DNA from: Chloroflexota bacterium
Lineage (GTDB): Bacteria > Chloroflexota > Dehalococcoidia > Tepidiformales > Tepidiformaceae
Assembly: GCA_026705605.1 (NCBI GenBank)
Contig: JAPPAK010000006.1
Coordinates: forward strand, 124,001-188,000
Direction: 5' to 3'
Length of the DNA: 64,000 bases
A program made the position numbers and the translations under genes. The notes beneath the pieces were generated by a model. That model ran no database searches. It was not told where the DNA came from and saw only the letters and a program-made list of their open reading frames with translations. Shown here piece by piece: positions 1 through 64,000 of the stretch. The stretch's first letter is position 1; each line of letters starts with the position of its first letter.

Positions 1-315
1 AGCGGCCTCATGGCCGGCCTCGGTGAGACGAAGGACGAGCTCCTCGCCGTCTTCGCCGACCTCCGCGCGAGCGACGTCGACATCCTCACGCTGGGCCAGT
101 ACCTGCGCCCCGACCAGGACCACCTCCCCATCGACCGTTACTACCACCCCGACGAGTTCGCGGAGCTGGGCGAGGCGGCGAAGAAGATGGGCTTCGCCCA
201 CGTTGAGTCCGGCCCGCTGGTTCGCAGCTCCTACCACGCCGAGGAGCAGGCCGCCCCCGTCCTCCCCCTCCGCCCCGTCGCCGCCAGCGATGAACTCCTG
301 CCCCTGGTGGATTAG
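1..315 (+). CDS. lipA: Lipoyl synthase, C-terminal part (cut by window edge)
   Basis: Radical-SAM enzyme that inserts two sulfurs into protein-bound octanoyl groups to make the lipoyl cofactor of 2-oxoacid dehydrogenases. Only the last 104 residues are visible, and the reading frame is open from the first base. It begins in the conserved [10 protein letters not shown] segment and contains LGQYLRP and the closing RSSYHAEEQ, where the final conserved RSSY motif of LipA provides the serine that contacts the auxiliary cluster. The Fe-S cysteines lie outside the window. The tail after RSSYHA is Pro/Ala-rich and a little long. The identification is firm because of the C-terminal motifs. Confidence 0.95.
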
Positions 316-329
316 CCCCTGCGGAAGCC

Positions 330-581
330 TTAGCGCCCGATCTCGTAGATGGCCACGAACTTCTCGCCGTCGACCACTACGACGTCGAACAGGATGAAGT
401 AGTCCCCGAAGTCACGAATCCTCTGCGTGAATCCGGCCGTCTCAACTTCGTAGGTGGTCCTGTTGTCTACCTGTGGGCTTCGACAGACCTGAAAGACGCA
501 CTGCAGAATAAAAGCCCGGTCTTCGGGCTCCAGGTTCGACAGGTAGCTGAGGACGGAGGGTGCGAAGCGATAATCTAGCAC
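330..581 (-). CDS. RelE/ParE-like small protein, putative toxin of a two-gene module
   Basis: Predicted 83 residues from a GTG start. The end (RIRDFGDYFILFDVV, then FVAIYEIGR) resembles the last beta strands of RelE/ParE-type toxins, which commonly read R-GDYRVLY then V-I-IGHR. The GTG lies inside the last codons of the upstream 63-residue gene, giving a 7-base overlap, the usual layout of an antitoxin-toxin pair. An open frame continues upstream of this GTG, but its residues look like a shadow of the neighbouring gene. Family assignment is by pattern only and is moderate to weak. Confidence 0.5.
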   Translation of the reverse strand: MLDYRFAPSVLSYLSNLEPEDRAFILQCVFQVCRSPQVDNRTTYEVETAGFTQRIRDFGDYFILFDVVVVDGEKFVAIYEIGR

Positions 582-766
582 TTGCCTTCGATATCGCTCA
601 TGGTGAAGCCGCCCCCACCGTTCTTGAAGTACAGATAGCCCTTGCGGGCACGTTCTATGGTCCCCTTGGGTGGCATCCACCAGAGGCGCTGGGAAAGGCG
701 CACCATGTCGGTTCCCTGGGGTTCCTGGTCAGGGTGCTCGGGCTTCGCTGAGGTGTCCAGGGCCAT
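575..766 (-). CDS. Small basic protein, putative partner of the RelE-like protein
   Basis: 63 residues from an ATG preceded by purine-rich GGAGAGGG-type sequence. It is polar and basic, with an internal RLSQRLWWMPPKGT stretch and a Gly-rich YFKNGGGG segment near the end. I recognise no family. Its stop codon overlaps the GTG of the downstream RelE-like gene, so the two are probably co-translated. That arrangement suggests an antitoxin-like partner, which is inference from position only. Confidence 0.4.
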   Translation of the reverse strand: MALDTSAKPEHPDQEPQGTDMVRLSQRLWWMPPKGTIERARKGYLYFKNGGGGFTMSDIEGKC

Positions 767-873
767 GGTGAAACTCGTCCCTCTCCGACCCTCATGGTGG
801 CCGGACATCAGTCCCTTGTCAACGGCCATACCTGTCGGGTGACGGGATCTGTCAGGCCATGCCCAACAGAAGG

Positions 874-1761
874 CTACCCCCGCACCAGTGCCGGGATGTC
901 CGCGAGCGTGTCCGCGACGTGGACGCCGGCGTCGCGTAACAGCGATGCCTTCGCCGCGGCGCTGTCCTCGTCGCGCTGCACGAGCGCGCCCGCGTGACCG
1001 AAACGCACCCCCGGCATCTCCGCCATAAAGTTCCCCGCGATGAAGCTCACGATGCGCAGACCCGTCCCCTGTTTCTGGATGGTCTCGACCAGTTCCGCCT
1101 CCATCGCCCCGCCCGGCTCGCTGAAGGTGACCACCGCTTCGGTCTCCGGGTCGGCCTCGAAGAGAGGCAGGAGGCTCGCGAACGATGACCCCGTGATCGG
1201 GTCGCCGCCGATCGAAATGGCGGTCGAGACGCCGAGGCCCTGCTGCGCCAATAGGCTCGCGATCTCCGTAGTCATCCCGCCCGAGCGCGACATGATCCCG
1301 GTGCTGCCCGGCACGAAGCTGCGGGCCGTGTCGGCGGCGGGACCGCCAACGCTTCCGACCTTCGTCTTTCCCGGCGAGATGAGCCCCATGCTGTTCGGCC
1401 CGATGACGCGCACGCCCTCGCGCGCTGCCAGCTCCACCACCTGCGCGGCGTCCAGACGCGGGACGCGCTCCGTCACAATGACGACGAGCGGGATGCCGTA
1501 GGCGATGCACTCGAAGGCGGCGTCGCGCAGGGCCCGCGGCGGCACCGCGATGACCGCGGCGTTCGGCCCGTGTTCCGCCACCGCCTCGCGAACGGTGTCG
1601 TAGACGGGCACGCCGTGCACGTCGCGGCCGCCCCGGCCGGGCGTGACCCCCGCCACCACCTGTCCCCCGTAGTCGAGTGTGTCGCGCGTGAAGGACACCG
1701 CCTCCCGCCCGGTGATGCCGAGCACGAGGATGCGCGTCGACTCGTCGATGAGGATGCTCAC
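874..1761 (-). CDS. Succinyl-CoA synthetase alpha-subunit-like protein
   Basis: 295 residues from a GTG whose GTGA overlaps the stop of the upstream glycosylase gene; without this start the frame would run on as a shadow. It has an N-terminal CoA-binding Rossmann domain (LVLGITGREA, near residue 12) and a ligase domain with GPNSMGLISPG. RFGHAGALV near residue 250 matches the segment that carries the phosphohistidine of SucD. Length fits SucD (about 290). The reaction would be acyl-CoA plus NDP and phosphate to free acid plus NTP. No beta subunit (sucC) lies next to it, so it may pair with a distant gene or act on another acyl-CoA. Confidence 0.85.
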   Translation of the reverse strand: MSILIDESTRILVLGITGREAVSFTRDTLDYGGQVVAGVTPGRGGRDVHGVPVYDTVREAVAEHGPNAAVIAVPPRALRDAAFECIAYGIPLVVIVTERVPRLDAAQVVELAAREGVRVIGPNSMGLISPGKTKVGSVGGPAADTARSFVPGSTGIMSRSGGMTTEIASLLAQQGLGVSTAISIGGDPITGSSFASLLPLFEADPETEAVVTFSEPGGAMEAELVETIQKQGTGLRIVSFIAGNFMAEMPGVRFGHAGALVQRDEDSAAAKASLLRDAGVHVADTLADIPALVRG

Positions 1762-2426
1762 GCGGGATCCCCCAGCGGCAGGATGACGTCCTCGCTGCGC
1801 CACAGGTACCAGCAGGCGAGCGTCGCCCACGGGTGCCAGGGCGTCCCGATGCGCTCGACCTCGTCGGGCGTCGCCGGCGCTTCGAGGCCGTAGAGGCGCA
1901 TCATCGCCCGGTTCAGGCCGACGTCGGCCGTCGGCAGGACGTCCGGCCGACGTAACTGGAACATCAGGAACATCTGCGCAGTCCAGCGCCCGATGCCCCG
2001 CACCGGCAGCAGGTGCTCGATGACCTCCTCGTCGCTCCACTCCCCGAAGCGCTCGACGCTGAGCTTCCCCTCGGCGAAGTGCGCCGCCAGGTCGCGCAGC
2101 GCCGCCGCCTTTTGGCGCGACACCCCGGCGGAACGCATCGCCTCGTCGTCGATGGCCAGCACCTCCGCGGGTTCGGGGAAGAAGCCGGACACGGCGTCCT
2201 CCGCCGTCGCGCCCTCACGAAACAGCGCCACGAAACGCCCGAGGATCGTGCTGGCCGCCTTGCCGCTGAGCTGCTGGAAGATGATCGAGCGCGCCAGCGC
2301 CTGGAACGCCGTCGGCGAAGGCTCGCGCAGCTGCGGCGGCCCCACCGCCTCGATGACCATGTCCATGACGCTGTCCGCCCGGCGCAGGTGCGCCACCGCC
2401 CGTTCCGTATCGATCGTTGCCGCCAC
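1758..2426 (-). CDS. DNA-3-methyladenine glycosylase II / HhH-GPD base-excision glycosylase
   Basis: 222 residues from a GTG. It removes alkylated bases from DNA to start base-excision repair. The helix-hairpin-helix is seen in LPVRGIGRWTAQMFLMF, followed by LPTADVGLNRA, in which the Asp is the expected catalytic residue of the AlkA family. SIIFQQLSGKAA near residue 50 matches the family's Q(Q)hS segment. No C-terminal Fe-S cysteine cluster is present, which argues against a MutY or Nth type. The gene overlaps the downstream SucD-like gene by 4 bases. The start is not well fixed: the GTG has no clear ribosome site, and an internal ATG about 24 codons later is possible. Confidence 0.85.
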   Translation of the reverse strand: MAATIDTERAVAHLRRADSVMDMVIEAVGPPQLREPSPTAFQALARSIIFQQLSGKAASTILGRFVALFREGATAEDAVSGFFPEPAEVLAIDDEAMRSAGVSRQKAAALRDLAAHFAEGKLSVERFGEWSDEEVIEHLLPVRGIGRWTAQMFLMFQLRRPDVLPTADVGLNRAMMRLYGLEAPATPDEVERIGTPWHPWATLACWYLWRSEDVILPLGDPA

Positions 2427-2470
2427 CCGGGGAAGGTAGCGGCTGCCGGGGGCAGGCGCGAGTGGCCCGC

Positions 2471-2809
2471 CTAGGCTTCGCCCGCCCGCCGCAACACCGG
2501 CGCCGGCGCCCGGCGCCGCCACGAGTCGCGCAGCACCTCCGCCAACTCCTCGCGGTCTATGGCGGCGAGGCGCACCTGGATCCACGGGTGCCGGTCGTAG
2601 TGCGGCGTCCAGAAGAACTTCTCCGGCTCCGCCTGCGCGAGCGCCTCGCGCTCGTCCATGTCGACCCGCACCACGAGCGACTCGCCGTCCTGGTGCAGTC
2701 GCGCGAACAGCCGGTCGCCCACGCGGAAGCCCGGTGTGCCGTACGACGGCTTCTCCGTCGTTTCCGGCAGGGCGAGGGCGAGTTCGCGGACATCGTCGGG
2801 GGTAGCCAC
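2471..2809 (-). CDS. MmcQ/YjbR family protein
   Basis: About 112 residues from GTG; an ATG nine codons upstream is an alternative. The features LALALPETTEKPSYGTPGFR, a central LVVRVDMDERE strand and the closing WIQVRLAAIDREELAEVLRDSWR are typical of the MmcQ/YjbR (CyaY-like fold) family, thought to bind DNA although the biochemical role is unclear. It lies upstream of the glycosylase in the same direction with a 44-base gap, so a link to DNA repair is possible but unproven. Confidence 0.8.
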   Translation of the reverse strand: MATPDDVRELALALPETTEKPSYGTPGFRVGDRLFARLHQDGESLVVRVDMDEREALAQAEPEKFFWTPHYDRHPWIQVRLAAIDREELAEVLRDSWRRRAPAPVLRRAGEA

Positions 2810-2871
2810 GGCGCGAATCGTACCCGCTCGGTACACTCCGGCGGCGGCAGGCAGCGGGAGGCGCTCCGGGA

Positions 2872-3618
2872 ATGGACATGGACCTCGAAGGCAAGACCGC
2901 GATCGTGACGGGCGGCTCGCGCGGCATCGGCTACGCCATCGCCGAGGCGTTCGTCGGCGCCGGAGCCCGCGTCGTCATCAGCGCGCGCGGCAAGGAGGCC
3001 CTCGACGAAGCCGCGAAGCGCCTCGGGCCGAACGCCATCGCTATCCCCTGCGACATCTCCGACCCCGAAGCCGTCCGCGCCCTCGTGTCAGACGCCAGCC
3101 GTCTCGGCCTCGTTGACGTGCTCGTGAACAACGCCGGCATCAGCCCCTTCTACAAGCGCGTCGAGCACACGACCGCCGAGGAGCTCGACCAGCTCATGGG
3201 CGTGAACCTGCGGGGCGCCTGGTGCTGCAGCGTCGAGGTCGCGACGCGCCTTTTCGAGGCCGAGCGGCCCGGCAGCATCATTAACGTCAGCTCCATGCTC
3301 GGGATCCAGCCCGACGAGCGCCAGGGCGCCTACGGGGTCACGAAGGCTGGCCTGATCCACATGGCGAAGGTGTTCGCGCTCGAGTGGGCCGACCGGGGCA
3401 TCCGCGCCAACGCCCTTGCCCCCGGCTGGACCGAGAGCGACCTGACGAACGCCCTCTTCGAGAGCCGCCACGGACCCCGCCTCAAGGGCGACGTGCCCCT
3501 GGGCCGCTTCGCCACCCCGGAGGACGTCGCCGGCGCCGCCCTCTACCTCGCGAGCGACGCCAGCAGCTACGTCACGGGCGCCGTCATCACCATCGACGGC
3601 GGCCGCTCGCTCCGCTAG
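2872..3618 (+). CDS. Short-chain dehydrogenase/reductase
   Basis: 248 residues. NAD(P)-dependent oxidoreductase of the classical SDR family. TGGSRGIG near residue 14 is the dinucleotide-binding glycine motif. NNAG near residue 90, a serine in NVSSMLG, and YGVTK (Tyr-x3-Lys) complete the catalytic set. The C-terminus GAVITIDGGRSLR is typical of the FabG-like branch. An acidic or neutral residue after the first strand (SARGKEAL) suggests that cofactor preference cannot be settled by eye. The substrate is unknown. The next gene starts 2 bases after its stop, so they are probably co-transcribed. Confidence 0.9.
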   Translation: MDMDLEGKTAIVTGGSRGIGYAIAEAFVGAGARVVISARGKEALDEAAKRLGPNAIAIPCDISDPEAVRALVSDASRLGLVDVLVNNAGISPFYKRVEHTTAEELDQLMGVNLRGAWCCSVEVATRLFEAERPGSIINVSSMLGIQPDERQGAYGVTKAGLIHMAKVFALEWADRGIRANALAPGWTESDLTNALFESRHGPRLKGDVPLGRFATPEDVAGAALYLASDASSYVTGAVITIDGGRSLR

Positions 3619-3620
3619 CA

Positions 3621-4550
3621 ATGCCTGTCAGCCAATTGACCCCGGAGAACCGTGAGCGCGCCGTCGACTTCGTGCTGACGCGTGCCCTCCCCCTCGACAA
3701 GGCTGTCTTCTACCACCACCTCCTCGACGGCGATCCCGACACGGTCCTCGAAGAACTGGCCGCCCTCCAGAACGACGACGGCGGCTTCCACGGCATGGAG
3801 GCCGACTTCCAAAACGACGCCTCGTCGGTGCTCTGCACCCTGCGCGCCCTCGAGATCGCCGAGGAGCTCGGCACCCCCGCGAACGACCCCATGGTTGGCC
3901 CCGCCGTCGGCTACCTGCTCGCGTCCTACGAACCCGACTGGCGCTCCTGGCCCCTCGTTCCTCGCCACGACAACGCCGCCCCCCACGCTCCCTGGTGGCA
4001 CTGGTCCGAGGACTTCGACGAGGGCTGGGGTTTCTACGCCGACAATCCCCGCCCATCCGTCGCCGCCGCGCTGCACGTATTCGACTCGAATGCCGACCCT
4101 GACTTCCTGCGCGAGATCATCCAGGTCGTCGTGGAGCGCGCCGGCGAAGTCGACCCCGCCGCCGTCCAGAAGGACGCGCTGGAGTGCTACGTCCGCTTCG
4201 CCACCACCCCCGCCGTCCCGGACGCCGCCCGCGAGGCCGTGCTGGCCCGCCTCCCCGAGTTCGTCGAGGCCACGCTCGTGACCGATCCCGCCGAGTGGGG
4301 CGGCTACGGACTCCAACCCCTCGACCTCCTCGACGGCCCCGCCTCCCCCCTCTACGCCCCCTTCCGCGAGCACGTCGACCGCCACCTCGACTACCTCATC
4401 GAAACGCAGGGCGAGGACGGCGCCTGGGCTCCCAACTGGACCTGGATGGGCACGTTCCCGGAGGCCTGGGAGCAGGCCGAGGTCGCCTGGAAGGGCGTCC
4501 TGACCGTCAAGCGGCTGCGCCAGCTCGCCGCCTTCGGCCGCGTCGCCTGA
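3621..4550 (+). CDS. Prenyltransferase/squalene-cyclase repeat-like protein
   Basis: 309 residues. QNDDGGFHG near residue 50 and TQGEDGAWAPNW near residue 265 resemble the QW-type repeats of the alpha/alpha-barrel squalene-hopene cyclase and prenyltransferase superfamily. At about 310 residues it is half the length of a hopene cyclase, and no DxDD catalytic motif is visible, so it is not a normal cyclase. WHWSEDFDEGWGF and a Trp-rich C-terminus are notable. It sits immediately after an SDR gene and could bind or modify a hydrophobic substrate. Function is unknown; the fold assignment is moderate. Confidence 0.7.
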   Translation: MPVSQLTPENRERAVDFVLTRALPLDKAVFYHHLLDGDPDTVLEELAALQNDDGGFHGMEADFQNDASSVLCTLRALEIAEELGTPANDPMVGPAVGYLLASYEPDWRSWPLVPRHDNAAPHAPWWHWSEDFDEGWGFYADNPRPSVAAALHVFDSNADPDFLREIIQVVVERAGEVDPAAVQKDALECYVRFATTPAVPDAAREAVLARLPEFVEATLVTDPAEWGGYGLQPLDLLDGPASPLYAPFREHVDRHLDYLIETQGEDGAWAPNWTWMGTFPEAWEQAEVAWKGVLTVKRLRQLAAFGRVA

Positions 4551-4559
4551 GCCGCCCTG

Positions 4560-4783
4560 ATGTTCTTTGGTTGAACATGGAGACACGTTCGCCTCCATAT
4601 TCAAGTGGTACTTGAATAGGGGTGCCTACAGCGCTCCATACGAAAGCAGATTTGAATACGGGAGGCCGGATCGCCCTGTACTAAAGCGGCACTTTAGTAA
4701 GAGACCCTCCGACGCTCCATGCGAAAGCAGGCTTGAACACAGAGGCTCATTCCCCGTCATATTGAAGTGTCGGTTGAGTATGG
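4560..4783. repeat. Cluster of six imperfect palindromes at the 3' side of the Fic gene
   Basis: Six units spaced roughly 40 bases apart occur near 4561-4580, 4593-4622, 4634-4662, 4676-4703, 4715-4743 and 4756-4783. The clearest is 4598-4618, with 9-base perfect arms TATTCAAGT and ACTTGAATA around GGT. The unit at 4679-4699 has arms TACTAAAG and CTTTAGTA. Several units start with CTCCAT and end with a run of G. The last unit lies inside the 3' end of the Fic reading frame. The same palindrome recurs at the 5' side of that gene. They may be operators, transcript-end structures or scars of a mobile unit. Confidence 0.75.
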
Positions 4784-5946
4784 ACCGGGGTTCCCGGCCC
4801 TTCGACGAACAGGTTCGTGTACTCGGCGTAGCGGAAGACGCGGTTGCGCTTCTGGCCGGTCACCTCTTCGAGGACGCCGAGTCCTTCAAAGCGCGTCACA
4901 AGGTTGTTTGCCGCTGTGTAGGTCATGCCGAGCGTCTGTTGGGCTTCTGGCACCGTGATGAACGGTCGCCGGTAGAGGGCTTCGAGGAGGCGCAGCCCGG
5001 TACCTGTGCCTCTCCCCAGATGGGACTCAAGCAGACTTCGGTGTCGCTCGCGTAACCCGACAATCTCACGGGCCGTCGCGGTCGCTTCTCTGGCTACCGC
5101 TTCAACCGCACGCAGGAAGAACATGGTCCAGTTCTCCCAGGCGCCTTCTTCGCGCACAGCCTGAAGGGCATCGTAGTACTGACTGCGGTACTGCCTCAGG
5201 TAGTGTGAGAGGTACAGGACCGGGCGCTGGAGCGCTCCTCGTTCGCAAAGAAGCAGGGTGATCAGTAGTCGCCCAAGTCGCCCATTGCCGTCAAGGAACG
5301 GATGGATCGTCTCGAACTGTGCGTGAATGAGGCCGATCCTGACGAGCAGGGAAAGATCGTCGCCTGCGTGGATGAATCGCTCGAGATCGGACAGCGCTTC
5401 TGGGACGACCTGATGAGGGGGTGGTACGAAGGTCGCCTCGTTTGGGGACGGACCGCCGATCCAGTTCTGGCTCGTCCGAATGAGCCCGGGCTGGCGTTCG
5501 GCGCCACGCCTGCCTGCCAGCAAGCGTTCGTGAACCTCTCGCAGGAGGCGCATTGAGACTGGCAGGGCGTCAAGGCGATCCAGCCCGTGGTCCATGGCCG
5601 TGACGTAATTCATGACCTCATCGACGTCGTCGGGTCGACGCGGCCGAAGTACGTTTGCCTCGGCTGCCAGGAGGTCGTTCAGGGAACTCTGGGTTCCCTC
5701 GATCTGGCTGGAGAAGACGGCCTCCTTGCGCATGTACATCCACACGAAGAGGTCCTGGTCCGGGAGGATCTGCGTAGCGCCGTCGAGCCGGCCCAGCGCT
5801 TGGTTTGCGTCCGCGAGGAGGGCGGTGAGCTCCGGAGTCAGGTCCAGCGGGGGGTTTGGGGGCAGCGGCGCCGGGATGAACGCGCGGTATCCCTGGGGCT
5901 GCGGTTCGTACCGGCCGGATCGTTGCGAGCGTGTCTCGGGCACCAT
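4747..5946 (-). CDS. Fic-family AMP transferase with N-terminal inhibitory motif and C-terminal winged helix
   Basis: 399 residues from an ATG with AGGAAC 6-8 bases ahead; a longer open frame exists but its extra residues look non-coding. Fic enzymes transfer AMP from ATP to hydroxyl groups on target proteins. The order is: N-terminal Fic_N-like region; SSQIEG at 79-84, matching the (S/T)xxxE(G/N) self-inhibition motif and so a class II Fic; the Fic motif HPFLDGNGR at 215-223; and a C-terminal winged helix around residues 330-380 (VPEAQQTLGMTYTAANNLV). All catalytic residues are present. Palindromes lie at both ends, one of them over its ribosome site, so it may bind them itself. Confidence 0.92.
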   Translation of the reverse strand: MVPETRSQRSGRYEPQPQGYRAFIPAPLPPNPPLDLTPELTALLADANQALGRLDGATQILPDQDLFVWMYMRKEAVFSSQIEGTQSSLNDLLAAEANVLRPRRPDDVDEVMNYVTAMDHGLDRLDALPVSMRLLREVHERLLAGRRGAERQPGLIRTSQNWIGGPSPNEATFVPPPHQVVPEALSDLERFIHAGDDLSLLVRIGLIHAQFETIHPFLDGNGRLGRLLITLLLCERGALQRPVLYLSHYLRQYRSQYYDALQAVREEGAWENWTMFFLRAVEAVAREATATAREIVGLRERHRSLLESHLGRGTGTGLRLLEALYRRPFITVPEAQQTLGMTYTAANNLVTRFEGLGVLEEVTGQKRNRVFRYAEYTNLFVEGPGTPVHTQPTLQYDGE

Positions 5947-5948
5947 GC

Positions 5949-6078
5949 TGTTCCTAGCTTGAGTACAGCACTCCTGGTGGCTCCACACTCAAGTGATACT
6001 TTAGTATAGCGCGTGAACCGACTCCATGTTCAAGTAAGACTTCAGTACAGGGCCAGCTTGGCCTTCATATTCAACTCC
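5949..6078. promoter_or_regulatory. Palindrome cluster upstream of the Fic gene
   Basis: Four units related to those at 4560-4783: near 5949-5968 (CTTGAGTACAG half), 5981-6009 (CACTCAAGT, GAT, then ACTTTAGTA), 6022-6052 (ATGTTCAAG and CTTCAGTAC) and a half unit near 6065-6076 (CATATTCAA). The nearest unit begins 2 bases ahead of the Fic start codon and covers its ribosome site. That position fits an operator. The winged-helix domain at the C-terminus of the Fic protein is a natural candidate to bind it, which is inference. Confidence 0.6.
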
Positions 6079-6165
6079 GCGTGACTCACGACCCGCCACC
6101 GCTTCCTCTTCACTCACCCGTGGGCCAAGATCGCGGGGCCGCCGTCCGGCGGCCTGGAGGCACCC

Positions 6166-6927
6166 GTGTCGAAACCCGTCGCGCTCATCACCGGCGCCAG
6201 CCGCGGCATCGGCAAGCAGCTCGCCATCGACCTTGCCGCCGACGGCTACGACCTCGTCGTCTGCGCCCGCTCGACCGCCGACTCCCCGGCCAGGCTGCCC
6301 GGCACCATCGACGAGACCGCCGAGCTCGCGCGCAAACAGGGCGCCGACGTGCTCGTCGCCCCGCTCGACGTGCGCGACGAGGAGGCGGTCGCTGCCCTCG
6401 CCGACACGGTCTACGAGCGCTTCGGCCGCTGCGACCTGCTCATCAACAACGCCGCCGTGGGCGTGCCCGGCGCGACCCTCGAGAACTCGACGAAGCGCTG
6501 GCGGCTGGCCACCGACATCAACATCCACGGCCCCTTCTACCTCATCTACTACTTCTGCCCGCGCATGCGCGAGGCCGGCGAGGGCCGCGTCATCAACATC
6601 TCCTCGGGCGCGTCCGTGAACCCCGGCTTCCGCCGTATCAGCTACACGACCACGAAGCGCGCACTCGAAGCGATGACCGAGGGCTTCGCCATCGAGCTCG
6701 AGGACTCCGTGGCGGTGAACTGCATCCGCCTCGAACTGGGCGTCTGGACCGAGGGCTACGCCTTCACCCTCGGCGACGTCGACCGCTCCGACTTCGAGGA
6801 CCCGGTCATCATGTCCGACGCCGTCCTCTGGATGGCGAAGCAGCCGCTCGACTACACCGGCCAGGTCGTCACTATCGCCGACCTGCGCGAGCAGGGCGCC
6901 GTCCGCCCGAAGACGACCGCCGGCTAG
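6166..6927 (+). CDS. Short-chain dehydrogenase/reductase
   Basis: 253 residues from GTG. TGASRGIG near residue 9 is the cofactor loop; NNAAVG is present near residue 99, and YTTTKRA supplies the Tyr-x3-Lys pair following the catalytic serine in NISSGAS. CARSTADS follows the second strand, a pattern often seen with NADP preference. The insert between strands with SPARLPGTIDETAELARKQG is typical of SDRs of fatty acid or short-chain alcohol metabolism. It lies 66 bases ahead of two acyl-CoA dehydrogenases on the same strand, which suggests a role in acyl-chain oxidation. Substrate unknown. Confidence 0.88.
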   Translation: MSKPVALITGASRGIGKQLAIDLAADGYDLVVCARSTADSPARLPGTIDETAELARKQGADVLVAPLDVRDEEAVAALADTVYERFGRCDLLINNAAVGVPGATLENSTKRWRLATDINIHGPFYLIYYFCPRMREAGEGRVINISSGASVNPGFRRISYTTTKRALEAMTEGFAIELEDSVAVNCIRLELGVWTEGYAFTLGDVDRSDFEDPVIMSDAVLWMAKQPLDYTGQVVTIADLREQGAVRPKTTAG

Positions 6928-6993
6928 CGGGCCACGGGGCCCCCACGCCCGTCCCCTGCTAGACTCGCCGCACTTCCTGCCTGGAGCCCCGCC

Positions 6994-8169
6994 ATGCGCT
7001 TCACCCATGAGAGCGACGTCGAGTCCTTCCGCGACGAGGTTCGCCAGTTCATCGCCGATGAGCTTCCTCCCGAGGAGGAACGGCTCGAGCGATCCAGGCG
7101 CGGTGGCTTCGAGACGAACGAGGAAGAGTACGCCTACACGATGGGCTTCCAGAAGAAGCTCGCCGATCGCGACTGGCTGGCCATGGCCTGGCCCGAGGAG
7201 TACGGCGGCGGTGGGGCTTCTCACATGCGCCAGCTCGTCTACAACGAGGAGATGTCGTACGCGGGCGCGCCCGTGATGAACATGGGCATCGCCTGGGTCG
7301 GACCCTCGCTCATGCTCTACGGCACCGACGAGCAGAAGCAGAAGTACATCCCCCCGATCACCAGCGCCGACCAGTGGTGGTGCACGCTCTACAGCGAGCC
7401 CGGCGCGGGCAGCGACCTCGCCTCCCTCCAGACCAGCGCCATCCGCGATGGCGACGACTACGTCATCAACGGCCAGAAGATCTGGACCTCGGGCGGGCAC
7501 CTCTCCGACTGGGGCTGGCTCGCCGCCCGCACCGACCCCGACGCCCCCAAGCACAAGGGCATCTCCCTCCTCATGCTCGACATGAAGTCTCCCGGCATCA
7601 GCGTGCGGCCGCTTGTGAACATCGCCGATCAGCACGCCTTCAACGAGGTGTTCTTCGAGGACGTGCGCGTCCCCGTCGAGCAGCGCGTGGGCGAGGAGAA
7701 CCGGGGCTGGTACCACCTCGCCGTCGCCCTCGACTTCGAGCGCAGCGGCATCGCCGCCTATTCCGGCGGACGGCGCAACATCGAAAGGCTCACCGACATC
7801 GCCGCGGAACACCCGCAGCTCGTCGAGAACCGCCCCGGCGTCCGTTACGAGCTTGCCGACCGCATGGTCGAGGTGAACGTGGGCACGTTCCTCGCCTACC
7901 GCGTGGCGACGATGCAGGCCCAGGGCCTCCTGCCGAACCACGAGGCGAGCGCGAGCAAGCTGTTCGGCAGCGAGCTGGGCCAGCGCATCTCGCGCACGGG
8001 CATGCACCTGCTCGGCATGGCCGGCCAGCTGCGCGGCGACTCCTCGCGCTTCGACGTCGATCAGGCCCAGGCCTACCTCTACAGCGTCTCCGGCACGATC
8101 GCGGCCGGCACCAGCGAGATCCAGCGCAACATCATGGCCACCCGCGGTCTCGGCCTGCCGAGAGGATAG
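6994..8169 (+). CDS. Acyl-CoA dehydrogenase, first copy of a tandem pair
   Basis: 391 residues, normal length for the family. FAD enzyme that introduces a trans-2 double bond into acyl-CoA and passes electrons to ETF. It shows YSEPGAGSDLASLQT (flavin and substrate loop), GQKIWTSGGH, and the C-terminal GTSEIQRNIMATRGLGLP signature. The usual catalytic glutamate position of medium-chain enzymes cannot be confirmed by eye, and the sequence resembles the large environmental FadE-like group. It is about 85% identical by eye to the next gene, and the 5' leader is duplicated as well. Confidence 0.93.
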   Translation: MRFTHESDVESFRDEVRQFIADELPPEEERLERSRRGGFETNEEEYAYTMGFQKKLADRDWLAMAWPEEYGGGGASHMRQLVYNEEMSYAGAPVMNMGIAWVGPSLMLYGTDEQKQKYIPPITSADQWWCTLYSEPGAGSDLASLQTSAIRDGDDYVINGQKIWTSGGHLSDWGWLAARTDPDAPKHKGISLLMLDMKSPGISVRPLVNIADQHAFNEVFFEDVRVPVEQRVGEENRGWYHLAVALDFERSGIAAYSGGRRNIERLTDIAAEHPQLVENRPGVRYELADRMVEVNVGTFLAYRVATMQAQGLLPNHEASASKLFGSELGQRISRTGMHLLGMAGQLRGDSSRFDVDQAQAYLYSVSGTIAAGTSEIQRNIMATRGLGLPRG

Positions 8170-8232
8170 CGACCGCCGGGCTCTTGGCCCGCCCTCTGCT
8201 AGACTCGCTCCACTTCCTTCCCGGAGCCCGCC

Positions 8233-9408
<1,176 letters not shown>

Positions 9409-9449
9409 GGTGGTAGTCTGTCGTACCGTGGAATAAGCTGGAAATGGAA

Positions 9450-9534
9450 GAACCGCCCGGAGAGAGGCGGTTCGTAAGAATCGGTTTTCGCCCCTCTGCA
9501 AAGGGGCTACTTGAGATGACGGCTGCAACCGTCA
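9450..9534 (+). other. Three consecutive hairpins, candidate structured RNA or terminator plus leader
   Basis: Hairpin 1 has perfect 8-base arms GAACCGCC (9450-9457) and GGCGGTTC (9466-9473). Hairpin 2 has arms GCCCCT (9490-9495) and AGGGGC (9502-9507). Hairpin 3 has arms TGACGG (9517-9522) and CCGTCA (9529-9534). Hairpins 2 and 3 have the identical six-base loop CTGCAA although their stems differ. They fill the gap between the acyl-CoA dehydrogenase and the next small gene. Hairpin 1 might end the upstream transcript, but no U-run follows it. Confidence 0.5.
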
Positions 9535-9567
9535 CCTTTATGGTAGCGCACCCCACGGGAGGGAACA

Positions 9568-9738
9568 ATGACCAGCGCAAATCGACCGATTCCCGAACCC
9601 CGCAAGCAAGATGACAAGTGGTGGCCCCCCGAGGACTGGCCGGAGCGCATCGAAAGAGCTCGGGAAGCGCACCGGGCGGGCCGACGGCTTCGAGAACACA
9701 AGCCCCCACCTTCCTTGAGCGACTCAAGCGTTGAGTGA
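9568..9738 (+). CDS. Small charged protein encoded ahead of the ClpP-fold protease
   Basis: 56 residues from an ATG with a strong GGAGGGAAC ribosome site. It is rich in Arg, Glu, Lys and Pro, with DDKWWPPEDWPERIERARE in the middle; no membrane segment or known domain is seen. Its stop lies 8 bases inside the next gene, which begins with TTG, so translation of the two is probably coupled. A regulatory partner of the protease is possible but unsupported beyond position. Confidence 0.55.
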   Translation: MTSANRPIPEPRKQDDKWWPPEDWPERIERAREAHRAGRRLREHKPPPSLSDSSVE

Positions 9739-10606
9739 AGCCGAACGTTCCGGTGCGTCCCGCCCTGCGCCTACTCCGTTCTTCGAGGCGCTGCACGCCC
9801 AGCGCTACGAGAGGCAGGGCTTGATTCGTGAGTACGAGGAGCGGTTCAACAGCAACCTAATCGTCTTTGTTGGAGAAATCACACTGGAGTCCACTACCTA
9901 CTTCGAGGAGTTGCTCCACGATGTGACCCCTGACCAGGATCTGCACCTCTTGATCGGCTCGGCCGGTGGAGATGGGGAGACAGCACTAAGAATCCTCCGT
10001 GCGGCTCAGTCGCGCTCCCAGGAATTTGTGGTGATCGTTCCTGACTGGGCGAAGAGCGCAGCTACTCTGATAGCTCTTGGTGCCCACAAGATTGCGATGG
10101 GGCCGATGAGCGACTTGGGACCGATCGATCCTCAGTTTCGGGTGGGCGACAAGCTCGTTGCCGCGAAGGACATCATCGCGGCGGTTGAACAAGCGACCGA
10201 AGAAGTGCGCGCCTCTCCGGAGACTTTCCCGCTGCATGCCGCGCTCCTTGGTGATGTAAGTGCCATCTTGGTAGAGCGTGCTCGGCAGGGGATGGGACGT
10301 ACCGAGAGTCAGTTGCGTGAGGCATTGCATGCCAACCCTAGTCGCGCGGACGAGGAAGTCACGGAGCTGATTGGCCAGTTGAAGGAGCCCCTCATTGAGG
10401 GCGCGCAGTCACATGCCGCCCTGTTTGGCCAGAGGGAGGCAGGGCGTACGAAACTGCCCGTAGATGCGCTCGATCCGAAGGGGCAGCAGTGGGATAGCGT
10501 GTGGCGCCTCTGGACGCGATATGTGGCGGCAGGAGCGTCGGCTTTTGGAAGTCCCACGGTTTACGAGGGTCGACGGGTGTCCCACATCGTTGTGAAACAG
10601 AGCTAG
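9731..10606 (+). CDS. Serine dehydrogenase proteinase (SDH_sah) family, ClpP/SppA fold
   Basis: 291 residues from a TTG start; the frame has no better start and overlaps the preceding small gene. The core has the ClpP-crotonase layout: LLIGSAGGDGETALRIL (oxyanion-type glycine loop near residue 75), then VPDWAKSAATLIALGA with the candidate catalytic Ser near residue 109, then GPMSDLGPIDPQF near 125-135. This order matches the SDH proteinase family and bacterial SppA relatives. No signal peptide or membrane segment is seen, so it is probably cytosolic. Substrate unknown. Base composition is lower in GC than in the neighbours, hinting at acquisition. Confidence 0.75.
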   Translation: MSEAERSGASRPAPTPFFEALHAQRYERQGLIREYEERFNSNLIVFVGEITLESTTYFEELLHDVTPDQDLHLLIGSAGGDGETALRILRAAQSRSQEFVVIVPDWAKSAATLIALGAHKIAMGPMSDLGPIDPQFRVGDKLVAAKDIIAAVEQATEEVRASPETFPLHAALLGDVSAILVERARQGMGRTESQLREALHANPSRADEEVTELIGQLKEPLIEGAQSHAALFGQREAGRTKLPVDALDPKGQQWDSVWRLWTRYVAAGASAFGSPTVYEGRRVSHIVVKQS

Positions 10607-10634
10607 GCGGGTCTCCTGGTCCGGGCTTTGACGC

Positions 10635-10844
10635 ATGCTCTCAGTTAGGTGGGACGCGGAAGTGAAGCTCTTGTTTGGCAACATCTCCGGTATCGCAGGG
10701 GCGCACACGCAGGCAGCCACCTTCGACGAGCTTTGGGACAACCTAGGTGAGGTTCTCGAACTTCTAGGTGAGCAAGGTGAGCCCATCAATAGTCTTGGAT
10801 CCTGTACGTTGCTAACCCCGCGGCAGGGGCGCCTCCCATCGTGA
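10635..10844 (+). CDS. HicB-like (UPF0150 fold) small protein
   Basis: 69 residues. VKLLFGNISGIAGAHTQAAT followed by FDELWDNLGEVLELL fits the HicB/UPF0150 pattern, a strand with a glycine turn and then an amphipathic helix with spaced Glu and Leu. In HicAB systems this is the antitoxin. No HicA-like gene is found on either side, so it appears to be an orphan. The last four bases overlap the GTG of the next gene. The family call rests on pattern only. Confidence 0.6.
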   Translation: MLSVRWDAEVKLLFGNISGIAGAHTQAATFDELWDNLGEVLELLGEQGEPINSLGSCTLLTPRQGRLPS

Positions 10845-11476
10845 CTGAGCCCGTCCGCCTCTACCTGGTACGCCATGGACAGGCGCGCGCCGACGACAAC
10901 TCGTACGGGCCCGACACGCCCCTCTCCCCCCTCGGACGGCGGCAGGCCGAGGCCGTTGCCGTCGCGCTTGCGCACGCCGGGCTCGCGGCCATCTACGCGA
11001 GTCCGATGCGCCGTGCACGGGAGACGGCCGAGCCGCTCGCTCGCGTGACCGGCCTCGAGGTTCAGGTCGACGACCGGCTAAGCGAGTTCGAGATCGCGGA
11101 CTGGGACCCCGACGACGAGACCCACGAGTACGACTGGGCCTGGAGGCCCGAGCACACCGGTCTCCCCGGTGGCGAGAGCATCGGCGCCTTCGCCGAGCGT
11201 GTCGGTGTCGCTTGCGACGACATCGTCACGCCCCACACCGGCGACTCAGTCGCCATCGTCTCCCACTCAGGGACGGGCGATGCCATCCTGCGCTGGGCCA
11301 TGGGCCTCCCGAGCGACAGCCCCTGGTTCCACGAGTTCGACTTGCCGAACGCGGCCATCGTCGAGCTCAGCGTGTGGCCAGAGGGCCGCCACAGGGACGG
11401 CCCGCCCCGCTACGCCGCCATCCGGCGCGCGCCTAACCTCGACCACCTCCCCGACTCCCTCCGTACCCCCTACTGA
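10841..11476 (+). CDS. Histidine phosphatase (phosphoglycerate-mutase family)
   Basis: 211 residues from GTG. LVRHGQAR near residue 8 is the RHG motif with the phosphorylated His; SPMRRARETAEP supplies the second Arg; VSHSGTGDAIL supplies the second catalytic His near residue 145. LPGGESIGAFAERV is a usual segment of the broad-specificity members such as GpmB, CobC and PhoE. The substrate cannot be told. No cobalamin genes are nearby to favour CobC. Overlaps the HicB-like gene by 4 bases. Confidence 0.88.
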   Translation: MTEPVRLYLVRHGQARADDNSYGPDTPLSPLGRRQAEAVAVALAHAGLAAIYASPMRRARETAEPLARVTGLEVQVDDRLSEFEIADWDPDDETHEYDWAWRPEHTGLPGGESIGAFAERVGVACDDIVTPHTGDSVAIVSHSGTGDAILRWAMGLPSDSPWFHEFDLPNAAIVELSVWPEGRHRDGPPRYAAIRRAPNLDHLPDSLRTPY

Positions 11477-11492
11477 GGGGACGGCCCCGGCG

Positions 11493-11924
11493 CTAGCTCT
11501 CGGCTGGACCCGCGCGCCACGCCCGCAGCGCCGTCGAAATCGCAAGGATTGCCACGCCCGTGTCGATGAGCCGCCAGTACTGCAGGTCGTGCTCCACGCC
11601 GCTGCGCCCCCATTCCCACGTGAACCAGTTCCAGAAGAAGAGGAGCGCGAAGAAGGCGGTGGCGTAGAGGCTGGCCTTGGCCGTGAGCCACGACCGCGTC
11701 ACGGGCGCACCCGGGTCGTGGCCTGCCGCCCGGCTCTCGTGACCGACGATCGCCAGCATCAGGACCAGCGCGACCGCCATCAGCCAGGAGATGATCCTCC
11801 AACCGTCGGATAGCGCGTCGGTAGAGTCGTAGAAATTCTGGAGGACGAACTGCGCGGCCGTGCCCACGCCCACGACCCCCAGGTAGATCGCGACCAGCTT
11901 CCGGAATGCCTGCATCGTTGCCAT
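11493..11924 (-). CDS. Small integral membrane protein, unknown
   Basis: 143 residues with four likely membrane helices near residues 8-30, 42-62, 83-103 and 117-135. Loops contain GHESRAAGHDPG and EWGRSGVEHDLQYWR. Trp and Phe are frequent in helix 3 (ATAFFALLFFWNWFTWEW). No family is recognised. The start ATG is preceded on the minus strand by AAGGAGGAGG-type sequence, which makes the start secure. It is convergent with the phosphatase gene. Confidence 0.7.
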   Translation of the reverse strand: MATMQAFRKLVAIYLGVVGVGTAAQFVLQNFYDSTDALSDGWRIISWLMAVALVLMLAIVGHESRAAGHDPGAPVTRSWLTAKASLYATAFFALLFFWNWFTWEWGRSGVEHDLQYWRLIDTGVAILAISTALRAWRAGPAES

Positions 11925-12101
11925 GCGGTGCCTCCTCCTTGCCCCCGTGCGCCAAGCCTACACATCGCGGGCAGGGGCTCGCCTTGTCCGAGCAGGGGCG
12001 GGGTACGATGCGGCAGTCCACAACGCGACCGAGCGGAGCGAGTTGATGGAGCGAGCGCGAAAGCAGACGAGGGACCGAGCGACCTAAGGGAGCGAGCTGA
12101 A

Positions 12102-13208
12102 ATGAAAGTCGACGACGTGTTTCTGACCACGTTTGGCTGGGACGTCCCCCACGGCGCCTATCCCGGCTCCTCCATCGCCTACGGCGGGGAACGCCAGATG
12201 GGCGTGCTTACCATCCGCACCGACGAAGGCGCGGAAGGGCACGCCTTCCTCGGGTCCGCCAGCCGCGACGCCACCATGGACGCGGAGGCGTTGCTGACCC
12301 TCCTGAAGCCCGTCGTGATGGGCGAGAACCCGCTCGACATCGGGCGTTTCTGGCACGCCATGTGGAAGCGCCGTCGAGGCGTCTCCTTCCGCGCGATCGG
12401 CGCCGTCGATGTCGCCCTCTGGGACCTTGCCGGGAAGGTCGCGGGACTGCCCGTGCATCGATTGCTCGGCTCCTGCCGCAGCTCGGTCCCCGCCTACGCC
12501 AGCTCCGCCGCCCTCCCCTCTCCCGAGGCGTACGCCGAGGAGGCGAAATCGTTTCAGGACCGCGGCTGGACCGCCTACAAGATCCACCCCGACACCCGCC
12601 CGCTCGTCGACATCGACATCTGCCGCGCCGCGCGCGAGGCCGTCGGCCCCGACATGCGGCTGATGCTCGATTCGGTCTGGGCCTATAGCTACGAGGACGC
12701 CGTCCGCGTGGGACGCGCCATCGAGGACTTCGACTACTACTGGTACGAGGATCCGCTCGAGGAGGAGGACGTCTACGGCTACGTGAAGCTGCGCCAGAAG
12801 CTCGACATCCCGATCATGGCCACGGAGTTCGCCCCCGCCAGCTTCTACGGGATGCAGCAGTGGGTGCAGCAACAGGCCACCGACATCCTGCGCGGCGACG
12901 TGGCCGTTTCCGGCGGCATCACCGCCCTCCACAAGATCGCCAACCTCGCGGACGCCTTCCGCATGAAGTGCGAGGTCCACCACGGCGGCAACTCCCTCAA
13001 CAACGTGGCCAACCTGCACGTCATCATGGCCGTGAACAACTGCGAGTACTTCGAGGTGCTCCTGCCCGACGCTGCCCAGAAATACGGCCTTGTGAACGAC
13101 ATCGAGGTCGACGCCAACGGGCTCGTCCACGCCCCCGAAGAGCCCGGCCTCGGCTACGAGATCGACTGGGACCTCGTCCGCGCCCGCCAGATCAGCGAGC
13201 TGCGCTAG
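12102..13208 (+). CDS. Enolase-superfamily enzyme (mandelate racemase / muconate lactonizing type)
   Basis: 368 residues from ATG with GGGAGCGAG upstream. The N-terminal capping domain leads to AIGAVDVALWDLAGKVAGLPVHRLLG, a hallmark of the MR/MLE group. YKIHP near residue 160 carries the Lys of the K-x-H/K position. LMLDSVWAY, YEDPLEE and ATEFAP supply the Asp, Glu and Glu metal ligands. HHGGNSLNNVANLH near residue 290 matches the C-terminal His segment of the mandelate racemase subgroup. It probably dehydrates or epimerises a sugar acid or hydroxy acid; substrate not predictable. The leader has repeated GGAGCGAG words. Confidence 0.88.
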   Translation: MKVDDVFLTTFGWDVPHGAYPGSSIAYGGERQMGVLTIRTDEGAEGHAFLGSASRDATMDAEALLTLLKPVVMGENPLDIGRFWHAMWKRRRGVSFRAIGAVDVALWDLAGKVAGLPVHRLLGSCRSSVPAYASSAALPSPEAYAEEAKSFQDRGWTAYKIHPDTRPLVDIDICRAAREAVGPDMRLMLDSVWAYSYEDAVRVGRAIEDFDYYWYEDPLEEEDVYGYVKLRQKLDIPIMATEFAPASFYGMQQWVQQQATDILRGDVAVSGGITALHKIANLADAFRMKCEVHHGGNSLNNVANLHVIMAVNNCEYFEVLLPDAAQKYGLVNDIEVDANGLVHAPEEPGLGYEIDWDLVRARQISELR

Positions 13209-13419
13209 CGCCGCCGTCGGGCCCTGGCCGCCCTTCGACTCCAGCGAGGGCGCCCAGGTCGAGCCGCCGGGAGGCATGGTCGATGTCTATCCCGGCGACA
13301 CCGCCCTCGGCGTTGATGTCGATGACGACCCCGTCGGCAACCTCGAACGAATCAACGCTCGGTGCGTCCCCGAGGTCGATGTAGAGGGAGTCGGTGGCCT
13401 GGTCGTAGCGCAACTTCAT
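13192..13419 (-). CDS. DUF2283 protein, second gene of a two-gene module
   Basis: 75 residues. MKLRYDQATDSLYIDLGD, then GVVIDINAEGGVAGIDIDHAS, is the standard DUF2283 pattern. The family often lies directly after a DUF4258-like gene, and the pair behaves like a toxin-antitoxin unit in gene neighbourhoods. Here its ATG overlaps the stop of the upstream gene by 3 bases within ATGA. The extra C-terminal Gly/Pro-rich tail runs 17 bases into the convergent enolase-superfamily gene. Confidence 0.85.
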   Translation of the reverse strand: MKLRYDQATDSLYIDLGDAPSVDSFEVADGVVIDINAEGGVAGIDIDHASRRLDLGALAGVEGRPGPDGGASAAR

Positions 13420-13676
13420 GGTCTGGTTCCACCGTTCCTTGTGAGGATAGCAAACCGGCGATCGGGAAAGGCGTTGTGCACCGTCTCCCCGTCTTCGAGC
13501 GTAACGACCCGCAGGAAGCGTCCGCCGAGCTCATCAATGGGGCCCCAGTAACGGAACCGCCCGTCCGGCTGCTGCAGCACGGCGCTGGGGTTGCGCAGGA
13601 CTCGCTCGCACCACTCTCGCTGGAGATACGGTCGCTTCCGCAGGACAACGTTCTCGAAGTAGCTGGTGGTCTTCAG
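13416..13676 (-). CDS. DUF4258-like protein with CTG start, putative toxin
   Basis: 86 residues. The sequence reads KTTSYFENVVLRKRPYL at the start, then EWCERVLRNPSAVLQQPDGR, RYWGPIDELGGRFLRVVTLE and DGETVHNAFPDRR. This is the pattern of the DUF4258-type partner found upstream of DUF2283 genes, related to the BrnT/RelE fold. No ATG, GTG or TTG lies at the expected start. A CTG sits there, with GGAGG six bases upstream, which supports it. A nearby open frame in another phase is a shadow. The pair with DUF2283 suggests a toxin and antitoxin, by inference. Confidence 0.7.
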   Translation of the reverse strand: MKTTSYFENVVLRKRPYLQREWCERVLRNPSAVLQQPDGRFRYWGPIDELGGRFLRVVTLEDGETVHNAFPDRRFAILTRNGGTRP

Positions 13677-13695
13677 GCTGTGCCTCCAGTCACCC

Positions 13696-14223
13696 TCACT
13701 CCGTGACGAGCGTGACCGTGTTCGGTTCCCGCACCAGCTTCGAGAGGGGGCAGCGCTCGGCGGCGTAGGTGTGCAGCGTCGCGACCTGCTCGGCGGCGGC
13801 GTCCGGCGCCTCCAGGGAGACCCGCGCCGTGATGTCGAACGGCAGGTCCGGGTCGTCGCTCTCGATGCCGAGGAAGTGAGCGTCGTTGTTCGATGAGCTG
13901 ACCGTCACCTCCACCCGGTCGAGGGGGATGTCGAGGGTGGCGGCGGCGATCAGGTAGGTGTGCGTGAGGCAGGTGCTGATGACCCCGCAGAACAGCTCCG
14001 GCGAGCTCGGCCCGAGGCCCTGGCCGCCGAAGTCCGGACCGGAGTCGCCGATGAGCTCCCAGTCGCGCATGCGCAGCTTGCGCACGCCCGTCGCGTCGTC
14101 GGCGACGCAGGTTGCCGAGACCGTCTCGCGCCACTGCTCGCCGCGCGGCTTGGCCGCCGCGGCGGAACGCATGGCGCGCGCCTTCTGGTGGAGGTAGTCG
14201 CGCAGCCCGCGTCCCTCGCTCAC
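13696..14223 (-). CDS. OsmC-family peroxidase-like protein
   Basis: 175 residues. Thiol-dependent hydroperoxide reductase family. The first Cys lies in [20 protein letters not shown] and the second in AERCPLSKL, matching the two conserved cysteines of OsmC/Ohr. [10 protein letters not shown] is the central strand. The N-terminal region up to residue 50 ([18 protein letters not shown]) is helical and longer than in plain OsmC. It may detoxify organic peroxides. It is the last gene of the cysE-cysS run on this strand. Confidence 0.82.
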
Positions 14224-14236
14224 CGCTTGCGCTCGC

Positions 14237-15598
14237 TCACCGAAATGACCACTCCGTGCCCTCCGGCCCGTCGTGCAGCTCGACGCCGAGCTCGACGAGT
14301 CCGTCGCGGACTCTGTCCGCGAGCGCGTACTGCTTCGCCTCGCGCAGCTCCGACCGCAGGTCGACCAGCAGGTCGACGAACGGGGCCGCGTTCTCGTCGC
14401 GATGGGGCGGTTCGTGCAGCGTGAAGCCCAGCACGCCCGCCAGCTCGCGCAGCGTCGCCTGCGCGGCGCCGGCGTCGTGACCCTCGTCGTGGGCGCGGTT
14501 GATCGCCCGCGCCAGGTCGAAGAGCGCGGCCAGCGCGCGGGGCGTGTTCAGGTCATCGTCCATCGCCTCCGTGAAGCGCTCGCGAGCCTCCGTCGGGTCG
14601 AGCGAATGCCCGTTCGCAACGCCTTTCGAGAAGGCCGCCTGCCGCAGGCGCTCCGCGCCCGCACGGGCGGAGTCGAGCGCCTCCTCGCTGTAGGCGACGG
14701 GGCTGCGGTAATGGCTCGTCACGATGAACATGCGGAGCGCGTCCGTCCCGTAGCGATCGAGCACCTCGTCGATCCCGATGATGTTGCCAACCGACTTCGA
14801 CATCTTCTCCTCGCCCAGCTGGAGGAGGGCGTTGTGAACCCAGAAGCTGGCGAAGGGCGGTTTTCCCGTGAACGACTCGCTTTGCGCGATCTCGTTCTCG
14901 TGGTGAGGGAAGATCAGATCCGCGCCCCCGCCGTGGATGTCGATCTGCTCGCCCAGGGCGTTCATCGCCATCGCCGAGCACTCGATGTGCCAGCCGGGAC
15001 GCCCCGGTCCCCAGGGGCTGTCCCAGTGCGGCTCGCCCGGCTTGGCCCCCTTCCAGAGCGCGAAGTCGAGCGGGTCGTCCTTCAGCTCGCTCAGGTCCAC
15101 ACGTGCCCCGCTGCGGAGGTCGTCCACGTCCCGCTTCGAGAGCTTCCCGTAGTCGGCCTTCTCGCGGACGCGGTAGTACACGTCCCCACCGGAGGCGTAG
15201 GCGACCCCCTTCCCCACCAGCCCCTCGATGAAGCTGATGATGTTCGGGATCTCTTCGGTCGCCCGTGGGTACTCGGTTGCGGGAAGAACGTTCAGGCGCG
15301 TGAGCTGCGCCATGTAGGCATCGGAGTGGCGCTCGGCCAGCTCCTCGACGGGCGTGCCTGTCTCGTGCGACCGCTCGATGAGCTTGTCGTCGATGTCGGT
15401 GAAGTTCTGGATGTGGCGCACGCCATAGCCGCGCCACTCGAGGTAGCGGCGCAGCACGTCGAACACGATCGAGAAGAGCGCGTGGCCGAGGTGGGCCTCG
15501 CTGTACGGCGTCACGCCGCAGACGTAGAGGCGCACATCCCCCGCGATGGGCGAAAGCTCCCGCTTCTCACCGGTAAGGGTGTCGCGCAGGTGGAACAT
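14237..15598 (-). CDS. cysS: Cysteinyl-tRNA synthetase
   Basis: 453 residues from the ATG that lies 2 bases after the cysE stop. Attaches Cys to tRNA-Cys. [15 protein letters not shown] near residue 27 carries the HIGH-like motif and the first zinc Cys; [10 protein letters not shown] and FPHHENE supply the other zinc ligands; EEKMSKS is the KMSKS loop; a DALR domain follows. CGVTPY replaces the more common CGPTVY. That form also occurs in MshC, but MshC is about 410 residues and the present length and C-terminal domain fit CysS. Co-located with cysE, linking cysteine supply and use. Confidence 0.95.
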
Positions 15599-15600
15599 GG

Positions 15601-16302
15601 TCAGCTGCGCGGCGGCGCTTCGGCGGGCGAGCGCTCCTCGGAATGGTGGTCGTCGTGGAGGCCGTCCACATGCTCCTCGAGGTGCGCGATCAGCTCGCGA
15701 AGCTCGTCGACGCGCTCGTCGAGCTGGTTCAGGCGATCCCACTCGGGGTCGGGCAGACGCTGCATCACGCCGTTCGAGTCGTCGTGGAAGGCGACGATGT
15801 GACCGGGAACGCCGACGATCGTCGCCCGGGGCGGCACGTTCGTGATCACGACCGAGCCCGCCCCGATGCGGGCGCTCTCGCCGATCTCGACGGCGCCGAT
15901 CACCTTCGCGCCGGCCCCGACCACGTTGTTGCCGATCAGCGTGGGGTGCCGCTTCGTGCGGCGCGTGCTCGTGCCTCCGAGCGTGACCCCCTGGTAGATG
16001 GTCACGTCAGGGCCGATCTCGGTCGTCTCGCCGATGACGATGCCCATCCCGTGGTCGATCACGAAGCGCGGTCCGATGATCGCGCCCGGGTGGATTTCGA
16101 TGCCGGTGGTGAAGCGCACGACCTGCATGATGCCGCGCGGGATGAGCGGCAGGCCGCGCCGGTGCAGGGCGTGCGCGAGCCGGTGCGCGAGGCGTGCGTG
16201 GAAGCCGGGGTAGAACAGGACGACCTCGATCGCGCTCGTGGCCGCCGGGTCGCGGTCCATCGTTGCGCGGATGTCGTCGCGGATCTCGCTAAAGAGGGAC
16301 AT
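15601..16302 (-). CDS. cysE: Serine O-acetyltransferase
   Basis: 233 residues. Acetylates serine with acetyl-CoA, the first step of cysteine synthesis. The left-handed beta helix is seen from GIEIHPGAIIGPRFVIDHG through YQGVTLGGT to GAGAKVIGAVEIG, and DHGMGIVIGET contains the catalytic Asp-His. The C-terminus is extended by an acidic, coiled-coil-like stretch (LNQLDERVDELRELIAHLEEHV, near residues 190-212) not found in the short classical form. That tail could alter binding to cysteine synthase or oligomer state. Confidence 0.93.
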   Translation of the reverse strand: MSLFSEIRDDIRATMDRDPAATSAIEVVLFYPGFHARLAHRLAHALHRRGLPLIPRGIMQVVRFTTGIEIHPGAIIGPRFVIDHGMGIVIGETTEIGPDVTIYQGVTLGGTSTRRTKRHPTLIGNNVVGAGAKVIGAVEIGESARIGAGSVVITNVPPRATIVGVPGHIVAFHDDSNGVMQRLPDPEWDRLNQLDERVDELRELIAHLEEHVDGLHDDHHSEERSPAEAPPRS

Positions 16303-16344
16303 ACGGTTCGCTACCTCTCGGGACTGGGCGGGCAGGCTGCTGTC

Positions 16345-16394
16345 GGGGCCCGCTCAGGCGCGGGACCCCGCCATACAGGTGCAGCGTCGCTGCA
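16345..16394 (-). other. Two hairpins in the cysE leader
   Basis: Within the 149-base gap upstream of cysE, one GC-rich stem pairs 16345-16353 (GGGGCCCGC) with 16360-16369, and a second perfect stem pairs TGCAGC (16380-16385) with GCTGCA (16389-16394). On the minus strand these would be in the cysE leader or end the coaBC transcript. No T-box core was found. Role unclear. Confidence 0.35.
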
Positions 16395-16451
16395 TGCCGT
16401 CCGAGGAGTGCGTCATGGCTGTCGAGCTTACGTCACGTTGTGGGCTACTGG

Positions 16452-17687
16452 CTATGTCAGCCGCGCAGCCACCCGGTCCAGGATCGCGTGGGCGACGGCG
16501 TACTTGCTCAGGAGGGGCAGCCGCTCTGCCTCGCCTTCCCGGTGGAAGATAGTGACCTCGTTCGTCTCCGTGCCGAAGCCGCTGCCAGCGGCCGTCACGT
16601 CGTTCGCCACGATGAAGTCCGCGCGCTTGGCCGCCAGCTTGGCGGTGGCGTTCGCCTTCAGGTTCTCGGTTTCGGCGGCGAACGCGACGCGCACGCCGCC
16701 GCCCGGGAGCGTCGAGATGATGTCCGGCGTCTCCGTCAGCGGGAGCGTCATGTCGTCCTCGTTGAGGGTGGCCTTCTTGATCTTCTGGCCGGACGCCTCC
16801 AGGGGGCGGAAGTCGGCGGGCGCCGCCGCCATCAGGAGTGCGTCGCAGCGCTCGGTCAGCGGTTCCAGCGCCCCCAGCATCTCCTCGACGGTCTTCACGT
16901 CGACTCGGTCCACGCCGTAGGGCGTCGTCAGCTGGGACGGACCCGTGACCAGCGACACCCGCGCCCCGCGGTCGCGGGCGGCCGCAGCGAGGGAGAAGCC
17001 CATACGCCCGCTCGAGCGGTTGCCGATGTAGCGGACGGGGTCGAGCGGTTCCTGCGTGCCTCCGGCGGTGACGATGACCGCCCGTCCGCAGAGGTCGCCC
17101 TCGCGCCGGCCGATGGCGGCGCGAACCGCCCCGAGGATCGCCGGTGTCTCGGCCAGGCGCCCCGCCCCGAAACGCCCGCTCGCGAGCCGTCCCTCAGCCG
17201 GTCCCACGACCTCGACGCCACGCTCGACAAGCGCCCCGACGTTCGCCTCGACCGCCGCGTTCGCCCACATCTGCGAGTCCATTGCGGGGGCCACGACGAC
17301 CGGCGCCGTCGTCGCGAGCGCGGTCAGCGTCACCATGTCGCCGCCGCCACCGTAGGCGAGGCGCGCCAGGCAGTCGGCCGTAGCGGGGGCGATCAGGAAC
17401 GCGTCGGCGCGGCGTGCGACCTCGACGTGCGCCTCCGCCTCCTCTGTCTCGAACATGTCGACGATCGCTGCCTGGCCGGTAAGCGACTGGAAGGTGAGCG
17501 GGGCGATGAAGCGCGTCGCCGCCTCCGTCATCAGCACCTCGACACTGGCGCCGGCCTGGCGCAGTTTGCTCGCGAGATCGGCGGCCTTGTAGGCGGAGAT
17601 GCTGCCGGTGACGCCGAGGGCGATGGTGCGCCCGTCGAGCGGGCGCTCACGGTAGGTTCCCGTCGTCTCAGCCAATGTTGAGGTCAT
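16452..17687 (-). CDS. coaBC: Phosphopantothenoylcysteine decarboxylase / phosphopantothenate-cysteine ligase
   Basis: 411 residues. Two-domain enzyme of coenzyme A synthesis. The N-terminal CoaC flavoprotein half has GSISAYKAADLASKL, EAHVEVARRAD with the active-site His, and PAMDSQMW. The C-terminal CoaB half has VTAGGTQEPLDPVRYIGNRS and KIKK. In the flap between them, the usual ACGxxGxGR reads ASGRFGAGR, so the cysteine that protonates the intermediate in the E. coli enzyme is replaced by serine; some bacterial lineages share this form. Its start lies 20 bases inside coaX, so the two pathway steps are translated together. Confidence 0.95.
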   Translation of the reverse strand: MTSTLAETTGTYRERPLDGRTIALGVTGSISAYKAADLASKLRQAGASVEVLMTEAATRFIAPLTFQSLTGQAAIVDMFETEEAEAHVEVARRADAFLIAPATADCLARLAYGGGGDMVTLTALATTAPVVVAPAMDSQMWANAAVEANVGALVERGVEVVGPAEGRLASGRFGAGRLAETPAILGAVRAAIGRREGDLCGRAVIVTAGGTQEPLDPVRYIGNRSSGRMGFSLAAAARDRGARVSLVTGPSQLTTPYGVDRVDVKTVEEMLGALEPLTERCDALLMAAAPADFRPLEASGQKIKKATLNEDDMTLPLTETPDIISTLPGGGVRVAFAAETENLKANATAKLAAKRADFIVANDVTAAGSGFGTETNEVTIFHREGEAERLPLLSKYAVAHAILDRVAARLT

Positions 17688-18435
17688 GGATTAGCCGCAG
17701 CCCCTGTAGTGTGAGGTTCTGGTCGACGGTGTCGATGACGTCCGTTTCAGCTGCGATCTCGCTCGCCCAGCCGCCCGTGCCGATCACGGTTGCGCCGCCG
17801 CCCAGCTCTTCCTGGAAGCGCGCCACCATGCCCTCCACCAGCCCCACGTACCCGAGCAGGATGCCCGACTGGAGGGCGTGGGTGGTGTTCCGCCCGATCG
17901 CCGCGGGCGGGCGTTCGAGCTGGACCCGTGACAGCATCGCCGCCCGGCTGAAGAGCGTTTCGCTGGCGATGCCGATGCCCGGAGCGATCGCGCCACCGAG
18001 GTAGTCGCCCTGCGCGTCGATGGCGTCGAAGACCGTTGCCGTCCCGAAGTCGACGACGATCGCGGGCGACCCGTAGATGCTGATCGCCGCGACCGCATCC
18101 ACGACGCGGTCGGCGCCGACCTGGCGGGGGTTGTCGTAGAGGATGCGCACGCCCGTCCGCAGCCCGTGTCCCACCACCATCGCGTCGTGGCCGAAGTAAC
18201 GCGCGCAGACTCGCTGGAAGGTGGGGAGCAGCGGCGGAACCGCGCAGCCGATGATGCAGGCGTCGACCGATTCCGCCGTCAGGTCGCTCGTGGCGAGGAG
18301 GTTCAGCATCAGGACGCCGTACTCATCGGCCGAGCGTTCCGCTTCCACCCCGACGCGCCAAGTCGCCGCCAGGTTCTCGCCGGCGAACAGTCCCATGTGG
18401 ACCGATGTGTTGCCGATGTCGAGGGCGAGAAGCAT
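17668..18435 (-). CDS. coaX: Type III pantothenate kinase
   Basis: 255 residues. Phosphorylates pantothenate, the first step of CoA synthesis, and is not feedback-inhibited by CoA. LLALDIGNTSVHMGLF at the N-terminus is the phosphate-binding loop, PRQVGADRV near residue 100 and VVDFGTATVFDAID near residue 125 are the family's central motifs, and AIAPGIGIASETLFSRAA follows. All match CoaX. It comes first in a coaX-coaBC pair and diverges from proA. Confidence 0.95.
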   Translation of the reverse strand: MLLALDIGNTSVHMGLFAGENLAATWRVGVEAERSADEYGVLMLNLLATSDLTAESVDACIIGCAVPPLLPTFQRVCARYFGHDAMVVGHGLRTGVRILYDNPRQVGADRVVDAVAAISIYGSPAIVVDFGTATVFDAIDAQGDYLGGAIAPGIGIASETLFSRAAMLSRVQLERPPAAIGRNTTHALQSGILLGYVGLVEGMVARFQEELGGGATVIGTGGWASEIAAETDVIDTVDQNLTLQGLRLIHDLNIG

Positions 18436-18531
18436 GTCGCCGCCGCTCTGGGCTCCAGGGAGTCCCGTGCTGGCTTAAGCCTAGGCGTCCCCCCGACGTA
18501 CACACAACAGGAAGCGGCTACACTTATTCGC

Positions 18532-19812
18532 ATGACCACCACCCTTTCGCGTGTCCGCGAGCAGGCCGAGGCCGCGCGAGCGGCTTCCCGGCGTCTCGGT
18601 GTCGCTTCCACCGACGCCAAGAACGGCGCGCTGGAGCGCATCGCCGCGCTCTTGCTTGAGCGCGAGGACGCGATCCTCACGGAGAACGAGAAGGACCTCG
18701 TTGCGGGCCGCGAAGCCGGACTCGACGACTACTTCCTCGAGCGCCTCACGCTGACCCCCGCCCGCATTGCCGGCATGGCCGCCGATACGCGCCACATCGC
18801 CTCCCTCCCCGACCCCGTGGGCGAGACGATCGACGCCCGCACCCTCCCGAACGGCCTCCAGATCTCGCGCAAGCGCGTGCCCCTCGGCGTCGTGGCCTGC
18901 ATCTACGAGTCGCGCCCGAACGTGACCATCGATATCGCCACGCTCTGCCTCAAGAGCGGCAATGCCGCCGTCCTCCGGGGCGGCAAGGAGGCGGTGCGCA
19001 GCAACGCCGTCCTCGGCGACCTCCTCCGCGACGCGCTCGACGGCTCGGAGCTGCCCACCGAAGCCGCACAGGTGATCCGCGACCCCGATCGCGCCCACAT
19101 CGACGAGCTGCTGCGCATGCACGACGTCATCGACCTGATGGTGCCGCGCGGCGGCGCCGGGCTCATCAACTACGTGCGGGAGACGGCAACCATGCCTGTG
19201 GTCGCGCACGGCGAGGCCGTCTCCCACACCTACGTCGACGCCGAGGCCGACCTGGCGATGGCCCTCAAGGTGGTCGACAACGCCAAGACACGCCGCTACA
19301 GCATCTGCAACGCCCTCGACACGCTGCTCGTGCACGAGGCGGTCGCCCCCGACCTGTTGCGCTCCCTCGGCGAGCGCTGGGCGGGCACAGTCACCCTGCT
19401 CGGCGACGACCGTTCCCTCGGCCTCCTGGCGGGATTGAACATCCCCGGCCTGAACGTCGAGCCCGCCGGCCCCGACGACTGGGACACGGAGCACCTCGCC
19501 CTGCGCGCCGGCGTCCGCATCGTCCCCTCGATGGACGAGGCGCTGGCGCACATCGAGGCGCATAGCAGCAAGCACAGCGAGGCCGTCATCACCGACAGCT
19601 ACGAGAACGCCATGCGCTTCACGTCCGAGGTCGACGCGGCCGTCGTCTACGTGAACGCAAGCACGCAGTTCACCGACGGCGCCCAGTTCGGGCTCGGCGC
19701 CGAGATCGGCATTTCCACGCAGAAGATGCACGCCCGCGGGCCCATGGGGCTCGTCGAGCTCACCAGCTACAAATGGATGGTCCTTGGCGCGGGCCACGTC
19801 CGGCCCGCATGA
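18532..19812 (+). CDS. proA: Gamma-glutamyl phosphate reductase
   Basis: 426 residues from ATG; an open frame extends upstream but covers the divergent coaX region. Reduces gamma-glutamyl phosphate with NADPH to glutamate semialdehyde, the second step of proline synthesis. VACIYESRPNVTIDIATLCLKSGNA, LMVPRGGAGLINYV, and RRYSICNALDTLLVH with the catalytic Cys are all typical. DGAQFGLGAEIGISTQK and GLVELTSYKW end the protein. No proB lies in the window. Confidence 0.96.
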   Translation: MTTTLSRVREQAEAARAASRRLGVASTDAKNGALERIAALLLEREDAILTENEKDLVAGREAGLDDYFLERLTLTPARIAGMAADTRHIASLPDPVGETIDARTLPNGLQISRKRVPLGVVACIYESRPNVTIDIATLCLKSGNAAVLRGGKEAVRSNAVLGDLLRDALDGSELPTEAAQVIRDPDRAHIDELLRMHDVIDLMVPRGGAGLINYVRETATMPVVAHGEAVSHTYVDAEADLAMALKVVDNAKTRRYSICNALDTLLVHEAVAPDLLRSLGERWAGTVTLLGDDRSLGLLAGLNIPGLNVEPAGPDDWDTEHLALRAGVRIVPSMDEALAHIEAHSSKHSEAVITDSYENAMRFTSEVDAAVVYVNASTQFTDGAQFGLGAEIGISTQKMHARGPMGLVELTSYKWMVLGAGHVRPA

Positions 19813-19864
19813 GCGGACCGACCCTGCTGTTCCCTCACTACCAGACCCATCGGGAGGACCGAAC

Positions 19865-20182
19865 GTGATCAGCTTCGACCGCGAGGTGCGCACACCTCAC
19901 TCCGAGTCCTACACGGTGCTGGATGACGGCGAGATCGTCGGGCGCGTGGACCTGCACATCCAGGGGGCCAACATCCACGCCACCCTCTGCACGACCGCCG
20001 ACGCCAGCGACGACCGCGTGCGCGAGCTCATCGACGCCGTCGACGAGCAGCTCGCGATGACCGCCGACCCCTTCCGCGAGGACTTCATCGTGACGGTCTG
20101 GAAGGGCGTCCCCGCTGGCGTCTACGGCGATGCCGAAGCCGGCGACGACACCATCAGTCTCGGGGAGATCGGCCAGACCTAG
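19865..20182 (+). CDS. Hypothetical acidic protein
   Basis: 105 residues from GTG with GGGAGG upstream. It reads as an alpha/beta protein: SYTVLDDGEIVGRVDLHI then IHATLCTTADASDDRVRELI DAV, with acidic residues throughout and no membrane segment. No family is recognised. It follows proA at 52 bases and overlaps the convergent small gene by 4 bases. Confidence 0.65.
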   Translation: MISFDREVRTPHSESYTVLDDGEIVGRVDLHIQGANIHATLCTTADASDDRVRELIDAVDEQLAMTADPFREDFIVTVWKGVPAGVYGDAEAGDDTISLGEIGQT

Positions 20183-20424
20183 CCGCCCGCCGCCTCGTGC
20201 GAGCCCTTGGGCACTGTCTCGGAGGGCTCGGGAAGCCTGCCCTCCTTCGCGAGCTTGAGGTAGTGCTTCTGGCGCTCTTCCAGCTTGAGCGCAGTCTCGT
20301 GCGAGAGCAGGTGCTCGCCGTCGTCCGCCACGATGACGGGGAACTCCTCGCGCCAGACCGACTCGCCTTCACGGTAGACGCGGAGCCGCTCCGTGATGAC
20401 CTGCTCAGGCATCTCGTCCCCCAC
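20179..20424 (-). CDS. Small protein, second gene of a DUF4258-like pair
   Basis: 81 residues. VITERLRVYREGESVWREEF, an acidic turn, HETALKLEERQKHYLKLA and a Gly-rich tail suggest a short beta part and then a long charged helix. The first 20 bases of the gene overlap the end of the upstream DUF4258-like gene. Position and charge fit an antitoxin, but no antitoxin family is recognised. Confidence 0.6.
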   Translation of the reverse strand: MGDEMPEQVITERLRVYREGESVWREEFPVIVADDGEHLLSHETALKLEERQKHYLKLAKEGRLPEPSETVPKGSHEAAGG

Positions 20425-20713
20425 TGCCCAGGCGGAATGCTGTCACGATCCGCATTGGGCTTGCTTCGTAGTTTATTCGAACCTCAAGCGCATTGCCGTC
20501 TGGAGTCATGCACGCGATCCGGCAAACTGCGCCCTCCGCGTCCACTCCCCGTTCGTCTCCAACCAGCTCCGGCGCGTCATGCGCGAGCCCGTAGACAATT
20601 TCCGAGTACCAGGGTCGGTCGGGAGCGCCCTGGCGCTCCTCGCTGTAGTGCCGTGTTGGACGCAGTTCTCCGCTTCTCGCTGCGGCTACGATCGCTTCCA
20701 GGTCGGCTGGCAT
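20405..20713 (-). CDS. DUF4258-like protein, putative toxin
   Basis: 102 residues. RHYSEERQG near residue 21, a central DAEGAVCRIACMTPDG, and the closing strand PMRIVTAFRL resemble the DUF4258 layout (H-x-x-x-R near the start; V-x-T-x-(F/Y) at the end), a RelE/BrnT-related fold. It overlaps the next gene by 20 bases. Together they form the window's second DUF4258-type module. Confidence 0.6.
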   Translation of the reverse strand: MPADLEAIVAAARSGELRPTRHYSEERQGAPDRPWYSEIVYGLAHDAPELVGDERGVDAEGAVCRIACMTPDGNALEVRINYEASPMRIVTAFRLGSGGRDA

Positions 20714-20728
20714 GGGAGGGGTCGGACG

Positions 20729-22216
20729 TCAGGGCAGGCGGAGGAGGCCGGAGGCGCTCACCTCGAACAGGGCTGAGGCCGCACGGTCGGTGGCCTCGAA
20801 GGCGGGCTGCGGGTACACGCCGATGAAGAGCACGCCCAGCAGCAGCAGTCCCGCCAGCGCGCCCAGCAGGGGCGCGGGCCGGAACCGCGTCTGCCCTTCG
20901 GGCGGATCGAACAGGTACATCTGTCGCATGACCATGAGGTAGTAGTAGAGGCTTACGAAGCTGTTCGCCGCCGCCAGGCCCACCAGCCACAGCAGTCCGT
21001 CCGTCGTGCTCGCCTGGAACAGCAGCAGCTTGGTCGCGAAGCCCGCGAAGAACGGTAACCCCGCGAACGAGAAGAGCGAGGCCGTGATCACGAGCGCCAG
21101 GAAGGGCTGCGTCTCGGCCAGCCCCCGTAGCCCCGCGATCGTGTCGTCGCCCGTGCGGTTGTAGTGCGCCGTCAGCGCCGTGAACAGCGCCAGTGTCGAG
21201 ACCGTGTAGCCCACGATGTGCAGGAGCAGCGCGCTCGAGGCGCTCTCCGCCGTAGCCGCGTCCCCGTACCCGATGGCGGCGATGGCCACGAGCATGTAGC
21301 CCACCTGCCCGATTGAGCTGTAGGCGACCAAGCGCTTCAGGTTCGATTGCTGGATGGCGAGCAGGTTGCCCGCCGTCATCGTGATCGCTGCCAGGGCCGC
21401 GATCACGGCCCGCCACTCCACCGCGTCCACCACCAGCGCCCCCGTGAAGAGCCGCAGGATGAGGGCGAAGCCCGCCGCCTTCGAGGCCGTCGAGAGGAAG
21501 GCCGTGATCGGCAGGGGAGCGCCCTGGTAGGCGTCGGGCGCCCACATGTGGAACGGCGCCGCCGATACCTTGAAGCCGACGCCCGCCACGATCAGCATGA
21601 TGCCTACGACCGTCGCCGCGTCCGTACCGCCTTCGCGTGCCGCCAGCGCCTCGGCGATGCCCTCGTACGAGGTCGTCCCCGTGACGCCGTAGATGAGGCT
21701 GATGCCGTAGAGCAGCATGGCGCTGGAGAAAGCGCCCAGCAGGATGTACTTCAGGCTGGCCTCGTTGCTCAGCCGGTCGCGCTTGAAGTAGCCGACCAGG
21801 ATGTACAGCGAGAAGCTCAGCAGCTCGAGCGAGATGTAGGCCGTCAGCAGTTCCCGCGAGGCGGCCATCAGGACCATGCCCGTACCCGCGACGAGCAGCA
21901 GGCCGTAGTACTCGCCCGCGGTGCTCGTGCGGTCGCGCATGTAGTGCGCCGAGATGAGCGCGATCGCCATCACGATGCCCGCCGCGAGGATGCGGAAGTA
22001 CGTCGTGAAGTCGTCTGCGAGGAGCACGCCCTCGAAGTCCCCGGCCGTGTCGCCGATGTACGGGATGGCCGCGACCAGCCAGCCGAGCGCGCCAGCCGCC
22101 GTCGCGTAGGCGAGGTAGTCCTTCCGGATCTTCGGCCAGATCAGCTCCGTCGCGAGGATGGCGATCGCCCCCGCAATGGCGATGTACTCGGGAATGAAGA
22201 GGGTGAAGTCGCGCAT
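20729..22216 (-). CDS. nuoN: NADH-quinone oxidoreductase subunit N
   Basis: 495 residues, about 14 membrane helices, normal length. Antiporter-like, proton-translocating subunit of the membrane arm of complex I. HMWAPDAYQGAPLPITAFLSTASKAAGF near residue 215 is the conserved proton-channel segment with its lysine, and SNLKRLVAYSSIGQVGY follows; both are characteristic. It overlaps nuoM by one base and is the last gene of the nuo operon. The next feature on this strand, the DUF4258-like pair, follows after 15 bases. Confidence 0.96.
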   Translation of the reverse strand: MRDFTLFIPEYIAIAGAIAILATELIWPKIRKDYLAYATAAGALGWLVAAIPYIGDTAGDFEGVLLADDFTTYFRILAAGIVMAIALISAHYMRDRTSTAGEYYGLLLVAGTGMVLMAASRELLTAYISLELLSFSLYILVGYFKRDRLSNEASLKYILLGAFSSAMLLYGISLIYGVTGTTSYEGIAEALAAREGGTDAATVVGIMLIVAGVGFKVSAAPFHMWAPDAYQGAPLPITAFLSTASKAAGFALILRLFTGALVVDAVEWRAVIAALAAITMTAGNLLAIQQSNLKRLVAYSSIGQVGYMLVAIAAIGYGDAATAESASSALLLHIVGYTVSTLALFTALTAHYNRTGDDTIAGLRGLAETQPFLALVITASLFSFAGLPFFAGFATKLLLFQASTTDGLLWLVGLAAANSFVSLYYYLMVMRQMYLFDPPEGQTRFRPAPLLGALAGLLLLGVLFIGVYPQPAFEATDRAASALFEVSASGLLRLP

Positions 22217-23715
22217 CAGCTAATCACCCCTGGGAGGCTCGTGACCGTATTCGCCAGCCGGTCCGTGAAGGGCGACCACCAGAGGCCCATGGCCAGCATG
22301 GAGAGGATGAGGAGCGCCGCCGAGATCGTCTCAAGGGGCGAGAGATCCTTCAGGTCCTTCCAGCGCGGGTTGAGCGGTCCGAAGAAGACGACGCCGAACA
22401 TGCGCAGCATGTAGGCCGCCGCGATCGCCGCCGCGAGGATGGCTAACCCGCCGAAGACCGGATACGTCTTGAAGGCCCCGACGAAGATGTGGAACTCCGC
22501 CGTGAAGCCGGAGAGGCCGGGTAAGCCCACGTTGGCGAGCCCCGCCATCACGTAGGCGATCACCCATAAGGGCATCACCTTCGCGACGCCGCCGAAGTCG
22601 CTCAGGTCGCGCGTGTGCGCCTGGTCGTAGAGCGCTCCGATGAGGAGGAACACGAGGGCCGTCATTACGCCGTGGCTGAACATCTGGAGGGCGGCGCCGC
22701 TGACGCCGACCTCGTGCAGGGTCGCCAGGCCGATGAGCACGTAGCCCATGTGGCTCACGGAGCTGTAGCCGCTGATCAGCTTGAAGTCCCGCTGCGTGAG
22801 CGCCGCGATCGCGCCGTAGAGGGCGCCGATGGTGCCCAGTACCAGCAGCGCCGGCATCCAGAACTCCGCGCCCTCGGGCAGGATCTGGATGCCGAGTCGG
22901 ATGATGCCGAAGGCTCCCAGCTTCATCAGCACGCCCGCGTGCACCATCGAGACCGAGGTGGGCGCCGACATGTGGCCGTCGGGCGACCACGTGTGCAGCG
23001 GCCAGAGCCCCGCCAGCACCCCGCAACCCACGGCGAAGAAGGGGAAGATGATCTTCTGCGTCTCGGCGCTGATGAGGCCGTTCTGGCCGGCCTCCCAGAG
23101 GGTGGGCAGGTCGAAGGTGCCGAGGCCCGCCTCGTGCACGACCGCGAAGATGCCGATCCAGATGCCGACGGAGCCGCCCACCAGCATCAGCGTGAGCTTC
23201 ATCGCGCCGTATTCCTTGCGCGTCGAGCCCCAGATGCCGATGAGCATGTAGAGCGGCACCACCGCCAGCTCGTAGAAGAAGAAGAAGAAGAACAGGTCCA
23301 GCGCGAAGAACGTGCCGTAGACGCCCGCGATCAGGATCCAGAAGAGGATGAAGAAGTCCTTGGCGCGGTACTCCAGCTTCCACGCGATGAGCGTGCCCGC
23401 GAAGGCGACCACGCCCGTGAGCAGCGTTAGCAGCGCGGAGATGCCGTCGACGCCCAGGTGCAGGGAGATGCCGTTCTCACCGAGGAAGCCGACGTTCTCG
23501 ATCCAGGCCCAGCGGAGCTGCATCTGCAGCACGTCGCCGGCCGCCTGGTAGGCGAGAAAGACGTAGACCGAGAGCCCCAGCAGGATGGCGCCGATGACGG
23601 CCGAGAAGTAGCGCGCCACCATCTTCTGCGAGCCCGGCACGAACAGCAGAGCGCCCGCCGCCAGCAGTGGCAGCGCGAGCGCGGTTACCAGCACGTAGCC
23701 CTGCGCGGTATCCAT
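22216..23715 (-). CDS. nuoM: NADH-quinone oxidoreductase subunit M
   Basis: 499 residues, all-helical. HTWSPDGHMSAPTSVSMVHAGVLMKLGAFG is the NuoM channel segment (family form HTWLPDAHxxAPTxGSVxLAGxLLK), here with GHM in place of DAH. RDFKLISGYSSVSHMGYVLIG follows as usual. ELAVVPLYMLIGIWG carries the key glutamate of the family. Membrane-arm antiporter subunit placed between NuoL and NuoN in the complex and in the operon. Confidence 0.96.
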   Translation of the reverse strand: MDTAQGYVLVTALALPLLAAGALLFVPGSQKMVARYFSAVIGAILLGLSVYVFLAYQAAGDVLQMQLRWAWIENVGFLGENGISLHLGVDGISALLTLLTGVVAFAGTLIAWKLEYRAKDFFILFWILIAGVYGTFFALDLFFFFFFYELAVVPLYMLIGIWGSTRKEYGAMKLTLMLVGGSVGIWIGIFAVVHEAGLGTFDLPTLWEAGQNGLISAETQKIIFPFFAVGCGVLAGLWPLHTWSPDGHMSAPTSVSMVHAGVLMKLGAFGIIRLGIQILPEGAEFWMPALLVLGTIGALYGAIAALTQRDFKLISGYSSVSHMGYVLIGLATLHEVGVSGAALQMFSHGVMTALVFLLIGALYDQAHTRDLSDFGGVAKVMPLWVIAYVMAGLANVGLPGLSGFTAEFHIFVGAFKTYPVFGGLAILAAAIAAAYMLRMFGVVFFGPLNPRWKDLKDLSPLETISAALLILSMLAMGLWWSPFTDRLANTVTSLPGVIS

Positions 23716-23718
23716 GCC

Positions 23719-25605
23719 CTAGCTCCCGACCGCCAGGCTGAGGAGCGTGAGGGCGACAACGCCCGCCGCAATCGCCATCGCGTAGTTCGGCACGCGCCCC
23801 GTCTGCAGGTGCTTCAGCAGGAATCCCGCGTAGCCCGTCATCGTCGCCGACCCGTCGACGCCCGTGTCGTTCACGGCGAAGCGGTCGAACCAGCTCACGA
23901 GGTAGCTGAAGCCCAGCACCACGCGGTCGATGAGGAACTGGTACAGGTCATCGAAGTAGAACTTGCGCTGCACCATCTCGTAGACCTTCGGCTGCCACTC
24001 GGCCATCACCGTCGAGCGGTCCAGGCGGCCGTTCCAGTAGAACCAGGCGCCGCCGAAGGTGCCGATCACGAAGAGCGCCGTGGAGAGGCCCACGAGGCCC
24101 CAGTCCACGTGGAACGCATGCGGATAGTGCAGGAACACGAACTCGCTGAACCCGCCCGGGAAGCCGAACGCGCTGCCGAAGTCGTGGAAGATGAAGAAGC
24201 CCGCAACGATCGACATGAAGGCGAGGAAGACGAGCGGCAGCGTCATGACGGGGCCGGTCTCGCGCGTGTGGCTGGCGACCTCCTCGTCCCGTGGCTTGCC
24301 GAGGAAGGTGCGCACGAAGAGCCGCGCCGTATAGAACGCCGTCATGATCGCGGCGATCGAGATGAGGAAGAAGAAGAAGGTTCCCTGGCCCTCAACCGCG
24401 TGCAGGATCTCGTCCTTGCTCCAGAAGCCCGCCAGCGGGAACAGCCCCGCCAGGGCTAACGAGCCTATGAGGAAGGTGCCCGCGGTGATGGGCATCTTCC
24501 GCCATAACCCTCCCAGCTGGCCCATCTCCTGGTGGTGGTGGGTGCCGATGATGACCGACCCCGCCCCCAGGAAGAGCAGCGCCTTGAAGAAGGCGTGCGT
24601 GAACAGGTGGAACATGCCAGCGCTCGCGTACCCCGCCCCGAGGGCGACGAACATGAACCCCAGCTGGCTCACCGTGGAGTAGGCGAGCACCTTCTTGATA
24701 TCCGTTTGGGCGAAGGCCACCACCCCGCTGAACAGCGCTGTCAGCAGCCCGATGACCAGGACGACGTCGAGCGCGCCGGCCGCCTCGAACACGGGCAGCA
24801 TGCGCGCCACCAGGTAGACGCCCGCCACCACCATCGTGGCCGCGTGGATGAGGGCGCTGACAGGCGTCGGGCCCTCCATCGCGTCGGGCAGCCAGACGTG
24901 GAAAGGCAGCTGCGCGCTCTTCCCCATCGCCCCCAGCAGGATGAACATCATCGTCACGAAGAGGCGGGTATCGCCGATGGCGCCCTCCTCCACGTAGTGG
25001 ATGATGTCGAGGATGTTGAAGGTCCCGGTCGCTTCCCAGAACAGGATGATGCCGATGAGGAGGCCGACGTCGCCCACGCGCGTCGTGATAAACGCCTTCT
25101 TCGCCGCCTCCACCGCCGAGCGCCGCTCCCAGTAGTGCCCGATGAGCAGGAACGAGCTCAGGCCCACCAGCTCCCAGGCCACGTAGAGCAGGAGCAGGTT
25201 GTCGGCCAGCACCAGCATCAGCATCGAGGCGACGAACAGCTGCAGGACGGCGAAGTACCACCAGTAGCGCGGCTCACCCTTCATGTAGCCGACGGAGAAG
25301 ATGTTGACCATCAGCGCCACCGTCGTGATGACGGCCAGCATCACGATCGTGATCTGGTCCACGGCGATGCCCATGCGCAGGTGGAAGTCGCCGATCGCCG
25401 TCCACTCGATGCTGTTCAGCACGGGCCAGGCGGCCTCTCCCAGGTTGAGGAAGTTCGCCAGCACGGCGAAGAAGAGGCCGAAGATGCTCGTCGCGCAGAG
25501 CACCGCCAGCCAGTCGCCCTGGCGCGGGAGGTTGCGGCCGAGAGCCGCCATCACGATGAAGGCGATGCCGGGGACGGCCGCCAGGATCCAGGCGTGCTCA
25601 GCCAT
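23719..25605 (-). CDS. nuoL: NADH-quinone oxidoreductase subunit L
   Basis: 628 residues, close to the usual length. The distal antiporter-like subunit with the long lateral helix at its C-terminus. FHVWLPDAMEGPTPVSALIHAATMV is an almost textbook NuoL motif, and AYSTVSQLGFMFVALG and WELVGLSSFLLIGHYWE are also present. The C-terminal 130 residues contain an amphipathic stretch (RKFYFDDLYQFLIDRVVLG), consistent with the lateral helix, and a final membrane anchor. Three bases separate it from nuoM. Confidence 0.96.
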   Translation of the reverse strand: MAEHAWILAAVPGIAFIVMAALGRNLPRQGDWLAVLCATSIFGLFFAVLANFLNLGEAAWPVLNSIEWTAIGDFHLRMGIAVDQITIVMLAVITTVALMVNIFSVGYMKGEPRYWWYFAVLQLFVASMLMLVLADNLLLLYVAWELVGLSSFLLIGHYWERRSAVEAAKKAFITTRVGDVGLLIGIILFWEATGTFNILDIIHYVEEGAIGDTRLFVTMMFILLGAMGKSAQLPFHVWLPDAMEGPTPVSALIHAATMVVAGVYLVARMLPVFEAAGALDVVLVIGLLTALFSGVVAFAQTDIKKVLAYSTVSQLGFMFVALGAGYASAGMFHLFTHAFFKALLFLGAGSVIIGTHHHQEMGQLGGLWRKMPITAGTFLIGSLALAGLFPLAGFWSKDEILHAVEGQGTFFFFLISIAAIMTAFYTARLFVRTFLGKPRDEEVASHTRETGPVMTLPLVFLAFMSIVAGFFIFHDFGSAFGFPGGFSEFVFLHYPHAFHVDWGLVGLSTALFVIGTFGGAWFYWNGRLDRSTVMAEWQPKVYEMVQRKFYFDDLYQFLIDRVVLGFSYLVSWFDRFAVNDTGVDGSATMTGYAGFLLKHLQTGRVPNYAMAIAAGVVALTLLSLAVGS

Positions 25606-25617
25606 GGACGGCTCCCC

Positions 25618-25932
25618 CTACCACCGCATCGTGGCCGCCTCGTCCACGTTGGCAGTCGAACGGTTGCGGAAGAGCCGGATGACGATGGCGAGCGCCAGGC
25701 CAACCTCGGCGGCGGCCACGGCGATGACGAAGACGGCGAAGATGATGCCAGTCGCATCCGCGCTGCTCGGGATACGGTAGGCGGAGAACGCCACGAAGTT
25801 CAGGCTGACCGCGTTCAGCATCAGCTCCACGCTCATCAGCACCAGCACCGCGTTGCGGCGCGCGAGCACGCCGTAGACGCCGAGCGAGAAGATGATCCCG
25901 CTGAGGACCAGGTAGTTCTCCATCGGAACCAC
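25618..25932 (-). CDS. nuoK: NADH-quinone oxidoreductase subunit K
   Basis: 104 residues with three membrane helices. The middle helix reads LVLMSVELMLNAVSLNFVAFS, with the conserved Glu in SVELMLN, and AVAAAEVGLALAIVI carries the second conserved Glu. Length and both acidic residues match NuoK. It overlaps nuoJ by one base. Confidence 0.96.
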   Translation of the reverse strand: MVPMENYLVLSGIIFSLGVYGVLARRNAVLVLMSVELMLNAVSLNFVAFSAYRIPSSADATGIIFAVFVIAVAAAEVGLALAIVIRLFRNRSTANVDEAATMRW

Positions 25933-26435
25933 TAGTCTTCGTCCTCCTGCCGGGCGATAACGATCGCGCCGATGAAGGCGACCAGCAGCAACGCGGCCGT
26001 GATCATGAAGGGCGCCCCGAAGTCCTCGAACAGCTCCTCACCGATCGTCTCGATCGACACCGCCACGGCGGTGTCGCCGAGGTTGCCCGGCCAGGCCGTC
26101 GCCACGGCTACGCCGATGAGCGTCGCCATCAGCCCCGCCGCCACCAGGGCGCCGAACGGCGCCTGCACACCGGTGGTGGGCTCGGGCCTGCCCGCGATGC
26201 CCATGCGCGTCAGCATGAGCGCCAGCAGGATGAGGACCGTGACCGCCCCGCCGTAGATGAGGAACTGCACGAGCGCGATGAACTCGATCGTGAGGAAGAG
26301 GTACATCGCCCCCACGCCCGCGAGGCTAAGGATGAGGAAGATGGCCGAGTGGATGACCGTGCGCGCGAACACCACGCCCGCAGAGACCGCCACGATGGCG
26401 ACCGCGAAGATCCACCACAGGACTTCGGTGGTCAC
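25932..26435 (-). CDS. nuoJ: NADH-quinone oxidoreductase subunit J
   Basis: 167 residues, five membrane helices. VVFARTVIHSAIFLILSLAGVGAMYLFLTIEFIALVQ is the NuoJ core; IYGGAVTVLILLALML contains the pi-bulge helix region. The acidic end EDED is short. It overlaps nuoI by 4 bases and nuoK by one, as expected in a tightly coupled operon. Confidence 0.95.
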   Translation of the reverse strand: MTTEVLWWIFAVAIVAVSAGVVFARTVIHSAIFLILSLAGVGAMYLFLTIEFIALVQFLIYGGAVTVLILLALMLTRMGIAGRPEPTTGVQAPFGALVAAGLMATLIGVAVATAWPGNLGDTAVAVSIETIGEELFEDFGAPFMITAALLLVAFIGAIVIARQEDED

Positions 26436-27730
26436 GCGCTGCCGCCCCCTCCGCTGTCGTCAGCGGTCGGCAGCGTACCGCCGAGCTCGGTAATGGTCGC
26501 GACGATGTCCTCGGGGATGGGCTCGCCCTTCTCGACGTGCTCGCGGGCGGTGCGCTCCGCCTTCATGCGGCGCGCCCGCAGCTTGCGCGGCGAGTTCGGG
26601 TCGCCCTGCGCGCCGGCGGCAGCCGGGGCGGCGGCGGGCGCCGCAGCCGGGGCCGCGCTCGCGGGCGCCGGGTCGTTCCCCGTGATCTCCTTGTAGAGCG
26701 CGCTCTCGGTGTCGTTCAGCGTCTGCAGGAGCTCCGCCGGCACCTCCTCGCCCTTTTCGATGTGCTCGCGGGCGCCGCGCTCGGCCTTCATGCGGCGGGC
26801 GCGAACCTTGCGCGGCGAGTTCGGGTCGCCGACGTCGCCTGCGGGGGCGGCTGCCGCTGCCGGGGCGGCTGCGGCGGCTGCCGGCGCGGGGGTGCCGATG
26901 GGCGGCACGGGCTCGCCCGTAATCTCCGTGTACATCTCGCTGGCGTAGCGCCGCAGGGAGGCAATCGTCTCTTCGCTCACCTCGCCCGCTTCCCGCTCGG
27001 CGCGCGCTTCGCGCTCCGCCTTCATGCGGCGGGCGCGCAGCTTGCGCGGCGAGAGCGAGGCGACCTCGTCGTCCTCGGCGGTGGCGCCCGCGGCGGCCGT
27101 CGCCGCCTGAGCCTGCACCTCCGGCTCGCGCTCCTGGATGGCCGCGCCCAGCCCCTGCGCGATGCGCTCGGCCTGGGCGTCCTGCGCCTCCGGCCGCGCC
27201 CCGGCGAAGCCGATGGCCGGCGGCTCCTCGCCCTCGGCCAGGGCCGCGTTGGTCTCGATGTTGTCCAGCGGGCGGAAGGGGTTGGGCAGCCTGCCGCTCT
27301 TGCTCGCTTCCAGCAGGTCCTCGATATCCTTGTGCAGGTCGCGGCGGTCGTAGGCGGAGTGCTCGTGCCCCTCCCACGTGTTGTCCATCGCGATCGCCTC
27401 GAAGGGGCAGACCTCGATGCAGATGTTGCAGCGCATGCAGCGCGCGTAGTCGATCCAGAACTTCTCGATGATCTTGCGGCGGTCGCTCGTGCCTTCGGGG
27501 TGCTTCGGGTTGTCGTGCATCACCGCCGTCATGCAGTCGACCGGGCAGTTCCGCACGCAGATGTTGCAGCCCGTGCAGAAGGGCTCGTCGTGGTCGAAGT
27601 CCCACGTCAGCACGGGGAAGCTGCGCTGGCGCTCGGAGAGCTCGTGCTTCTCGTCCGGGTACTGGATGGTCACCGGACGCCGCGTGAACGTCGAGAAGGT
27701 GGTCGCTAGGCCTTTCAGAATGCCGATCAT
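26432..27730 (-). CDS. nuoI: NADH-quinone oxidoreductase subunit I with long repeated C-terminal extension
   Basis: 432 residues, whereas NuoI is usually 160-200. Residues 1-150 form the normal subunit: a first 4Fe-4S set at C52, C55, C58 and C62, a second at C98, C101, C104 and C108, and the NPFRPLDN region after them. It carries electrons from the input side to NuoB. From residue 160 on is an Ala/Pro/Glu-rich tail holding three copies of SPRKLRARRMKAER, starting at 227, 305 and 380, each followed by a charged helix and, after the first two, EITG; Ala-Pro linkers separate them. The reading frame is clean, and its stop overlaps nuoJ, so the tail is real coding sequence. Confidence 0.93.
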   Translation of the reverse strand: MIGILKGLATTFSTFTRRPVTIQYPDEKHELSERQRSFPVLTWDFDHDEPFCTGCNICVRNCPVDCMTAVMHDNPKHPEGTSDRRKIIEKFWIDYARCMRCNICIEVCPFEAIAMDNTWEGHEHSAYDRRDLHKDIEDLLEASKSGRLPNPFRPLDNIETNAALAEGEEPPAIGFAGARPEAQDAQAERIAQGLGAAIQEREPEVQAQAATAAAGATAEDDEVASLSPRKLRARRMKAEREARAEREAGEVSEETIASLRRYASEMYTEITGEPVPPIGTPAPAAAAAAPAAAAAPAGDVGDPNSPRKVRARRMKAERGAREHIEKGEEVPAELLQTLNDTESALYKEITGNDPAPASAAPAAAPAAAPAAAGAQGDPNSPRKLRARRMKAERTAREHVEKGEPIPEDIVATITELGGTLPTADDSGGGGSA

Positions 27731-28866
27731 GGGTTGGGAACCTCAGCGTGCTTGTAGCTCCCCACGAGATTCTTCGTGGAGGGCTTGCGGGCGGCCCGAA
27801 GGTAGATGCCGCCCAGGAACAGGATCGCCCCCACCCAGTTGACCGCCGCCAGGATCGGCTCCGGCCAGTCGTAGTAGAGGAAGAGGCCGTTCACCAGCAG
27901 GAGGGCGAAGCTCACCTCGATGAGCGCCTTCCAGCAGAAGCTCATCAGCTGGTCCATGCGCAGCCGCGGCAGCGTGGCCCGCACCCAGAAGATGAGCATG
28001 ATCATGATGAGGCTCTTGATGAGCGTCAGGACCAGCTGCCAGCCCCAGCCCCAGTCCTCGCCGAAGGGGAACGCCCAGCCGCCCAGGAAGATGGCCGACC
28101 CGAAGATGCTGAACGCCCACAGCGAGGCGTACTCGGCCAGCTGGAACATGCTCCAGCGAATGCCCGAGTACTCCACGAAATAGCCGCCCACGATCTCCGA
28201 CTCCGCCACGGGAATGTCGAAAGGCGCCCGGTGCAGCTCCGAGAGCATGGCCGTGAAGAAGATGACGAATGCCAGAGGCTGGATGAGGATGAACGGCCGC
28301 GAGTCCTGCATCCCCACGATCGCGTTCAGGTCGAGCGTGCCCGCCACCATCGCGACGGCCAGCAGGGCCACCACGAGGGGAATCTCGTAGCTGATCATCT
28401 GCGCGGCGGCGCGTACGCCTCCGAGCAGCGCGTACTTGTTGCCCGAGCCCAGCCCGGCCATCAGCACGCCCACGATGTTCAGCCCCAGCACCGCGAACAC
28501 GAAGAACATGCCCAGCGCCAGGTTGCGCACGCCCCAGTCCTGCGCGAAGGGCAGCGCCACTAGCACGAGGAAGACGGGGATGAACGTCAGGTAGGGGGCG
28601 AACTCGAACACCCAGCGGTCCGCGTTGCGCGGGCGCACGTCCTCCTTGATCAGCAGCTTGATCGCGTCGGCGAACCCCTGCAGCAGGCCAATCGGACCCG
28701 TCCGCGTCGGGCCGAGCCGCATCTGGAAGCGCGCCACCACCTTGCGCTCGCCGTACGTCAGGTAGACGACGACGAGCGTCATCACGAGCACGACGATGAC
28801 GATGCGGATGATCGCGTCGAGCCAGCTCAGCCCGAAGAACGGATCGGCGAACGGGAACTCGCTCAC
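27727..28866 (-). CDS. nuoH: NADH-quinone oxidoreductase subunit H
   Basis: 379 residues, eight to nine membrane helices. It forms the quinone chamber with NuoB and NuoD. GERKVVARFQMRLGPTRTGPIGLLQGFADAIKL is the N-terminal signature, and LHRAPFDIPVAESEIVGGYFVEYSG is the conserved acidic loop 5 segment. RATLPRLRMDQLM lies near the C-terminus. Overlaps nuoI and nuoD by 4 bases each. Confidence 0.96.
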   Translation of the reverse strand: MSEFPFADPFFGLSWLDAIIRIVIVVLVMTLVVVYLTYGERKVVARFQMRLGPTRTGPIGLLQGFADAIKLLIKEDVRPRNADRWVFEFAPYLTFIPVFLVLVALPFAQDWGVRNLALGMFFVFAVLGLNIVGVLMAGLGSGNKYALLGGVRAAAQMISYEIPLVVALLAVAMVAGTLDLNAIVGMQDSRPFILIQPLAFVIFFTAMLSELHRAPFDIPVAESEIVGGYFVEYSGIRWSMFQLAEYASLWAFSIFGSAIFLGGWAFPFGEDWGWGWQLVLTLIKSLIMIMLIFWVRATLPRLRMDQLMSFCWKALIEVSFALLLVNGLFLYYDWPEPILAAVNWVGAILFLGGIYLRAARKPSTKNLVGSYKHAEVPNP

Positions 28867-30008
28867 TTGTCCACCTCGCCCAGCACGATGTCGAGCGACC
28901 CGAGGATGATGATGGCGTCGGCCACGTAGCTGCCGACCACCAGCTCCTGCAGGGCCGAGAGGTTGCAGAAGGAGGGGGAGCGCAGCTTGGCCCGGTACGG
29001 ATTCGTGCCGCCCTTCGCCATCAGGTAGACGCCGTACTCGCCCTTCGTGCCTTCCGTCGGCATGTACAGCTCGCCGTCGTTAATGCGCAGCGTCTTCGGC
29101 AGCTTCGGCGCGAGCACGCGCCCCTCGGGCATCTGCTCGAGGCACTGCTCGATGATGCGCACGCTCTGGTAGCACTCCGCCAGGCGCACATGGAAGCGGT
29201 CGAACACGTCGCCCTGCACGCCCACCGGAATCTCGAAGTCGATCTTCGGGTAGACGCTGTAGGGCTCTGCCTTGCGGATGTCCCAGGGCACGCCCGTGGC
29301 CCGCAGCATCGGACCGGTGAAGCCCCACGCGATCGCCTGCTCCGGCGTCACCGGCGTGAGCCCGCGGCAGCGCTCGACGAACACCTCATTGCCCGTCAGC
29401 AGGCCGTCCATGTCCTCGAGGCCCTGCTTGATCGAGCCGAGCACCCAGCGGCAGCGCGGCTCGAAGTTGTCGGGCAGGTCCATCGTCACCCCGCCGATGC
29501 GGAAGTAGGTGGGGAACATGCGGTCCCCCGCCACCTCCTCGAACAGGTCGTAGATGCGCTCCCGCTCCCGCCAGGCGTAGACGAAGCTCGTGCCGAACGA
29601 GCCCACGTCCGCCCCGAACGCGCCCAGGAACATGAAGTGCGAGTTGATGCGCGACAGCTCCATCATGATCACGCGGATGTAGTCCGCGCGTTCCGGAACC
29701 TCGATGCCGGCCAGCCGCTCGACCGCCATTGTGTAGGCGCCCTCGCAGCACATCCCGGCGAGGTAGTCGGTGCGGTCCCACCAGCCCATCGCCTGGCGGT
29801 AGTCGGCGTTCTCGGAGAGCTTCTCCAGGCCCCGGTGCAGGTAGCCGATGTACGGCTCGCAGCCGACCACGAGCTCGCCGTCGACCGTCAGCACCATGCG
29901 GAACACGCCGTGCGTGGCCGGGTGCTGCGGCCCGACGTTCACGGTCATGTCGACCGTGTCGAGATCGCTGTCCGCGGCGGCGACGCGCTCCTCGGGCCAG
30001 ATCGACAT
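28863..30008 (-). CDS. nuoD: NADH-quinone oxidoreductase subunit D
   Basis: 381 residues. The 49-kDa-type subunit that lines the quinone site, related to the large subunit of NiFe hydrogenases but without metal cysteines. NVGPQHPATHGVFRM at residues 25-40 carries the His pair, YIGYLHRGLEKL and RINSHFMFLGAFGADVG follow, and DIVLGEVDK ends the protein. NuoC and NuoD are separate here, not fused. Confidence 0.96.
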   Translation of the reverse strand: MSIWPEERVAAADSDLDTVDMTVNVGPQHPATHGVFRMVLTVDGELVVGCEPYIGYLHRGLEKLSENADYRQAMGWWDRTDYLAGMCCEGAYTMAVERLAGIEVPERADYIRVIMMELSRINSHFMFLGAFGADVGSFGTSFVYAWRERERIYDLFEEVAGDRMFPTYFRIGGVTMDLPDNFEPRCRWVLGSIKQGLEDMDGLLTGNEVFVERCRGLTPVTPEQAIAWGFTGPMLRATGVPWDIRKAEPYSVYPKIDFEIPVGVQGDVFDRFHVRLAECYQSVRIIEQCLEQMPEGRVLAPKLPKTLRINDGELYMPTEGTKGEYGVYLMAKGGTNPYRAKLRSPSFCNLSALQELVVGSYVADAIIILGSLDIVLGEVDK

Positions 30009-30524
30009 CTAGACCTCCACCCCGGGCGGGCCGTCTTCGATGCCCTGCAGGATCTCGGCCTTCTGCAGCGGGTGGGCCTTGCGCAGGGGATGGATGCGGA
30101 GGTCCTCCTCCAGCAGCAGGTTGCGCGGGTCGGGATGCCCCGTGAACACCAGCCCTACCATCTCCGCCGCCTCCCGCTCGTGCCAGTTCGCCGCCGGGTA
30201 GAGCCCGGTCAGCGACGGCAGCTCGCAGCTCGGGATGGGCGCGGGCACCGTGATCTGGAGGGCGTGGCCGTGGGGGAAGGAGTAGAGCTGGTACTTCGCC
30301 TCGAGCCCCGCCTCTTCCATGTCCAGCGCGACGATGTTGCGCAGCAGGTCGAAGGCGAGCTCGGCGTCGTCGCGCAGGCCGGTCACGAGCGCGAGGAAGT
30401 GCTCGGGCGCGACCCGAAGGTCGGCGTACGTCTTCGTCTCGGAGGCCTCGAAGGGGATGTCCGGCAGCCGCTCCCGTACGAGCGCCGCGATCTCCGGCTC
30501 GCCGATGACCGGTTCCGAACTCAC
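30009..30524 (-). CDS. nuoC: NADH-quinone oxidoreductase subunit C
   Basis: 171 residues from a GTG that overlaps the nuoB stop as GTGA; longer open frame upstream is a nuoB shadow. The 30-kDa-type subunit of the peripheral arm. [39 protein letters not shown] is the conserved block with WxEREVYDxxG-like character, here [16 protein letters not shown] follows. Adjacent to nuoD without overlap. Confidence 0.94.
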
Positions 30525-31105
30525 CCGACCATCCTCTTCTCTTCCATGATCTTCTCCTGCAGCCGCAGGAAGCCATCGAGCAGCGACTCGGGACGAGGCG
30601 GGCAGCCCGGCACGTACACGTCCACCGGGATGATCTTGTCGACGCCCTGGAGCACGCGGTCGTACTCGGTGTAGGGCCCGCCGTTGGTGGCGCAGGCGCC
30701 CATGGAGATGACGTACTTCGGGTTCGGCATCTGCTCGTAGAGCAGCTTGATCGCCGGCGCCATCTTCTTCGTGACCGTGCCCGAGACGACCATCACGTCG
30801 CTCTGGCGGGGGCTGGGCCAGGGGACGATCCCGAAGCGGTCGAGGTCGTGGTTGGCCATGAAGGTGCCGATCATCTCGATCGCGCAGCAGGCCAGCCCGA
30901 AGGTCATCGGCCACAGGGAGCTCTTGCGGCTCATCGCCAGCACCGTATCGACGCCCGTCTGCAGGATGCCCGGCATCACGATGCGGTAGGCCGCCGTCTG
31001 CTCCGGCAGGTCGACGGGCGTCAGCCGCTCCGCCTCGTTCCCGAAGTCGGGCACGTAGGCGGGCATCGCCGGTCCGTCGGCGGGGGTGGTCGCTTCGTCG
31101 CTCAT
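30521..31105 (-). CDS. nuoB: NADH-quinone oxidoreductase subunit B
   Basis: 194 residues from an ATG that overlaps the nuoA stop (ATGA). It carries cluster N2, which reduces quinone. [13 protein letters not shown] has the tandem cysteines, [12 protein letters not shown] the third, and [14 protein letters not shown] the fourth. The first 45 residues are a Pro/Ala-rich extension. Longer open frames upstream run through nuoA in another phase and are not coding. Confidence 0.96.
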
Positions 31106-31464
31106 TTCCACTCCAGCACGCCGCGCCGCCAGGCGTACAGCAGCCCGGCGCTCAGCACCACGATGAAGACGAACATGTACCAGAAGGCGTAGACCGGCAG
31201 GTCGAAGAAGACGACCGCCCAGGGGAAGATGAAGATCGTCTCCACATCGAAGATGAGGAACATGATCGCGAAGATGTAGTAGCGAACGTGGACCTGCGCC
31301 CAGTTGCGGCCGATCGGGAGCATCCCGCACTCGTAGGAGACGCCCTTGCCGCGCTCCTTTGCGAAGGGTCCGAGCAGCCGCGCCCCGACGAGGGCGGTGA
31401 AGACGAGGATGAAGCCCGCGACCGTCGCGATAAAGACGGCGGACCATTCGTCGTAAAAGCTCAT
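31102..31464 (-). CDS. nuoA: NADH-quinone oxidoreductase subunit A
   Basis: 120 residues with three membrane helices, the first gene of the nuo operon. [35 protein letters not shown] is the family signature, with the conserved Cys in ECG and the acidic DVET pair. Start chosen at MSFYDEWSA because the upstream in-frame residues are Pro/Arg-rich and non-coding in character. Operon order from here is A, B, C, D, H, I, J, K, L, M, N; E, F and G are absent. Confidence 0.95.
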
Positions 31465-31543
31465 GGCCTCGCTTTCGCCGTCGAGCGCCGGGAGGGCGCT
31501 GCGGGCCGCGCAAGAACGACCGCCAAGGCCGCCCCCGAAGCCC

Positions 31544-31561
31544 TTGTGATTTGCGCCACAA
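31544..31561 (-). promoter_or_regulatory. Crp/Fnr-type palindrome upstream of the nuo operon
   Basis: TTGTG-ATTTGCGC-CACAA is an inverted repeat; read as half sites it is TGTGA, six bases, CCACA, which matches nine of ten positions of the TGTGA-N6-TCACA consensus of the Crp/Fnr superfamily. It lies about 80 bases ahead of the nuoA start, next to a TTATCTT stretch on the minus strand that could be a -10 element. Single-site evidence only. Confidence 0.35.
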
Positions 31562-31643
31562 AGATAAGCGCGAGGGGTGGGGGCAGCAAGCCGGAGCGGG
31601 TGTTGGGTGGCCCATCTCGCCTTCCTGTTGTACATATGTTCGG

Positions 31644-31937
31644 ATGCCGAGACAGCGTGGCACCAACTACGAAGCGCTGCTTGATCCAATCCGCATGGAT
31701 GACGATGGGCTCCCCGTGCGCTCCGTCAGGGAGTGGACGCCTGACAAGCTCGCTCTCAATTCCTACTACCTCCAGCCGTTCGCGAAGCTCTGTGCGGAAG
31801 ACGCCGGAGGCTGGCACTCCCTCGATGGATTCGCCGGTGGTGGAGCAAACGACGCCGGCCAGCTACGCCGATTCAAGGGTGCAGCGCTGATTGGGGCGAC
31901 GACCCACCGCTGTTCCGGGGTGACGAGTCTTCCGTGA
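31644..31937 (+). pseudogene. Truncated three-Cys-motif partner (TcmP)-like gene
   Basis: 97 residues. EWTPDKLALNSYYLQPFAKLC, then SLDGFAGGGANDAG, then LIGATT matches the start of TcmP-family proteins (W-T-x-x-K-L, a helix, D-x-FAG-x-G, then a small-residue segment), which are usually over 300 residues and linked to mobile defence or modification loci. The frame stops right after this N-terminal part, and no continuation is found in other frames before the next gene at 31983. It sits in an AT-richer patch, so it is probably a decayed acquired gene. Confidence 0.55.
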
Positions 31938-31982
31938 GTTCGAACAACATAGATCTCAACCACATCGTTATCGAAGCCGGTT

Positions 31983-32558
31983 ATGAGTCCCCCGGTCCTT
32001 CTCTTCGCTTCATACCTTGATTCCGCCCAAGTATCTCTTGACAGAGCCTTCCATGCTAGAGACGCGGGTTCAGATATTGGTTCTCAACAGTTTATCCTCC
32101 GCTACCTTGTCGACTGTCTATTTGCCATCGAAATAGGCCTGAAGACGATTGTTGCATACAGTAAGCGCGACTTGGGAAGCGTCAAAAACTACCGACACGA
32201 CTTAGCGAAGCTGTACAGGGACTGTCCGCGAGAATCAAGAAGATCGATCGAGCGCGACTACAAAGAAAAGTACCCTAGCCGAGGGAAAGCGTTTGAAGAT
32301 ACAATGTCCACAGCGAACGGACTTTATACGACGTTGCGCTACTTTGCTTTTGAGGGTGGAAGCGTCGAATTCGATCATGGACTGATTCATGAGGCCGTAG
32401 TAGTAATCGCTGGTGAACTCAAGCGACTTGCTATCCCGGGAAGTGATCGCCTCCATCTCTTGAAGATCGATGAGGAGTATCCCGAAAGACTAGTGGATGC
32501 AGGCGCTTTGGAATACGACCACGGATACAAAGAGGGGAGACGGTCGGCCGAGGCCTGA
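31983..32558 (+). CDS. HEPN-like protein of unknown role
   Basis: 191 residues, largely helical, from ATG. FILRYLVDCLFAIEIGLKTIVAYSKR and SVKNYRHDLAKLYRDCPR resemble a HEPN bundle with its R-x(4-6)-H type motif (the His in YRHDLAKL). HEPN proteins often act as RNases or RNA-binding partners in defence and toxin systems. Composition and codon use are clearly AT-richer than the flanks, as in the adjoining TcmP remnant. No MNT-type partner is seen. Assignment is by pattern only. Confidence 0.5.
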   Translation: MSPPVLLFASYLDSAQVSLDRAFHARDAGSDIGSQQFILRYLVDCLFAIEIGLKTIVAYSKRDLGSVKNYRHDLAKLYRDCPRESRRSIERDYKEKYPSRGKAFEDTMSTANGLYTTLRYFAFEGGSVEFDHGLIHEAVVVIAGELKRLAIPGSDRLHLLKIDEEYPERLVDAGALEYDHGYKEGRRSAEA

Positions 32559-32703
32559 CAAGACCACGAGCGGAGAAAGGGTCCACCGGTTGTGTGATGG
32601 CTCTGATGCGTACTAACGCGCGAGCGGGCTCACTCGCCCTCGCAGTTCGCTCCAGCTCGTTGGCACTGTCTCGCCTTCAACAATATCGCGGTACCCTGCC
32701 CCC

Positions 32704-33837
32704 GTGAACGCCGCGACCCCCTACCTCGACGCCCTTGCCGCCATGGCCTCGCTCGTCGAAGCCGAGGCGGAGCGCTCCGAGCGTGAGGCGCGCACGACCC
32801 CGTCCGTCGCCGAGCGCATCATCGACGCGGGGCTGTACCGGCTGTACCTGCCGCGCTCGCTCGGCGAGCCGGAGCTCGAGGTCCCGTCCGCCCTCGAGGT
32901 GTTCGAAGCCGCCTCGCGTATCGATGGCTCCTTCGGCTGGGCCGTGACCATCGGCTCGGGTGGCGGGCTCTTTGCGGGCGCCCTCGAACCCGCGACCGCC
33001 GCCGAGATATTCGGGCCAAAGGAGGCCCTCATCGCCGGGTCCGGGAAGCCGGGTGGGACAGCCAAGCCCGTCGACAGCGGCTACCTCGCCGGCGGGCGCT
33101 GGAACTTCGCCAGCGGCGCTCACCACGCCACCTTCTTCACCGCCAACTGCTTCGTCGAAGGCGAGCGGGCGGCGGACGACTCCGGTCCCCTCATCCGCGC
33201 CATGGCCTTCCCCGCCGCCGAGGTCGAGGTCGTCGAGACCTGGGACCCCGCCGGCATGCGCGGCACGGGCAGCCACGACTTCCAGGTCGAGAGCAGCCTC
33301 GTGCCCCTGCGCCGCACCTTCGGCGTCTTCGACGACTGGCCCTACGAGCGCGGCCCCCTCTACCAGTACCCCTTCAACCACCACGCGGAGACGTCGTTCG
33401 CGGCGGTCGCGCTGGGCATCGGGCGTCACGCCATCGACGAGTTCCTCGAGCTCGCGTCACGCCCCTCCCTCTATACAGGGGAGCCCCTGGGTGACCGCCA
33501 GGGTGCGCGTGTCCGCCTCGGCGAGGCGGAGGCGCTCGTGAGCGCCGCCCGCGCCTGGTTCTTCGAGGTTGCCGGGTCGAGCTGGGACACGGTCGTCGGG
33601 GGCGATGCCCTGGAGGATGAGCAGGCCGCGCGCGTCTCGCTGGCCTCCATCCACGCGGCCACCAGCGCCGCCCGCGCCGCGACGCTCCTCTTCGAGGCGG
33701 GCGGCTCGGCCTCGCTCGACGCCGGCTCGCCCCTTGCCCGCGCCTGGCGCGACGTACACGCCTTGTCGAAGCACGTGGCAGTGTCGCCGCTGGGCTACGA
33801 GGCCGCAGCCGCGGGGTTGCTCGACACCGAGGAGTAG
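32704..33837 (+). CDS. Acyl-CoA-dehydrogenase-fold flavin monooxygenase-like protein
   Basis: 377 residues from GTG. The N-terminal helical domain (ERIIDAGLYRLYLPRSLGE), the middle strand domain with NFASGAHHATFF, and WDPAGMRGTGSHDFQVE match the DszC/HpaH-like branch of the acyl-CoA dehydrogenase fold, which uses reduced flavin and oxygen. It lacks the GTSEIQR C-terminus of true dehydrogenases. SGAHHATFF in place of the usual SG(W/C)... is typical of this branch. Substrate and the flavin reductase partner are unknown. Its 3' end overlaps a convergent gene by 43 bases. Confidence 0.78.
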   Translation: MNAATPYLDALAAMASLVEAEAERSEREARTTPSVAERIIDAGLYRLYLPRSLGEPELEVPSALEVFEAASRIDGSFGWAVTIGSGGGLFAGALEPATAAEIFGPKEALIAGSGKPGGTAKPVDSGYLAGGRWNFASGAHHATFFTANCFVEGERAADDSGPLIRAMAFPAAEVEVVETWDPAGMRGTGSHDFQVESSLVPLRRTFGVFDDWPYERGPLYQYPFNHHAETSFAAVALGIGRHAIDEFLELASRPSLYTGEPLGDRQGARVRLGEAEALVSAARAWFFEVAGSSWDTVVGGDALEDEQAARVSLASIHAATSAARAATLLFEAGGSASLDAGSPLARAWRDVHALSKHVAVSPLGYEAAAAGLLDTEE

Positions 33838-34511
33838 CCGGCTTCCTGGCCATGCGGCGGGCCGTGCCTGCGCGCCTCGCGCAGGATGAACGTGCCGCAG
33901 ATGAACACCAGCGCCGCCGTCGTGGGCCACCCGAACAGGCGGCCGTAGACCAGGTACTCCCCGATCGAGAGGTTCAGCAGCATCCACGTCAGGACGAGCG
34001 CCTTAACCGCCTCGTAGCCTGCCCAGACGAGCGTCACCTTCACGAAGATGGGTGCGTTCACGGGCAGGTTCCCCACCATGCTCGGCGAAATCTCGCGACC
34101 GATCGCCCCGATCAGCGGCCAGCCCCGCCAGAGCGTCCACGCGTAGAGCGGCAGGATGAGCGCGTCGCCGACCGGCCCCGCGGCGAGGTACGCCTTCTCG
34201 CTCGTCAGCAGGATGCCCGCCAGCGCCGACCCCGCCGTGATCAGGTACCCGTAGATCGCGATGAGGCGCAGCAGCGGCGTCTCCCGCGTGAACAGGAAGA
34301 CGACCGTTACCGCCGCGAAGCCGCCGCCCACCGCCACCTCCGCCGGCGCCACCTTCGTCAGCCCGTAGAAGAGCAGGACCGGCAGCATTGTCAGGAAGAC
34401 ACGAGGGTTGGGCTGCCACTCGACCGGGAGCCGCCTCAGCAGGGGCACCCCGGCGTACCAGCCGGATGGTGCGCCCTCGGTCGCGACGCCCCGGATGCCA
34501 AGCGCGGTCAT
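33795..34511 (-). CDS. VC0807-like integral membrane protein
   Basis: 238 residues from an ATG overlapping the stop of the upstream carbonic anhydrase gene by 4 bases. About six membrane helices from residue 38 to 225. The pattern MLPVLLFYGLTKVAP..., RLIAIYGYLITAGSALAG..., and VKVTLVWAGYEAVKALVLTWMLLNLSIGEYLVYGRLFGWP agrees with the VC0807/DUF3159-type family, which is uncharacterised. The C-terminal 43 bases of coding sequence overlap the convergent flavin enzyme gene. Confidence 0.68.
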   Translation of the reverse strand: MTALGIRGVATEGAPSGWYAGVPLLRRLPVEWQPNPRVFLTMLPVLLFYGLTKVAPAEVAVGGGFAAVTVVFLFTRETPLLRLIAIYGYLITAGSALAGILLTSEKAYLAAGPVGDALILPLYAWTLWRGWPLIGAIGREISPSMVGNLPVNAPIFVKVTLVWAGYEAVKALVLTWMLLNLSIGEYLVYGRLFGWPTTAALVFICGTFILREARRHGPPHGQEAGYSSVSSNPAAAAS

Positions 34512-35062
34512 GGCCTTTCCAGTCTCGCATTCGTATGGGTGATCTCCCTTAACCCGTCGAGGTGCTCCGCCGCCAGCCCCGCGTACCGTCCCGGATTGTT
34601 CTCGACCCACTCCTGCGAGGGCGTTCCCTTAATGGAACGCTTCACCTCGGCGGGCGTCCCCGCCGCCAGCATCCCCGCCGGGATCTCGGTGTCCGGCAAT
34701 ACCACCGACCCCGCTGCCACCAGCGCCCCCTCCCCGACCACCGCCCCGTCGAGCACCTGCGCCCCGTTCGCAATGAGCGCCCGCGCCCCGATCGTCGCCC
34801 CGTGGATGACGGCGTTGTGCGCGACCGAGACCTCCTCGCCGACGAGCGCAGGCGCGGTCGCCCGCCCGTGCACCACCGCCCCGTCCTGGATGTTTGCCCC
34901 CGCCCCGATGACCGCGTAGGAGGTATCGCCCCGCACCACCGCCCCGTACCAGACCGAGGCCCCCGCCTCGATACGCACGTCCCCCACTACCGTCGCCGTG
35001 GGCGCGATGAAGGCGCTCTCGTGGATCACGGGCACCTTCTCCCCAACGGCGTACACCGGCAT
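34508..35062 (-). CDS. Gamma-class carbonic anhydrase-like protein
   Basis: 184 residues with left-handed beta-helix hexapeptides. SVWYGAVVRGDTSYAVIGAGANIQDGAVVHG supplies the Arg-Asp pair and one zinc His; VSVAHNAVIHGATIG supplies the other two His. This is the pattern of gamma-carbonic anhydrase and YrdA/PaaY proteins. The acidic proton-shuttle loop of the Methanosarcina enzyme is missing, as in most short members, so real activity is uncertain. Confidence 0.9.
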   Translation of the reverse strand: MPVYAVGEKVPVIHESAFIAPTATVVGDVRIEAGASVWYGAVVRGDTSYAVIGAGANIQDGAVVHGRATAPALVGEEVSVAHNAVIHGATIGARALIANGAQVLDGAVVGEGALVAAGSVVLPDTEIPAGMLAAGTPAEVKRSIKGTPSQEWVENNPGRYAGLAAEHLDGLREITHTNARLERP

Positions 35063-35140
35063 TCGTTCCCTCCAACAGGCGAGCGCGTATCCTAGCCCTT
35101 CGCGCGCCCGCCGCGAGCGGTGCGCCGGAGGTACCTACTC

Positions 35141-35629
35141 ATGGAAGTCGATTCCTTCGCGGACATCGCCGAGCAGTTCAACGATCGCGTCAACCGCCTC
35201 GTCTGGTGCACCGTCACCACCATCGACCGCAAGGGACGCCCCCGCTCCCGCATCCTCCACCCCGTCTGGGAGGGCTCCACCGGCTGGATCGCCACCGGCC
35301 GCACGTCCCTCAAGTCGAAGCACATCGCGGAGAACCCCTACGTCTCCGTCACCTATTTTGACCTGCCCGCCGGCAACCCCCTCGGCCAGCAGCAGATATA
35401 CGCTGAGTGCAAGGCCGAGTGGGACGACGACCCCGCCGAGAAGCAGCGCGTCTGGGACCTCATCAAGAACGCGCCCCCGCCCGTCGGCTACGACCCGGCG
35501 ATGTTCTTCCAGAGCGTCGAGAATCCCGAGTTCGGCGCCCTCAAGCTCATCCCCTGGCGGGTCGAGCTTTCGGCCCTGAGCGACCTGATGACCGGCGCGG
35601 AGCCGAAGATCTGGCGCCAGGACGCCTAG
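35141..35629 (+). CDS. Pyridoxamine 5'-phosphate oxidase-fold flavoprotein
   Basis: 162 residues from the ATG after GGAGG; an upstream in-frame GTG seven codons earlier lacks support. LVWCTVTTIDRKGRPRSRILHPVWEGSTGWIATG is the FMN-binding strand pair of the split-barrel fold, followed by KSKHIAENPYVSVTYFD. These proteins bind FMN or F420 and reduce or detoxify varied substrates. The WDLIKNAPPPVGYDPAMFF region is a feature of a subgroup with unknown role. Confidence 0.85.
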   Translation: MEVDSFADIAEQFNDRVNRLVWCTVTTIDRKGRPRSRILHPVWEGSTGWIATGRTSLKSKHIAENPYVSVTYFDLPAGNPLGQQQIYAECKAEWDDDPAEKQRVWDLIKNAPPPVGYDPAMFFQSVENPEFGALKLIPWRVELSALSDLMTGAEPKIWRQDA

Positions 35630-35678
35630 GCGTTCAACCGCGGGCGCTCCAGTGCCTCTCATCAAGGAGGCCTGAACC

Positions 35679-36329
35679 ATGGAAGAGATCGTTCCTGCCG
35701 AGCTCGAGGAGTACGCGGCCGCCAGCACGACGCCCGAACCCGCCCTGCTCCAGGAGGTCGCCCGCAAGACCGAGGCGCTCGGCGAACGCGCGCGCATGCT
35801 CACCGGGCGGCTCGAGGGGCGGCTGCTGAACTTCCTCGTCGGCCTCGTCCAGCCCCGGCAGGTCCTCGAGATAGGTTGCTTCACGGGCTACTCCGCCCTC
35901 TCCATGGCCGAGGCGCTCCCCGAGGGCGGCAAGCTCTACACCTGCGAGATCAGCCGCGAACACGCCGACATCGCCCAGGCCAACTTCGACCGCAGCCCCG
36001 TCGGCGACCGCATCGAGCTTCGCTTCGGCCCCGCGCTCGACACCATCGCGGAGCTCGACGGTCCCTTCGGCTTCGTCTTCGTCGATGCCGACAAGGCCAA
36101 CTACCCCGCCTACTACGAGGCCGTCCTGCCGAAGCTCGCCGAGGGCGGCCTCATCGCCTTCGACAACGTCCTCTGGTCCGGCCGCGTCCTCGACGGCGCC
36201 GACCAGACCGCCGACACGAAGGCCATCCGCGCCCTCAACCAGCAGCTTGCCCGCGACGAGCGCGTCGAGGTGGTCATGCTCACCGTCCGCGACGGCCTCA
36301 CGCTCGTCCGCCGCCGGTCCAGCCACTGA
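35679..36329 (+). CDS. SAM-dependent O-methyltransferase (caffeoyl-CoA type)
   Basis: 216 residues with a strong AAGGAGG ribosome site. VLEIGCFTGYSALSMAEALPEGG is the SAM loop; FVFVDADKANYPAYYEAVLPKL holds the metal-binding Asp pair; GLIAFDNVLWSGRV is typical of the cation-dependent family. The first 30 residues (PAELEEYAAASTTPEP) match the lid region. Small phenolic substrates are usual, but the actual one is unknown. Follows the split-barrel flavoprotein on the same strand. Confidence 0.9.
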   Translation: MEEIVPAELEEYAAASTTPEPALLQEVARKTEALGERARMLTGRLEGRLLNFLVGLVQPRQVLEIGCFTGYSALSMAEALPEGGKLYTCEISREHADIAQANFDRSPVGDRIELRFGPALDTIAELDGPFGFVFVDADKANYPAYYEAVLPKLAEGGLIAFDNVLWSGRVLDGADQTADTKAIRALNQQLARDERVEVVMLTVRDGLTLVRRRSSH

Positions 36330-36396
36330 CCGCAAAACGGCCTAAGCTAGCAGCACGAGACAGAAGACAGCCGCCGGGCAGGCGCGGGAGTAGGTC

Positions 36397-37296
36397 ATGA
36401 GCGAAAACGGAGCGAGCGAGCGCGGAACCTGGACGGTCAAAGCCGGCCTGGCCCAGATGCTCAAGGGCGGCGTCATCATGGACGTTGTATCGCCCGAGCA
36501 TGCCCGCATCGCCGAGGAAGCCGGCGCCTGCGCCGTCATGGCCCTCGAGCGCGTCCCCGCCGACATCCGCAAGGACGGCGGCGTCGCCCGCATGAGCGAC
36601 CCCGAGATCATCGTGCGCATCACCGAGGCCGTCAGCATCCCCGTCATGGCCAAGGCCCGCATCGGCCACTTCGTCGAGGCCGGTGTCCTCCAGGCCCTCG
36701 GCGTCGACTACATCGACGAGTCCGAGGTGCTCACGCCCGCCGACGAGGCCCACCACATCAACAAGCACGAGTTCACCGTGCCCTTCGTCTGTGGCTGCCG
36801 CGACCTGGGCGAAGCCCTCCGCCGCATCGCCGAGGGCGCCGCCATGATCCGTACCAAGGGCGAGGCCGGCACCGGCGACATCGTCGAGGCCGTGCGCCAC
36901 ATGCGCGCCGTGCAGGACGAGATCCGCCGCCTCCGCAATCTCTCCGAGGACGAGGTCTACACCGCCTCCAAGAACCTCGGCGCCCCCGTCGAGCTCGTGC
37001 AGCGCGTCCGCGACGAAGGCCGTCTGCCCGTCGTCAACTTCGCCGCCGGGGGAGTCGCCACGCCCGCCGACGCCGCCCTGATGATGCGGCTCGGCGCCGA
37101 CGGCGTCTTCGTCGGCTCCGGCATCTTCAAGTCCGAGAACCCGCCCGCCGTCGCCAACGCCATCGTCCAGGCCGTCACCCACTACGAGGACGACGAGCTT
37201 CTCGCGCAGGTCTCGCGCGGACTCGGCGCCGCCATGCGCGGCCTCTCCGTCGCCTCCCTCCCGGAGGAAGAGGTCCTCGCCAAAAGGGGTTGGTAG
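36397..37296 (+). CDS. pdxS: Pyridoxal 5'-phosphate synthase, synthase subunit
   Basis: 299 residues. Makes PLP from ribose 5-phosphate, glyceraldehyde 3-phosphate and ammonia. [11 protein letters not shown] near residue 21 has the Asp; [34 protein letters not shown] and [14 protein letters not shown] are conserved blocks; [17 protein letters not shown] and GSGIFKS form the phosphate site. All match PdxS. The glutaminase partner pdxT is not next to it, unlike in most genomes. Confidence 0.97.
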
Positions 37297-37311
37297 GCCG
37301 GGAACCCACAT

Positions 37312-37695
37312 TTAGATCGGGATGCTCACCAGCCGACCGCTCCTTGCAATGCGGTAGATGAACGGCGGTTCGGCGTTTCCCACGGCCTCGATCCGGTCCC
37401 ACGCCTTCGCCAGCACCCGCAATTGCTCCCACTGCGAGGCGTCAGCTCCCCACAAGTAGAAGACTCCCACGCGGTGGGTGCGGATGGCTTCAAGCTCCAC
37501 ATCCATGAGGTGGTGTCGGTAGTCCTGCCCGATCGCCAGCCAGCCTCGTTGGCCGACCTCGGCAAGCCACTCGTCGTCCGGGGTGTTCTGCGCGAAGTGA
37601 TTGTCGTGCAGCTCAACCGTGGCGGGGAACCCTCGAACACGTCGGAGAGTCCGGCCCAGACCCTTACCGAGGCTTCGGTCGAAGAACAGGATCAA
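37312..37695 (-). CDS. VapC45-like PIN-like toxin candidate
   Basis: 127 residues. ILFFDRSLGKGLGRTLRRV at the start carries the first acidic residue of the PIN-like fold; LHDNHFAQNTPDDEWLAEVG holds the next acidic positions; LAIGQDYRHH follows, and VGVFYLWG, IEAVGNAEPPFIYRI end the protein. The layout and length resemble VapC45 (Rv2019) of Mycobacterium tuberculosis. Its start overlaps the stop of the upstream DUF433 gene by 4 bases. Predicted to be an RNA-cleaving toxin; assignment by family pattern. Confidence 0.78.
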   Translation of the reverse strand: MILFFDRSLGKGLGRTLRRVRGFPATVELHDNHFAQNTPDDEWLAEVGQRGWLAIGQDYRHHLMDVELEAIRTHRVGVFYLWGADASQWEQLRVLAKAWDRIEAVGNAEPPFIYRIARSGRLVSIPI

Positions 37696-38366
37696 GCCGC
37701 CATACCCTCGAACTCCAGGGCGGCGATCACTTGCTCCACCTTCAGGTCAAAGTCGTCGACGATGTCGTCCAGAGTCTCGCCTGCTTCCCGCCGACCCTTG
37801 ATCGCCCAGGTGGGGATCCCATCGATGGCTGGTGCCCCGAATGCGATTCGCGGGTCTATCAGAATCGGGGACTCCTTTCCCCGAACGTGCCACTGCACGA
37901 CGACGTCCCCTTCCCCGTACTCGAACTCGGGAAGGAATTCGTCCCACGCACGCTGGCCCCACTTGCTAGCGACGATTGCCCCCTCCTCATCGCCCGGGAG
38001 AACGTCTTCGAGGTTGAGGAGCAGTTCCCGTCCTGCTCGTGCGAATTCCAGCTGTGCAAAGGGGTACTCGCACTCGAACTGCTGGGCGGCGTAGTCCCGC
38101 GCAGTTCGCACTGCCTTCAGGGACACTCCCTTGCGGCGAAAGGCTGCAACAACGGCCACTTCGATGAGTTGGAAGTAAGACAGCGCCTCGCGGGGCTCGC
38201 GCTCTGGCATGCCGGCCGCGCCTGCCTCGGTTCCGTGGTGCCAACGGGTTACTGTCTGCCGCGTTGTCTGGGCGTACCTGGCGGCGGCACCAACCCGGTA
38301 GGCGGGCAGGTAGAGCCTCCGTCTCCAAGGCTCGACGGCAGGTGCGTGTACAACTGTCCCCGCCAT
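37692..38366 (-). CDS. VapB45-like DUF433 antitoxin candidate
   Basis: 224 residues from ATG with GGGAGG upstream. The N-terminal HTH region (YLPAYRVGAAARYAQTTRQTVTRW, near residues 19-42) resembles a MerR-like DNA-binding helix pair. The C-terminal DUF433 domain has ILIDPRIAFGAPAIDGIPTWAI and a final IAALEFE helix. The two-domain layout and length match VapB45 (Rv2018). It is upstream of the PIN-like gene with 4-base overlap, the classical antitoxin-first order. Confidence 0.8.
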   Translation of the reverse strand: MAGTVVHAPAVEPWRRRLYLPAYRVGAAARYAQTTRQTVTRWHHGTEAGAAGMPEREPREALSYFQLIEVAVVAAFRRKGVSLKAVRTARDYAAQQFECEYPFAQLEFARAGRELLLNLEDVLPGDEEGAIVASKWGQRAWDEFLPEFEYGEGDVVVQWHVRGKESPILIDPRIAFGAPAIDGIPTWAIKGRREAGETLDDIVDDFDLKVEQVIAALEFEGMAA

Positions 38367-38437
38367 GATGGTCCTCCCGCCGGGAATGCTCCTGCCCATG
38401 GTAAATCACCCGTGGCGTAGGCCTGAGTGCAGGCCCC

Positions 38438-40882
38438 CTACGCCGGTCTCCCGCGAAGCCGGTCCTTCCTGCCCGGTGTGGCCAGCAGGAAGGCGATGAT
38501 CTCGCGCCAGTGGTGGCTCACGTAGTACTGGCCGGCCAGCGCCGCCGCCGTCCCCACGCCCACGACCGCCCACTCGCCCGCGTTGATAGGGGAGAAGTCG
38601 AAGAAGTCGCGCAGCCACGGCGTGTACACCGTCAGGACGAGCAGGAACCCCAGCAGCCCGCCGAGGAACAGCGTCATCACTGGACGCGTCAGGCTGCGGA
38701 AGGACGCTCCCTGGAAGCCCAGCACCTCGATCATGAAGCCGATGCTGGTGAACCCGATCACCAGCGACACCAGCGTTCGCGATTCCTCCACGCCCTGGCT
38801 GAACGCCCACTCCACGAAGACCTGCACGATCATCGCCACGATGGCCAGCGAGATGCCGGCCGGCAGGGCGAAGCGCAGGACGTTCGTGAGGAAGTCCTTG
38901 CCCGCGTTCGGCGGCGGGATGCTGATCGAGATGAAGACCGCCGGGATGCCCAGCGCCAGTGTCGCCGTCAGCGACCCGTGCCGTGGCAGGAAGGGGAAGT
39001 CCAGGCCCAGAAGGCTCGTCGCGAAGATGAGGAGGTAGGCGTACACGCTCTTCGCCATGAAGAGCTTGCTCAGCCGGGCCGAGTTCCCCAGCACGAACGT
39101 CGCCTCCTGCGCCCCCCGGATGAGCGCCGAGAATGAGTCCCGCACCAGCACGATTCCGGCCACCCCTCGCGCCGTCGAGGTGCCCGATTCCATCGCCACG
39201 GCGATGTCGGCCGCCCGCAACGCGTGCACGTCGTTGGCCCCGTCGCCCACCATCGCCACGAAGCGTCCCTGTTCCCGCAGGGCTTCCACGATGCGGCTCT
39301 TCTGCTGCGGGGAGATGCGCCCGAAGATGCTGTGCGACTCAACCGCCTCAGCGAACGCGTCCCCGGAGAGCCTTTCCAGGTCCGGCCCAGAGATCGCCCC
39401 GCCCGGCGTCACGATGCGGAGCTGCTGGAGCAGCGCCGCCACCGTCTGCGGGTTGTCACCGCTGATGATCTTCGGCTCGATGCCGAGCTGTTCCATCAGC
39501 CGGAACGCTTCCTTCACCTCCGGACGCAGAACGTCTCCGATGGTGATGAGTGCGAGCGGGCGCACGTTCACGAGCGGCGCGTCCGGGTCTGGCAGCGCCG
39601 TCACCTCCGCGAACGCCACCCCCCGCAGGCCCCTCGCGCTCGCCGACTCGTACGCCGCCAGCAGCTCGTCCGCCTGCCCCACCGAGATGAGCGCTTCCGG
39701 CGCGCCCAGCACGAACGTCCGCCGCTCGGGGCCCGCCGACAGCTGTACCGCGCTCCAGCGCCGCGCCGAGCTGAACGGCACCTGCGCGTCCGGAACCGCT
39801 GCGTTCTTCCCTCCCGAGAAGCGGTCCGCCAGGGCCGACGCCGTCTTGCTCTCGTCCGCCGTGGCCGACGCGAACGCCCCCAGCCACCCCTCCAGCCCCG
39901 AGACCCCGGGCGCCCACGTGACCCCCTGCACCGTGAGCCGGTGCGCCGTCAGCGTGCCCGTCTTGTCGAGGCAGACCACGTCCGCGTAGTTGAGCGCCTC
40001 AACCGCCTGGATGTCCTGCACGATCGCCCCCGCCCGCGACACCCGCACCGCCCCCACCGCGAACGCGACCGTCATCCCCAGCAGCAGCCCCACCGGCACG
40101 ACCGTCGTGACCGTCGCCGTCGTCGCCTTGAGCGACTCCGCCAGGCCCCGGTCGTCGACGCTGTACGAGATCAGCAGCGCCAGCGTCAGCACGATCGTCG
40201 CGCCCACCAGCACCCGCAGCAGCCGCCTCATGTGGATCTGCAGCGGCGTCATGCGCCGCACGAGCTGCCGCGCGTCTGACGTCAGCTTGAGCGCGTACGC
40301 CTCGTTCCCGACCCGCTCCGCGGTGTAGTACAGGTCTCCCGCCACGCAGAACGACCCCGACAGCAGCTCGTCCCCCGGAGCCTTCCGGATCGAGTCCGCC
40401 TCGCCCGTCAGGAGCGACTCGTCGACCTCCGCCGCCCGCCCCGTTACCGGCCCGTCCGCCACCACCTGGTCCCCCGGCAGGAGGTGCACGACGTCCCCCC
40501 GCACCACCTCCTCCGCCGGGACCTCGCGCTCCTCGCCCCCCCGCACCACCCGCGCCCGCGGCGCCGTCAGCGCCACCAGCGACCGCAGCGTCCGTACCGC
40601 GTGCAGCTCCTGGTACGTCGAGACGACCACGTTCGCGAACACGACCACCCCCACGAACAGCCCGTCCCGGAACTCCCCCACCACCAGCAGCGCCACGACC
40701 ATCGCGAACAGGACCACGTTGAAGAACGTGAGCGCGTTCGACCGCACCACGTCCCAGTCCGTGCGTTGCCGCGTCGTATCGACGTTCCCCTCCCCCGCCT
40801 CCAGCCGCCGCGCCGCCTCCGCCTCCGTCAGCCCCGTGCCCGGACCAAGCCCCTCGCTCACACCGACCGCCGCGCTCGCCAT
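38438..40882 (-). CDS. P-type cation-transporting ATPase (CtpE-like)
   Basis: 814 residues. ATP-driven cation pump. DKTGTLT with the phosphorylated Asp at residue 306, DESLLTGEAD near residue 154 (actuator TGE), and GDGANDVHALRAADIAVAM in the hinge. About ten membrane helices, in pattern 2-2-6. The M4 ion-site motif reads VVPVGLLL (261-268) where most P2 pumps have PEGL; the mycobacterial CtpE has a similar altered motif, so this group is the best match (calcium reported for CtpE). No metal-binding N-terminal domain. Confidence 0.88.
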   Translation of the reverse strand: MASAAVGVSEGLGPGTGLTEAEAARRLEAGEGNVDTTRQRTDWDVVRSNALTFFNVVLFAMVVALLVVGEFRDGLFVGVVVFANVVVSTYQELHAVRTLRSLVALTAPRARVVRGGEEREVPAEEVVRGDVVHLLPGDQVVADGPVTGRAAEVDESLLTGEADSIRKAPGDELLSGSFCVAGDLYYTAERVGNEAYALKLTSDARQLVRRMTPLQIHMRRLLRVLVGATIVLTLALLISYSVDDRGLAESLKATTATVTTVVPVGLLLGMTVAFAVGAVRVSRAGAIVQDIQAVEALNYADVVCLDKTGTLTAHRLTVQGVTWAPGVSGLEGWLGAFASATADESKTASALADRFSGGKNAAVPDAQVPFSSARRWSAVQLSAGPERRTFVLGAPEALISVGQADELLAAYESASARGLRGVAFAEVTALPDPDAPLVNVRPLALITIGDVLRPEVKEAFRLMEQLGIEPKIISGDNPQTVAALLQQLRIVTPGGAISGPDLERLSGDAFAEAVESHSIFGRISPQQKSRIVEALREQGRFVAMVGDGANDVHALRAADIAVAMESGTSTARGVAGIVLVRDSFSALIRGAQEATFVLGNSARLSKLFMAKSVYAYLLIFATSLLGLDFPFLPRHGSLTATLALGIPAVFISISIPPPNAGKDFLTNVLRFALPAGISLAIVAMIVQVFVEWAFSQGVEESRTLVSLVIGFTSIGFMIEVLGFQGASFRSLTRPVMTLFLGGLLGFLLVLTVYTPWLRDFFDFSPINAGEWAVVGVGTAAALAGQYYVSHHWREIIAFLLATPGRKDRLRGRPA

Positions 40883-40979
40883 ACCTTTAAGGGTAAGCGC
40901 TCAGCGCTGTTGGCTCGCCCGCTGTCCGCGAAAACATTGTTGAGGTGTTGTAATCGTCCTACAAGTGTGTCACCCTGCA

Positions 40980-41264
40980 ATGGTGATGGCCCTCACCTTC
41001 AACTCCCGCGAAGCCGTCCAGAAGCTCCTCGGCCGCGGACTCCCCGAGCCCGCCGCCGACGGCATCGTCGAAGTCGTCGAGGAAGCCACCAGCCCACTCG
41101 TGACCCGCGATATCCTCCGCGCCGAGCTCCAGGTCGTCCGGACCGAGATGGCCGAGTACCGCGCCGACATGTACCGCGCCCTCTGGACCTTCGGCGCGGG
41201 CGTTGTCGCGGCGAACGCCGGCATTGCCGTGGCCATCGTCACCCTCGCCAACGCCCTCGACTGA
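40980..41264 (+). CDS. Small coiled-coil tail-anchored protein (DUF1640-like)
   Basis: 94 residues. The first part, LTFNSREAVQKLLGRGLPEPAADGIVEVVEE, leads into a charged coiled coil (RAELQVVRTEMAEYRADMYRAL) and one membrane helix at the end. This layout resembles the DUF1640/CCDC90-type family. ATGs at 40980 and 40986 are both possible starts; no ribosome site discriminates. Next gene starts on the last base of its stop. Confidence 0.65.
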   Translation: MVMALTFNSREAVQKLLGRGLPEPAADGIVEVVEEATSPLVTRDILRAELQVVRTEMAEYRADMYRALWTFGAGVVAANAGIAVAIVTLANALD

Positions 41265-41443
41265 TGGCCACCAGCGAGCTCGTCACCCCCGAGATTCTTC
41301 ACGCCGAGTTCGCCGCGCTGCGTTCCGACGTACGTGCTGAGTTCCAGGCATTCCGCGCCGACATGTACCGAGCCTTCTGGATCCAGGGTGCGAGCATCGT
41401 CGCCATCATCGGCGCCGTCGTCGCCCTCGTGAAGCTGCTCTAG
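41264..41443 (+). CDS. Small coiled-coil tail-anchored protein, paralogue of the preceding gene
   Basis: 59 residues. PEILHAEFAALRSDVRAEFQAF is a short coiled coil, followed by RADMYRAFWIQGASIVAIIGAVVALVKLL, clearly related to RADMYRALWTFGAG of the preceding gene. Its ATG shares one base with the upstream stop. The pair may form a membrane-tethered hetero-coil. A further relative lies at 55502-55699. Confidence 0.65.
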   Translation: MATSELVTPEILHAEFAALRSDVRAEFQAFRADMYRAFWIQGASIVAIIGAVVALVKLL

Positions 41444-42048
41444 CCCCCCCACCGACCCCGCACCAGCCGCACCGCCACCGTCACCCCGCTTGCCACCCCC
41501 AGCACCACCAGCGTCCAGTAGCAGTACCCCGCCGCCGTCCCCGCCGCCGCCACCAACAGACGCACGTCCCGCGTCGCCAGCATCCCCAGCGCCGCCCCCG
41601 CCCAGCCCCCGACCCCACCGATCGGCCACACCCCTTCCGCCTCCGCCCGCGCACGGCTGTAGCTCACCGTCAGCGACCCCGCCAGCGCCAGCGCCCCCAC
41701 CACCGCCGCGTTCGGCCAGTCCTCGAAGCGCGCCGCGTACACCGTCATCCCCCCCAGGATGGCCGCGTCCGCGTAGCGGTCCGCGATCGCGTCCAGCGCC
41801 GCCCCGAAGCGCGACGTCCGCCCCGTCAGCCGCGCCAGGTCCCCGTCCACCCCGTCGATGATGCTGGCCAGCTGGATGCCGATGCCCCCCGCCACGTGCT
41901 GCCCCACCGCCACCAGCGCCCCCATCCCCAGCGAGAACGCCAGCGTGAACCATGTCGCCCCGTTCGGCGTCACCGGCGTGTGCGCGAGCCCGGCCGCCAG
42001 CGGACGGCTCAGCCGCCGGTTCACGTGTCGCGAAACAATCCCGTCCAT
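41440..42048 (-). CDS. CDP-alcohol phosphatidyltransferase
   Basis: 202 residues from ATG. The integral membrane enzyme family that moves a phosphatidyl or similar group from a CDP-alcohol to an alcohol. DGVDGDLARLTGRTS followed by RFGAALDAIADRYAD gives the D-x2-DG-x2-AR-x8-G-x3-D-x3-D motif complete. About six helices. The acceptor (glycerol phosphate, inositol phosphate or serine) cannot be told. It converges with the small coiled-coil genes with a 4-base overlap. Confidence 0.88.
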   Translation of the reverse strand: MDGIVSRHVNRRLSRPLAAGLAHTPVTPNGATWFTLAFSLGMGALVAVGQHVAGGIGIQLASIIDGVDGDLARLTGRTSRFGAALDAIADRYADAAILGGMTVYAARFEDWPNAAVVGALALAGSLTVSYSRARAEAEGVWPIGGVGGWAGAALGMLATRDVRLLVAAAGTAAGYCYWTLVVLGVASGVTVAVRLVRGRWGG

Positions 42049-42121
42049 GGTGGTCAGTGGTCGGTCGTCGGTGGTCGGTGGGGGCATGGGGACCGATCAC
42101 CGGCCACCAACCACCGACCAC
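42049..42121. repeat. Dispersed GGTGGTCGGTG-type repeat, copy 1
   Basis: Upstream of the CDP-alcohol transferase start, runs of GGTGGTCAGTGG and GGTCGGTGGG face complementary runs (GATCACCGGCCACCAACCACCGACCAC) across a short loop, so the segment can fold into a long imperfect hairpin. Related copies occur near 42240-42265, 44751-44808, 48112-48205 and 56461-56503, always in gaps between genes. Confidence 0.65.
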
Positions 42122-42139
42122 GGGCGCGCAGCGCCCCCG

Positions 42140-42226
42140 CTACCCCATCCCGCCCAGGGACAGCCCCACCAGCAGCCCGATGAACCCCAGGCACACGACG
42201 CTCAGGACCCCGATCGTTCTCCACAT
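42140..42226 (-). CDS. Possible 28-residue membrane peptide
   Basis: A short frame reading MWRTIGVLSVVCLGFIGLL followed by VGLSLGGMG, one hydrophobic helix and little else. It lies between the excalibur-protein gene and the repeat. No ribosome site is obvious. It could be a chance frame, but the strongly hydrophobic composition is unusual for non-coding GC-rich DNA. Confidence 0.3.
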   Translation of the reverse strand: MWRTIGVLSVVCLGFIGLLVGLSLGGMG

Positions 42227-42270
42227 GCGCGCAAGTCTACTGGTGGCCGCTGCTTAGTGGTTAGTGGCCC

Positions 42271-43479
42271 CTACTGGACGTCCTGGGTGGCCGCCACGAA
42301 GCCCTCGCACACGACACCGTCGTCGTCGTCGTCGATCTCCAGGGGAACGCGGTAGTCGGGGAAGCCCTGACCGAAGCCTACGGAGCCGACCACTTGCTTG
42401 ATGTGTTGCGAAGCCTCCTGGCATGACCGGAAGGCAGTCGAGGTGAGGACGAGCTTCTGGTGGTCGGCCCACTCCTCGAACGTCTCGTAGAACTTGGCGA
42501 GGGAAATCTCGAAGACGCTCTCGAATGCGACGTTAACGTCCAGGCCGGCCTGGGTGCTGCTGTAGAACCGGAGCCAGTCGGCGAACTCGCCGTGCTCGTG
42601 GATGGTGTACAGCATCACGAGCGTCATCATGTTGTCGCTGGCCTGATCCAGGCGGATGTCCCGCGCCCGCTCGTAGAAGAGCACACGGCGGAAGCGGTCC
42701 TCCGTGATGACCGGAACCTTCCCGGTGGCGTAGTGGCTCGCGAAGTAGTCGAACGCGCCATGGCCCGCCCACTCCGGCTTGACCTCGCCCGCCCCCGCGG
42801 CGCGAACGAACCACTCCCACGCGAGCGCGAGCCGGTCGGCCCGGCATGCCGGGGTGAAGAACATGTGCTCGCCCTCCTGGAACGAGCACTCGTCGGGCAA
42901 TTCCTCGGGGCGGTATCCGAACACCTCTTCGTACCGCGTGAACATGCCGTTCCGGGAGTGGGCGATGTTGATCGTGATGTGGCCGATGTGGGTAAGGCCG
43001 TATTCGTCCAGGGCGAAGTCGATCACCCGGCGCATGTCGGTCACGATGTTCCGCCCAGCTTGGGGCGTGTCCTCCATGCCCCGCACTTCGCAGCACGGCC
43101 CCGCAATCGGTGTCTCGTCATCCGGCACTGCTTCGGGGATGGGGCGTGTGGGCCTCGTGGAGCCGATGCTGGCTTCCGGCACTTCCACCTCGACCGAGAC
43201 GGGCACGTCGACCGTCACGGTGTCGCTCAGCTGGAACCGTCCCGACTGGCTCAGCCCGCTCATGTCGAGCACTTCGCTGGTGACCCAGGCATCGGGTCCG
43301 GAATCCTCCGGACGCGTGCTGATGAACAGCTCCCCGTCGGAGATGCGGCGCCAGACGCGTACGTCCACGCTCGCCGTCGTCTCGATGGTCTGCGTGGCCG
43401 CGAATGCGCCGAATGAGCCACCGATGGCGATGGCTCCGATCAAGGCGGCGATGATTGTCCGGTTCACGCGACCAACCAT
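42271..43479 (-). CDS. Secreted protein: VRVWE domain, gluzincin-like domain, excalibur motif (copy A)
   Basis: 402 residues. An N-terminal signal or anchor (IIAALIGAIAIGGSFGAFA, 8-27) is followed by TASVDVRVWRRISDGELFISTRPEDSG, the domain shared with three other window proteins. After a Pro-rich linker comes CCEVRGMED and a long helical domain with the plan of peptidase_MA-type gluzincins (a W-x-x-GHGAFDYFASHYATG segment, then AFESVFEISLAKFYETFEEW) but without a HExxH motif. The C-terminus, RSCQEASQ to DDDDDGVVCEG, is a calcium-binding excalibur-type motif with a Cys pair. Function unknown; probably exported. Close relative of the next gene. Confidence 0.75.
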   Translation of the reverse strand: MVGRVNRTIIAALIGAIAIGGSFGAFAATQTIETTASVDVRVWRRISDGELFISTRPEDSGPDAWVTSEVLDMSGLSQSGRFQLSDTVTVDVPVSVEVEVPEASIGSTRPTRPIPEAVPDDETPIAGPCCEVRGMEDTPQAGRNIVTDMRRVIDFALDEYGLTHIGHITINIAHSRNGMFTRYEEVFGYRPEELPDECSFQEGEHMFFTPACRADRLALAWEWFVRAAGAGEVKPEWAGHGAFDYFASHYATGKVPVITEDRFRRVLFYERARDIRLDQASDNMMTLVMLYTIHEHGEFADWLRFYSSTQAGLDVNVAFESVFEISLAKFYETFEEWADHQKLVLTSTAFRSCQEASQHIKQVVGSVGFGQGFPDYRVPLEIDDDDDGVVCEGFVAATQDVQ

Positions 43480-43522
43480 ACGCCTGCCCTTTGCGGGTTA
43501 CAGGCTCCGACCTGCAGCAGTC

Positions 43523-44689
43523 CTAGTCTCCCGGCAGGTAGCCGTCGCACACGAGGCCGTCTCCGTCGCGGTCCCGCTCCGTCGGGACGCGATAGTCCGG
43601 ATAACCGGCGTCGACGCCCGGTGTGCCCCCCTGCAGTCTCAGGGCCTGTGAAGCCTCGGCGCACGAGCCGTAGGCGCTCGTCACGAGAAGGAGCCGCTCG
43701 TTGTCGGCCCACGTTTCGAATGCGGTGTAGAACTCGTCCAGCGACTCGTCGAACGCGTCCGCGAAGGCGCTGGCCGCGTCCTCGCCCCCCACGACGCGCT
43801 GGTAGAACGCGAGCCAGTCGTTGGTGACGCCGTACCGCTGAATGGCGTACAGCATCGCCGTGATCTTCAGTTCCTCGCTCCCGCGGCCCCTCTTGAGACT
43901 CCCTGGCTCCTCATAGAAGAGGGCCCGCCGGGAGCGGTCCTCGTCCAGGGCAGGGGGCTTCCCCACAGTCGCATTCGTCAGGAAGTGGGTGAGGGTCGCG
44001 TCTCCGATCCAGCCCGGGTCCACGGTGGCCGCGCCTGCGGCGCGTGCGAACCACTCTTTCGCGATGGCGCCCCTGTCCGTCCGGCACAGGGGGGTGAAGA
44101 ACATGTGCTCACCCTCCTGGAACGAGCACTCGTCCGGCAATTCGTCCGGGCGGAAGCCGAAGGCGTCCTTGTACCGCTCGAGCACGCCGCTCGGCGTGAA
44201 TGAGATGTTGATCACGATGGGTCCGCTGTGCGTCAGGCCGTAGGTGTTGTTGCCCAACCTGATGACTTCTTGCATCGCCGTAAGGATGCGATCCTGGGCA
44301 GCGGGCACGTCCTCCATGCCTCGTACCTCGCAGCACGTGCCCGGCTCGGGCTCTGGCGTTGCCGTCGGTGCTTCCGTTGGCTCTTCCGTTGGCTCGATGG
44401 GGTCCGGAACCTCGATCTCCACCTCGATCGGTACCGTCACCACCACGAAGCTGCTCTGGTAGAAGGTTCCTGCGTCGTTCAGGTTCATGTCGAGCGGCGC
44501 GTCGTCGTGGGTGGTCCACTCGCCCCCTTCGGGGCGCGTGCTCAGGTAGAGATTCCCGGTGCGGACGCTCTCCCAGACGCGCACCTCCACGTTCGCTTCC
44601 GTCTGGGTCGTACGGGTGGCGGCAAACGCCCCCAGCGCGCTCCCGATGGCGATGGCGGCGATCAACGCGACAATAATTCCGTTCTTCAT
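43523..44689 (-). CDS. Secreted protein: VRVWE domain, gluzincin-like domain, excalibur motif (copy B)
   Basis: 388 residues from ATG (MKNGIIVALIAAIAIG...). The same order as copy A: signal or anchor; ANVEVRVWESVRTGNLYLST then RPEGGEW; a Pro/Thr/Glu linker with PTEEPTEAPTATPEPEP; CCEVRGMED; a helical domain in which the expected HExxH helix reads IAKEWFARAAG, so no zinc site; then AFADAFDESLDEFYTAFETW; then an excalibur end, YGSCAEASQ to DRDGDGLVCDGY. A 43-base gap separates it from copy A, so they form a tandem duplicate in one transcript. Confidence 0.75.
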   Translation of the reverse strand: MKNGIIVALIAAIAIGSALGAFAATRTTQTEANVEVRVWESVRTGNLYLSTRPEGGEWTTHDDAPLDMNLNDAGTFYQSSFVVVTVPIEVEIEVPDPIEPTEEPTEAPTATPEPEPGTCCEVRGMEDVPAAQDRILTAMQEVIRLGNNTYGLTHSGPIVINISFTPSGVLERYKDAFGFRPDELPDECSFQEGEHMFFTPLCRTDRGAIAKEWFARAAGAATVDPGWIGDATLTHFLTNATVGKPPALDEDRSRRALFYEEPGSLKRGRGSEELKITAMLYAIQRYGVTNDWLAFYQRVVGGEDAASAFADAFDESLDEFYTAFETWADNERLLLVTSAYGSCAEASQALRLQGGTPGVDAGYPDYRVPTERDRDGDGLVCDGYLPGD

Positions 44690-44750
44690 GGCAAGGACCA
44701 TACCTTAGTCATGCCATTGCCTGTTGACTACCCCGACACCTGCTCGGCGT

Positions 44751-44808
44751 CCGTGGGCGGTGATCGTCGGCCTGTGATCGGTCCGCCCCACCGATCACCG
44801 AGCACCCG
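44751..44808. repeat. Dispersed GGTCGGTGATC-type repeat, copy 3
   Basis: GGGCGGTGATCGTCGG and TGTGATCGGTCC face CCACCGATCACCGAGCACC, which can form a hairpin. It lies in the 565-base gap between copy B of the excalibur proteins (minus) and the Ig-like surface protein gene (plus), so upstream of both. Confidence 0.55.
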
Positions 44809-44896
44809 GTTAACCTTTCCCCACCCCCGGCGTTATACCCCCTGATTACATGCACGCGCGTGGGCGTCCGTGGGCGCAGCGCGTGGGCGGAACAGG

Positions 44897-44925
44897 TTGA
44901 CCGTGGGGTATGCGAACCGTAGGCT
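44897..44925 (+). promoter_or_regulatory. Candidate sigma-70 type promoter of the surface-protein gene
   Basis: TTGACC (44897-44902) and TAGGCT (44920-44925) are separated by 17 bases and lie about 330 bases ahead of the TTG start at 45255. The -35 is a close match to TTGACA; the -10 is weaker. If used, transcripts would carry the structured leader described next. Confidence 0.4.
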
Positions 44926-45082
44926 CCGCTCCACTTCTGTCCGCTTCTGTACCACGGAGAAAGGAGGCCGCTTTCCCCCGCTGAGCGAGGCGCGCGCGCC
45001 GGTCTAGAGGGCCCGCGCGAGAGACGTGAGACGCGAGGGTTTCACCTGACGATTACCACGCACAGGGGAACGGCCCGGACCC

Positions 45083-45209
45083 GCCTGGAGCCATGCGCCA
45101 GGCACTGGCGGCAGAACGAGCGGGCGGCCCCACAGAGGAAGCGGAGGATCCCTCCGCAACCGCCCGCACGATCCGGGCGAGTCCGGAACACGACCGGCCC
45201 GCACGGGCC
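45083..45209 (+). other. Structured 5' leader of the Ig-like surface protein gene
   Basis: Hairpin GCCTGG (45083-45088) with CCAGGC (45098-45103). An outer stem GCGGGCGG (45120-45127) with CCGCCCGC (45160-45167) encloses an inner stem GCGGAGG (45141-45147) with CCTCCGC (45151-45157). A last hairpin pairs GGCCC (45196-45200) with GGGCC (45205-45209). All lie between the candidate promoter and the start codon, in a region with no gene. The nesting suggests a folded RNA, perhaps a regulatory or stabilising leader. Confidence 0.5.
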
Positions 45210-45254
45210 ACAGACAAGAACGAATCAACACCCAAGTGAAAAGGGGTACTAGAT

Positions 45255-47201
45255 TTGAAGAAGAACTTCATTAGCGCCATCGCCGGCTGGAAGTCCGCCG
45301 CGCTCCTGGCGCTTGTAGCAATGGTGGCGGCCGTCGCTTTCAGCGGCGTCCTCACCAGCACCCAGACCGCCGATGCGCAGACTGACGACTCAAGCGACAA
45401 GAGCACGGCTCCTGGCGGGACCGTGCAGCTCCTCTTTACCAGTGCCAGTGACACCAACGACCGGTTCGTCATTGCCTCGACGAGTACCGGCACGGCCACG
45501 TTCTCTGCCAACGGTTCAACGAGCATCCGCTGTCGGGACAACAGCAACGCGTCTCCGTCGACCCCCGGTTGTGACACCAACGGGGCCGACTCCGGAGTTC
45601 AGCTGAGCGTCAAGGTGGATGAAGACTCGCCCCTTGGTGAGATCTACGTCCAGGTCGGTACGTTTAATCGAACCACGGGCGAGTTCGATGTCGCGGGCAC
45701 GGTCATCATCACCGTTGCTGCGCCGGATCCGCCTACGGCGATCCAGCTTGTCGGCCTCCCGCCTGCCAGCATCAACATGGATGGCTCCGCGCCCCGGCAC
45801 ATCTCGGTGCGCGTCGTCAAGGCCAACGGCTCCATGGTGGGTGGCGTGTCACTGAACGTCATCACGACCGGTGGCGCCCTCGAAACCGATGGCTCCGGCA
45901 ACTGCCAGGCGGATGACTCTGGTGCCGGCACTGCGGACCAGCTCGACAACGGACGAGCTTTCTGCACGGTCTCCACGGTTGTGGATGCCGACACCAACAC
46001 GGACGGCAACCAGCCTGGCCCGGCCAAGATCAGCCTGTTCGGCACCGGCGTGCCGGGGTCGGCCAAGGTGACGTTCTCGGTCGCCCAGCCGGCGCTGACG
46101 CTGGAGACGTCCGTCGTTCTCCACGGTCCCGTTGACAGCATCACGGCCGACGCCGAGCAGTCGTCCATCCAGATCGGCGGCTCGACGTTCATCGTTGTGA
46201 CCATCAGCGATGCCGCGGGCAACCCGATTCCGAACGAAACCGCTGCCGTGACCACCAATGTCTTTGGTGGCCAGGTGATCACTGCTCCGGAAACGCCGCA
46301 AAGCGTTGCCGCAGTCAAGGTGGTCTCCGCCGCGGACGTCAACAAGGAGAGGAACCCCCGGACAGTTACCGCTGCCCTGGGTGATATCCCGTCCTGCGCA
46401 ATCCACGATGCTGTGGCTCAGGTCCTTGAGGCCGATGCAACCGAGACCAATCCGGCAACGGAGGGTCAGGCGGCGTCGACCGGTACGGACTCCAAGGGCC
46501 GCTGCGTCATCCAGATCCGTGCTCCGCAGGGGCCGCCTCTCGGTGGCGATCCGGCGTCCGCGACTCGCGGAACGCATACGGTGAGCGTCCGGGCGGACGA
46601 TCTCGCTGCGAAGCCTGATCCCAAGGCAGTCGTCGTTGAGATCCATGTCGGTGGCGCGCCTGCCAGCATCGAGACCGATGCTCCCGCAAGCGTTGACTCG
46701 CTGAGCTCCACGACGATCACCGTCACCGTCCTCGATGACGAAGGTGTCCGCGTGGGCTCCGTCGGCTACTCGATCGACCAGATCGAGGGCGAGGGCAAGA
46801 TCACGTCCGGCGAGACTGACGCGGACTCGCGTACGGCCGATGGCCAGGCGAAGTTCACCTATCGCGCCCCGCGCGAGGGTACGGCGCTCTTCCTGATCAC
46901 CGTGCCGGTCGGACCGTCCGAGATCTCGCACACCATCGAGGTCGCCATCGGTGCTGCCCCTGAGGCCCCGTCGGCAACCTGGAACAACGACCTCGTCTCG
47001 GGTCAGAACCTCGTCGTCTGGAACGGCGCCGACGGTGCTGATCCTTCCGACGGCGCTGCCGACGGTGTGACGGCCATCTGGTCGTACAACACCGGCAGTG
47101 GCTCCTGGGACGGCTACTTCCCGTCCGCTGCTGACGTGCCGGGTGGCAACACCCTGACATCGCTCAGCAACGGCCAGGCCTACGTGGTCATCGTCGAGTA
47201 A
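45255..47201 (+). CDS. Large secreted Ig-like (bacterial Ig type) surface protein
   Basis: 648 residues from TTG, with AAAGGGG upstream; the N-terminus MKKNFISAIAGWKSAALL then LALVAMVAAVAFSG is a signal peptide, with likely cleavage after TADAQ. The body is rich in Thr, Ser, Val, Gly and Asp, and repeats beta-sandwich units such as PPTAIQLVGLPPASINMDGS, VDSITADAEQSSIQIGGST and PASIETDAPASVDSLSSTT, each followed by TxxVxDxxGNPI-like segments, a Big_1-type pattern. No C-terminal anchor is seen: it ends NGQAYVVIVE. Probably a major envelope or S-layer-type protein. Codon use is less GC-skewed than its neighbours, as in highly expressed genes. Confidence 0.75.
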   Translation: MKKNFISAIAGWKSAALLALVAMVAAVAFSGVLTSTQTADAQTDDSSDKSTAPGGTVQLLFTSASDTNDRFVIASTSTGTATFSANGSTSIRCRDNSNASPSTPGCDTNGADSGVQLSVKVDEDSPLGEIYVQVGTFNRTTGEFDVAGTVIITVAAPDPPTAIQLVGLPPASINMDGSAPRHISVRVVKANGSMVGGVSLNVITTGGALETDGSGNCQADDSGAGTADQLDNGRAFCTVSTVVDADTNTDGNQPGPAKISLFGTGVPGSAKVTFSVAQPALTLETSVVLHGPVDSITADAEQSSIQIGGSTFIVVTISDAAGNPIPNETAAVTTNVFGGQVITAPETPQSVAAVKVVSAADVNKERNPRTVTAALGDIPSCAIHDAVAQVLEADATETNPATEGQAASTGTDSKGRCVIQIRAPQGPPLGGDPASATRGTHTVSVRADDLAAKPDPKAVVVEIHVGGAPASIETDAPASVDSLSSTTITVTVLDDEGVRVGSVGYSIDQIEGEGKITSGETDADSRTADGQAKFTYRAPREGTALFLITVPVGPSEISHTIEVAIGAAPEAPSATWNNDLVSGQNLVVWNGADGADPSDGAADGVTAIWSYNTGSGSWDGYFPSAADVPGGNTLTSLSNGQAYVVIVE

Positions 47202-47304
47202 CCTGTCCGCAACCAACCCCACCCCTGACCCCGCCTCGCGCGGGGCCGGGGGCCGGGGAAGGTCCGGGCTTTAGCCATACGGACAGACAAAGGAGCAAAA
47301 CGGA

Positions 47305-48051
47305 ATGACCAAGACTCTCAAGTGGCTGGGTGGAGGCGTCGCGGCGGTCATGCTGCTCGGCCTCGCCGGCCTCTTCAGTGGAGAGGTGGCCGAGGCCCAG
47401 CCGTCTGGCCCGCCTCACCGCTTCGCCGGCTCCGTCTCCGTCGACGGTGAACCCGCGGCCGCTGGCACGTCGGTCACCGCCGTCGTGAACGGCGCCGAGT
47501 GTGGCTCCGCTACCGTCATCGAAAGCTCTGCCGGGTCGACCTACGCACTGGACGTACCCGACAGCTGCGCCGATGACGGCGACGACGTCCACTTCCACGT
47601 CGGTGGCTACGAAGCCGAACAGCACGCGCATTGGTCCGGCGGTGGCCGAACCGATCTCGACCTGACGGCCTCGTCGATGATGCCGGACATGCCGGAAGAC
47701 ATGGACGACATGGACGAGTGTCCCGACGACATGGGCGACATGGGCGACATGGGCGAGGGCGACATGCCCGACGAGCCCGATGAGCCGTCCGAGCCTGACG
47801 AGCCCGCAGAGCCCATGGATGACATGGACGATATGGGCGACGACATGGCCGACGACTGCCCGACCGACGACATGGATGACATGGACGACATGGATGACAT
47901 GGACGACATGGACGACATGGCTCCGGAAGCCGGCGACACCGGCACCGGCCTCACCACGACCAGCACCAGCACCTCGCTGGCTGCCATCCTCGGCGTAACC
48001 GCCCTCGCAATCATGCTGGGCAGCTACACCTTCGCCCGCCGCCGCCGCTAG
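47305..48051 (+). CDS. Secreted anchored protein with (Asp-Asp-Met) repeats
   Basis: 248 residues. Signal peptide (WLGGGVAAVMLLGLAGLFSG, cut near AEAQ), then a small beta domain to residue 115 with four Cys in two groups (GAECGS, DSCADD). Residues 120-215 are made of DDM/GDM and DEP repeats, ending in a run of DDM units. The C-terminus has a Thr/Ser stretch, a membrane helix (SLAAILGVTALAIMLGSY) and RRRR, a sorting-signal layout. The acidic Met-rich track could bind metal. It is preceded by AGGAG and is probably co-regulated with the surface protein upstream. Confidence 0.75.
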   Translation: MTKTLKWLGGGVAAVMLLGLAGLFSGEVAEAQPSGPPHRFAGSVSVDGEPAAAGTSVTAVVNGAECGSATVIESSAGSTYALDVPDSCADDGDDVHFHVGGYEAEQHAHWSGGGRTDLDLTASSMMPDMPEDMDDMDECPDDMGDMGDMGEGDMPDEPDEPSEPDEPAEPMDDMDDMGDDMADDCPTDDMDDMDDMDDMDDMDDMAPEAGDTGTGLTTTSTSTSLAAILGVTALAIMLGSYTFARRRR

Positions 48052-48079
48052 TTTCTAGCGCCGTCAACGGCACAACCCG

Positions 48080-48107
48080 AAAGGGGCCCTCCGGGGCCCC
48101 TTTCTTG
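48080..48107 (+). terminator. Intrinsic terminator
   Basis: Arms AAAGGGGCC (48080-48088) and GGCCCCTTT (48095-48103) pair perfectly and run into TTTCTTG. It lies 29 bases after the stop of the Met/Asp-repeat protein gene. A standard rho-independent terminator, and one of the few in the window. Confidence 0.85.
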
Positions 48108-48111
48108 TTGT

Positions 48112-48205
48112 GTGGTGGTCGGTGATCGGTGGTCGGTGATCGGTCCCCGCCGCCCCCCATCCTGTATCGTCCCCACCGACCACCAACCACCGACCACCGA
48201 TCACC
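48112..48205. repeat. Dispersed GGTCGGTGATC-type repeat, copy 4
   Basis: Two direct copies of GGTGGTCGGTGATC on one side of a C-rich spacer face CCACCGACCACCAACCACC and GACCACCGATCACC on the other, giving a long potential hairpin. It ends directly at the ATG of the next gene, so it occupies its ribosome-site position. No clear GGAGG-type site lies between the repeat and that ATG. Confidence 0.65.
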
Positions 48206-48802
48206 ATGAAGAACTGGATCATCGCCGCGCTCGTCGCCGCCATCGCGCTGACGCTCGTCGCGGGGGCCGTCGCGCAGTCGCGCACGGCCCAGCCGACGGC
48301 GCGGGTCCAGCTGCGCATCTGGGAGGAGTACGAGCACCCCCACAAGAACTGGGTCAGCATCCGCACCGACGGCGCCCGCTGGGCCGCCGACACCCCCCGC
48401 CTCCACTTCGACGACGGCGTCACCCCCGACGGCCGGTACCGCTACAGCGAGCTCACCATCGATACCGCCGTCCCCGACCCCGTCCCCACCGGCCTGTACG
48501 TCACCGACACGTCCTGCTACCGCAGCCAGTTCAACGCCTTCCTCACGCTCAACGGCTACATCCACAACGTCACCAGCGCCACCGTCCGCGACGTGACCGT
48601 CACGGCCGCCCTGCGCGAACGCACGGGGGTGGAGGTCGCGCAGGCGTCGGCCATCGCCCTGCACGGCATCTCGCCCTGGGGCCAGCGCGCGCTGGCCATC
48701 AACTTCTTCAGCGCCCTCGGCCGGCAGGGCACGTGCCACGTCGTCGCAATCGAGTACGACGCCACCGTCCGCTACGACGAGCCCCAGGCGGCCGCGGAAT
48801 GA
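48206..48802 (+). CDS. Secreted VRVWE-domain protein C
   Basis: 198 residues. MKNWIIAALVAAIALTLVAGAV is a signal or anchor. Then ARVQLRIWEEYEHPHKNWVSIRTDG and the PLHFDDGVTPDGRYRYSELT region matches the VRVWE domain of the excalibur proteins A and B. The C-terminal half (GYIHNVTSATVRDVTVTAALRERTGVEV... VAIEYDATVRY) looks like an FxLYD/DUF3426-type beta sandwich and is shared with the next gene. Two Cys (DTSCYRSQ and GTCHVV) may pair. Overlaps the next gene by 4 bases. Confidence 0.7.
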   Translation: MKNWIIAALVAAIALTLVAGAVAQSRTAQPTARVQLRIWEEYEHPHKNWVSIRTDGARWAADTPRLHFDDGVTPDGRYRYSELTIDTAVPDPVPTGLYVTDTSCYRSQFNAFLTLNGYIHNVTSATVRDVTVTAALRERTGVEVAQASAIALHGISPWGQRALAINFFSALGRQGTCHVVAIEYDATVRYDEPQAAAE

Positions 48803-49383
48803 TCAAGAACGCCGTCATCGCCGCCCTCGCCGTGGTCCTGGCGCTCTCGATCGCCGGGGTCGTCGCCCAGACGCAGCGCACGGCCACGGTCCAGGTGCGC
48901 ATCTACGAGGACATCGAGGATCCGACCGTGCACTACATCTCCTCCCGCCCCCACGGCGGCGAGTGGACCGAGTCGCGCGAGGTGCCGCCCCTCAACGACG
49001 GCTTCGTCCAGGCCGGGAAGTACCGCTTCGTCAACGTCTGGGTCGGCGCCACCATCCCCCAACCCATCCCCCCCGCCGTCGAGCTGTTCGACCTCGAGTG
49101 CACCGACCAGGCCGGCCCGGACGGGTCCCACCGCATCCTGCGCGGCTCCCTCCGCAACCTCGCGAACGCGACGCTGACGGAGGTCACGATCACCGCCGCC
49201 CTCGTGAACGAGGACGGCGTCGAGGTCCTGCAGGTCACGGACGGGATCACGGGCGCCATCGCGCACGGCGGCGAGCGGCCGTTCACGGTCAGCTTCACCG
49301 GCGCCCCCAACGTTGCCGGAACCTGCCCCGTCGTCAGCATCGACTACACCGCCACCGTCCGCTACGAAGTGCCGATTCCGTAG
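48799..49383 (+). CDS. Secreted VRVWE-domain protein D
   Basis: 194 residues. [24 protein letters not shown] is the signal or anchor; ATVQVRIYEDIEDPTVHYISS then RPHGGEW is the shared domain; RILRGSLRNLANATLTEVTI and VVSIDYTATVRYEV form the beta-sandwich half with a Cys pair in similar places as in protein C. Start ATG overlaps the stop of C. Both probably act in the envelope together with A and B. Confidence 0.7.
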   Translation: MIKNAVIAALAVVLALSIAGVVAQTQRTATVQVRIYEDIEDPTVHYISSRPHGGEWTESREVPPLNDGFVQAGKYRFVNVWVGATIPQPIPPAVELFDLECTDQAGPDGSHRILRGSLRNLANATLTEVTITAALVNEDGVEVLQVTDGITGAIAHGGERPFTVSFTGAPNVAGTCPVVSIDYTATVRYEVPIP

Positions 49384-49424
49384 CGCTCACAGCCCGTGCC
49401 GTCGCCCTCCCCTACACTCTTCGG

Positions 49425-50870
49425 GTGGACCTGATACTGGCCAACCGCGCGCTGGTCGACCACCACGCCCCGCCCGGGGGCGCGGGCGGTCCAGCGCCCG
49501 CCACGGGCGGGCTCGTCGAGGCCGTCCGGCCCGTGCTGGTCCCCTGGGACGGCGCTACCGGAACGACGTGGATCGGGGCCGGCCGCGGCCCCCACGACCG
49601 CGCCTGGACCGACCCCGAAGGGTTCGAGCTGCTCGAGACGCCCGCGGGCCCCATCCGCCACCAGCGTCTCTACCTTCCCGAGGACGACTGGCGCGGCCAC
49701 TACGCGGAGGTGGCGAACGGCTTCTTCTGGCCCCTCCTCCACCTCGTGCGTGTCGACCTGCCCCTCAAGCTCGCCTACTACCCCACCCCCGAGCCTCCCT
49801 CGGAGGCGGCCTGGGCCGCCTACGAGCGGGTCAACCGCGCCTTCGCGGAGGCCGCCCTCGCCGCCAGCGGCGAGGTCTGCTGGGTACACGACTACCAGCT
49901 CGCGCTCGTGCCGGCGATGCTCCGCGAGGGCGGCTTCGCGGGGCGCACCGGCTTCTTCCTCCACACCCCCTTCCCCTCCCTCGCCGTCGCCGAATCCTCC
50001 CTGCCGCCGCCCGCCCGCGCCCGCTTCGCCGCCTGGCTCGACGGCATCCTCGGCGCCGACCTCGCGGGCGTCCAGACCGAGGCCGACGCGGATCGCCTGC
50101 GCGAGGCCGCCGAGCGCCTCTGCGGCGCTCGCGTCGAGGGCCCCGACCTGCGCCTGAACGGCCGCATCGTGCGCATCGCCGCCTTCCCCGCCGGCATCGA
50201 TGCCGACGACCTCGCCCGCCAGGCCCCCGCCGGCGCCCTCCCCGCCGCCGTCCCTCACGACCCCGCCCTGCCCCTCGTCGTCGGCCTCGAGCGCGCGGAC
50301 TACACGAAGGGCGTCCCCGAGCGGCTGGCCGCCATCACGGCCGCGCTTCAGGGCGGCGCACGCTTCGCCTACGCCGGCTTCTCCGCCCCCACCCGCCCCG
50401 GCGTCCCCGCCTACGACGCGCTCCAGGCCGAGTGCGAGCGGCTGGGGGCGGAGGCCTCCGCCCGCGCCGCCGACCGCGGCCTGCCCTTCGTGCAGAGTCG
50501 CGAGGCGCTCGCCTGGAGCGAGGTCCTCGCGCTCCTCCGCGAGGCCGATGTCGTCTTCACCGCCTCCATCGCCGACGGCATGAATCTGGTGCCGCTGCAG
50601 GCCGTCATCGCGCAGTCGTCGCGGCCTGCCGGCGACCGCGGCGTCGTGCTGGCGGGCCGCGACGCGGGCGTCTCCTCCGCCTACGCCGGCTTCGAGGACG
50701 ACGGGCTCGTCTCCCTCGACCCGCTAAACGCCGATGCCTCGAGATGCGCCCTCCTCGACGCGCTGGAGGGACGCCCGGGGTGTGTCAGCGACCGGCTCGT
50801 GGCCGCCGTCCGCGAGCACGACGCCCACGCCTGGGGTCGCACCTTCCTCGGCGCACTCGACGGGGCATGA
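49425..50870 (+). CDS. otsA: Trehalose-6-phosphate synthase family (GT20)
   Basis: 481 residues from GTG. Transfers glucose from a nucleotide sugar to glucose 6-phosphate. TGGLVEAV at the N-terminus is the donor loop (GGL); VCWVHDYQLALVPAMLRE near residue 147 and FFLHTPFPS follow; GLERADYTKGVPERL carries the Arg and Lys that grip the phosphates; SIADGMNLVPLQAV is the donor site. In that last motif the usual Glu of LVAKEY reads Gln, which could alter donor use. otsB follows with a 4-base overlap, supporting the trehalose pathway. Confidence 0.88.
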   Translation: MDLILANRALVDHHAPPGGAGGPAPATGGLVEAVRPVLVPWDGATGTTWIGAGRGPHDRAWTDPEGFELLETPAGPIRHQRLYLPEDDWRGHYAEVANGFFWPLLHLVRVDLPLKLAYYPTPEPPSEAAWAAYERVNRAFAEAALAASGEVCWVHDYQLALVPAMLREGGFAGRTGFFLHTPFPSLAVAESSLPPPARARFAAWLDGILGADLAGVQTEADADRLREAAERLCGARVEGPDLRLNGRIVRIAAFPAGIDADDLARQAPAGALPAAVPHDPALPLVVGLERADYTKGVPERLAAITAALQGGARFAYAGFSAPTRPGVPAYDALQAECERLGAEASARAADRGLPFVQSREALAWSEVLALLREADVVFTASIADGMNLVPLQAVIAQSSRPAGDRGVVLAGRDAGVSSAYAGFEDDGLVSLDPLNADASRCALLDALEGRPGCVSDRLVAAVREHDAHAWGRTFLGALDGA

Positions 50871-51649
50871 CGCTGGACGCTGCGCTTGCGCAGCGCATCC
50901 GCGAACTCGCGCGCGGTCCCGCGCCGGTGCTCGTCGCCAGCGACCTCGACGGGACCCTCGCCCCCATCGTCCAGCGCCCCGAGGACGCCCGCGTTCCCCC
51001 CGCCACCCTCACCGCCCTCGAGCGGCTCGCGACGATCGCGCACGTCGCCGTCGTCACGGGTCGGGACCTGGCCACGGCGCGCGTCCTCGCGCCCGTGCCG
51101 GGCGTCGAGTTCGTGGCCAGCCACGGCCACGAAGCGTCCTTCGTCGCCTCGACGCTTCCGGACGCCGCCGCCGACCTCTCCAAACGTCTCGAAGGACTCG
51201 CGGGCGACATCGAGGCGCGCTTCGCGGGCACGGCCCTGCGCGTCGAGCGGAAAGCGCGTTCGGTCGCGTTCCACTACCGGGCCGACCCCTCCCTCGCAGC
51301 CCCGCTCCGCGAGGCCCTTCGGGAACTGCCCGAGGGACTGCGCCTCCAGCCCGGACGGCTCGTGCTGGAGGTGCTGCCCGCCGGGGGCGGCAAGGACACG
51401 GCCCTCGCCGCCCTCGTGGAACGCTTCCGCCCCGGGTCCATCCTCGTTCTCGGCGACGACCTCACCGACGTCGCCATGTTCGAGGCGGCACGGGCGTCGG
51501 GTGGTCGCGCGCTCGTGCTGGCGATAGGGGGCGGCTCGGAGACCCCGGCCGAGGTCGTTGGCGCCGCAGATGCGGTGGTGGACCAGGGGCAAGTCGACGA
51601 AGTGCTCGCGCTCCTCGTGGAGGCGCTCGCCGACCCTCCTCCCGCCTGA
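50867..51649 (+). CDS. otsB: Trehalose-6-phosphate phosphatase
   Basis: 260 residues; ATG overlaps the otsA stop. HAD-superfamily phosphatase that releases trehalose. VASDLDGTLAPIV has the nucleophile Asp and the general acid Asp; VVTGRDLA holds the Thr; LEVLPAGGGKDTALAAL holds the Lys; LVLGDDLTDVAMFEAA holds the final Asp pair. Length and motifs fit OtsB. It is the second enzyme of the trehalose pathway, linked to osmotic or desiccation stress. Confidence 0.92.
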   Translation: MTLDAALAQRIRELARGPAPVLVASDLDGTLAPIVQRPEDARVPPATLTALERLATIAHVAVVTGRDLATARVLAPVPGVEFVASHGHEASFVASTLPDAAADLSKRLEGLAGDIEARFAGTALRVERKARSVAFHYRADPSLAAPLREALRELPEGLRLQPGRLVLEVLPAGGGKDTALAALVERFRPGSILVLGDDLTDVAMFEAARASGGRALVLAIGGGSETPAEVVGAADAVVDQGQVDEVLALLVEALADPPPA

Positions 51650-51671
51650 CCGCGCGGGTATACTCGGACTG

Positions 51672-51923
51672 ATGGAAGGCCCGCTCGACCCCATGACCGG
51701 TCCCGACCGCTCCCAGGACGCGTTCGACTTCTCGCAGGGAACGCCCGGTCTGCCGGCGGACCTCGCACGGCAGCTGCGGGAAGCCGCCGAGAGCCTCACG
51801 GGCATGGGCGCGGAGCAGCGCCGCCACCTCACGATTGCCATGACCGCCGTCGGCGCGACCTGGATCGCGCCCGTGTTGGCGGCCCGTCGCCGCCGCAAAC
51901 GCCGCCGCCGCAAGCCGGCCTAG
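51672..51923 (+). CDS. Small protein with hydrophobic helix and Arg/Lys-rich tail
   Basis: 83 residues. The first part is polar (PLDPMTGPDRSQDAFDFSQ), then a coiled segment (LARQLREAAESL), then a weak hydrophobic helix (LTIAMTAVGATWIAPVLAA), and RRRRKRRRRKPA at the end. The helix plus basic tail suggests membrane attachment or nucleic-acid binding. It lies between otsB and udg and is unlikely to belong to trehalose metabolism. No family recognised. Confidence 0.6.
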   Translation: MEGPLDPMTGPDRSQDAFDFSQGTPGLPADLARQLREAAESLTGMGAEQRRHLTIAMTAVGATWIAPVLAARRRRKRRRRKPA

Positions 51924-51935
51924 GCGGACTCTCGC

Positions 51936-52610
51936 TTGAGCGCTGAAGCCCTCGAATCCCTGAACGGCGAGATCGCCGGCTGCCGCGCCTGTCCGCGGCT
52001 CGTCGAGTGGCGCGAGCAGGTCGCTCGCGAGAAGCGCGCGGCCTACCGCGACTGGACCTACTGGGGCCGGCCCGTACCCGGCTTCGGCGATCCCGACGCC
52101 GAGCTCTACGTCGTCGGTCTGGCTCCCGCCGCGCATGGCGGCAACCGGACCGGCCGCGTCTTCACCGGCGACCGTTCCGGCGACTGGGTGTACGGCGCGC
52201 TCCACCGCGCGGGCTACGCGAACCAGGGCACGAGCGTCAGCCTTGACGATGGCCTGGAGCTGTCCGGCGCCTACATCGGCGCGATCGTTCGCTGCGCGCC
52301 CCCTGACAACCGCCCCACCCGCGAGGAGCGCGCCGCCTGCATGCCCTACGCCCGGCGCGAGCTCGATCTGCTCGGCTCGGCGAGCGTCGTGGTGGCCCTC
52401 GGCGCCTACGCCCACGACGCGATCTGCGACCTCGTCGGGTTAAGTCCCCGGCCGAAGTTCGGGCACATGGCCGAGGCGGAACTGCCCGATGAACGCACCC
52501 TGCTCGACTCCTACCACCCCAGCCAGCGAAACACGTTCACGGGGAAGCTGACGCAGGAGATGTTCGACGCCGTCTTCGCCCGCGCCCGCGAAATCGCGGC
52601 CGGCGCCTAG
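51936..52610 (+). CDS. Uracil-DNA glycosylase, family 5 (UdgB-like)
   Basis: 224 residues from TTG. Removes uracil and related bases from DNA. AGCRACPRLVEWREQV gives two of the Fe-S cysteines; VRCAPPDNRPTREERAACMPY gives the others. FVGLAPAAHGGNRTGRVFTGDRSGDWVYGAL-type text (here VVGLAPAAHGGNRTGR then VFTGD) is the family 5 signature, with Ala where family 1 has Asp. YHPSQRNTFTGKLT near the end is the second active-site motif. The TTG is the only start in frame. Confidence 0.9.
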   Translation: MSAEALESLNGEIAGCRACPRLVEWREQVAREKRAAYRDWTYWGRPVPGFGDPDAELYVVGLAPAAHGGNRTGRVFTGDRSGDWVYGALHRAGYANQGTSVSLDDGLELSGAYIGAIVRCAPPDNRPTREERAACMPYARRELDLLGSASVVVALGAYAHDAICDLVGLSPRPKFGHMAEAELPDERTLLDSYHPSQRNTFTGKLTQEMFDAVFARAREIAAGA

Positions 52611-53317
52611 GCCCGCGCGAGGGCGACCCCCACCACCGCTGCCGTCTCAGTTCGCAAGGTGTTCGGCCCAAGGGAGGCGACGAGCGCGCCTGCTTCAATG
52701 GCGCTCGTGACCTCGTCGTCGGTGAAGCCGCCCTCCGGCCCGACGGCGATAGCGACCGACCCCTGCTCCGGAAGCTCCCGCGCTACGTCAGCCCAGGGAG
52801 TGCCGTCGCGGTTCGCGACAACCAGCGCCCCGTCACGGTCCGCCAGTGCCTTGCGAAACGGCACGACCGGTGCGAGAACGGGCAGGTAGAGGCGTCCGCA
52901 CTGCTCCGCCGCCTCGATCGCGATGCGCCCCCAGCGCTCCCGTCTGCTCTCCGAGAGTTCCTGCCCTCGCGCCGAGCGCTCCGTTGTGATGGGGCGGAAG
53001 ACATCGACGCCAGCCTCGACGCACTTCTCGATTGCCCACTCCATGCGGTTCGCCCGCACGTTCCCGCACCACACCTCGACCGATCGCGCGGGTCGCGATC
53101 CCCGCCGCGTGACGTCGCCGACGGTGGCAGTGACTCGCTCCCGCGAAACATCCTCGATCCGCGCGCGGTACTCGACCCCGTCGCCGGCGAAGACGAGGAA
53201 ATCGTCGCCCTTCCGCAGCCGCCGCGAGCCCGACAGGTGCCGGGCCCGGGCGCCCGCAAGCTCGAGCGCCCCCGGCCCCACGCCTTCCGGCACACAGACC
53301 CGTGGCAGGGCCTCCAT
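52607..53317 (-). CDS. rsmE: 16S rRNA (uracil-1498-N3)-methyltransferase
   Basis: 236 residues. SPOUT-type methyltransferase acting on 16S rRNA. The N-terminal PUA-like part (ELAGARARHLSGSRRLRKGDDFLVFAGDG) is followed by the knot with EKCVEAGVDVFRPITTERS, AIEAAEQCGR, and VAIAVGPEGGFTDDEV, the SAM site, then LGPNTLRTETAAVVGVAL. All match RsmE. It lies directly after prmA in the common dnaJ-prmA-rsmE order and overlaps the convergent glycosylase gene by 4 bases. Confidence 0.94.
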   Translation of the reverse strand: MEALPRVCVPEGVGPGALELAGARARHLSGSRRLRKGDDFLVFAGDGVEYRARIEDVSRERVTATVGDVTRRGSRPARSVEVWCGNVRANRMEWAIEKCVEAGVDVFRPITTERSARGQELSESRRERWGRIAIEAAEQCGRLYLPVLAPVVPFRKALADRDGALVVANRDGTPWADVARELPEQGSVAIAVGPEGGFTDDEVTSAIEAGALVASLGPNTLRTETAAVVGVALARA

Positions 53318-53320
53318 CCG

Positions 53321-54208
53321 TCAGTCCCGCGCCAGTTCCAGGAGCGCCCAGTCGCGCTCCTCGCGTTCGCCCGCGAGAGTCAGGCCGTGCTCGGCGAAGG
53401 CGGCCAGCACGTTGTCCCGGTCCGTCGTCAGGAAGCCGCTCGCGATGAGCTTCCCCGTGGGTTGGAGCGCTCCCGCAAGCGTCTCCGCCAGCTCGATGTC
53501 GGCCCGTGCGCTCACGTTCGCGACCGCCAGGTCGGCAGGGGGAATGCCTTCAAGGGGGAAGCCGCCGTGAATGGTCACCTGGTCGCCGGCGTCGTTCGCC
53601 TCGCAGTTCGCCCGCGCCACGTCCGCTGCGATCGGGTCGATCTCGAACGCGTCTACCCGGCTCGCGCCGAGCTTCACCGCCGCGATCGACAGGATCCCCG
53701 AGCCCGCTCCGACGTCCAGGACGTGCGTGCCCGGCCGCACGCACTCGTCGAGCGCCGCCAGGCAGAGCCGGGTCGTCTCGTGGTGGCCGGTGCCGAACGC
53801 CTGGCCGGGATCGAGCCGCACGATGAGCTGCCCCGGCGCGGCCTCGTAGTCGACCCACGAGGGCACGATGGCGATGCGCCCTGCCTCCACCGGGCCGAAG
53901 AACTCGCGCCAGCTCACCGCCCAGTCCTGCTCGTACAGCGGCCGCGCCGTCAGCTCGACCTCCGGAAACTCCGCGAGCTCCTCGCGCAGACGCTGCGTCA
54001 GGACGGCGCCCAGCTCGCTTGCCGGCAGATAGACGCGCAGGGCGACCGGCTCGCCGCCACGAACGGCGTAACCCTCCTCGGGGCCGAGCACGTCCACCGG
54101 CTCCTCAAGGGAGAGCCCGCCCGGCGCCGCCTCGCGCATGACCGCCGAGACGGCCTCGACGAGCGCCGGCGGCGTCTCCGCCGTGATCTCGTACCAGAGC
54201 CCGGTCAT
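53321..54208 (-). CDS. prmA: Ribosomal protein L11 methyltransferase
   Basis: 295 residues. Methylates lysines of ribosomal protein L11. N-terminal recognition domain (MTGLWYEITAETPPALVEAVS), then DPGQAFGTGHHETTRLCL, LDVGAGSGILSIAAVKLGAS and VDAFEIDPIAADVARANCEAN of the SAM fold. GTGHHETT is the family hallmark. The NPP-like motif reads VANVSARADIEL, as in other PrmA variants. Next to dnaJ and rsmE. Confidence 0.93.
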   Translation of the reverse strand: MTGLWYEITAETPPALVEAVSAVMREAAPGGLSLEEPVDVLGPEEGYAVRGGEPVALRVYLPASELGAVLTQRLREELAEFPEVELTARPLYEQDWAVSWREFFGPVEAGRIAIVPSWVDYEAAPGQLIVRLDPGQAFGTGHHETTRLCLAALDECVRPGTHVLDVGAGSGILSIAAVKLGASRVDAFEIDPIAADVARANCEANDAGDQVTIHGGFPLEGIPPADLAVANVSARADIELAETLAGALQPTGKLIASGFLTTDRDNVLAAFAEHGLTLAGEREERDWALLELARD

Positions 54209-54229
54209 GCGGGCGTGCTCGCGGCGGTG

Positions 54230-55360
54230 CTAGCCGGCCACGGCGTCGCGCAGCCGCTCCAGGAAGCTCTTGTGGCGGCTCGGCAGCGAAGGGGTGCCCA
54301 GCGTGTCGGCGAGTTGCTCGAGCAGGGCCTGCTGCTCCTCCGTGAGCGACTCCGGCACGACGACCGTCGCGCGCACGATCATGTCGCCCCGGCGGTTGCT
54401 GTTCAGGCGCGGAACGCCCTGCCCGCGCACCACGAACTCGTCGCCGCTCTGTGTCCCCGGGGGCACGTCGAAGTCCATGTCGCCTTCGAGCGTCGGCACG
54501 GTGAGGCTCGTGCCCAGCGCCGCCTGGGCCATGTTCAGGGGCAGGTCGTACAGGATGTGATTGTCGATGCGCTCGAAGAGCTCGTGCGGCTCCACGTCGA
54601 GCAGCACGTACAGGTTCCCCGGCTGGCCGCCTCGGTCGCCCACCTCGCCCTCGCCTGTCAGCCGCACCTGCTGGCCGTCGTCGACACCCGCCGGGATCTT
54701 CACGCTGATTTCCCGCGCCCGCCGTACGCTCCCACCGCCCCGGCAGTCTTCGCAGGGGTTCGTGATGACACGGCCGTCGCCCCGGCACGGCCCGCAGGTG
54801 GACACGTTCACGAACTGCCCGAACACGCTCTGCTGCGCCCGCCGGATCTCGCCCGAGCCGTTGCACTTGCGGCACACGTCGGGCGAGCTGCCTGGCGCCG
54901 CGCCCGAGCCGCTGCACGGCTCGCAGTGCTCCAGTCGCGTGTACTCCAGTTCCTTCTCGGTGCCGAACGCCGCCTCCTCGAAGGTCAGCCTGATGCGGGC
55001 GCGGAGGTCGGCGCCACGGGCCGGACCCCGGCGGCGCCCGCCCCGCCCCGCGCCGCTGAAGAACGCGTCGAAGATGTCGCCGAAGCCATCGAACGTCGAG
55101 AACCCGTCGAACCCCGCCGGCCCGCCCGCCCCGTCCACGCCGGCGTGGCCGAAACGGTCGTAGGCGCTGCGCTTGTCGGTGTCGGAAAGCACCTCGTAGG
55201 CGCGGTTGATCTCCTTGAAACGCTCGGGCGCGTCGGCGCTCGAATTGCGGTCCGGGTGGTACTCCATGGCCAGCTTCCGGTAGGCCCGCTTGATGTCGTC
55301 CGCGGACGCATTCCGGGCGATCCCGAGCACCTCGTACAGGTCGCGCTGAGCCGGAGGCAT
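54230..55360 (-). CDS. dnaJ: Chaperone DnaJ
   Basis: 376 residues. Hsp40 co-chaperone that loads clients on DnaK. J domain at residues 1-70 with YHPDRNSS (HPD). A Gly/Phe-rich stretch (GFDGFSTFDGFGDIF) follows. Four zinc-finger repeats are visible: CEPCSGSG, CRKCNGSG, CGPCRGDG and CEDCRGGG. The C-terminal peptide domain begins around residue 215. All parts are present at normal length. dnaK and grpE are not in the window. Confidence 0.96.
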   Translation of the reverse strand: MPPAQRDLYEVLGIARNASADDIKRAYRKLAMEYHPDRNSSADAPERFKEINRAYEVLSDTDKRSAYDRFGHAGVDGAGGPAGFDGFSTFDGFGDIFDAFFSGAGRGGRRRGPARGADLRARIRLTFEEAAFGTEKELEYTRLEHCEPCSGSGAAPGSSPDVCRKCNGSGEIRRAQQSVFGQFVNVSTCGPCRGDGRVITNPCEDCRGGGSVRRAREISVKIPAGVDDGQQVRLTGEGEVGDRGGQPGNLYVLLDVEPHELFERIDNHILYDLPLNMAQAALGTSLTVPTLEGDMDFDVPPGTQSGDEFVVRGQGVPRLNSNRRGDMIVRATVVVPESLTEEQQALLEQLADTLGTPSLPSRHKSFLERLRDAVAG

Positions 55361-55501
55361 AGGTAAGGCAGTGTAGCACCGGCCCCGTGTAGGAGAGCGT
55401 CGGGACGCTACCGGCAGCGGTTAGGTGAGGTCATAGAAAAGGCGTGAGTCAGACGTTGCAGGGGAACAGTGTGCGATACGATGCGCGACGGAGGCGTAGC
55501 G

Positions 55502-55699
55502 GTGGCACTTGACACGCTTGGGGATGCGCGAAGGCTTCGCGAGGACGGTGTCGACGAGCGTATGGCTTCCTTCGAACGCCGGTTGGATGCCCGCTTCGAC
55601 GCGCTCCGGGCCGAGATGTACCGCGCCCTCGCGATCCAGGGTGGCGTCATCCTTGGTGGGGTCGGCGTCATATTGGCACTGGCGGAAGCCCTCAACTAG
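55502..55699 (+). CDS. Small coiled-coil tail-anchored protein
   Basis: 65 residues from the GTG placed seven bases after GGAGG; an earlier ATG at 55481 and GTG at 55469 lack such a site. MASFERRLDARFDALRAEMY forms a coil, followed by RALAIQGGVILGGVGVILAL. It is clearly related to the coiled-coil pair at 40980-41443 (R-A-(D/E)-MYRA then a terminal helix). Confidence 0.6.
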   Translation: MALDTLGDARRLREDGVDERMASFERRLDARFDALRAEMYRALAIQGGVILGGVGVILALAEALN

Positions 55700-55737
55700 C
55701 GGCTCGCCGGCGGACCCTTTCTCCTACACTGCTGGGA

Positions 55738-56454
55738 GTGCCCCACCCGCCTCGCCCGGATAGCGACTGGCTCGAGCTGCACCTCAGCGCCCTGTTCGTC
55801 CACGACGAGCGCGGCCGCATCGTGACCCGCAACGCCCTCGATCGCGGCCCCGCCCCTCGCTTCTTCCTCGGCCGCACACCCGACGGCAACCGCTGGCGTT
55901 TCCGTGACGACCTCCCCGATGACTTCGTCTCGCGCCTGGAGGCCCTGTGCAGAGAGGAGCCGCCGGCCACTGACCTCCGTGCCCCGCCTCGCCACGGGGA
56001 GCGCTACCGCGAACTGCTGGCTGCCGATGCGCCTGTCGCGGAAACGTGGTCCGGCCCCGCCTACCGCTTCCCCGCGGCCCTTCCGCCCACCACTCCCGAC
56101 GTCGTCCGCCTCACGGCCGGGAACGCCCACCTGCTTCGTGGCGGCGACCTCGAGCCCTGGCTCGAGGACATCGGACGGAGCGAACCGCTGGTCGCGATCG
56201 TGCAGGAGGACCGCGCCGTCTCGGTCTGCGGCAGCGTGCGCATCACGCCCGAGGCCCACGAAGCCGGCGTCGAAACCAGTGCCAACGCCCGAGGACGCGG
56301 CTTCGCCGTTGCCGTCGTCGCGGCCTGGGCTCGTGCCGTCCGCGAACTCGGCGCCGAACCCCTCTACAGCACCTCCTGGGACAACGCCACCTCCCAGGCC
56401 GTTGCCCGCAAGCTCGGCCTCATCCCCTACGCCTCCGACTACTGGCTCGCCTGA
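55738..56454 (+). CDS. GNAT-family acetyltransferase
   Basis: 238 residues from GTG. The N-terminal half (FVHDERGRIVTRN, RFFLGRTPDGNRWRFRDDLP) is an extra domain; the C-terminal half has VSVCGSVRITPEAHEAGVETSANARGRGFAVAVVAAWA, the acetyl-CoA pyrophosphate loop region (RGRGFA for R-x-x-G-x-G/A), and YSTSWDNATSQAVARKLGL, the usual helix ahead of the last strand. Substrate not predictable. Small genes lie on both sides. Confidence 0.78.
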   Translation: MPHPPRPDSDWLELHLSALFVHDERGRIVTRNALDRGPAPRFFLGRTPDGNRWRFRDDLPDDFVSRLEALCREEPPATDLRAPPRHGERYRELLAADAPVAETWSGPAYRFPAALPPTTPDVVRLTAGNAHLLRGGDLEPWLEDIGRSEPLVAIVQEDRAVSVCGSVRITPEAHEAGVETSANARGRGFAVAVVAAWARAVRELGAEPLYSTSWDNATSQAVARKLGLIPYASDYWLA

Positions 56455-56460
56455 GCGTGA

Positions 56461-56503
56461 CGCCCACCACCAGCCACCAGCCACTAACCACCAGCCACCA
56501 GGG
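56461..56503. repeat. Dispersed CCACCAGCCACC-type repeat, copy 5
   Basis: Tandem CCACCAGCCACCAGCCAC words followed by ACTAACCACC, the complement of the TGGTTAGTGG seen at 42240-42265. It sits in the gap between the GNAT gene and the DinB-like gene. Here only one arm of the possible hairpin is present. Confidence 0.45.
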
Positions 56504-56527
56504 GCGGCGCTCTCCTACAATTCCCCC

Positions 56528-57007
56528 GTGCCTCGCATCCCCGACGCCCACGCCGATGTCTTCGACCGCTTCGCTCGCGGTCCCGCGCTTGTGCGCGAGG
56601 CGCTCGCCGGGACTGGTCCCGCCACCCTCAACCGCCGCCCTCCGGGCGAGGACTGGTCGATGCGAGACGTTGTCATCCACCTTGCCGACGCTGAGCTGAT
56701 GGCGGCTATCCGTCTTCGGCTCGTCCTTGCAGGCGATGAGCCTGAACTCCCCATCTACGACGCGGACATCTGGAAGCGGAAGCTCCTCTACATCTTCCGC
56801 GACCCCGAGGCCGCGTTGAGCGCCTTCCAGCAAGTCCGCTACGGCGCCGCCGAGCTCCTGCGCGAGTGCGCCCCCGACGCCTGGGAGCGCACCGGCAACC
56901 ATCCCGATCTCGGGATGGTCACCGTCGCCGATCTGGTGGCGCGCGGCGCCGACCACGTCGACGAGCACATCGCCCAGCTACGCGCGTTACGGGAGGCATC
57001 GGCATGA
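56528..57007 (+). CDS. DinB-like four-helix bundle protein
   Basis: 159 residues from GTG. The DinB/YfiT pattern is seen in WSMRDVVIHLADAELMAAIRLRLVLAG with the first metal His, and GADHVDEHIAQLRALRE with the later His pair. These proteins are thought to be thiol-linked or metal-binding transferases; the substrate is unknown. The next gene starts inside its stop codon. Confidence 0.8.
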   Translation: MPRIPDAHADVFDRFARGPALVREALAGTGPATLNRRPPGEDWSMRDVVIHLADAELMAAIRLRLVLAGDEPELPIYDADIWKRKLLYIFRDPEAALSAFQQVRYGAAELLRECAPDAWERTGNHPDLGMVTVADLVARGADHVDEHIAQLRALREASA

Positions 57008-57135
57008 GGAGTAGTCGGAAGCCGCTGGATGGCCGCGACTACCTGAGGGCGAAACTACGGCGTGCGGAACTGACAGTCGTCGGGGCGATGGTCGCCGTCG
57101 CGGGAATCGCGATCGCAGTCGCGGAGTTTCTCTAG
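57004..57135 (+). CDS. 43-residue membrane peptide
   Basis: RKPLDGRDYLRAKLRRAEL, a basic part, precedes one helix, VVGAMVAVAGIAIAVAEFL. ATG overlaps the DinB-like stop (ATGA). The layout echoes the small tail-anchored proteins elsewhere in the window, though sequence similarity is slight. Probably real because of the overlap and the clean hydrophobic helix. Confidence 0.5.
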   Translation: MRSSRKPLDGRDYLRAKLRRAELTVVGAMVAVAGIAIAVAEFL

Positions 57136-57142
57136 AGAAGAA

Positions 57143-58834
57143 CTAGCCCCAGACCTCGTCGATAAGCGCGTCCTCGATGTCGAAGGTCGAGGGACCGTCG
57201 GGCATGGGCAGGGGTTCGTCCCGGAGCCACTGGGGCAGGCGGTCGTCCTCGCGGTCGAAGCCGGCGCGGCGGTTGAACTCGCGCTCCGTCTCGATCGCCT
57301 CGCGCGAGAGCGTCAGCAACTCGTCCTCGGAGAGCGGCTCGCCGAAGCGCTCGCTGATGAACGCCGCCATGTCGCCCGGAAGCGCGTTCGTGAACTGGCA
57401 CACCCCCACCGAGTCGACCGCCATCATGGTGAGCTGCTCCTGGCGGCTCTGCTTTACGAGCGTGTCCGGCGTCGCGCCCCGCGCCGTCACCATCCCGGCC
57501 GTGTGGTCCGCGCCCTGGGGACTGCTGCTGTAGGTGATGCCCATGCCCTTCAGTGTGCGCGGCTCCCAGGCCGGGAGCCCCTGGCCCTTCACGACCGGGA
57601 CGCGGTCGATGCCGTAGGTCGCAGCCACGTGCGCAGTGCCGCCCCCGATGATGCGTCCCAACGGCGTGCCCCCGCGGACGTCCTCGTCCAGGAGCCGCTT
57701 CGTCCCCTCCCAGTCGCCCCACGCCAGCACCCCCGCCTCCATCGCCACCCCGATCGCGTTCCCTACCTCGATCGTGTCCAGTCCAATGTCGTCGCAGAGC
57801 CGGTCCAGCTCGGCGACCGCGTCGGCGGGGCCGATCTCCAGGTTCGATCCGAGCAGCGCGATCGTCTCGAACTCGAGCGCCGTGGTTACGTGCTCGCCGT
57901 GCTCGTCGTTGTAGAGGATGGCGCACTTGATGATGCAGCCCGCCATACAGGGCAACATCTTGCCGCCGCGCTCCTTGCCCAACTCCTCGATCACCTGGCC
58001 GCTGATGGAATCCGCGTGCTCCCAGCTGCCCTCGCGGTGGTTGCGGGTCGGCATCGAGAGCACGTTGTCGCGGTTCACGAACTTGATGACGCCTGCCGTG
58101 CCGTAGCGGCTCGTGTTATGGACGCGCGGGTCGTCCAGCACCATCTTGCTGAACTTCACCACCTCGCCCTTGAACTCCTTCGCGTTCTCCCCGGGAACCG
58201 TGCGAACGCCCTCGGCGTCGTCCACGACGATCGCCTTCAGGCCCTTCGCGCCCATCACCGCCCCCGGACCGCCCCGCGCCGCATGACGCGTCGGGCGACC
58301 TTCCGGGTCGGTCACCGCCACCGAGGCGGAGGACATGCGGTGCTCGCCCGCCGGCCCGATGGTCGCGGCCGCGCGCGTCCGCAGCGCCTCGCCCACCAGC
58401 TCGCGGTGAAGGTCGTAGTTGCTGCGCCCCGCGAGGTCGTCCGCCCCCGAGAGCCGCGCGCCCTTGCCGTCGATGTCGAGGCGCTTCCAGCCGTCCGGGG
58501 AAGCGCCCGAGACGACGATTGCCTTGATCCCGAGGCGCGCCAGCCGGTGCCCCAGTTGCCCGCCCACGTTCGCTTCCTTCGTGCCACCCGTGAGCGGGCT
58601 CTTGAAGCCGAAGCTCGTGCGGCCGCTCGTGGTGACCGCCGTGCCCGCCAGCAGCCCCGGCGCGATGAACAGCTTTGCCGCCTCGCTCAGGGGGTGGATG
58701 CGGGCGTCCGTCTCCTCCAGCAGCATTCGCGAGGTGAGGGCGCGACCGCCGAGGAGCGCGTACGCCTCGGGCGCGCGCGCTTCGCTCACGTCGCCCGTGG
58801 TCATGTCCACGCGGATGATGCGGTCGATCGCCAT
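57143..58834 (-). CDS. Aldehyde:ferredoxin oxidoreductase family protein
   Basis: 563 residues from ATG. Tungsten- or molybdenum-pterin enzyme family that oxidises aldehydes to acids with ferredoxin. PLSEAAKLFIAPGLLAGTAVTTSGRTSFGFKSPLTGG and ARGGPGAVMGAKGLKAIVV match domain 1. The Fe-S cysteines are CMAGCIIKC (C-x3-C-x3-C) and, near the end, VGVCQF; the first spacing differs from the classical C-x2-C-x3-C. DxxGLD(T/V)-like DDIGLDTIEVGNAIGVAMEAG is present. Electron partner genes are not adjacent, which fits soluble ferredoxin use. Confidence 0.88.
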   Translation of the reverse strand: MAIDRIIRVDMTTGDVSEARAPEAYALLGGRALTSRMLLEETDARIHPLSEAAKLFIAPGLLAGTAVTTSGRTSFGFKSPLTGGTKEANVGGQLGHRLARLGIKAIVVSGASPDGWKRLDIDGKGARLSGADDLAGRSNYDLHRELVGEALRTRAAATIGPAGEHRMSSASVAVTDPEGRPTRHAARGGPGAVMGAKGLKAIVVDDAEGVRTVPGENAKEFKGEVVKFSKMVLDDPRVHNTSRYGTAGVIKFVNRDNVLSMPTRNHREGSWEHADSISGQVIEELGKERGGKMLPCMAGCIIKCAILYNDEHGEHVTTALEFETIALLGSNLEIGPADAVAELDRLCDDIGLDTIEVGNAIGVAMEAGVLAWGDWEGTKRLLDEDVRGGTPLGRIIGGGTAHVAATYGIDRVPVVKGQGLPAWEPRTLKGMGITYSSSPQGADHTAGMVTARGATPDTLVKQSRQEQLTMMAVDSVGVCQFTNALPGDMAAFISERFGEPLSEDELLTLSREAIETEREFNRRAGFDREDDRLPQWLRDEPLPMPDGPSTFDIEDALIDEVWG

Positions 58835-58927
58835 TCCGATGCCTGCTCCCGGGCCGTTTAGGTTTGGGGAATCGTTATCGTACAGTAGCGCCCGCTGAAG
58901 GCGAGCGGCGGGAGCCGCCACCTCGAT

Positions 58928-58997
58928 GTGTTACAGAAACGGCGTTTTTCGAACAGATCCGCCGCGACGTGTTACAGAAATCGGATTTCCGTAACAC
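58928..58997 (-). promoter_or_regulatory. Paired operator-like site between the rhomboid and AOR genes
   Basis: GTGTTACAGAAAT (58969-58981) and ATTTCCGTAACAC (58985-58997) form a 13-base inverted repeat with one mismatch and a 3-base centre. A direct copy of GTGTTACAGAAA occurs at 58928-58939, followed by a weaker dyad. Both fall in the 172-base gap between two minus-strand genes and ahead of the AOR start. A dimeric regulator is likely; a terminator for the rhomboid gene is the alternative. Confidence 0.5.
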
Positions 58998-59006
58998 ATG
59001 ACCTGC

Positions 59007-59888
59007 CTAGAAGAGCGGGTCCAACCACCTCGGCGCGACCACCGCCAGCGTCAGCCAGACCGTTCCTGCCCCCAGTGCCGCCACCACGAGCTCCGGCAGC
59101 ATCCGCAGTGGCGCCGCGGCCGCCGCCGTCCGCGCGTAGGCGGGCCACCGGCGGAAGCCCCACAGCACCCCTGCCGCCAGCGCGCCCAGCAGCAGACCAC
59201 CGATGTGCCCGCCCAGCGAGATGCCGGGAATCGTCAGCGAGATGACGATGTTGATCAGGAGGAAGCCGAGGACGCCCGAGTCCTGCCGGTTGAAGCGCGA
59301 CGCCCGCTCCGCCACCACCACGACCCCACCCAGCCCGAACACCGCCCCCGAGGCCCCCGCCGTGAACGCGTTCGGGTCGAGCACCAGCGCTCCCAGCGAG
59401 CCGCCCAGCATCGAGACGGCGTAGAGGAGCAGCAGGCGCGCCCCGCCGATACCGGGCTCCAGCATCCGCCCCAGCCACCACAGCACCAGCATGTTCATGC
59501 CTAGGTGCAGCAACCCGTAGTGCAGGAAGCCCGAGGTCACCAGCCGCCAGTACTCGCCGCTGTCGACCAGCCGCCCCTGCAGGGCGTAGTCGAAGTGCAC
59601 CGAGGTGACCTGGCCGCCCCAGAGCGACACGTCGCCCGTCGCGGCGGCCACGACGAACCAGACGAGCACGTTGACCCCGATGAGCGCCGTGGTCACAACC
59701 GGGCGCTGCCGGGCGGCGAGCGAGAATTGCCGCGTCCGCCGCATCCCCGCCCGCACGCAGTCGGGACACTGGAACCCGACCGCCGCCGAGACCATGCACT
59801 CGGTGCAGATCGGCCGCTCGCAGCGCTGGCAGCGGACCGCCGCCGAGCGCCGTTCGTGCCGGTAGCAGGGGGCCGTACGGGTGGTCAC
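59007..59888 (-). CDS. Rhomboid-family intramembrane serine protease with N-terminal zinc finger
   Basis: 293 residues from GTG. CYRHERRSAAVRCQRCERPI then CTECMVSAAVGFQCPDC is a B-box-like zinc ribbon at residues 7-45. Six or seven membrane helices follow. The rhomboid motifs are LGMNMLVLWWLGRMLE, GASGAVFGLGG with the catalytic Ser, and GGHIGGLLLG with the catalytic His. It cuts membrane proteins within the bilayer. The zinc finger plus rhomboid layout is frequent in Actinobacteria and Chloroflexota. It diverges from the kinase-like gene to its right. Confidence 0.9.
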   Translation of the reverse strand: MTTRTAPCYRHERRSAAVRCQRCERPICTECMVSAAVGFQCPDCVRAGMRRTRQFSLAARQRPVVTTALIGVNVLVWFVVAAATGDVSLWGGQVTSVHFDYALQGRLVDSGEYWRLVTSGFLHYGLLHLGMNMLVLWWLGRMLEPGIGGARLLLLYAVSMLGGSLGALVLDPNAFTAGASGAVFGLGGVVVVAERASRFNRQDSGVLGFLLINIVISLTIPGISLGGHIGGLLLGALAAGVLWGFRRWPAYARTAAAAAPLRMLPELVVAALGAGTVWLTLAVVAPRWLDPLF

Positions 59889-59990
59889 CCCCTGAGTATA
59901 GGGAGGCCGCCCGCCCTTCTTGGAGTGGAGCGTGTCTTCCCCGTACCCTCCGTGGCGACCGGCGGCAGTCGCCGGCGGAAGGACGCGTCG

Positions 59991-60953
59991 ATGGAAGCCC
60001 CAGCCCCTCAACCCGCCGCCTTCCAGTCTTGGCTCACGACCCTCGACGGGTACGGCGATGCCGAGGTGCTCGCACTCCACCCCGTCGAAGGGGGCGCCTC
60101 CAACGTCATCCTGCGGGCGGACCTCTCGAACGCGCCTCTCCCCGCCGTCCTCCTCCGCCTGCAGCGCGAGCGGGGCATCTTCGAGCCCTACGACGTCGTC
60201 CGGGAGGCCGCCGTGCTCCGACGCCTCGCGCCCTCCCCCGTCCCCGTCCCCGCCGTCGTCGGCGAGGAACCGGACGCGGCCGTGCTCGGCGCGCCGTTCG
60301 TTGTGCTGGAGTGGGTCGATGCGCCCCACATGGGCATCGCGGGCCCTGAGGCGAGCTTCAGCGCCTACGCCGCCATGGTCGTCCGCATCCACGCCCTCGA
60401 CTGGCGTGCGCTCGGCCTCGACGAGGTGCTCGCCGTCCCCGCCTCCGCCGCCTCCGCCACCCGCGCCGAGATCGAGGTCGTCGGTGAGCGCATGGAGCGC
60501 TTCCCCGGCGCCGATGCCCCCGTCCTCCGCCGGGCCTTCGAGGTCCTTCGCGAGCGCGTCCCCGAAGGCGCGCCCATCGGCTTCTGCCAGGGCGACATCA
60601 ATGTCTTCAACTATCTCTTCCGCCGGGGCGAGGTGGCCGCCGTCGTCGACTGGGAACAGGCTCGTCTCGGCGATGTCCGCAACGACGTCGCCCAGGTGCT
60701 CGCCCTCGGCCACCTGAAGGGCGCCCCCTTCGGTCCCGTGCGCGACCAGTTCTTCCAGCAGGCCTACGAAGCCGCCCGCGGCGCCGGCGAGCTGACCGAC
60801 ATGGAGTTCTTTCGCGCTCGCTGGCTGTTCGAGCTGGGCGTCATCTATCACGGCTGGCGCGCCTTCAACGACGACCTTCCCTGGTACACCTGGAGCCACC
60901 TGGAGCAGCTGCTGGAACTCGCCCTCGACGAGGTCGAACACCCCTCAGGCTGA
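59991..60953 (+). CDS. APH-type phosphotransferase
   Basis: 320 residues from ATG with GGAAGGA upstream. Aminoglycoside-phosphotransferase fold kinase. EGGASNVILRADL is the nucleotide loop, and FVVLEWVDAPHMG the hinge. The catalytic loop reads CQGDINVFNYLF, so the usual His-Gly-Asp is Gln-Gly-Asp with the key Asp and Asn kept; VVDWEQARLGD supplies the metal Asp. Related proteins phosphorylate small alcohols or act in fatty acyl metabolism. Real substrate unknown; no antibiotic-resistance context is seen. Confidence 0.85.
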   Translation: MEAPAPQPAAFQSWLTTLDGYGDAEVLALHPVEGGASNVILRADLSNAPLPAVLLRLQRERGIFEPYDVVREAAVLRRLAPSPVPVPAVVGEEPDAAVLGAPFVVLEWVDAPHMGIAGPEASFSAYAAMVVRIHALDWRALGLDEVLAVPASAASATRAEIEVVGERMERFPGADAPVLRRAFEVLRERVPEGAPIGFCQGDINVFNYLFRRGEVAAVVDWEQARLGDVRNDVAQVLALGHLKGAPFGPVRDQFFQQAYEAARGAGELTDMEFFRARWLFELGVIYHGWRAFNDDLPWYTWSHLEQLLELALDEVEHPSG

Positions 60954-61063
60954 CCCGTGCCGGTGCGTTAACGGGCCATTAATCGCCTGTCCATACGGTC
61001 CCAGCGAGTGTTGGCGATCGACCCCCTTCCCTTTCCGTTGGCCGGTGTGGCCGGAGGCGCCGC

Positions 61064-62011
61064 GTGGCGTTAGCCAGCCCCCCCGACGGCGCCGACCTCG
61101 CCCGCGCCCTGCGCAAGCGTCCCTTCCGCCGCCCCGGCGAGAACCTCATCGTCGTTGCCCTCGTACTCTGCGCCGCCGTCTCTATCCTGACGACGTTCGC
61201 CATCATCTACGTGCTCTTCTCGGATGCCATCGGCTTCTTCCGCGAGGTCTCCTTCTGGCACTTCTTCAACCCCGGGAACGAGTGGCAGACGCTCTTCAAC
61301 CCGCGCAGCTTCGGCGTCTGGGAGCTCGTGCTGGGAACGATCAACGTCACCCTCTGGTCGATGGTCATCGCCCTCCCCCTCGGGCTCGCCGCCGCCGTCT
61401 ACCTGAGCGAGTATGCCCACGTCCAGACGCGCCGCTTCCTCAAGCCGCTCCTCGAGCTGCTCGCCGGCGTCCCCACTGTCGTCTACGCCTACTTCGCCCT
61501 CACCTTCATCTCCGACGACGTGCTTCTGCCGCTCCTGGGCGGAAACGTCTCGTTCTTCAACTCCCTCTCCGCCAGCATCATGCTCGGCCTCATGATCCTC
61601 CCGATCATCGCCTCCGTGTCCGAGGACGCCATGGCGAGCGTCCCCCGCGACCTGCGCGAGGCCGCCTACGGCCTCGGCGCCACCCGCCTCGAGGTTGCCT
61701 TCCGCGTCGTCTTCCCCGCCGCCATCTCCGGCATCATGGCCGCCATCCTCCTCGCCATCGCCCGCGTCATCGGCGAGACGATGATCGTGGCCGTCGCCGC
61801 CGGCTCCACCCCCAACCTCAGCCTCTCGCCCCTCGAGAGCATCCAGACGATGACGGGCTACATGCTCCAGGTGGCCTTGGGTGACGCCGCCCGCGGCACC
61901 ACCGACTACACCTCGCTCTTCGCCGTCGGCGCCCTCCTCTTCCTTATGACCTTCGTGCTGAACGTGGCCGCCCAGGTCATCGTCCGCCGCTTCCGGGAGG
62001 CGTACGAGTAG
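61064..62011 (+). CDS. pstC: Phosphate ABC transporter permease PstC
   Basis: 315 residues from GTG with GGAGG ahead. Six membrane helices. [29 protein letters not shown] and the [26 protein letters not shown] loop (coupling EAA motif) are typical. Forms the membrane channel with PstA. The order pstC-pstA-pstB-phoU is normal, but no pstS precedes it; the gene upstream is the APH-type kinase. Confidence 0.94.
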
Positions 62012-62916
62012 TGAGCGCCGCCGAGACCACCCCGCAGGCCGTCACCCTCCAGGCCGAAGGAAGCGTCGCCAGGCGCCAGGCCTGGTCCCGCACCTCACGC
62101 TGGCTTCTCCTCGCCGCCACCCTCCTCGGCCTCGTCGTCCTCCTCATCCTCGGTATCGACAACGCCATCGTCGGCATCCCTTCGCTCGACTGGGACTTCC
62201 TCTCCAACTACCCCTCGCGCTTCGCCGAGCGGGCCGGCATCCGCTCCAGCATCCTCGGCTCCGTCTGGGTGCTCGTCTTCACCGTCATCTTCGCCATCCC
62301 CGTGGCCGTGGGCGCCGCCGTCTGGATGGAGGAGTTCGCCCCCCAGAACGCGATTCTCACCACCGTCCGTCTCAATATCGCCAACCTCGCGGGCGTGCCC
62401 AGCATCATCTACGGCATCCTCGGCCTGGCCGTGTTCGTGCGGCTCATGGAGCTGGGCCCCAGCATCCTCGCCGGCGCGCTCACCCTCGCCCTCATGATCC
62501 TGCCGATGACGGTCATCACCTCCGTCGAGGCGATCAACCAGGTCGCCCCGAGCATCCGCGAGGGCTCCCTCGCCCTCGGCGCCACGCGCTGGCAGACCGT
62601 CTGGAACCACGTGCTCCCCGGCGCCATGCCCGGCATCCTGACCGGGACCATCCTCGCCGTCGCCCGCGCCGCCGGCGAGACCGCCGCCCTCATCATGATC
62701 GGCGCCTTCACCTTCATCGCCTTCGACCCCTCCCTCAGCTTCGGTGGCCTGCTCGATTCGTTCACCACGCTGCCGATCCAGGTCTACAACTGGACGATTC
62801 GCCCCCAGCCCGAGTTCCGCGCGAACGCCGCTGCCGGAATCATCGTCCTCATGGTCGCCGTCATCGGGCTCAACGCCCTCGCGCTCGTGGTTCGCGACCG
62901 TCTCCGCCGCAACTGA
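62011..62916 (+). CDS. pstA: Phosphate ABC transporter permease PstA
   Basis: 301 residues; GTG begins on the last base of the pstC stop. Six helices. [41 protein letters not shown], and [27 protein letters not shown] (EAA loop) match PstA. Partner channel subunit of PstC for phosphate uptake. Confidence 0.95.
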
Positions 62917-62939
62917 CAGTAGTAGGATGTGAAAGCCAT

Positions 62940-63815
62940 ATGTCGATCCGTGTTCGCTCAACCGCCCCTACCGACGAAGGCGCCCGCGAGGCCCTGCGCG
63001 GCAAGCCCGCCGTCGAGCACAGGCCCTCCGAGAACGTCGCGAAGCCGGAGGGCGAGCTCGCCTTCTCCATCTCGGATCTGAGCCTCTGGTACAGCGGCAA
63101 ACAGGCCCTGACGCGGGTCGGCCTCGACATTCCCCTTACGAAGGTCACCGCCCTCATCGGGCCCTCCGGCTGTGGTAAGAGCACCCTGATCCGCTGCCTC
63201 AACCGCATGAACGACCTTATTCCCGGCGTCACCATCGAGGGCAACGTCACCTACCGCAACGCCGACATCTACGGCTCGGACGTCGACCCCGTCGAGGTCC
63301 GCCGCCGCATCGGCATGGTCTTCCAGAAGCCCAACCCGTTCCCCAAGTCCATCTACGACAACGTCGCCTTCGGCGCCCGCGTGAACGGCTTCCGCGGCAA
63401 CCTCGACGACCTCGTGGAAAGCTCCCTGAAGCGCGCCGCCCTCTGGGACGAGGTGAAGGACGACCTGAAGAAGTCCGGCCTCGCCCTCTCCGGCGGTCAG
63501 CAGCAGCGCCTCTGCATCGCTCGTGCCCTCGCCAACAACCCCGATGTCATCCTCATGGACGAGCCCTGCTCCGCCCTCGACCCCATCGCCACCCTCAAGA
63601 TCGAGGACCTGATGCGGGAGCTGGCGACCGACTACACGATCGTCGTCGTCACCCACAACATGCAGCAGGCCGCGCGCGTCTCCGACTACACCGCCTTCAT
63701 GCTCACCGACGAGGAAATCACGGGGCAGCTTATCGAGTATGCTCCGACCGAAACGATGTTCACGCAGCCGGCGGATCAGCGCACGGAGGACTACATAAGC
63801 GGGCGTTTCGGCTAG
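62940..63815 (+). CDS. pstB: Phosphate ABC transporter ATP-binding protein PstB
   Basis: 291 residues. [20 protein letters not shown] is the Walker A with PstB-specific [21 protein letters not shown] is the signature; [16 protein letters not shown] is Walker [13 protein letters not shown] is the switch His. The first 35 residues are an extra charged extension. Powers phosphate uptake by PstCA. Confidence 0.97.
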
Positions 63816-63829
63816 AAGGGCGGTGCCCC

Positions 63830-64000
63830 ATGGCCCGAGAGCTCTTCCACAAGGAGCTCACCGACCTCCAGGACGATGTCCTCATCCTCGGCTCCATGGC
63901 CGAGAAGGCAGTCGTCGATAGCGTCGAGTCGCTCCGCACCGCGGACTTTGAGTGGTCCCAGCGCATCATCGACGAGGACGCCGCCATCAATAAGAAGCGC
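63830..64000 (+). CDS. phoU: Phosphate-regulatory protein PhoU, N-terminal part (cut by window edge)
   Basis: 57 residues visible. MARELFHKELTDLQDDVLIL and MAEKAVVDSVESLRT match the first helices of PhoU, and RIIDEDAAINKKR gives the conserved D-x-x-I-N pair in the metal-site region. It follows pstB by 14 bases. PhoU links the transporter state to the Pho two-component system. Confidence 0.92.
   Translation, partial: MARELFHKELTDLQDDVLILGSMAEKAVVDSVESLRTADFEWSQRIIDEDAAINKKR

Follow-up and report, generated by a model that had tools for sequence, protein, structure and literature searches.

Modules of the SLH, LysM, and CWB2 types are small, non-catalytic, often repeated, and found on many unrelated exported proteins, as is the domain described here. 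Repetition is common in wall-binding modules, and SLH and LysM contain helices. Excerpts of PMC10284905 describe cultivated Tepidiforma as monoderms with peptidoglycan and an S-layer. In the bacterium studied here, the unnamed domain is set in one or two copies, usually in front, on dozens of otherwise unrelated exported proteins. It is used by this bacterium and some related Dehalococcoidia, probably for holding proteins at the cell surface, and it gives an uncultivated lineage a common handle on dozens of proteins with no other connection.

The window is the whole 64,000-nucleotide stretch of DNA that was analyzed. The initial annotation reported four open reading frames in it with a common N-terminal motif. 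All four exist (proteins A to D), and the motif is seen when they are aligned. Their features are as follows, with E values for the domain copies taken from a whole-genome profile search.

42271..43479, minus strand: protein A, 402 aa; a signal peptide is followed by one domain copy, a body lacking HExxH, and an Excalibur-like C terminus
43201..43374, minus strand: domain copy in A (E 2.0e-17)
42304..42369, minus strand: weak Excalibur-like (PF05901) putative Ca-binding end of A (Pfam E 0.083; 13.7 bits, below the cut-off of 22)
43523..44701, minus strand: protein B, 392 aa; architecture as in A, to which it is 49% identical
44429..44596, minus strand: domain copy in B (E 3.3e-21)
43547..43666, minus strand: Excalibur-like putative Ca-binding end of B (Pfam E 8.3e-4; 20.1 bits, below the cut-off of 22)
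45255..47201, plus strand: exported protein between the A/B and C/D pairs, without the domain; Ig-like by eye
48206..48802, plus strand: protein C, 198 aa; one domain copy between a signal peptide and an FxLYD-like domain
48299..48475, plus strand: domain copy in C (E 1.8e-20)
48542..48679, plus strand: FxLYD-like domain of C (NF038353, E 4.9e-4; 19.9 bits, below the cut-off of 23)
48799..49383, plus strand: protein D, 194 aa; one domain copy between a signal peptide and an FxLYD domain
48883..49059, plus strand: domain copy in D (E 4.2e-20)
49138..49308, plus strand: FxLYD domain of D (NF038353, E 6.7e-7; 29.1 bits, above the cut-off of 23)

For B, the boundary at 43523 stands, but the other one moves: the open reading frame runs to 44701 from its first ATG, and the 44689 given before is a later in-frame methionine. 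The start of D overlaps the end of C. The protein between the two pairs has a single weak Pfam match, below cut-off, to GH2 C-terminal domain 5, and its neighborhood was found again in other genomes of the genus. Also below the Pfam cut-offs were an archaeal pilin N terminus on B (E 0.21) and a KxYKxGKxW signal on C (E 0.66). Promoter-like and terminator-like sites at the locus were no more frequent than in shuffled sequences, and a megablast search of PLSDB for a plasmid origin gave no match to the locus.

Proteins A to D share a real, unnamed domain of about 58 residues. Its motif, V-x-V-R-V-W-(E/Q)...(I/V/L)-S-(A/T)-R-P-x-G-G-x-W, follows a Sec-like signal peptide in each. An iterated profile gave full-sequence E values of 3.7e-17 to 1.4e-22 for the four in a six-frame ORF set in which the best non-family ORF had an E value of 0.25, and these values are partly circular because the profile was trained on the same copies. 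A profile-free search with B alone gave 30 matches at E ≤ 1, and 29 of them touch the N-terminal region of B. In profile numbering, Arg22 is invariant (147/147 copies), and Trp8, Ser20, and Trp28 are nearly so.

The domain had been thought to match no named family, and our searches of Pfam, NCBIfam, PHROGs, and PDB sequences with the profile and its copies bear this out, with nothing convincing in any of them. When 30 copies were scanned, none exceeded a curated cut-off in Pfam (best E 0.021, in a single member) or NCBIfam (best E 0.075, in a single member). PHROGs gave no consistent significant match for the same copies: phrog_15867 was matched at E 0.0016 by 1 of the 30, and the best E values of the other three matched families were 0.11 to 0.37. 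The best match of the domain profile among PDB sequences was 2laa, titled beta/alpha-amylase, which was not significant (E 0.17). An AlphaFold model of a tandem pair is all-beta with a pLDDT of 94.8, and a Foldseek search of the PDB with this model returned 658 matches at E ≤ 10 but none at E ≤ 0.001 (best 0.11). A confident model with no significant match among solved structures makes the domain a fair target for structure determination. We also considered a phage resemblance. The best BFVD match was an uncharacterized protein of Serratia phage PS2 (E 4.2e-3), and a tail fiber was matched over 54 columns (E 0.17, probability 0.96); both are too weak to use.

The family is much larger than the four members first proposed. 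This genome has 31 copies at E ≤ 2e-4, many of them arranged as tandem pairs, and nine genomes of the genus have 3 to 47 copies each. The alignment of copies from this genome holds 30 of the 31, with one degenerate internal copy left out, and the tandem alignment holds 19 of 23 rows, without two near-duplicates and two frame-broken rows. At the level of the class, the domain is patchy, with at least 20 of 393 genomes and at least 7 of 226 genera carrying it. The phylum and class scans scored the best 16 candidates per genome, so their copy numbers are lower bounds and weak carriers may have been missed. The clear carriers belong to three families, and other genera of the family that includes Tepidiforma lack the domain. 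In a phylum scan of 400 genomes, scored with that limit, matches came from just two, this genome and a borderline one from family f35 (one copy, E 2.6e-4), which we did not count as a clear carrier; presumably, carrier genera were thinly drawn into that sample. A search of genome_contigs with protein B found no relative. Two viral-contig loci at 31% identity were taken as chance matches, because the profile gave E values of 2.9 to 3.6 at the matching place and 0.073 to 0.085 at its best elsewhere. A 4.4-Mb Gemmatimonadetes bin has two copies, both on one 5.1-kb contig, which probably reflects misbinning instead of spread to another phylum. This bin is one of the two jk18x bins mentioned below.

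Similarity between copies bears on the idea that signal peptide and domain form a recombination-prone 5-prime cassette, which would spread between genes and by tandem duplication and have little function of its own. Mean identity is 0.67 within proteins (56 tandem pairs) and 0.46 between proteins, and pairs are 87 to 97% identical in DNA at the five loci examined. Furthermore, among 112 copies tested, the closest copy in the genome was the copy's own mate for 48, a same-position copy in another protein for 45, and an other-position copy for 19. However, Arg22 in every copy implies selection, as does conservation of the tandem before macroglobulin bodies that are 56 to 66% identical across three families. 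We consider a mere cassette very improbable.

To describe the carriers, we used 90 proteins from four genomes (G000, G001, G004, and G005), which contributed 31, 38, 40, and 38 copies out of totals of 31, 45, 40, and 47; seven copies of G001 and nine of G005 were left out, and incomplete or frame-broken rows (L134:3228 and L147 among them) were kept. To recognize signal peptides and anchors, we relied on rules for hydrophobicity and motifs, not on a trained predictor. In 82 carriers, no more than 70 residues separate the assumed start from the beginning of the first copy, and in 80 of these the 45 residues before the domain include 14 consecutive residues that are strongly hydrophobic. The N terminus had a hydrophobic run in 87/90 carriers versus 33/350 of the remaining long ORFs from the same DNA regions, a contrast that is crude because starts were picked for hydrophobicity and the controls are arbitrary ORFs. 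The N terminus had been called a signal or anchor. It resembles a signal peptide of the cleavable Sec type: an A-x-A-like site precedes the domain in 87/90 carriers, and a lipobox was found by motif rule in 0/90. Heuristics for other anchors picked out one carrier with a C-terminal hydrophobic segment, four with an internal hydrophobic segment, and one with an LPxTG-like motif. By these rules, nearly all of the sampled carriers are exported, and few have another recognizable anchor. Two or more copies are present in 56/90 carriers.

An N-terminal site in most carriers, before unrelated bodies, would also suit a cap that aids the folding, stability, or export of large beta and repeat proteins without a specific ligand, and the tandem was confidently modelled as compact. 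Near-invariance of the four residues suggests instead a shared site, although it may be structural, and a cap does not account for pairs at the C terminus, for example the one in L011. We regard a cap as improbable.

The bodies of A to D fall into two types. Those of A and B had been called gluzincin-like, a label that we withdraw: none of the 13 members in the alignment, A and B among them, has the HExxH zinc motif, and there is no Pfam peptidase match. This alignment holds the two proteins of the window, two further pieces from it, and nine single-copy pieces; it was drawn from 16 places, with three partial matches left out, and two broken pieces and one near-duplicate are not in it. The body of B was modelled as mixed and mostly helical, with low confidence (mean pLDDT 57.2, two sequences covering the body). 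In this prediction it would resemble the gluzincin (Peptidase_MA) clan, and a PDB fold search with the model gave no match. An acidic D-x-D-x-D/R-x-x-x-C end is largely conserved in the 13 members. The beta-sandwich proposed for C and D corresponds to a named domain, FxLYD. By its NF038353 score, the C-terminal domain of D is assigned as FxLYD, and that of C, just below the cut-off, is probably one as well. FxLYD is distinct from the shared N-terminal domain, and 7/90 carriers match it at E ≤ 0.001.

Other carriers have NHL (9 of the 90), LRR_1 (6), Trypsin_2 (6), RCC1_2 (4), and Ank_2 (2) bodies. HtrA-like proteases occur among the bodies, and in this genome alpha-2-macroglobulin and lipase-like bodies lie behind the domain. 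The main rival to envelope retention is host-facing adhesion, in which the domain would bind a target on the sponge (a glycan, collagen, or the surface of its cells), bring its body to sponge cells or matrix, and aid persistence of the symbiont. Parts of PMC8163846 discuss ankyrin and LRR repeats among the proteins by which sponge symbionts interact with their host and say that few lineages encode secretion systems for them, and an excerpt of PMC10947273 discusses NHL in the same context. Tepidiformaceae are called prevalent in sponges in a passage of PMC10284905, and two jk18x bins among our 11 named assemblies have names in the style of the MAGs from Ircinia sponges in part of PMC9531527. 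The non-significant 2laa match also leans this way. However, macroglobulin, HtrA-like protease, and FxLYD bodies are not specifically host directed, and the fold search of the tandem model does not support a carbohydrate-binding fold. Adhesion is rather unlikely in our judgment.

The explanation that we favor, giving it nearly even chances, is retention in the cell envelope: the domain would be a small, all-beta module without catalytic activity that keeps proteins there after their export by Sec. Once signal peptidase I has cut, the module would lie at the mature N terminus and bind part of the wall, which could be peptidoglycan, a polymer attached to it, or the S-layer. The body would thereby stay at the cell surface in a bacterium that probably has no outer membrane, as judged from its relatives, and whose carriers show neither a lipobox nor a C-terminal anchor for this task. 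Arg22, Trp8, Ser20, and Trp28 may be residues of the fold or of the binding site. In A and B, the part on display would be a degenerate body that ends in an Excalibur-like tail, and in C and D it would be the FxLYD domain. The multi-copy carriers count for retention. MraY was found in 19/19 clear carriers versus 166/393 genomes of the class, an association confounded by kinship because the carriers lie in three families whose non-carriers also have MraY; the f35 genome is absent from the MraY-positive genomes listed. The domain is away from the N terminus in 8/90 carriers, a placement that is compatible with retention but not expected from it. Two carriers have periplasmic-binding-protein-like bodies, and by eye their neighboring ORFs include no ABC permease; therefore, these two do not point to a need for tethering.

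Retention could also serve a lineage-specific form of display, which we think unlikely. With a new small beta fold as an N-terminal tag, putatively sponge-associated Dehalococcoidia would export a large repertoire of eukaryote-like repeat proteins, proteases, and macroglobulin by Sec and hold them at the surface. Presenting host-interaction proteins in this way would require no dedicated secretion system. Delivery of eukaryote-like repeat proteins by the usual secretion pathways is thought unlikely in a section of PMC8163846. Should the module hold these proteins at the surface, a recombinant domain of about 130 residues would allow a direct test of how sponge symbionts deliver or display them.

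Among known systems, 2laa, which we take to be a starch-binding domain (CBM25), is likewise a small domain of an exported enzyme. Its similarity to the domain is local, over 24 profile positions (18 to 41), and is non-significant by sequence and without a significant fold match. SLH (PF00395) was found in 0/9 genomes of the genus and in 1/18 genomes examined, and it is absent from the Pfam matches of the 30 copies. The domain is set apart from SLH, LysM, and CWB2 in that no Pfam model matches those copies and its predicted fold is all-beta.

The initial annotation had proposed that four proteins of the window share an undescribed N-terminal domain. Translation and alignment confirmed all four as real open reading frames (ORFs) with a common N-terminal domain, a V-x-V-R-V-W-(E/Q)...S-(A/T)-R-P-x-G-G-x-W module of about 58 residues, present in each as a single copy:

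A: 42271-43479, minus strand
B: 43523-44701, minus strand
C: 48206-48802, plus strand
D: 48799-49383, plus strand

A profile was seeded with these proteins and refined by iteration on sequence stretches from this genome. In the six-frame set, it gave A to D full-sequence E values of 3.7e-17 to 1.4e-22, versus 0.25 for the best non-family ORF. The whole-genome search returned 30 copies at E ≤ 6.1e-17, one more at 1.7e-4, the next match at 0.002, and then two at about 0.5. When B alone had been the query in an earlier search, 29 of the 30 matches at E ≤ 1 overlapped its N-terminal region. Because of this separation, the genome-wide copies, and the B-only search, the motif is not a product of chance. 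The domain is real and unnamed, but "four-member" underestimated it: with 31 copies in the genome (E ≤ 1.7e-4), the family is about eightfold larger.

Profile comparison produced no convincing match, in agreement with the initial annotation, whose author knew of no named domain having this pattern. The best E values for 30 domain copies were 0.021 in Pfam and 0.075 in NCBIfam, each for a single copy; PHROGs gave 0.0016 (one copy), and the best PDB sequence was 2laa, titled beta/alpha-amylase (E = 0.17). The domain is not described in the literature searched, where five of its motif words occur nowhere. It is best classed as a new family, belonging to none of the known families tested. For a tandem pair from a relative (L063), AlphaFold used an alignment of 19 fairly similar sequences and predicted four strands per copy (mean pLDDT, 94.8; pTM, 0.88). 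Foldseek with this model found 658 PDB matches at E ≤ 10 but none at E ≤ 0.001 (best, 0.11); the best BFVD match was 4.2e-3. The lack of a significant match suggests an unusual arrangement, short of proof of a new fold: the model is of a tandem, its alignment is of rather similar sequences, and small beta domains are difficult for fold searches.

The bodies of A and B had been read as gluzincin-like. Thirteen genus members of this body family, including A and B, were aligned (from 16 places, leaving out three partial matches), and they have conserved cysteines, conserved aromatic positions, and an Excalibur-like end. An active gluzincin is unsupported because HExxH occurs in none of the 13, and the AlphaFold model of B, with only two sequences spanning the body, is poor (mean pLDDT, 57.2) and had no PDB match at E ≤ 0.001. 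Two other carriers (proteins with at least one copy), L017:3900-6338 (plus) and L013:1660-4692 (minus), have metallopeptidase-like bodies containing HEYVH and HEVAH; A and B lack this zinc motif. The C-terminal end of D is FxLYD (29.1 bits; cutoff, 23), and that of C is FxLYD-like but below the cutoff (19.9 bits).

Genomes G001 and G003 share the gene arrangement of the window (A/B, then the Ig-like protein, then C and D), which is mirrored in G006 with A/B partial and is partly kept in G005, G002, and G008. These coordinates were compiled by hand; for C/D in G003 and G006, they were taken from G449 and G448, whose match lists are identical to theirs. Features between and beside the four genes are as follows:

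45255-47201, plus strand: Ig-like protein; residues ~570 to 648 hold a terminal module, some 65 residues long, with NLVVW...GQAYVVIV
47305-48051, plus strand: exported-looking protein with Met/Asp-rich DDM repeats, a C-terminal hydrophobic segment, and then RRRR
42050-42121, 44790-44805, and 48115-48204: intergenic ACCGACC-like repeats with a seven-base step, in opposite orientations

The terminal module recurs in many exported-looking ORFs. The Ig-like protein was matched by 27 of 60 relatives (E ≤ 1e-5), outside the genus chiefly through this module, and the matching ORFs include some of ~1,000 to 1,800 amino acids outside the genus and 3,004 to 3,177 within it. The ACCGACC-like repeats gave 13 matches with at most two mismatches (0.14 expected), and one cluster stops directly ahead of the C start codon.

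The domain was found in all nine genomes of the genus among the 60 relatives searched (31, 45, 19, 28, 40, 47, 31, 14, and 3 matches), but had no match at E ≤ 0.001 in 27 genomes of the family's other genera or in 24 from other families. A class scan scoring up to 16 candidates per genome matched at least 20 of 393 genomes, in at least 7 of 226 genera: the own genus, g278 and g310 (family f2), g38, g314, and g353 (family f21), and one borderline match in family f35.

Carriers were sampled as 90 proteins from G000, G001, G004, and G005, leaving out 7 of 45 G001 copies and 9 of 47 G005 copies. Pfam matched 68 families in them at E ≤ 0.001, including NHL (nine proteins), LRR_1 and Trypsin_2 (six each), RCC1_2 (four), and Ank_2, Big_5, and Peripla_BP_6 (two each); NCBIfam found FxLYD in seven and HtrA/DegP-type models in six. 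Bodies in this genome, where one Pfam scan (E ≤ 0.001) gave no hit for five of ten carriers, include the following:

L010: ankyrin body
L018: RCC1 body
L015: NHL bodies, three adjacent proteins
L014: PA14 plus lipase-like body
L017: LRR-like body
L013:4733-11077, minus strand: alpha-2-macroglobulin, 2,115 residues

Ten G004 carriers include trypsin-like, LRR, NHL, and periplasmic-binding-protein-like bodies, and two had no Pfam match. Two carriers lie close together in L109 (3471-5123, minus; 10597-12252, plus), one Peripla_BP_6 and the other similar-looking; by eye, no neighboring ORF is an ABC permease.

Bacterial macroglobulins of this type are often lipoproteins. L013:4733-11077 and L162 to L165, from three families of the class, are of the alpha-2-macroglobulin type with the tandem in front, and none has a lipobox in its first 100 residues. 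Four examined from f2 and f21 have bodies 56 to 66% identical to that of this genome, each preceded by the tandem. Therefore, the architecture is either old or was transferred as one unit.

Arg22 (profile numbering) was kept in all 147 copies from the four genomes, and Trp28, Trp8, and Ser20 were kept in 99, 95, and 95% of those having a residue there. Two or more copies were present in 56 of the 90 carriers and one in 34. Tandem copies averaged 0.67 identity within a protein versus 0.46 between proteins. In 112 tests, the nearest copy was the tandem mate in 48, a copy at the same position in a different protein in 45, and another copy in 19. By these comparisons, in-place duplication or conversion is common, as is spread of pairs. 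That the domain is itself a by-product of recombination is very improbable.

The first copy began no more than 70 residues from the assumed start in 82 of the 90 carriers, 80 of which had a strongly hydrophobic stretch in the preceding 45 residues; in the other eight, it was internal or C-terminal. That the domain is a cap or folding aid is unlikely. Hydrophobic N-terminal segments occurred in 87 of the 90 carriers, compared with 33 of 350 other long ORFs from the same sequences, a crude contrast because starts were picked for hydrophobicity and the control ORFs were arbitrary. By motif rules, an A-x-A-like site preceded the domain in 87 carriers, and a lipobox was found in none of the 90. Other candidate anchors were a C-terminal hydrophobic segment (one carrier), an internal hydrophobic segment (four), and an LPxTG-like motif (one). 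Taken together, a Sec-type leader, noncatalytic repeats at the N terminus, bodies unrelated to one another, and the lack of a further anchor resemble a retention or adhesion module.

The IRC, COS, APA, and SB06xx bins are probably sponge-derived. The domain might be a host-facing binding module, although we consider this rather unlikely. Among eleven assemblies with names, two jk18x bins are named in the style of the Ircinia sponge MAGs of PMC9531527; in the passages covered, the element p16x is absent. Hosts sampled in PMC8163846 include Ircinia, Coscinoderma, and Aplysina, and the codes IRC, COS, and APA are not printed in its text.

Envelope retention is our leading, if tentative, reading of the domain. 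MraY was present in all 19 clear carriers versus 166 of 393 class genomes (88 of 226 genera). Although this distribution is consistent with a wall ligand, relatedness is a confounder, because noncarriers in the same families also have MraY. SLH was found in none of the nine genus genomes and in 1 of 18 genomes examined; according to PMC10284905, cultivated members of Tepidiforma are monoderm and possess both peptidoglycan and an S-layer. As a putative envelope-retention module, the domain may work like known surface-retention modules.
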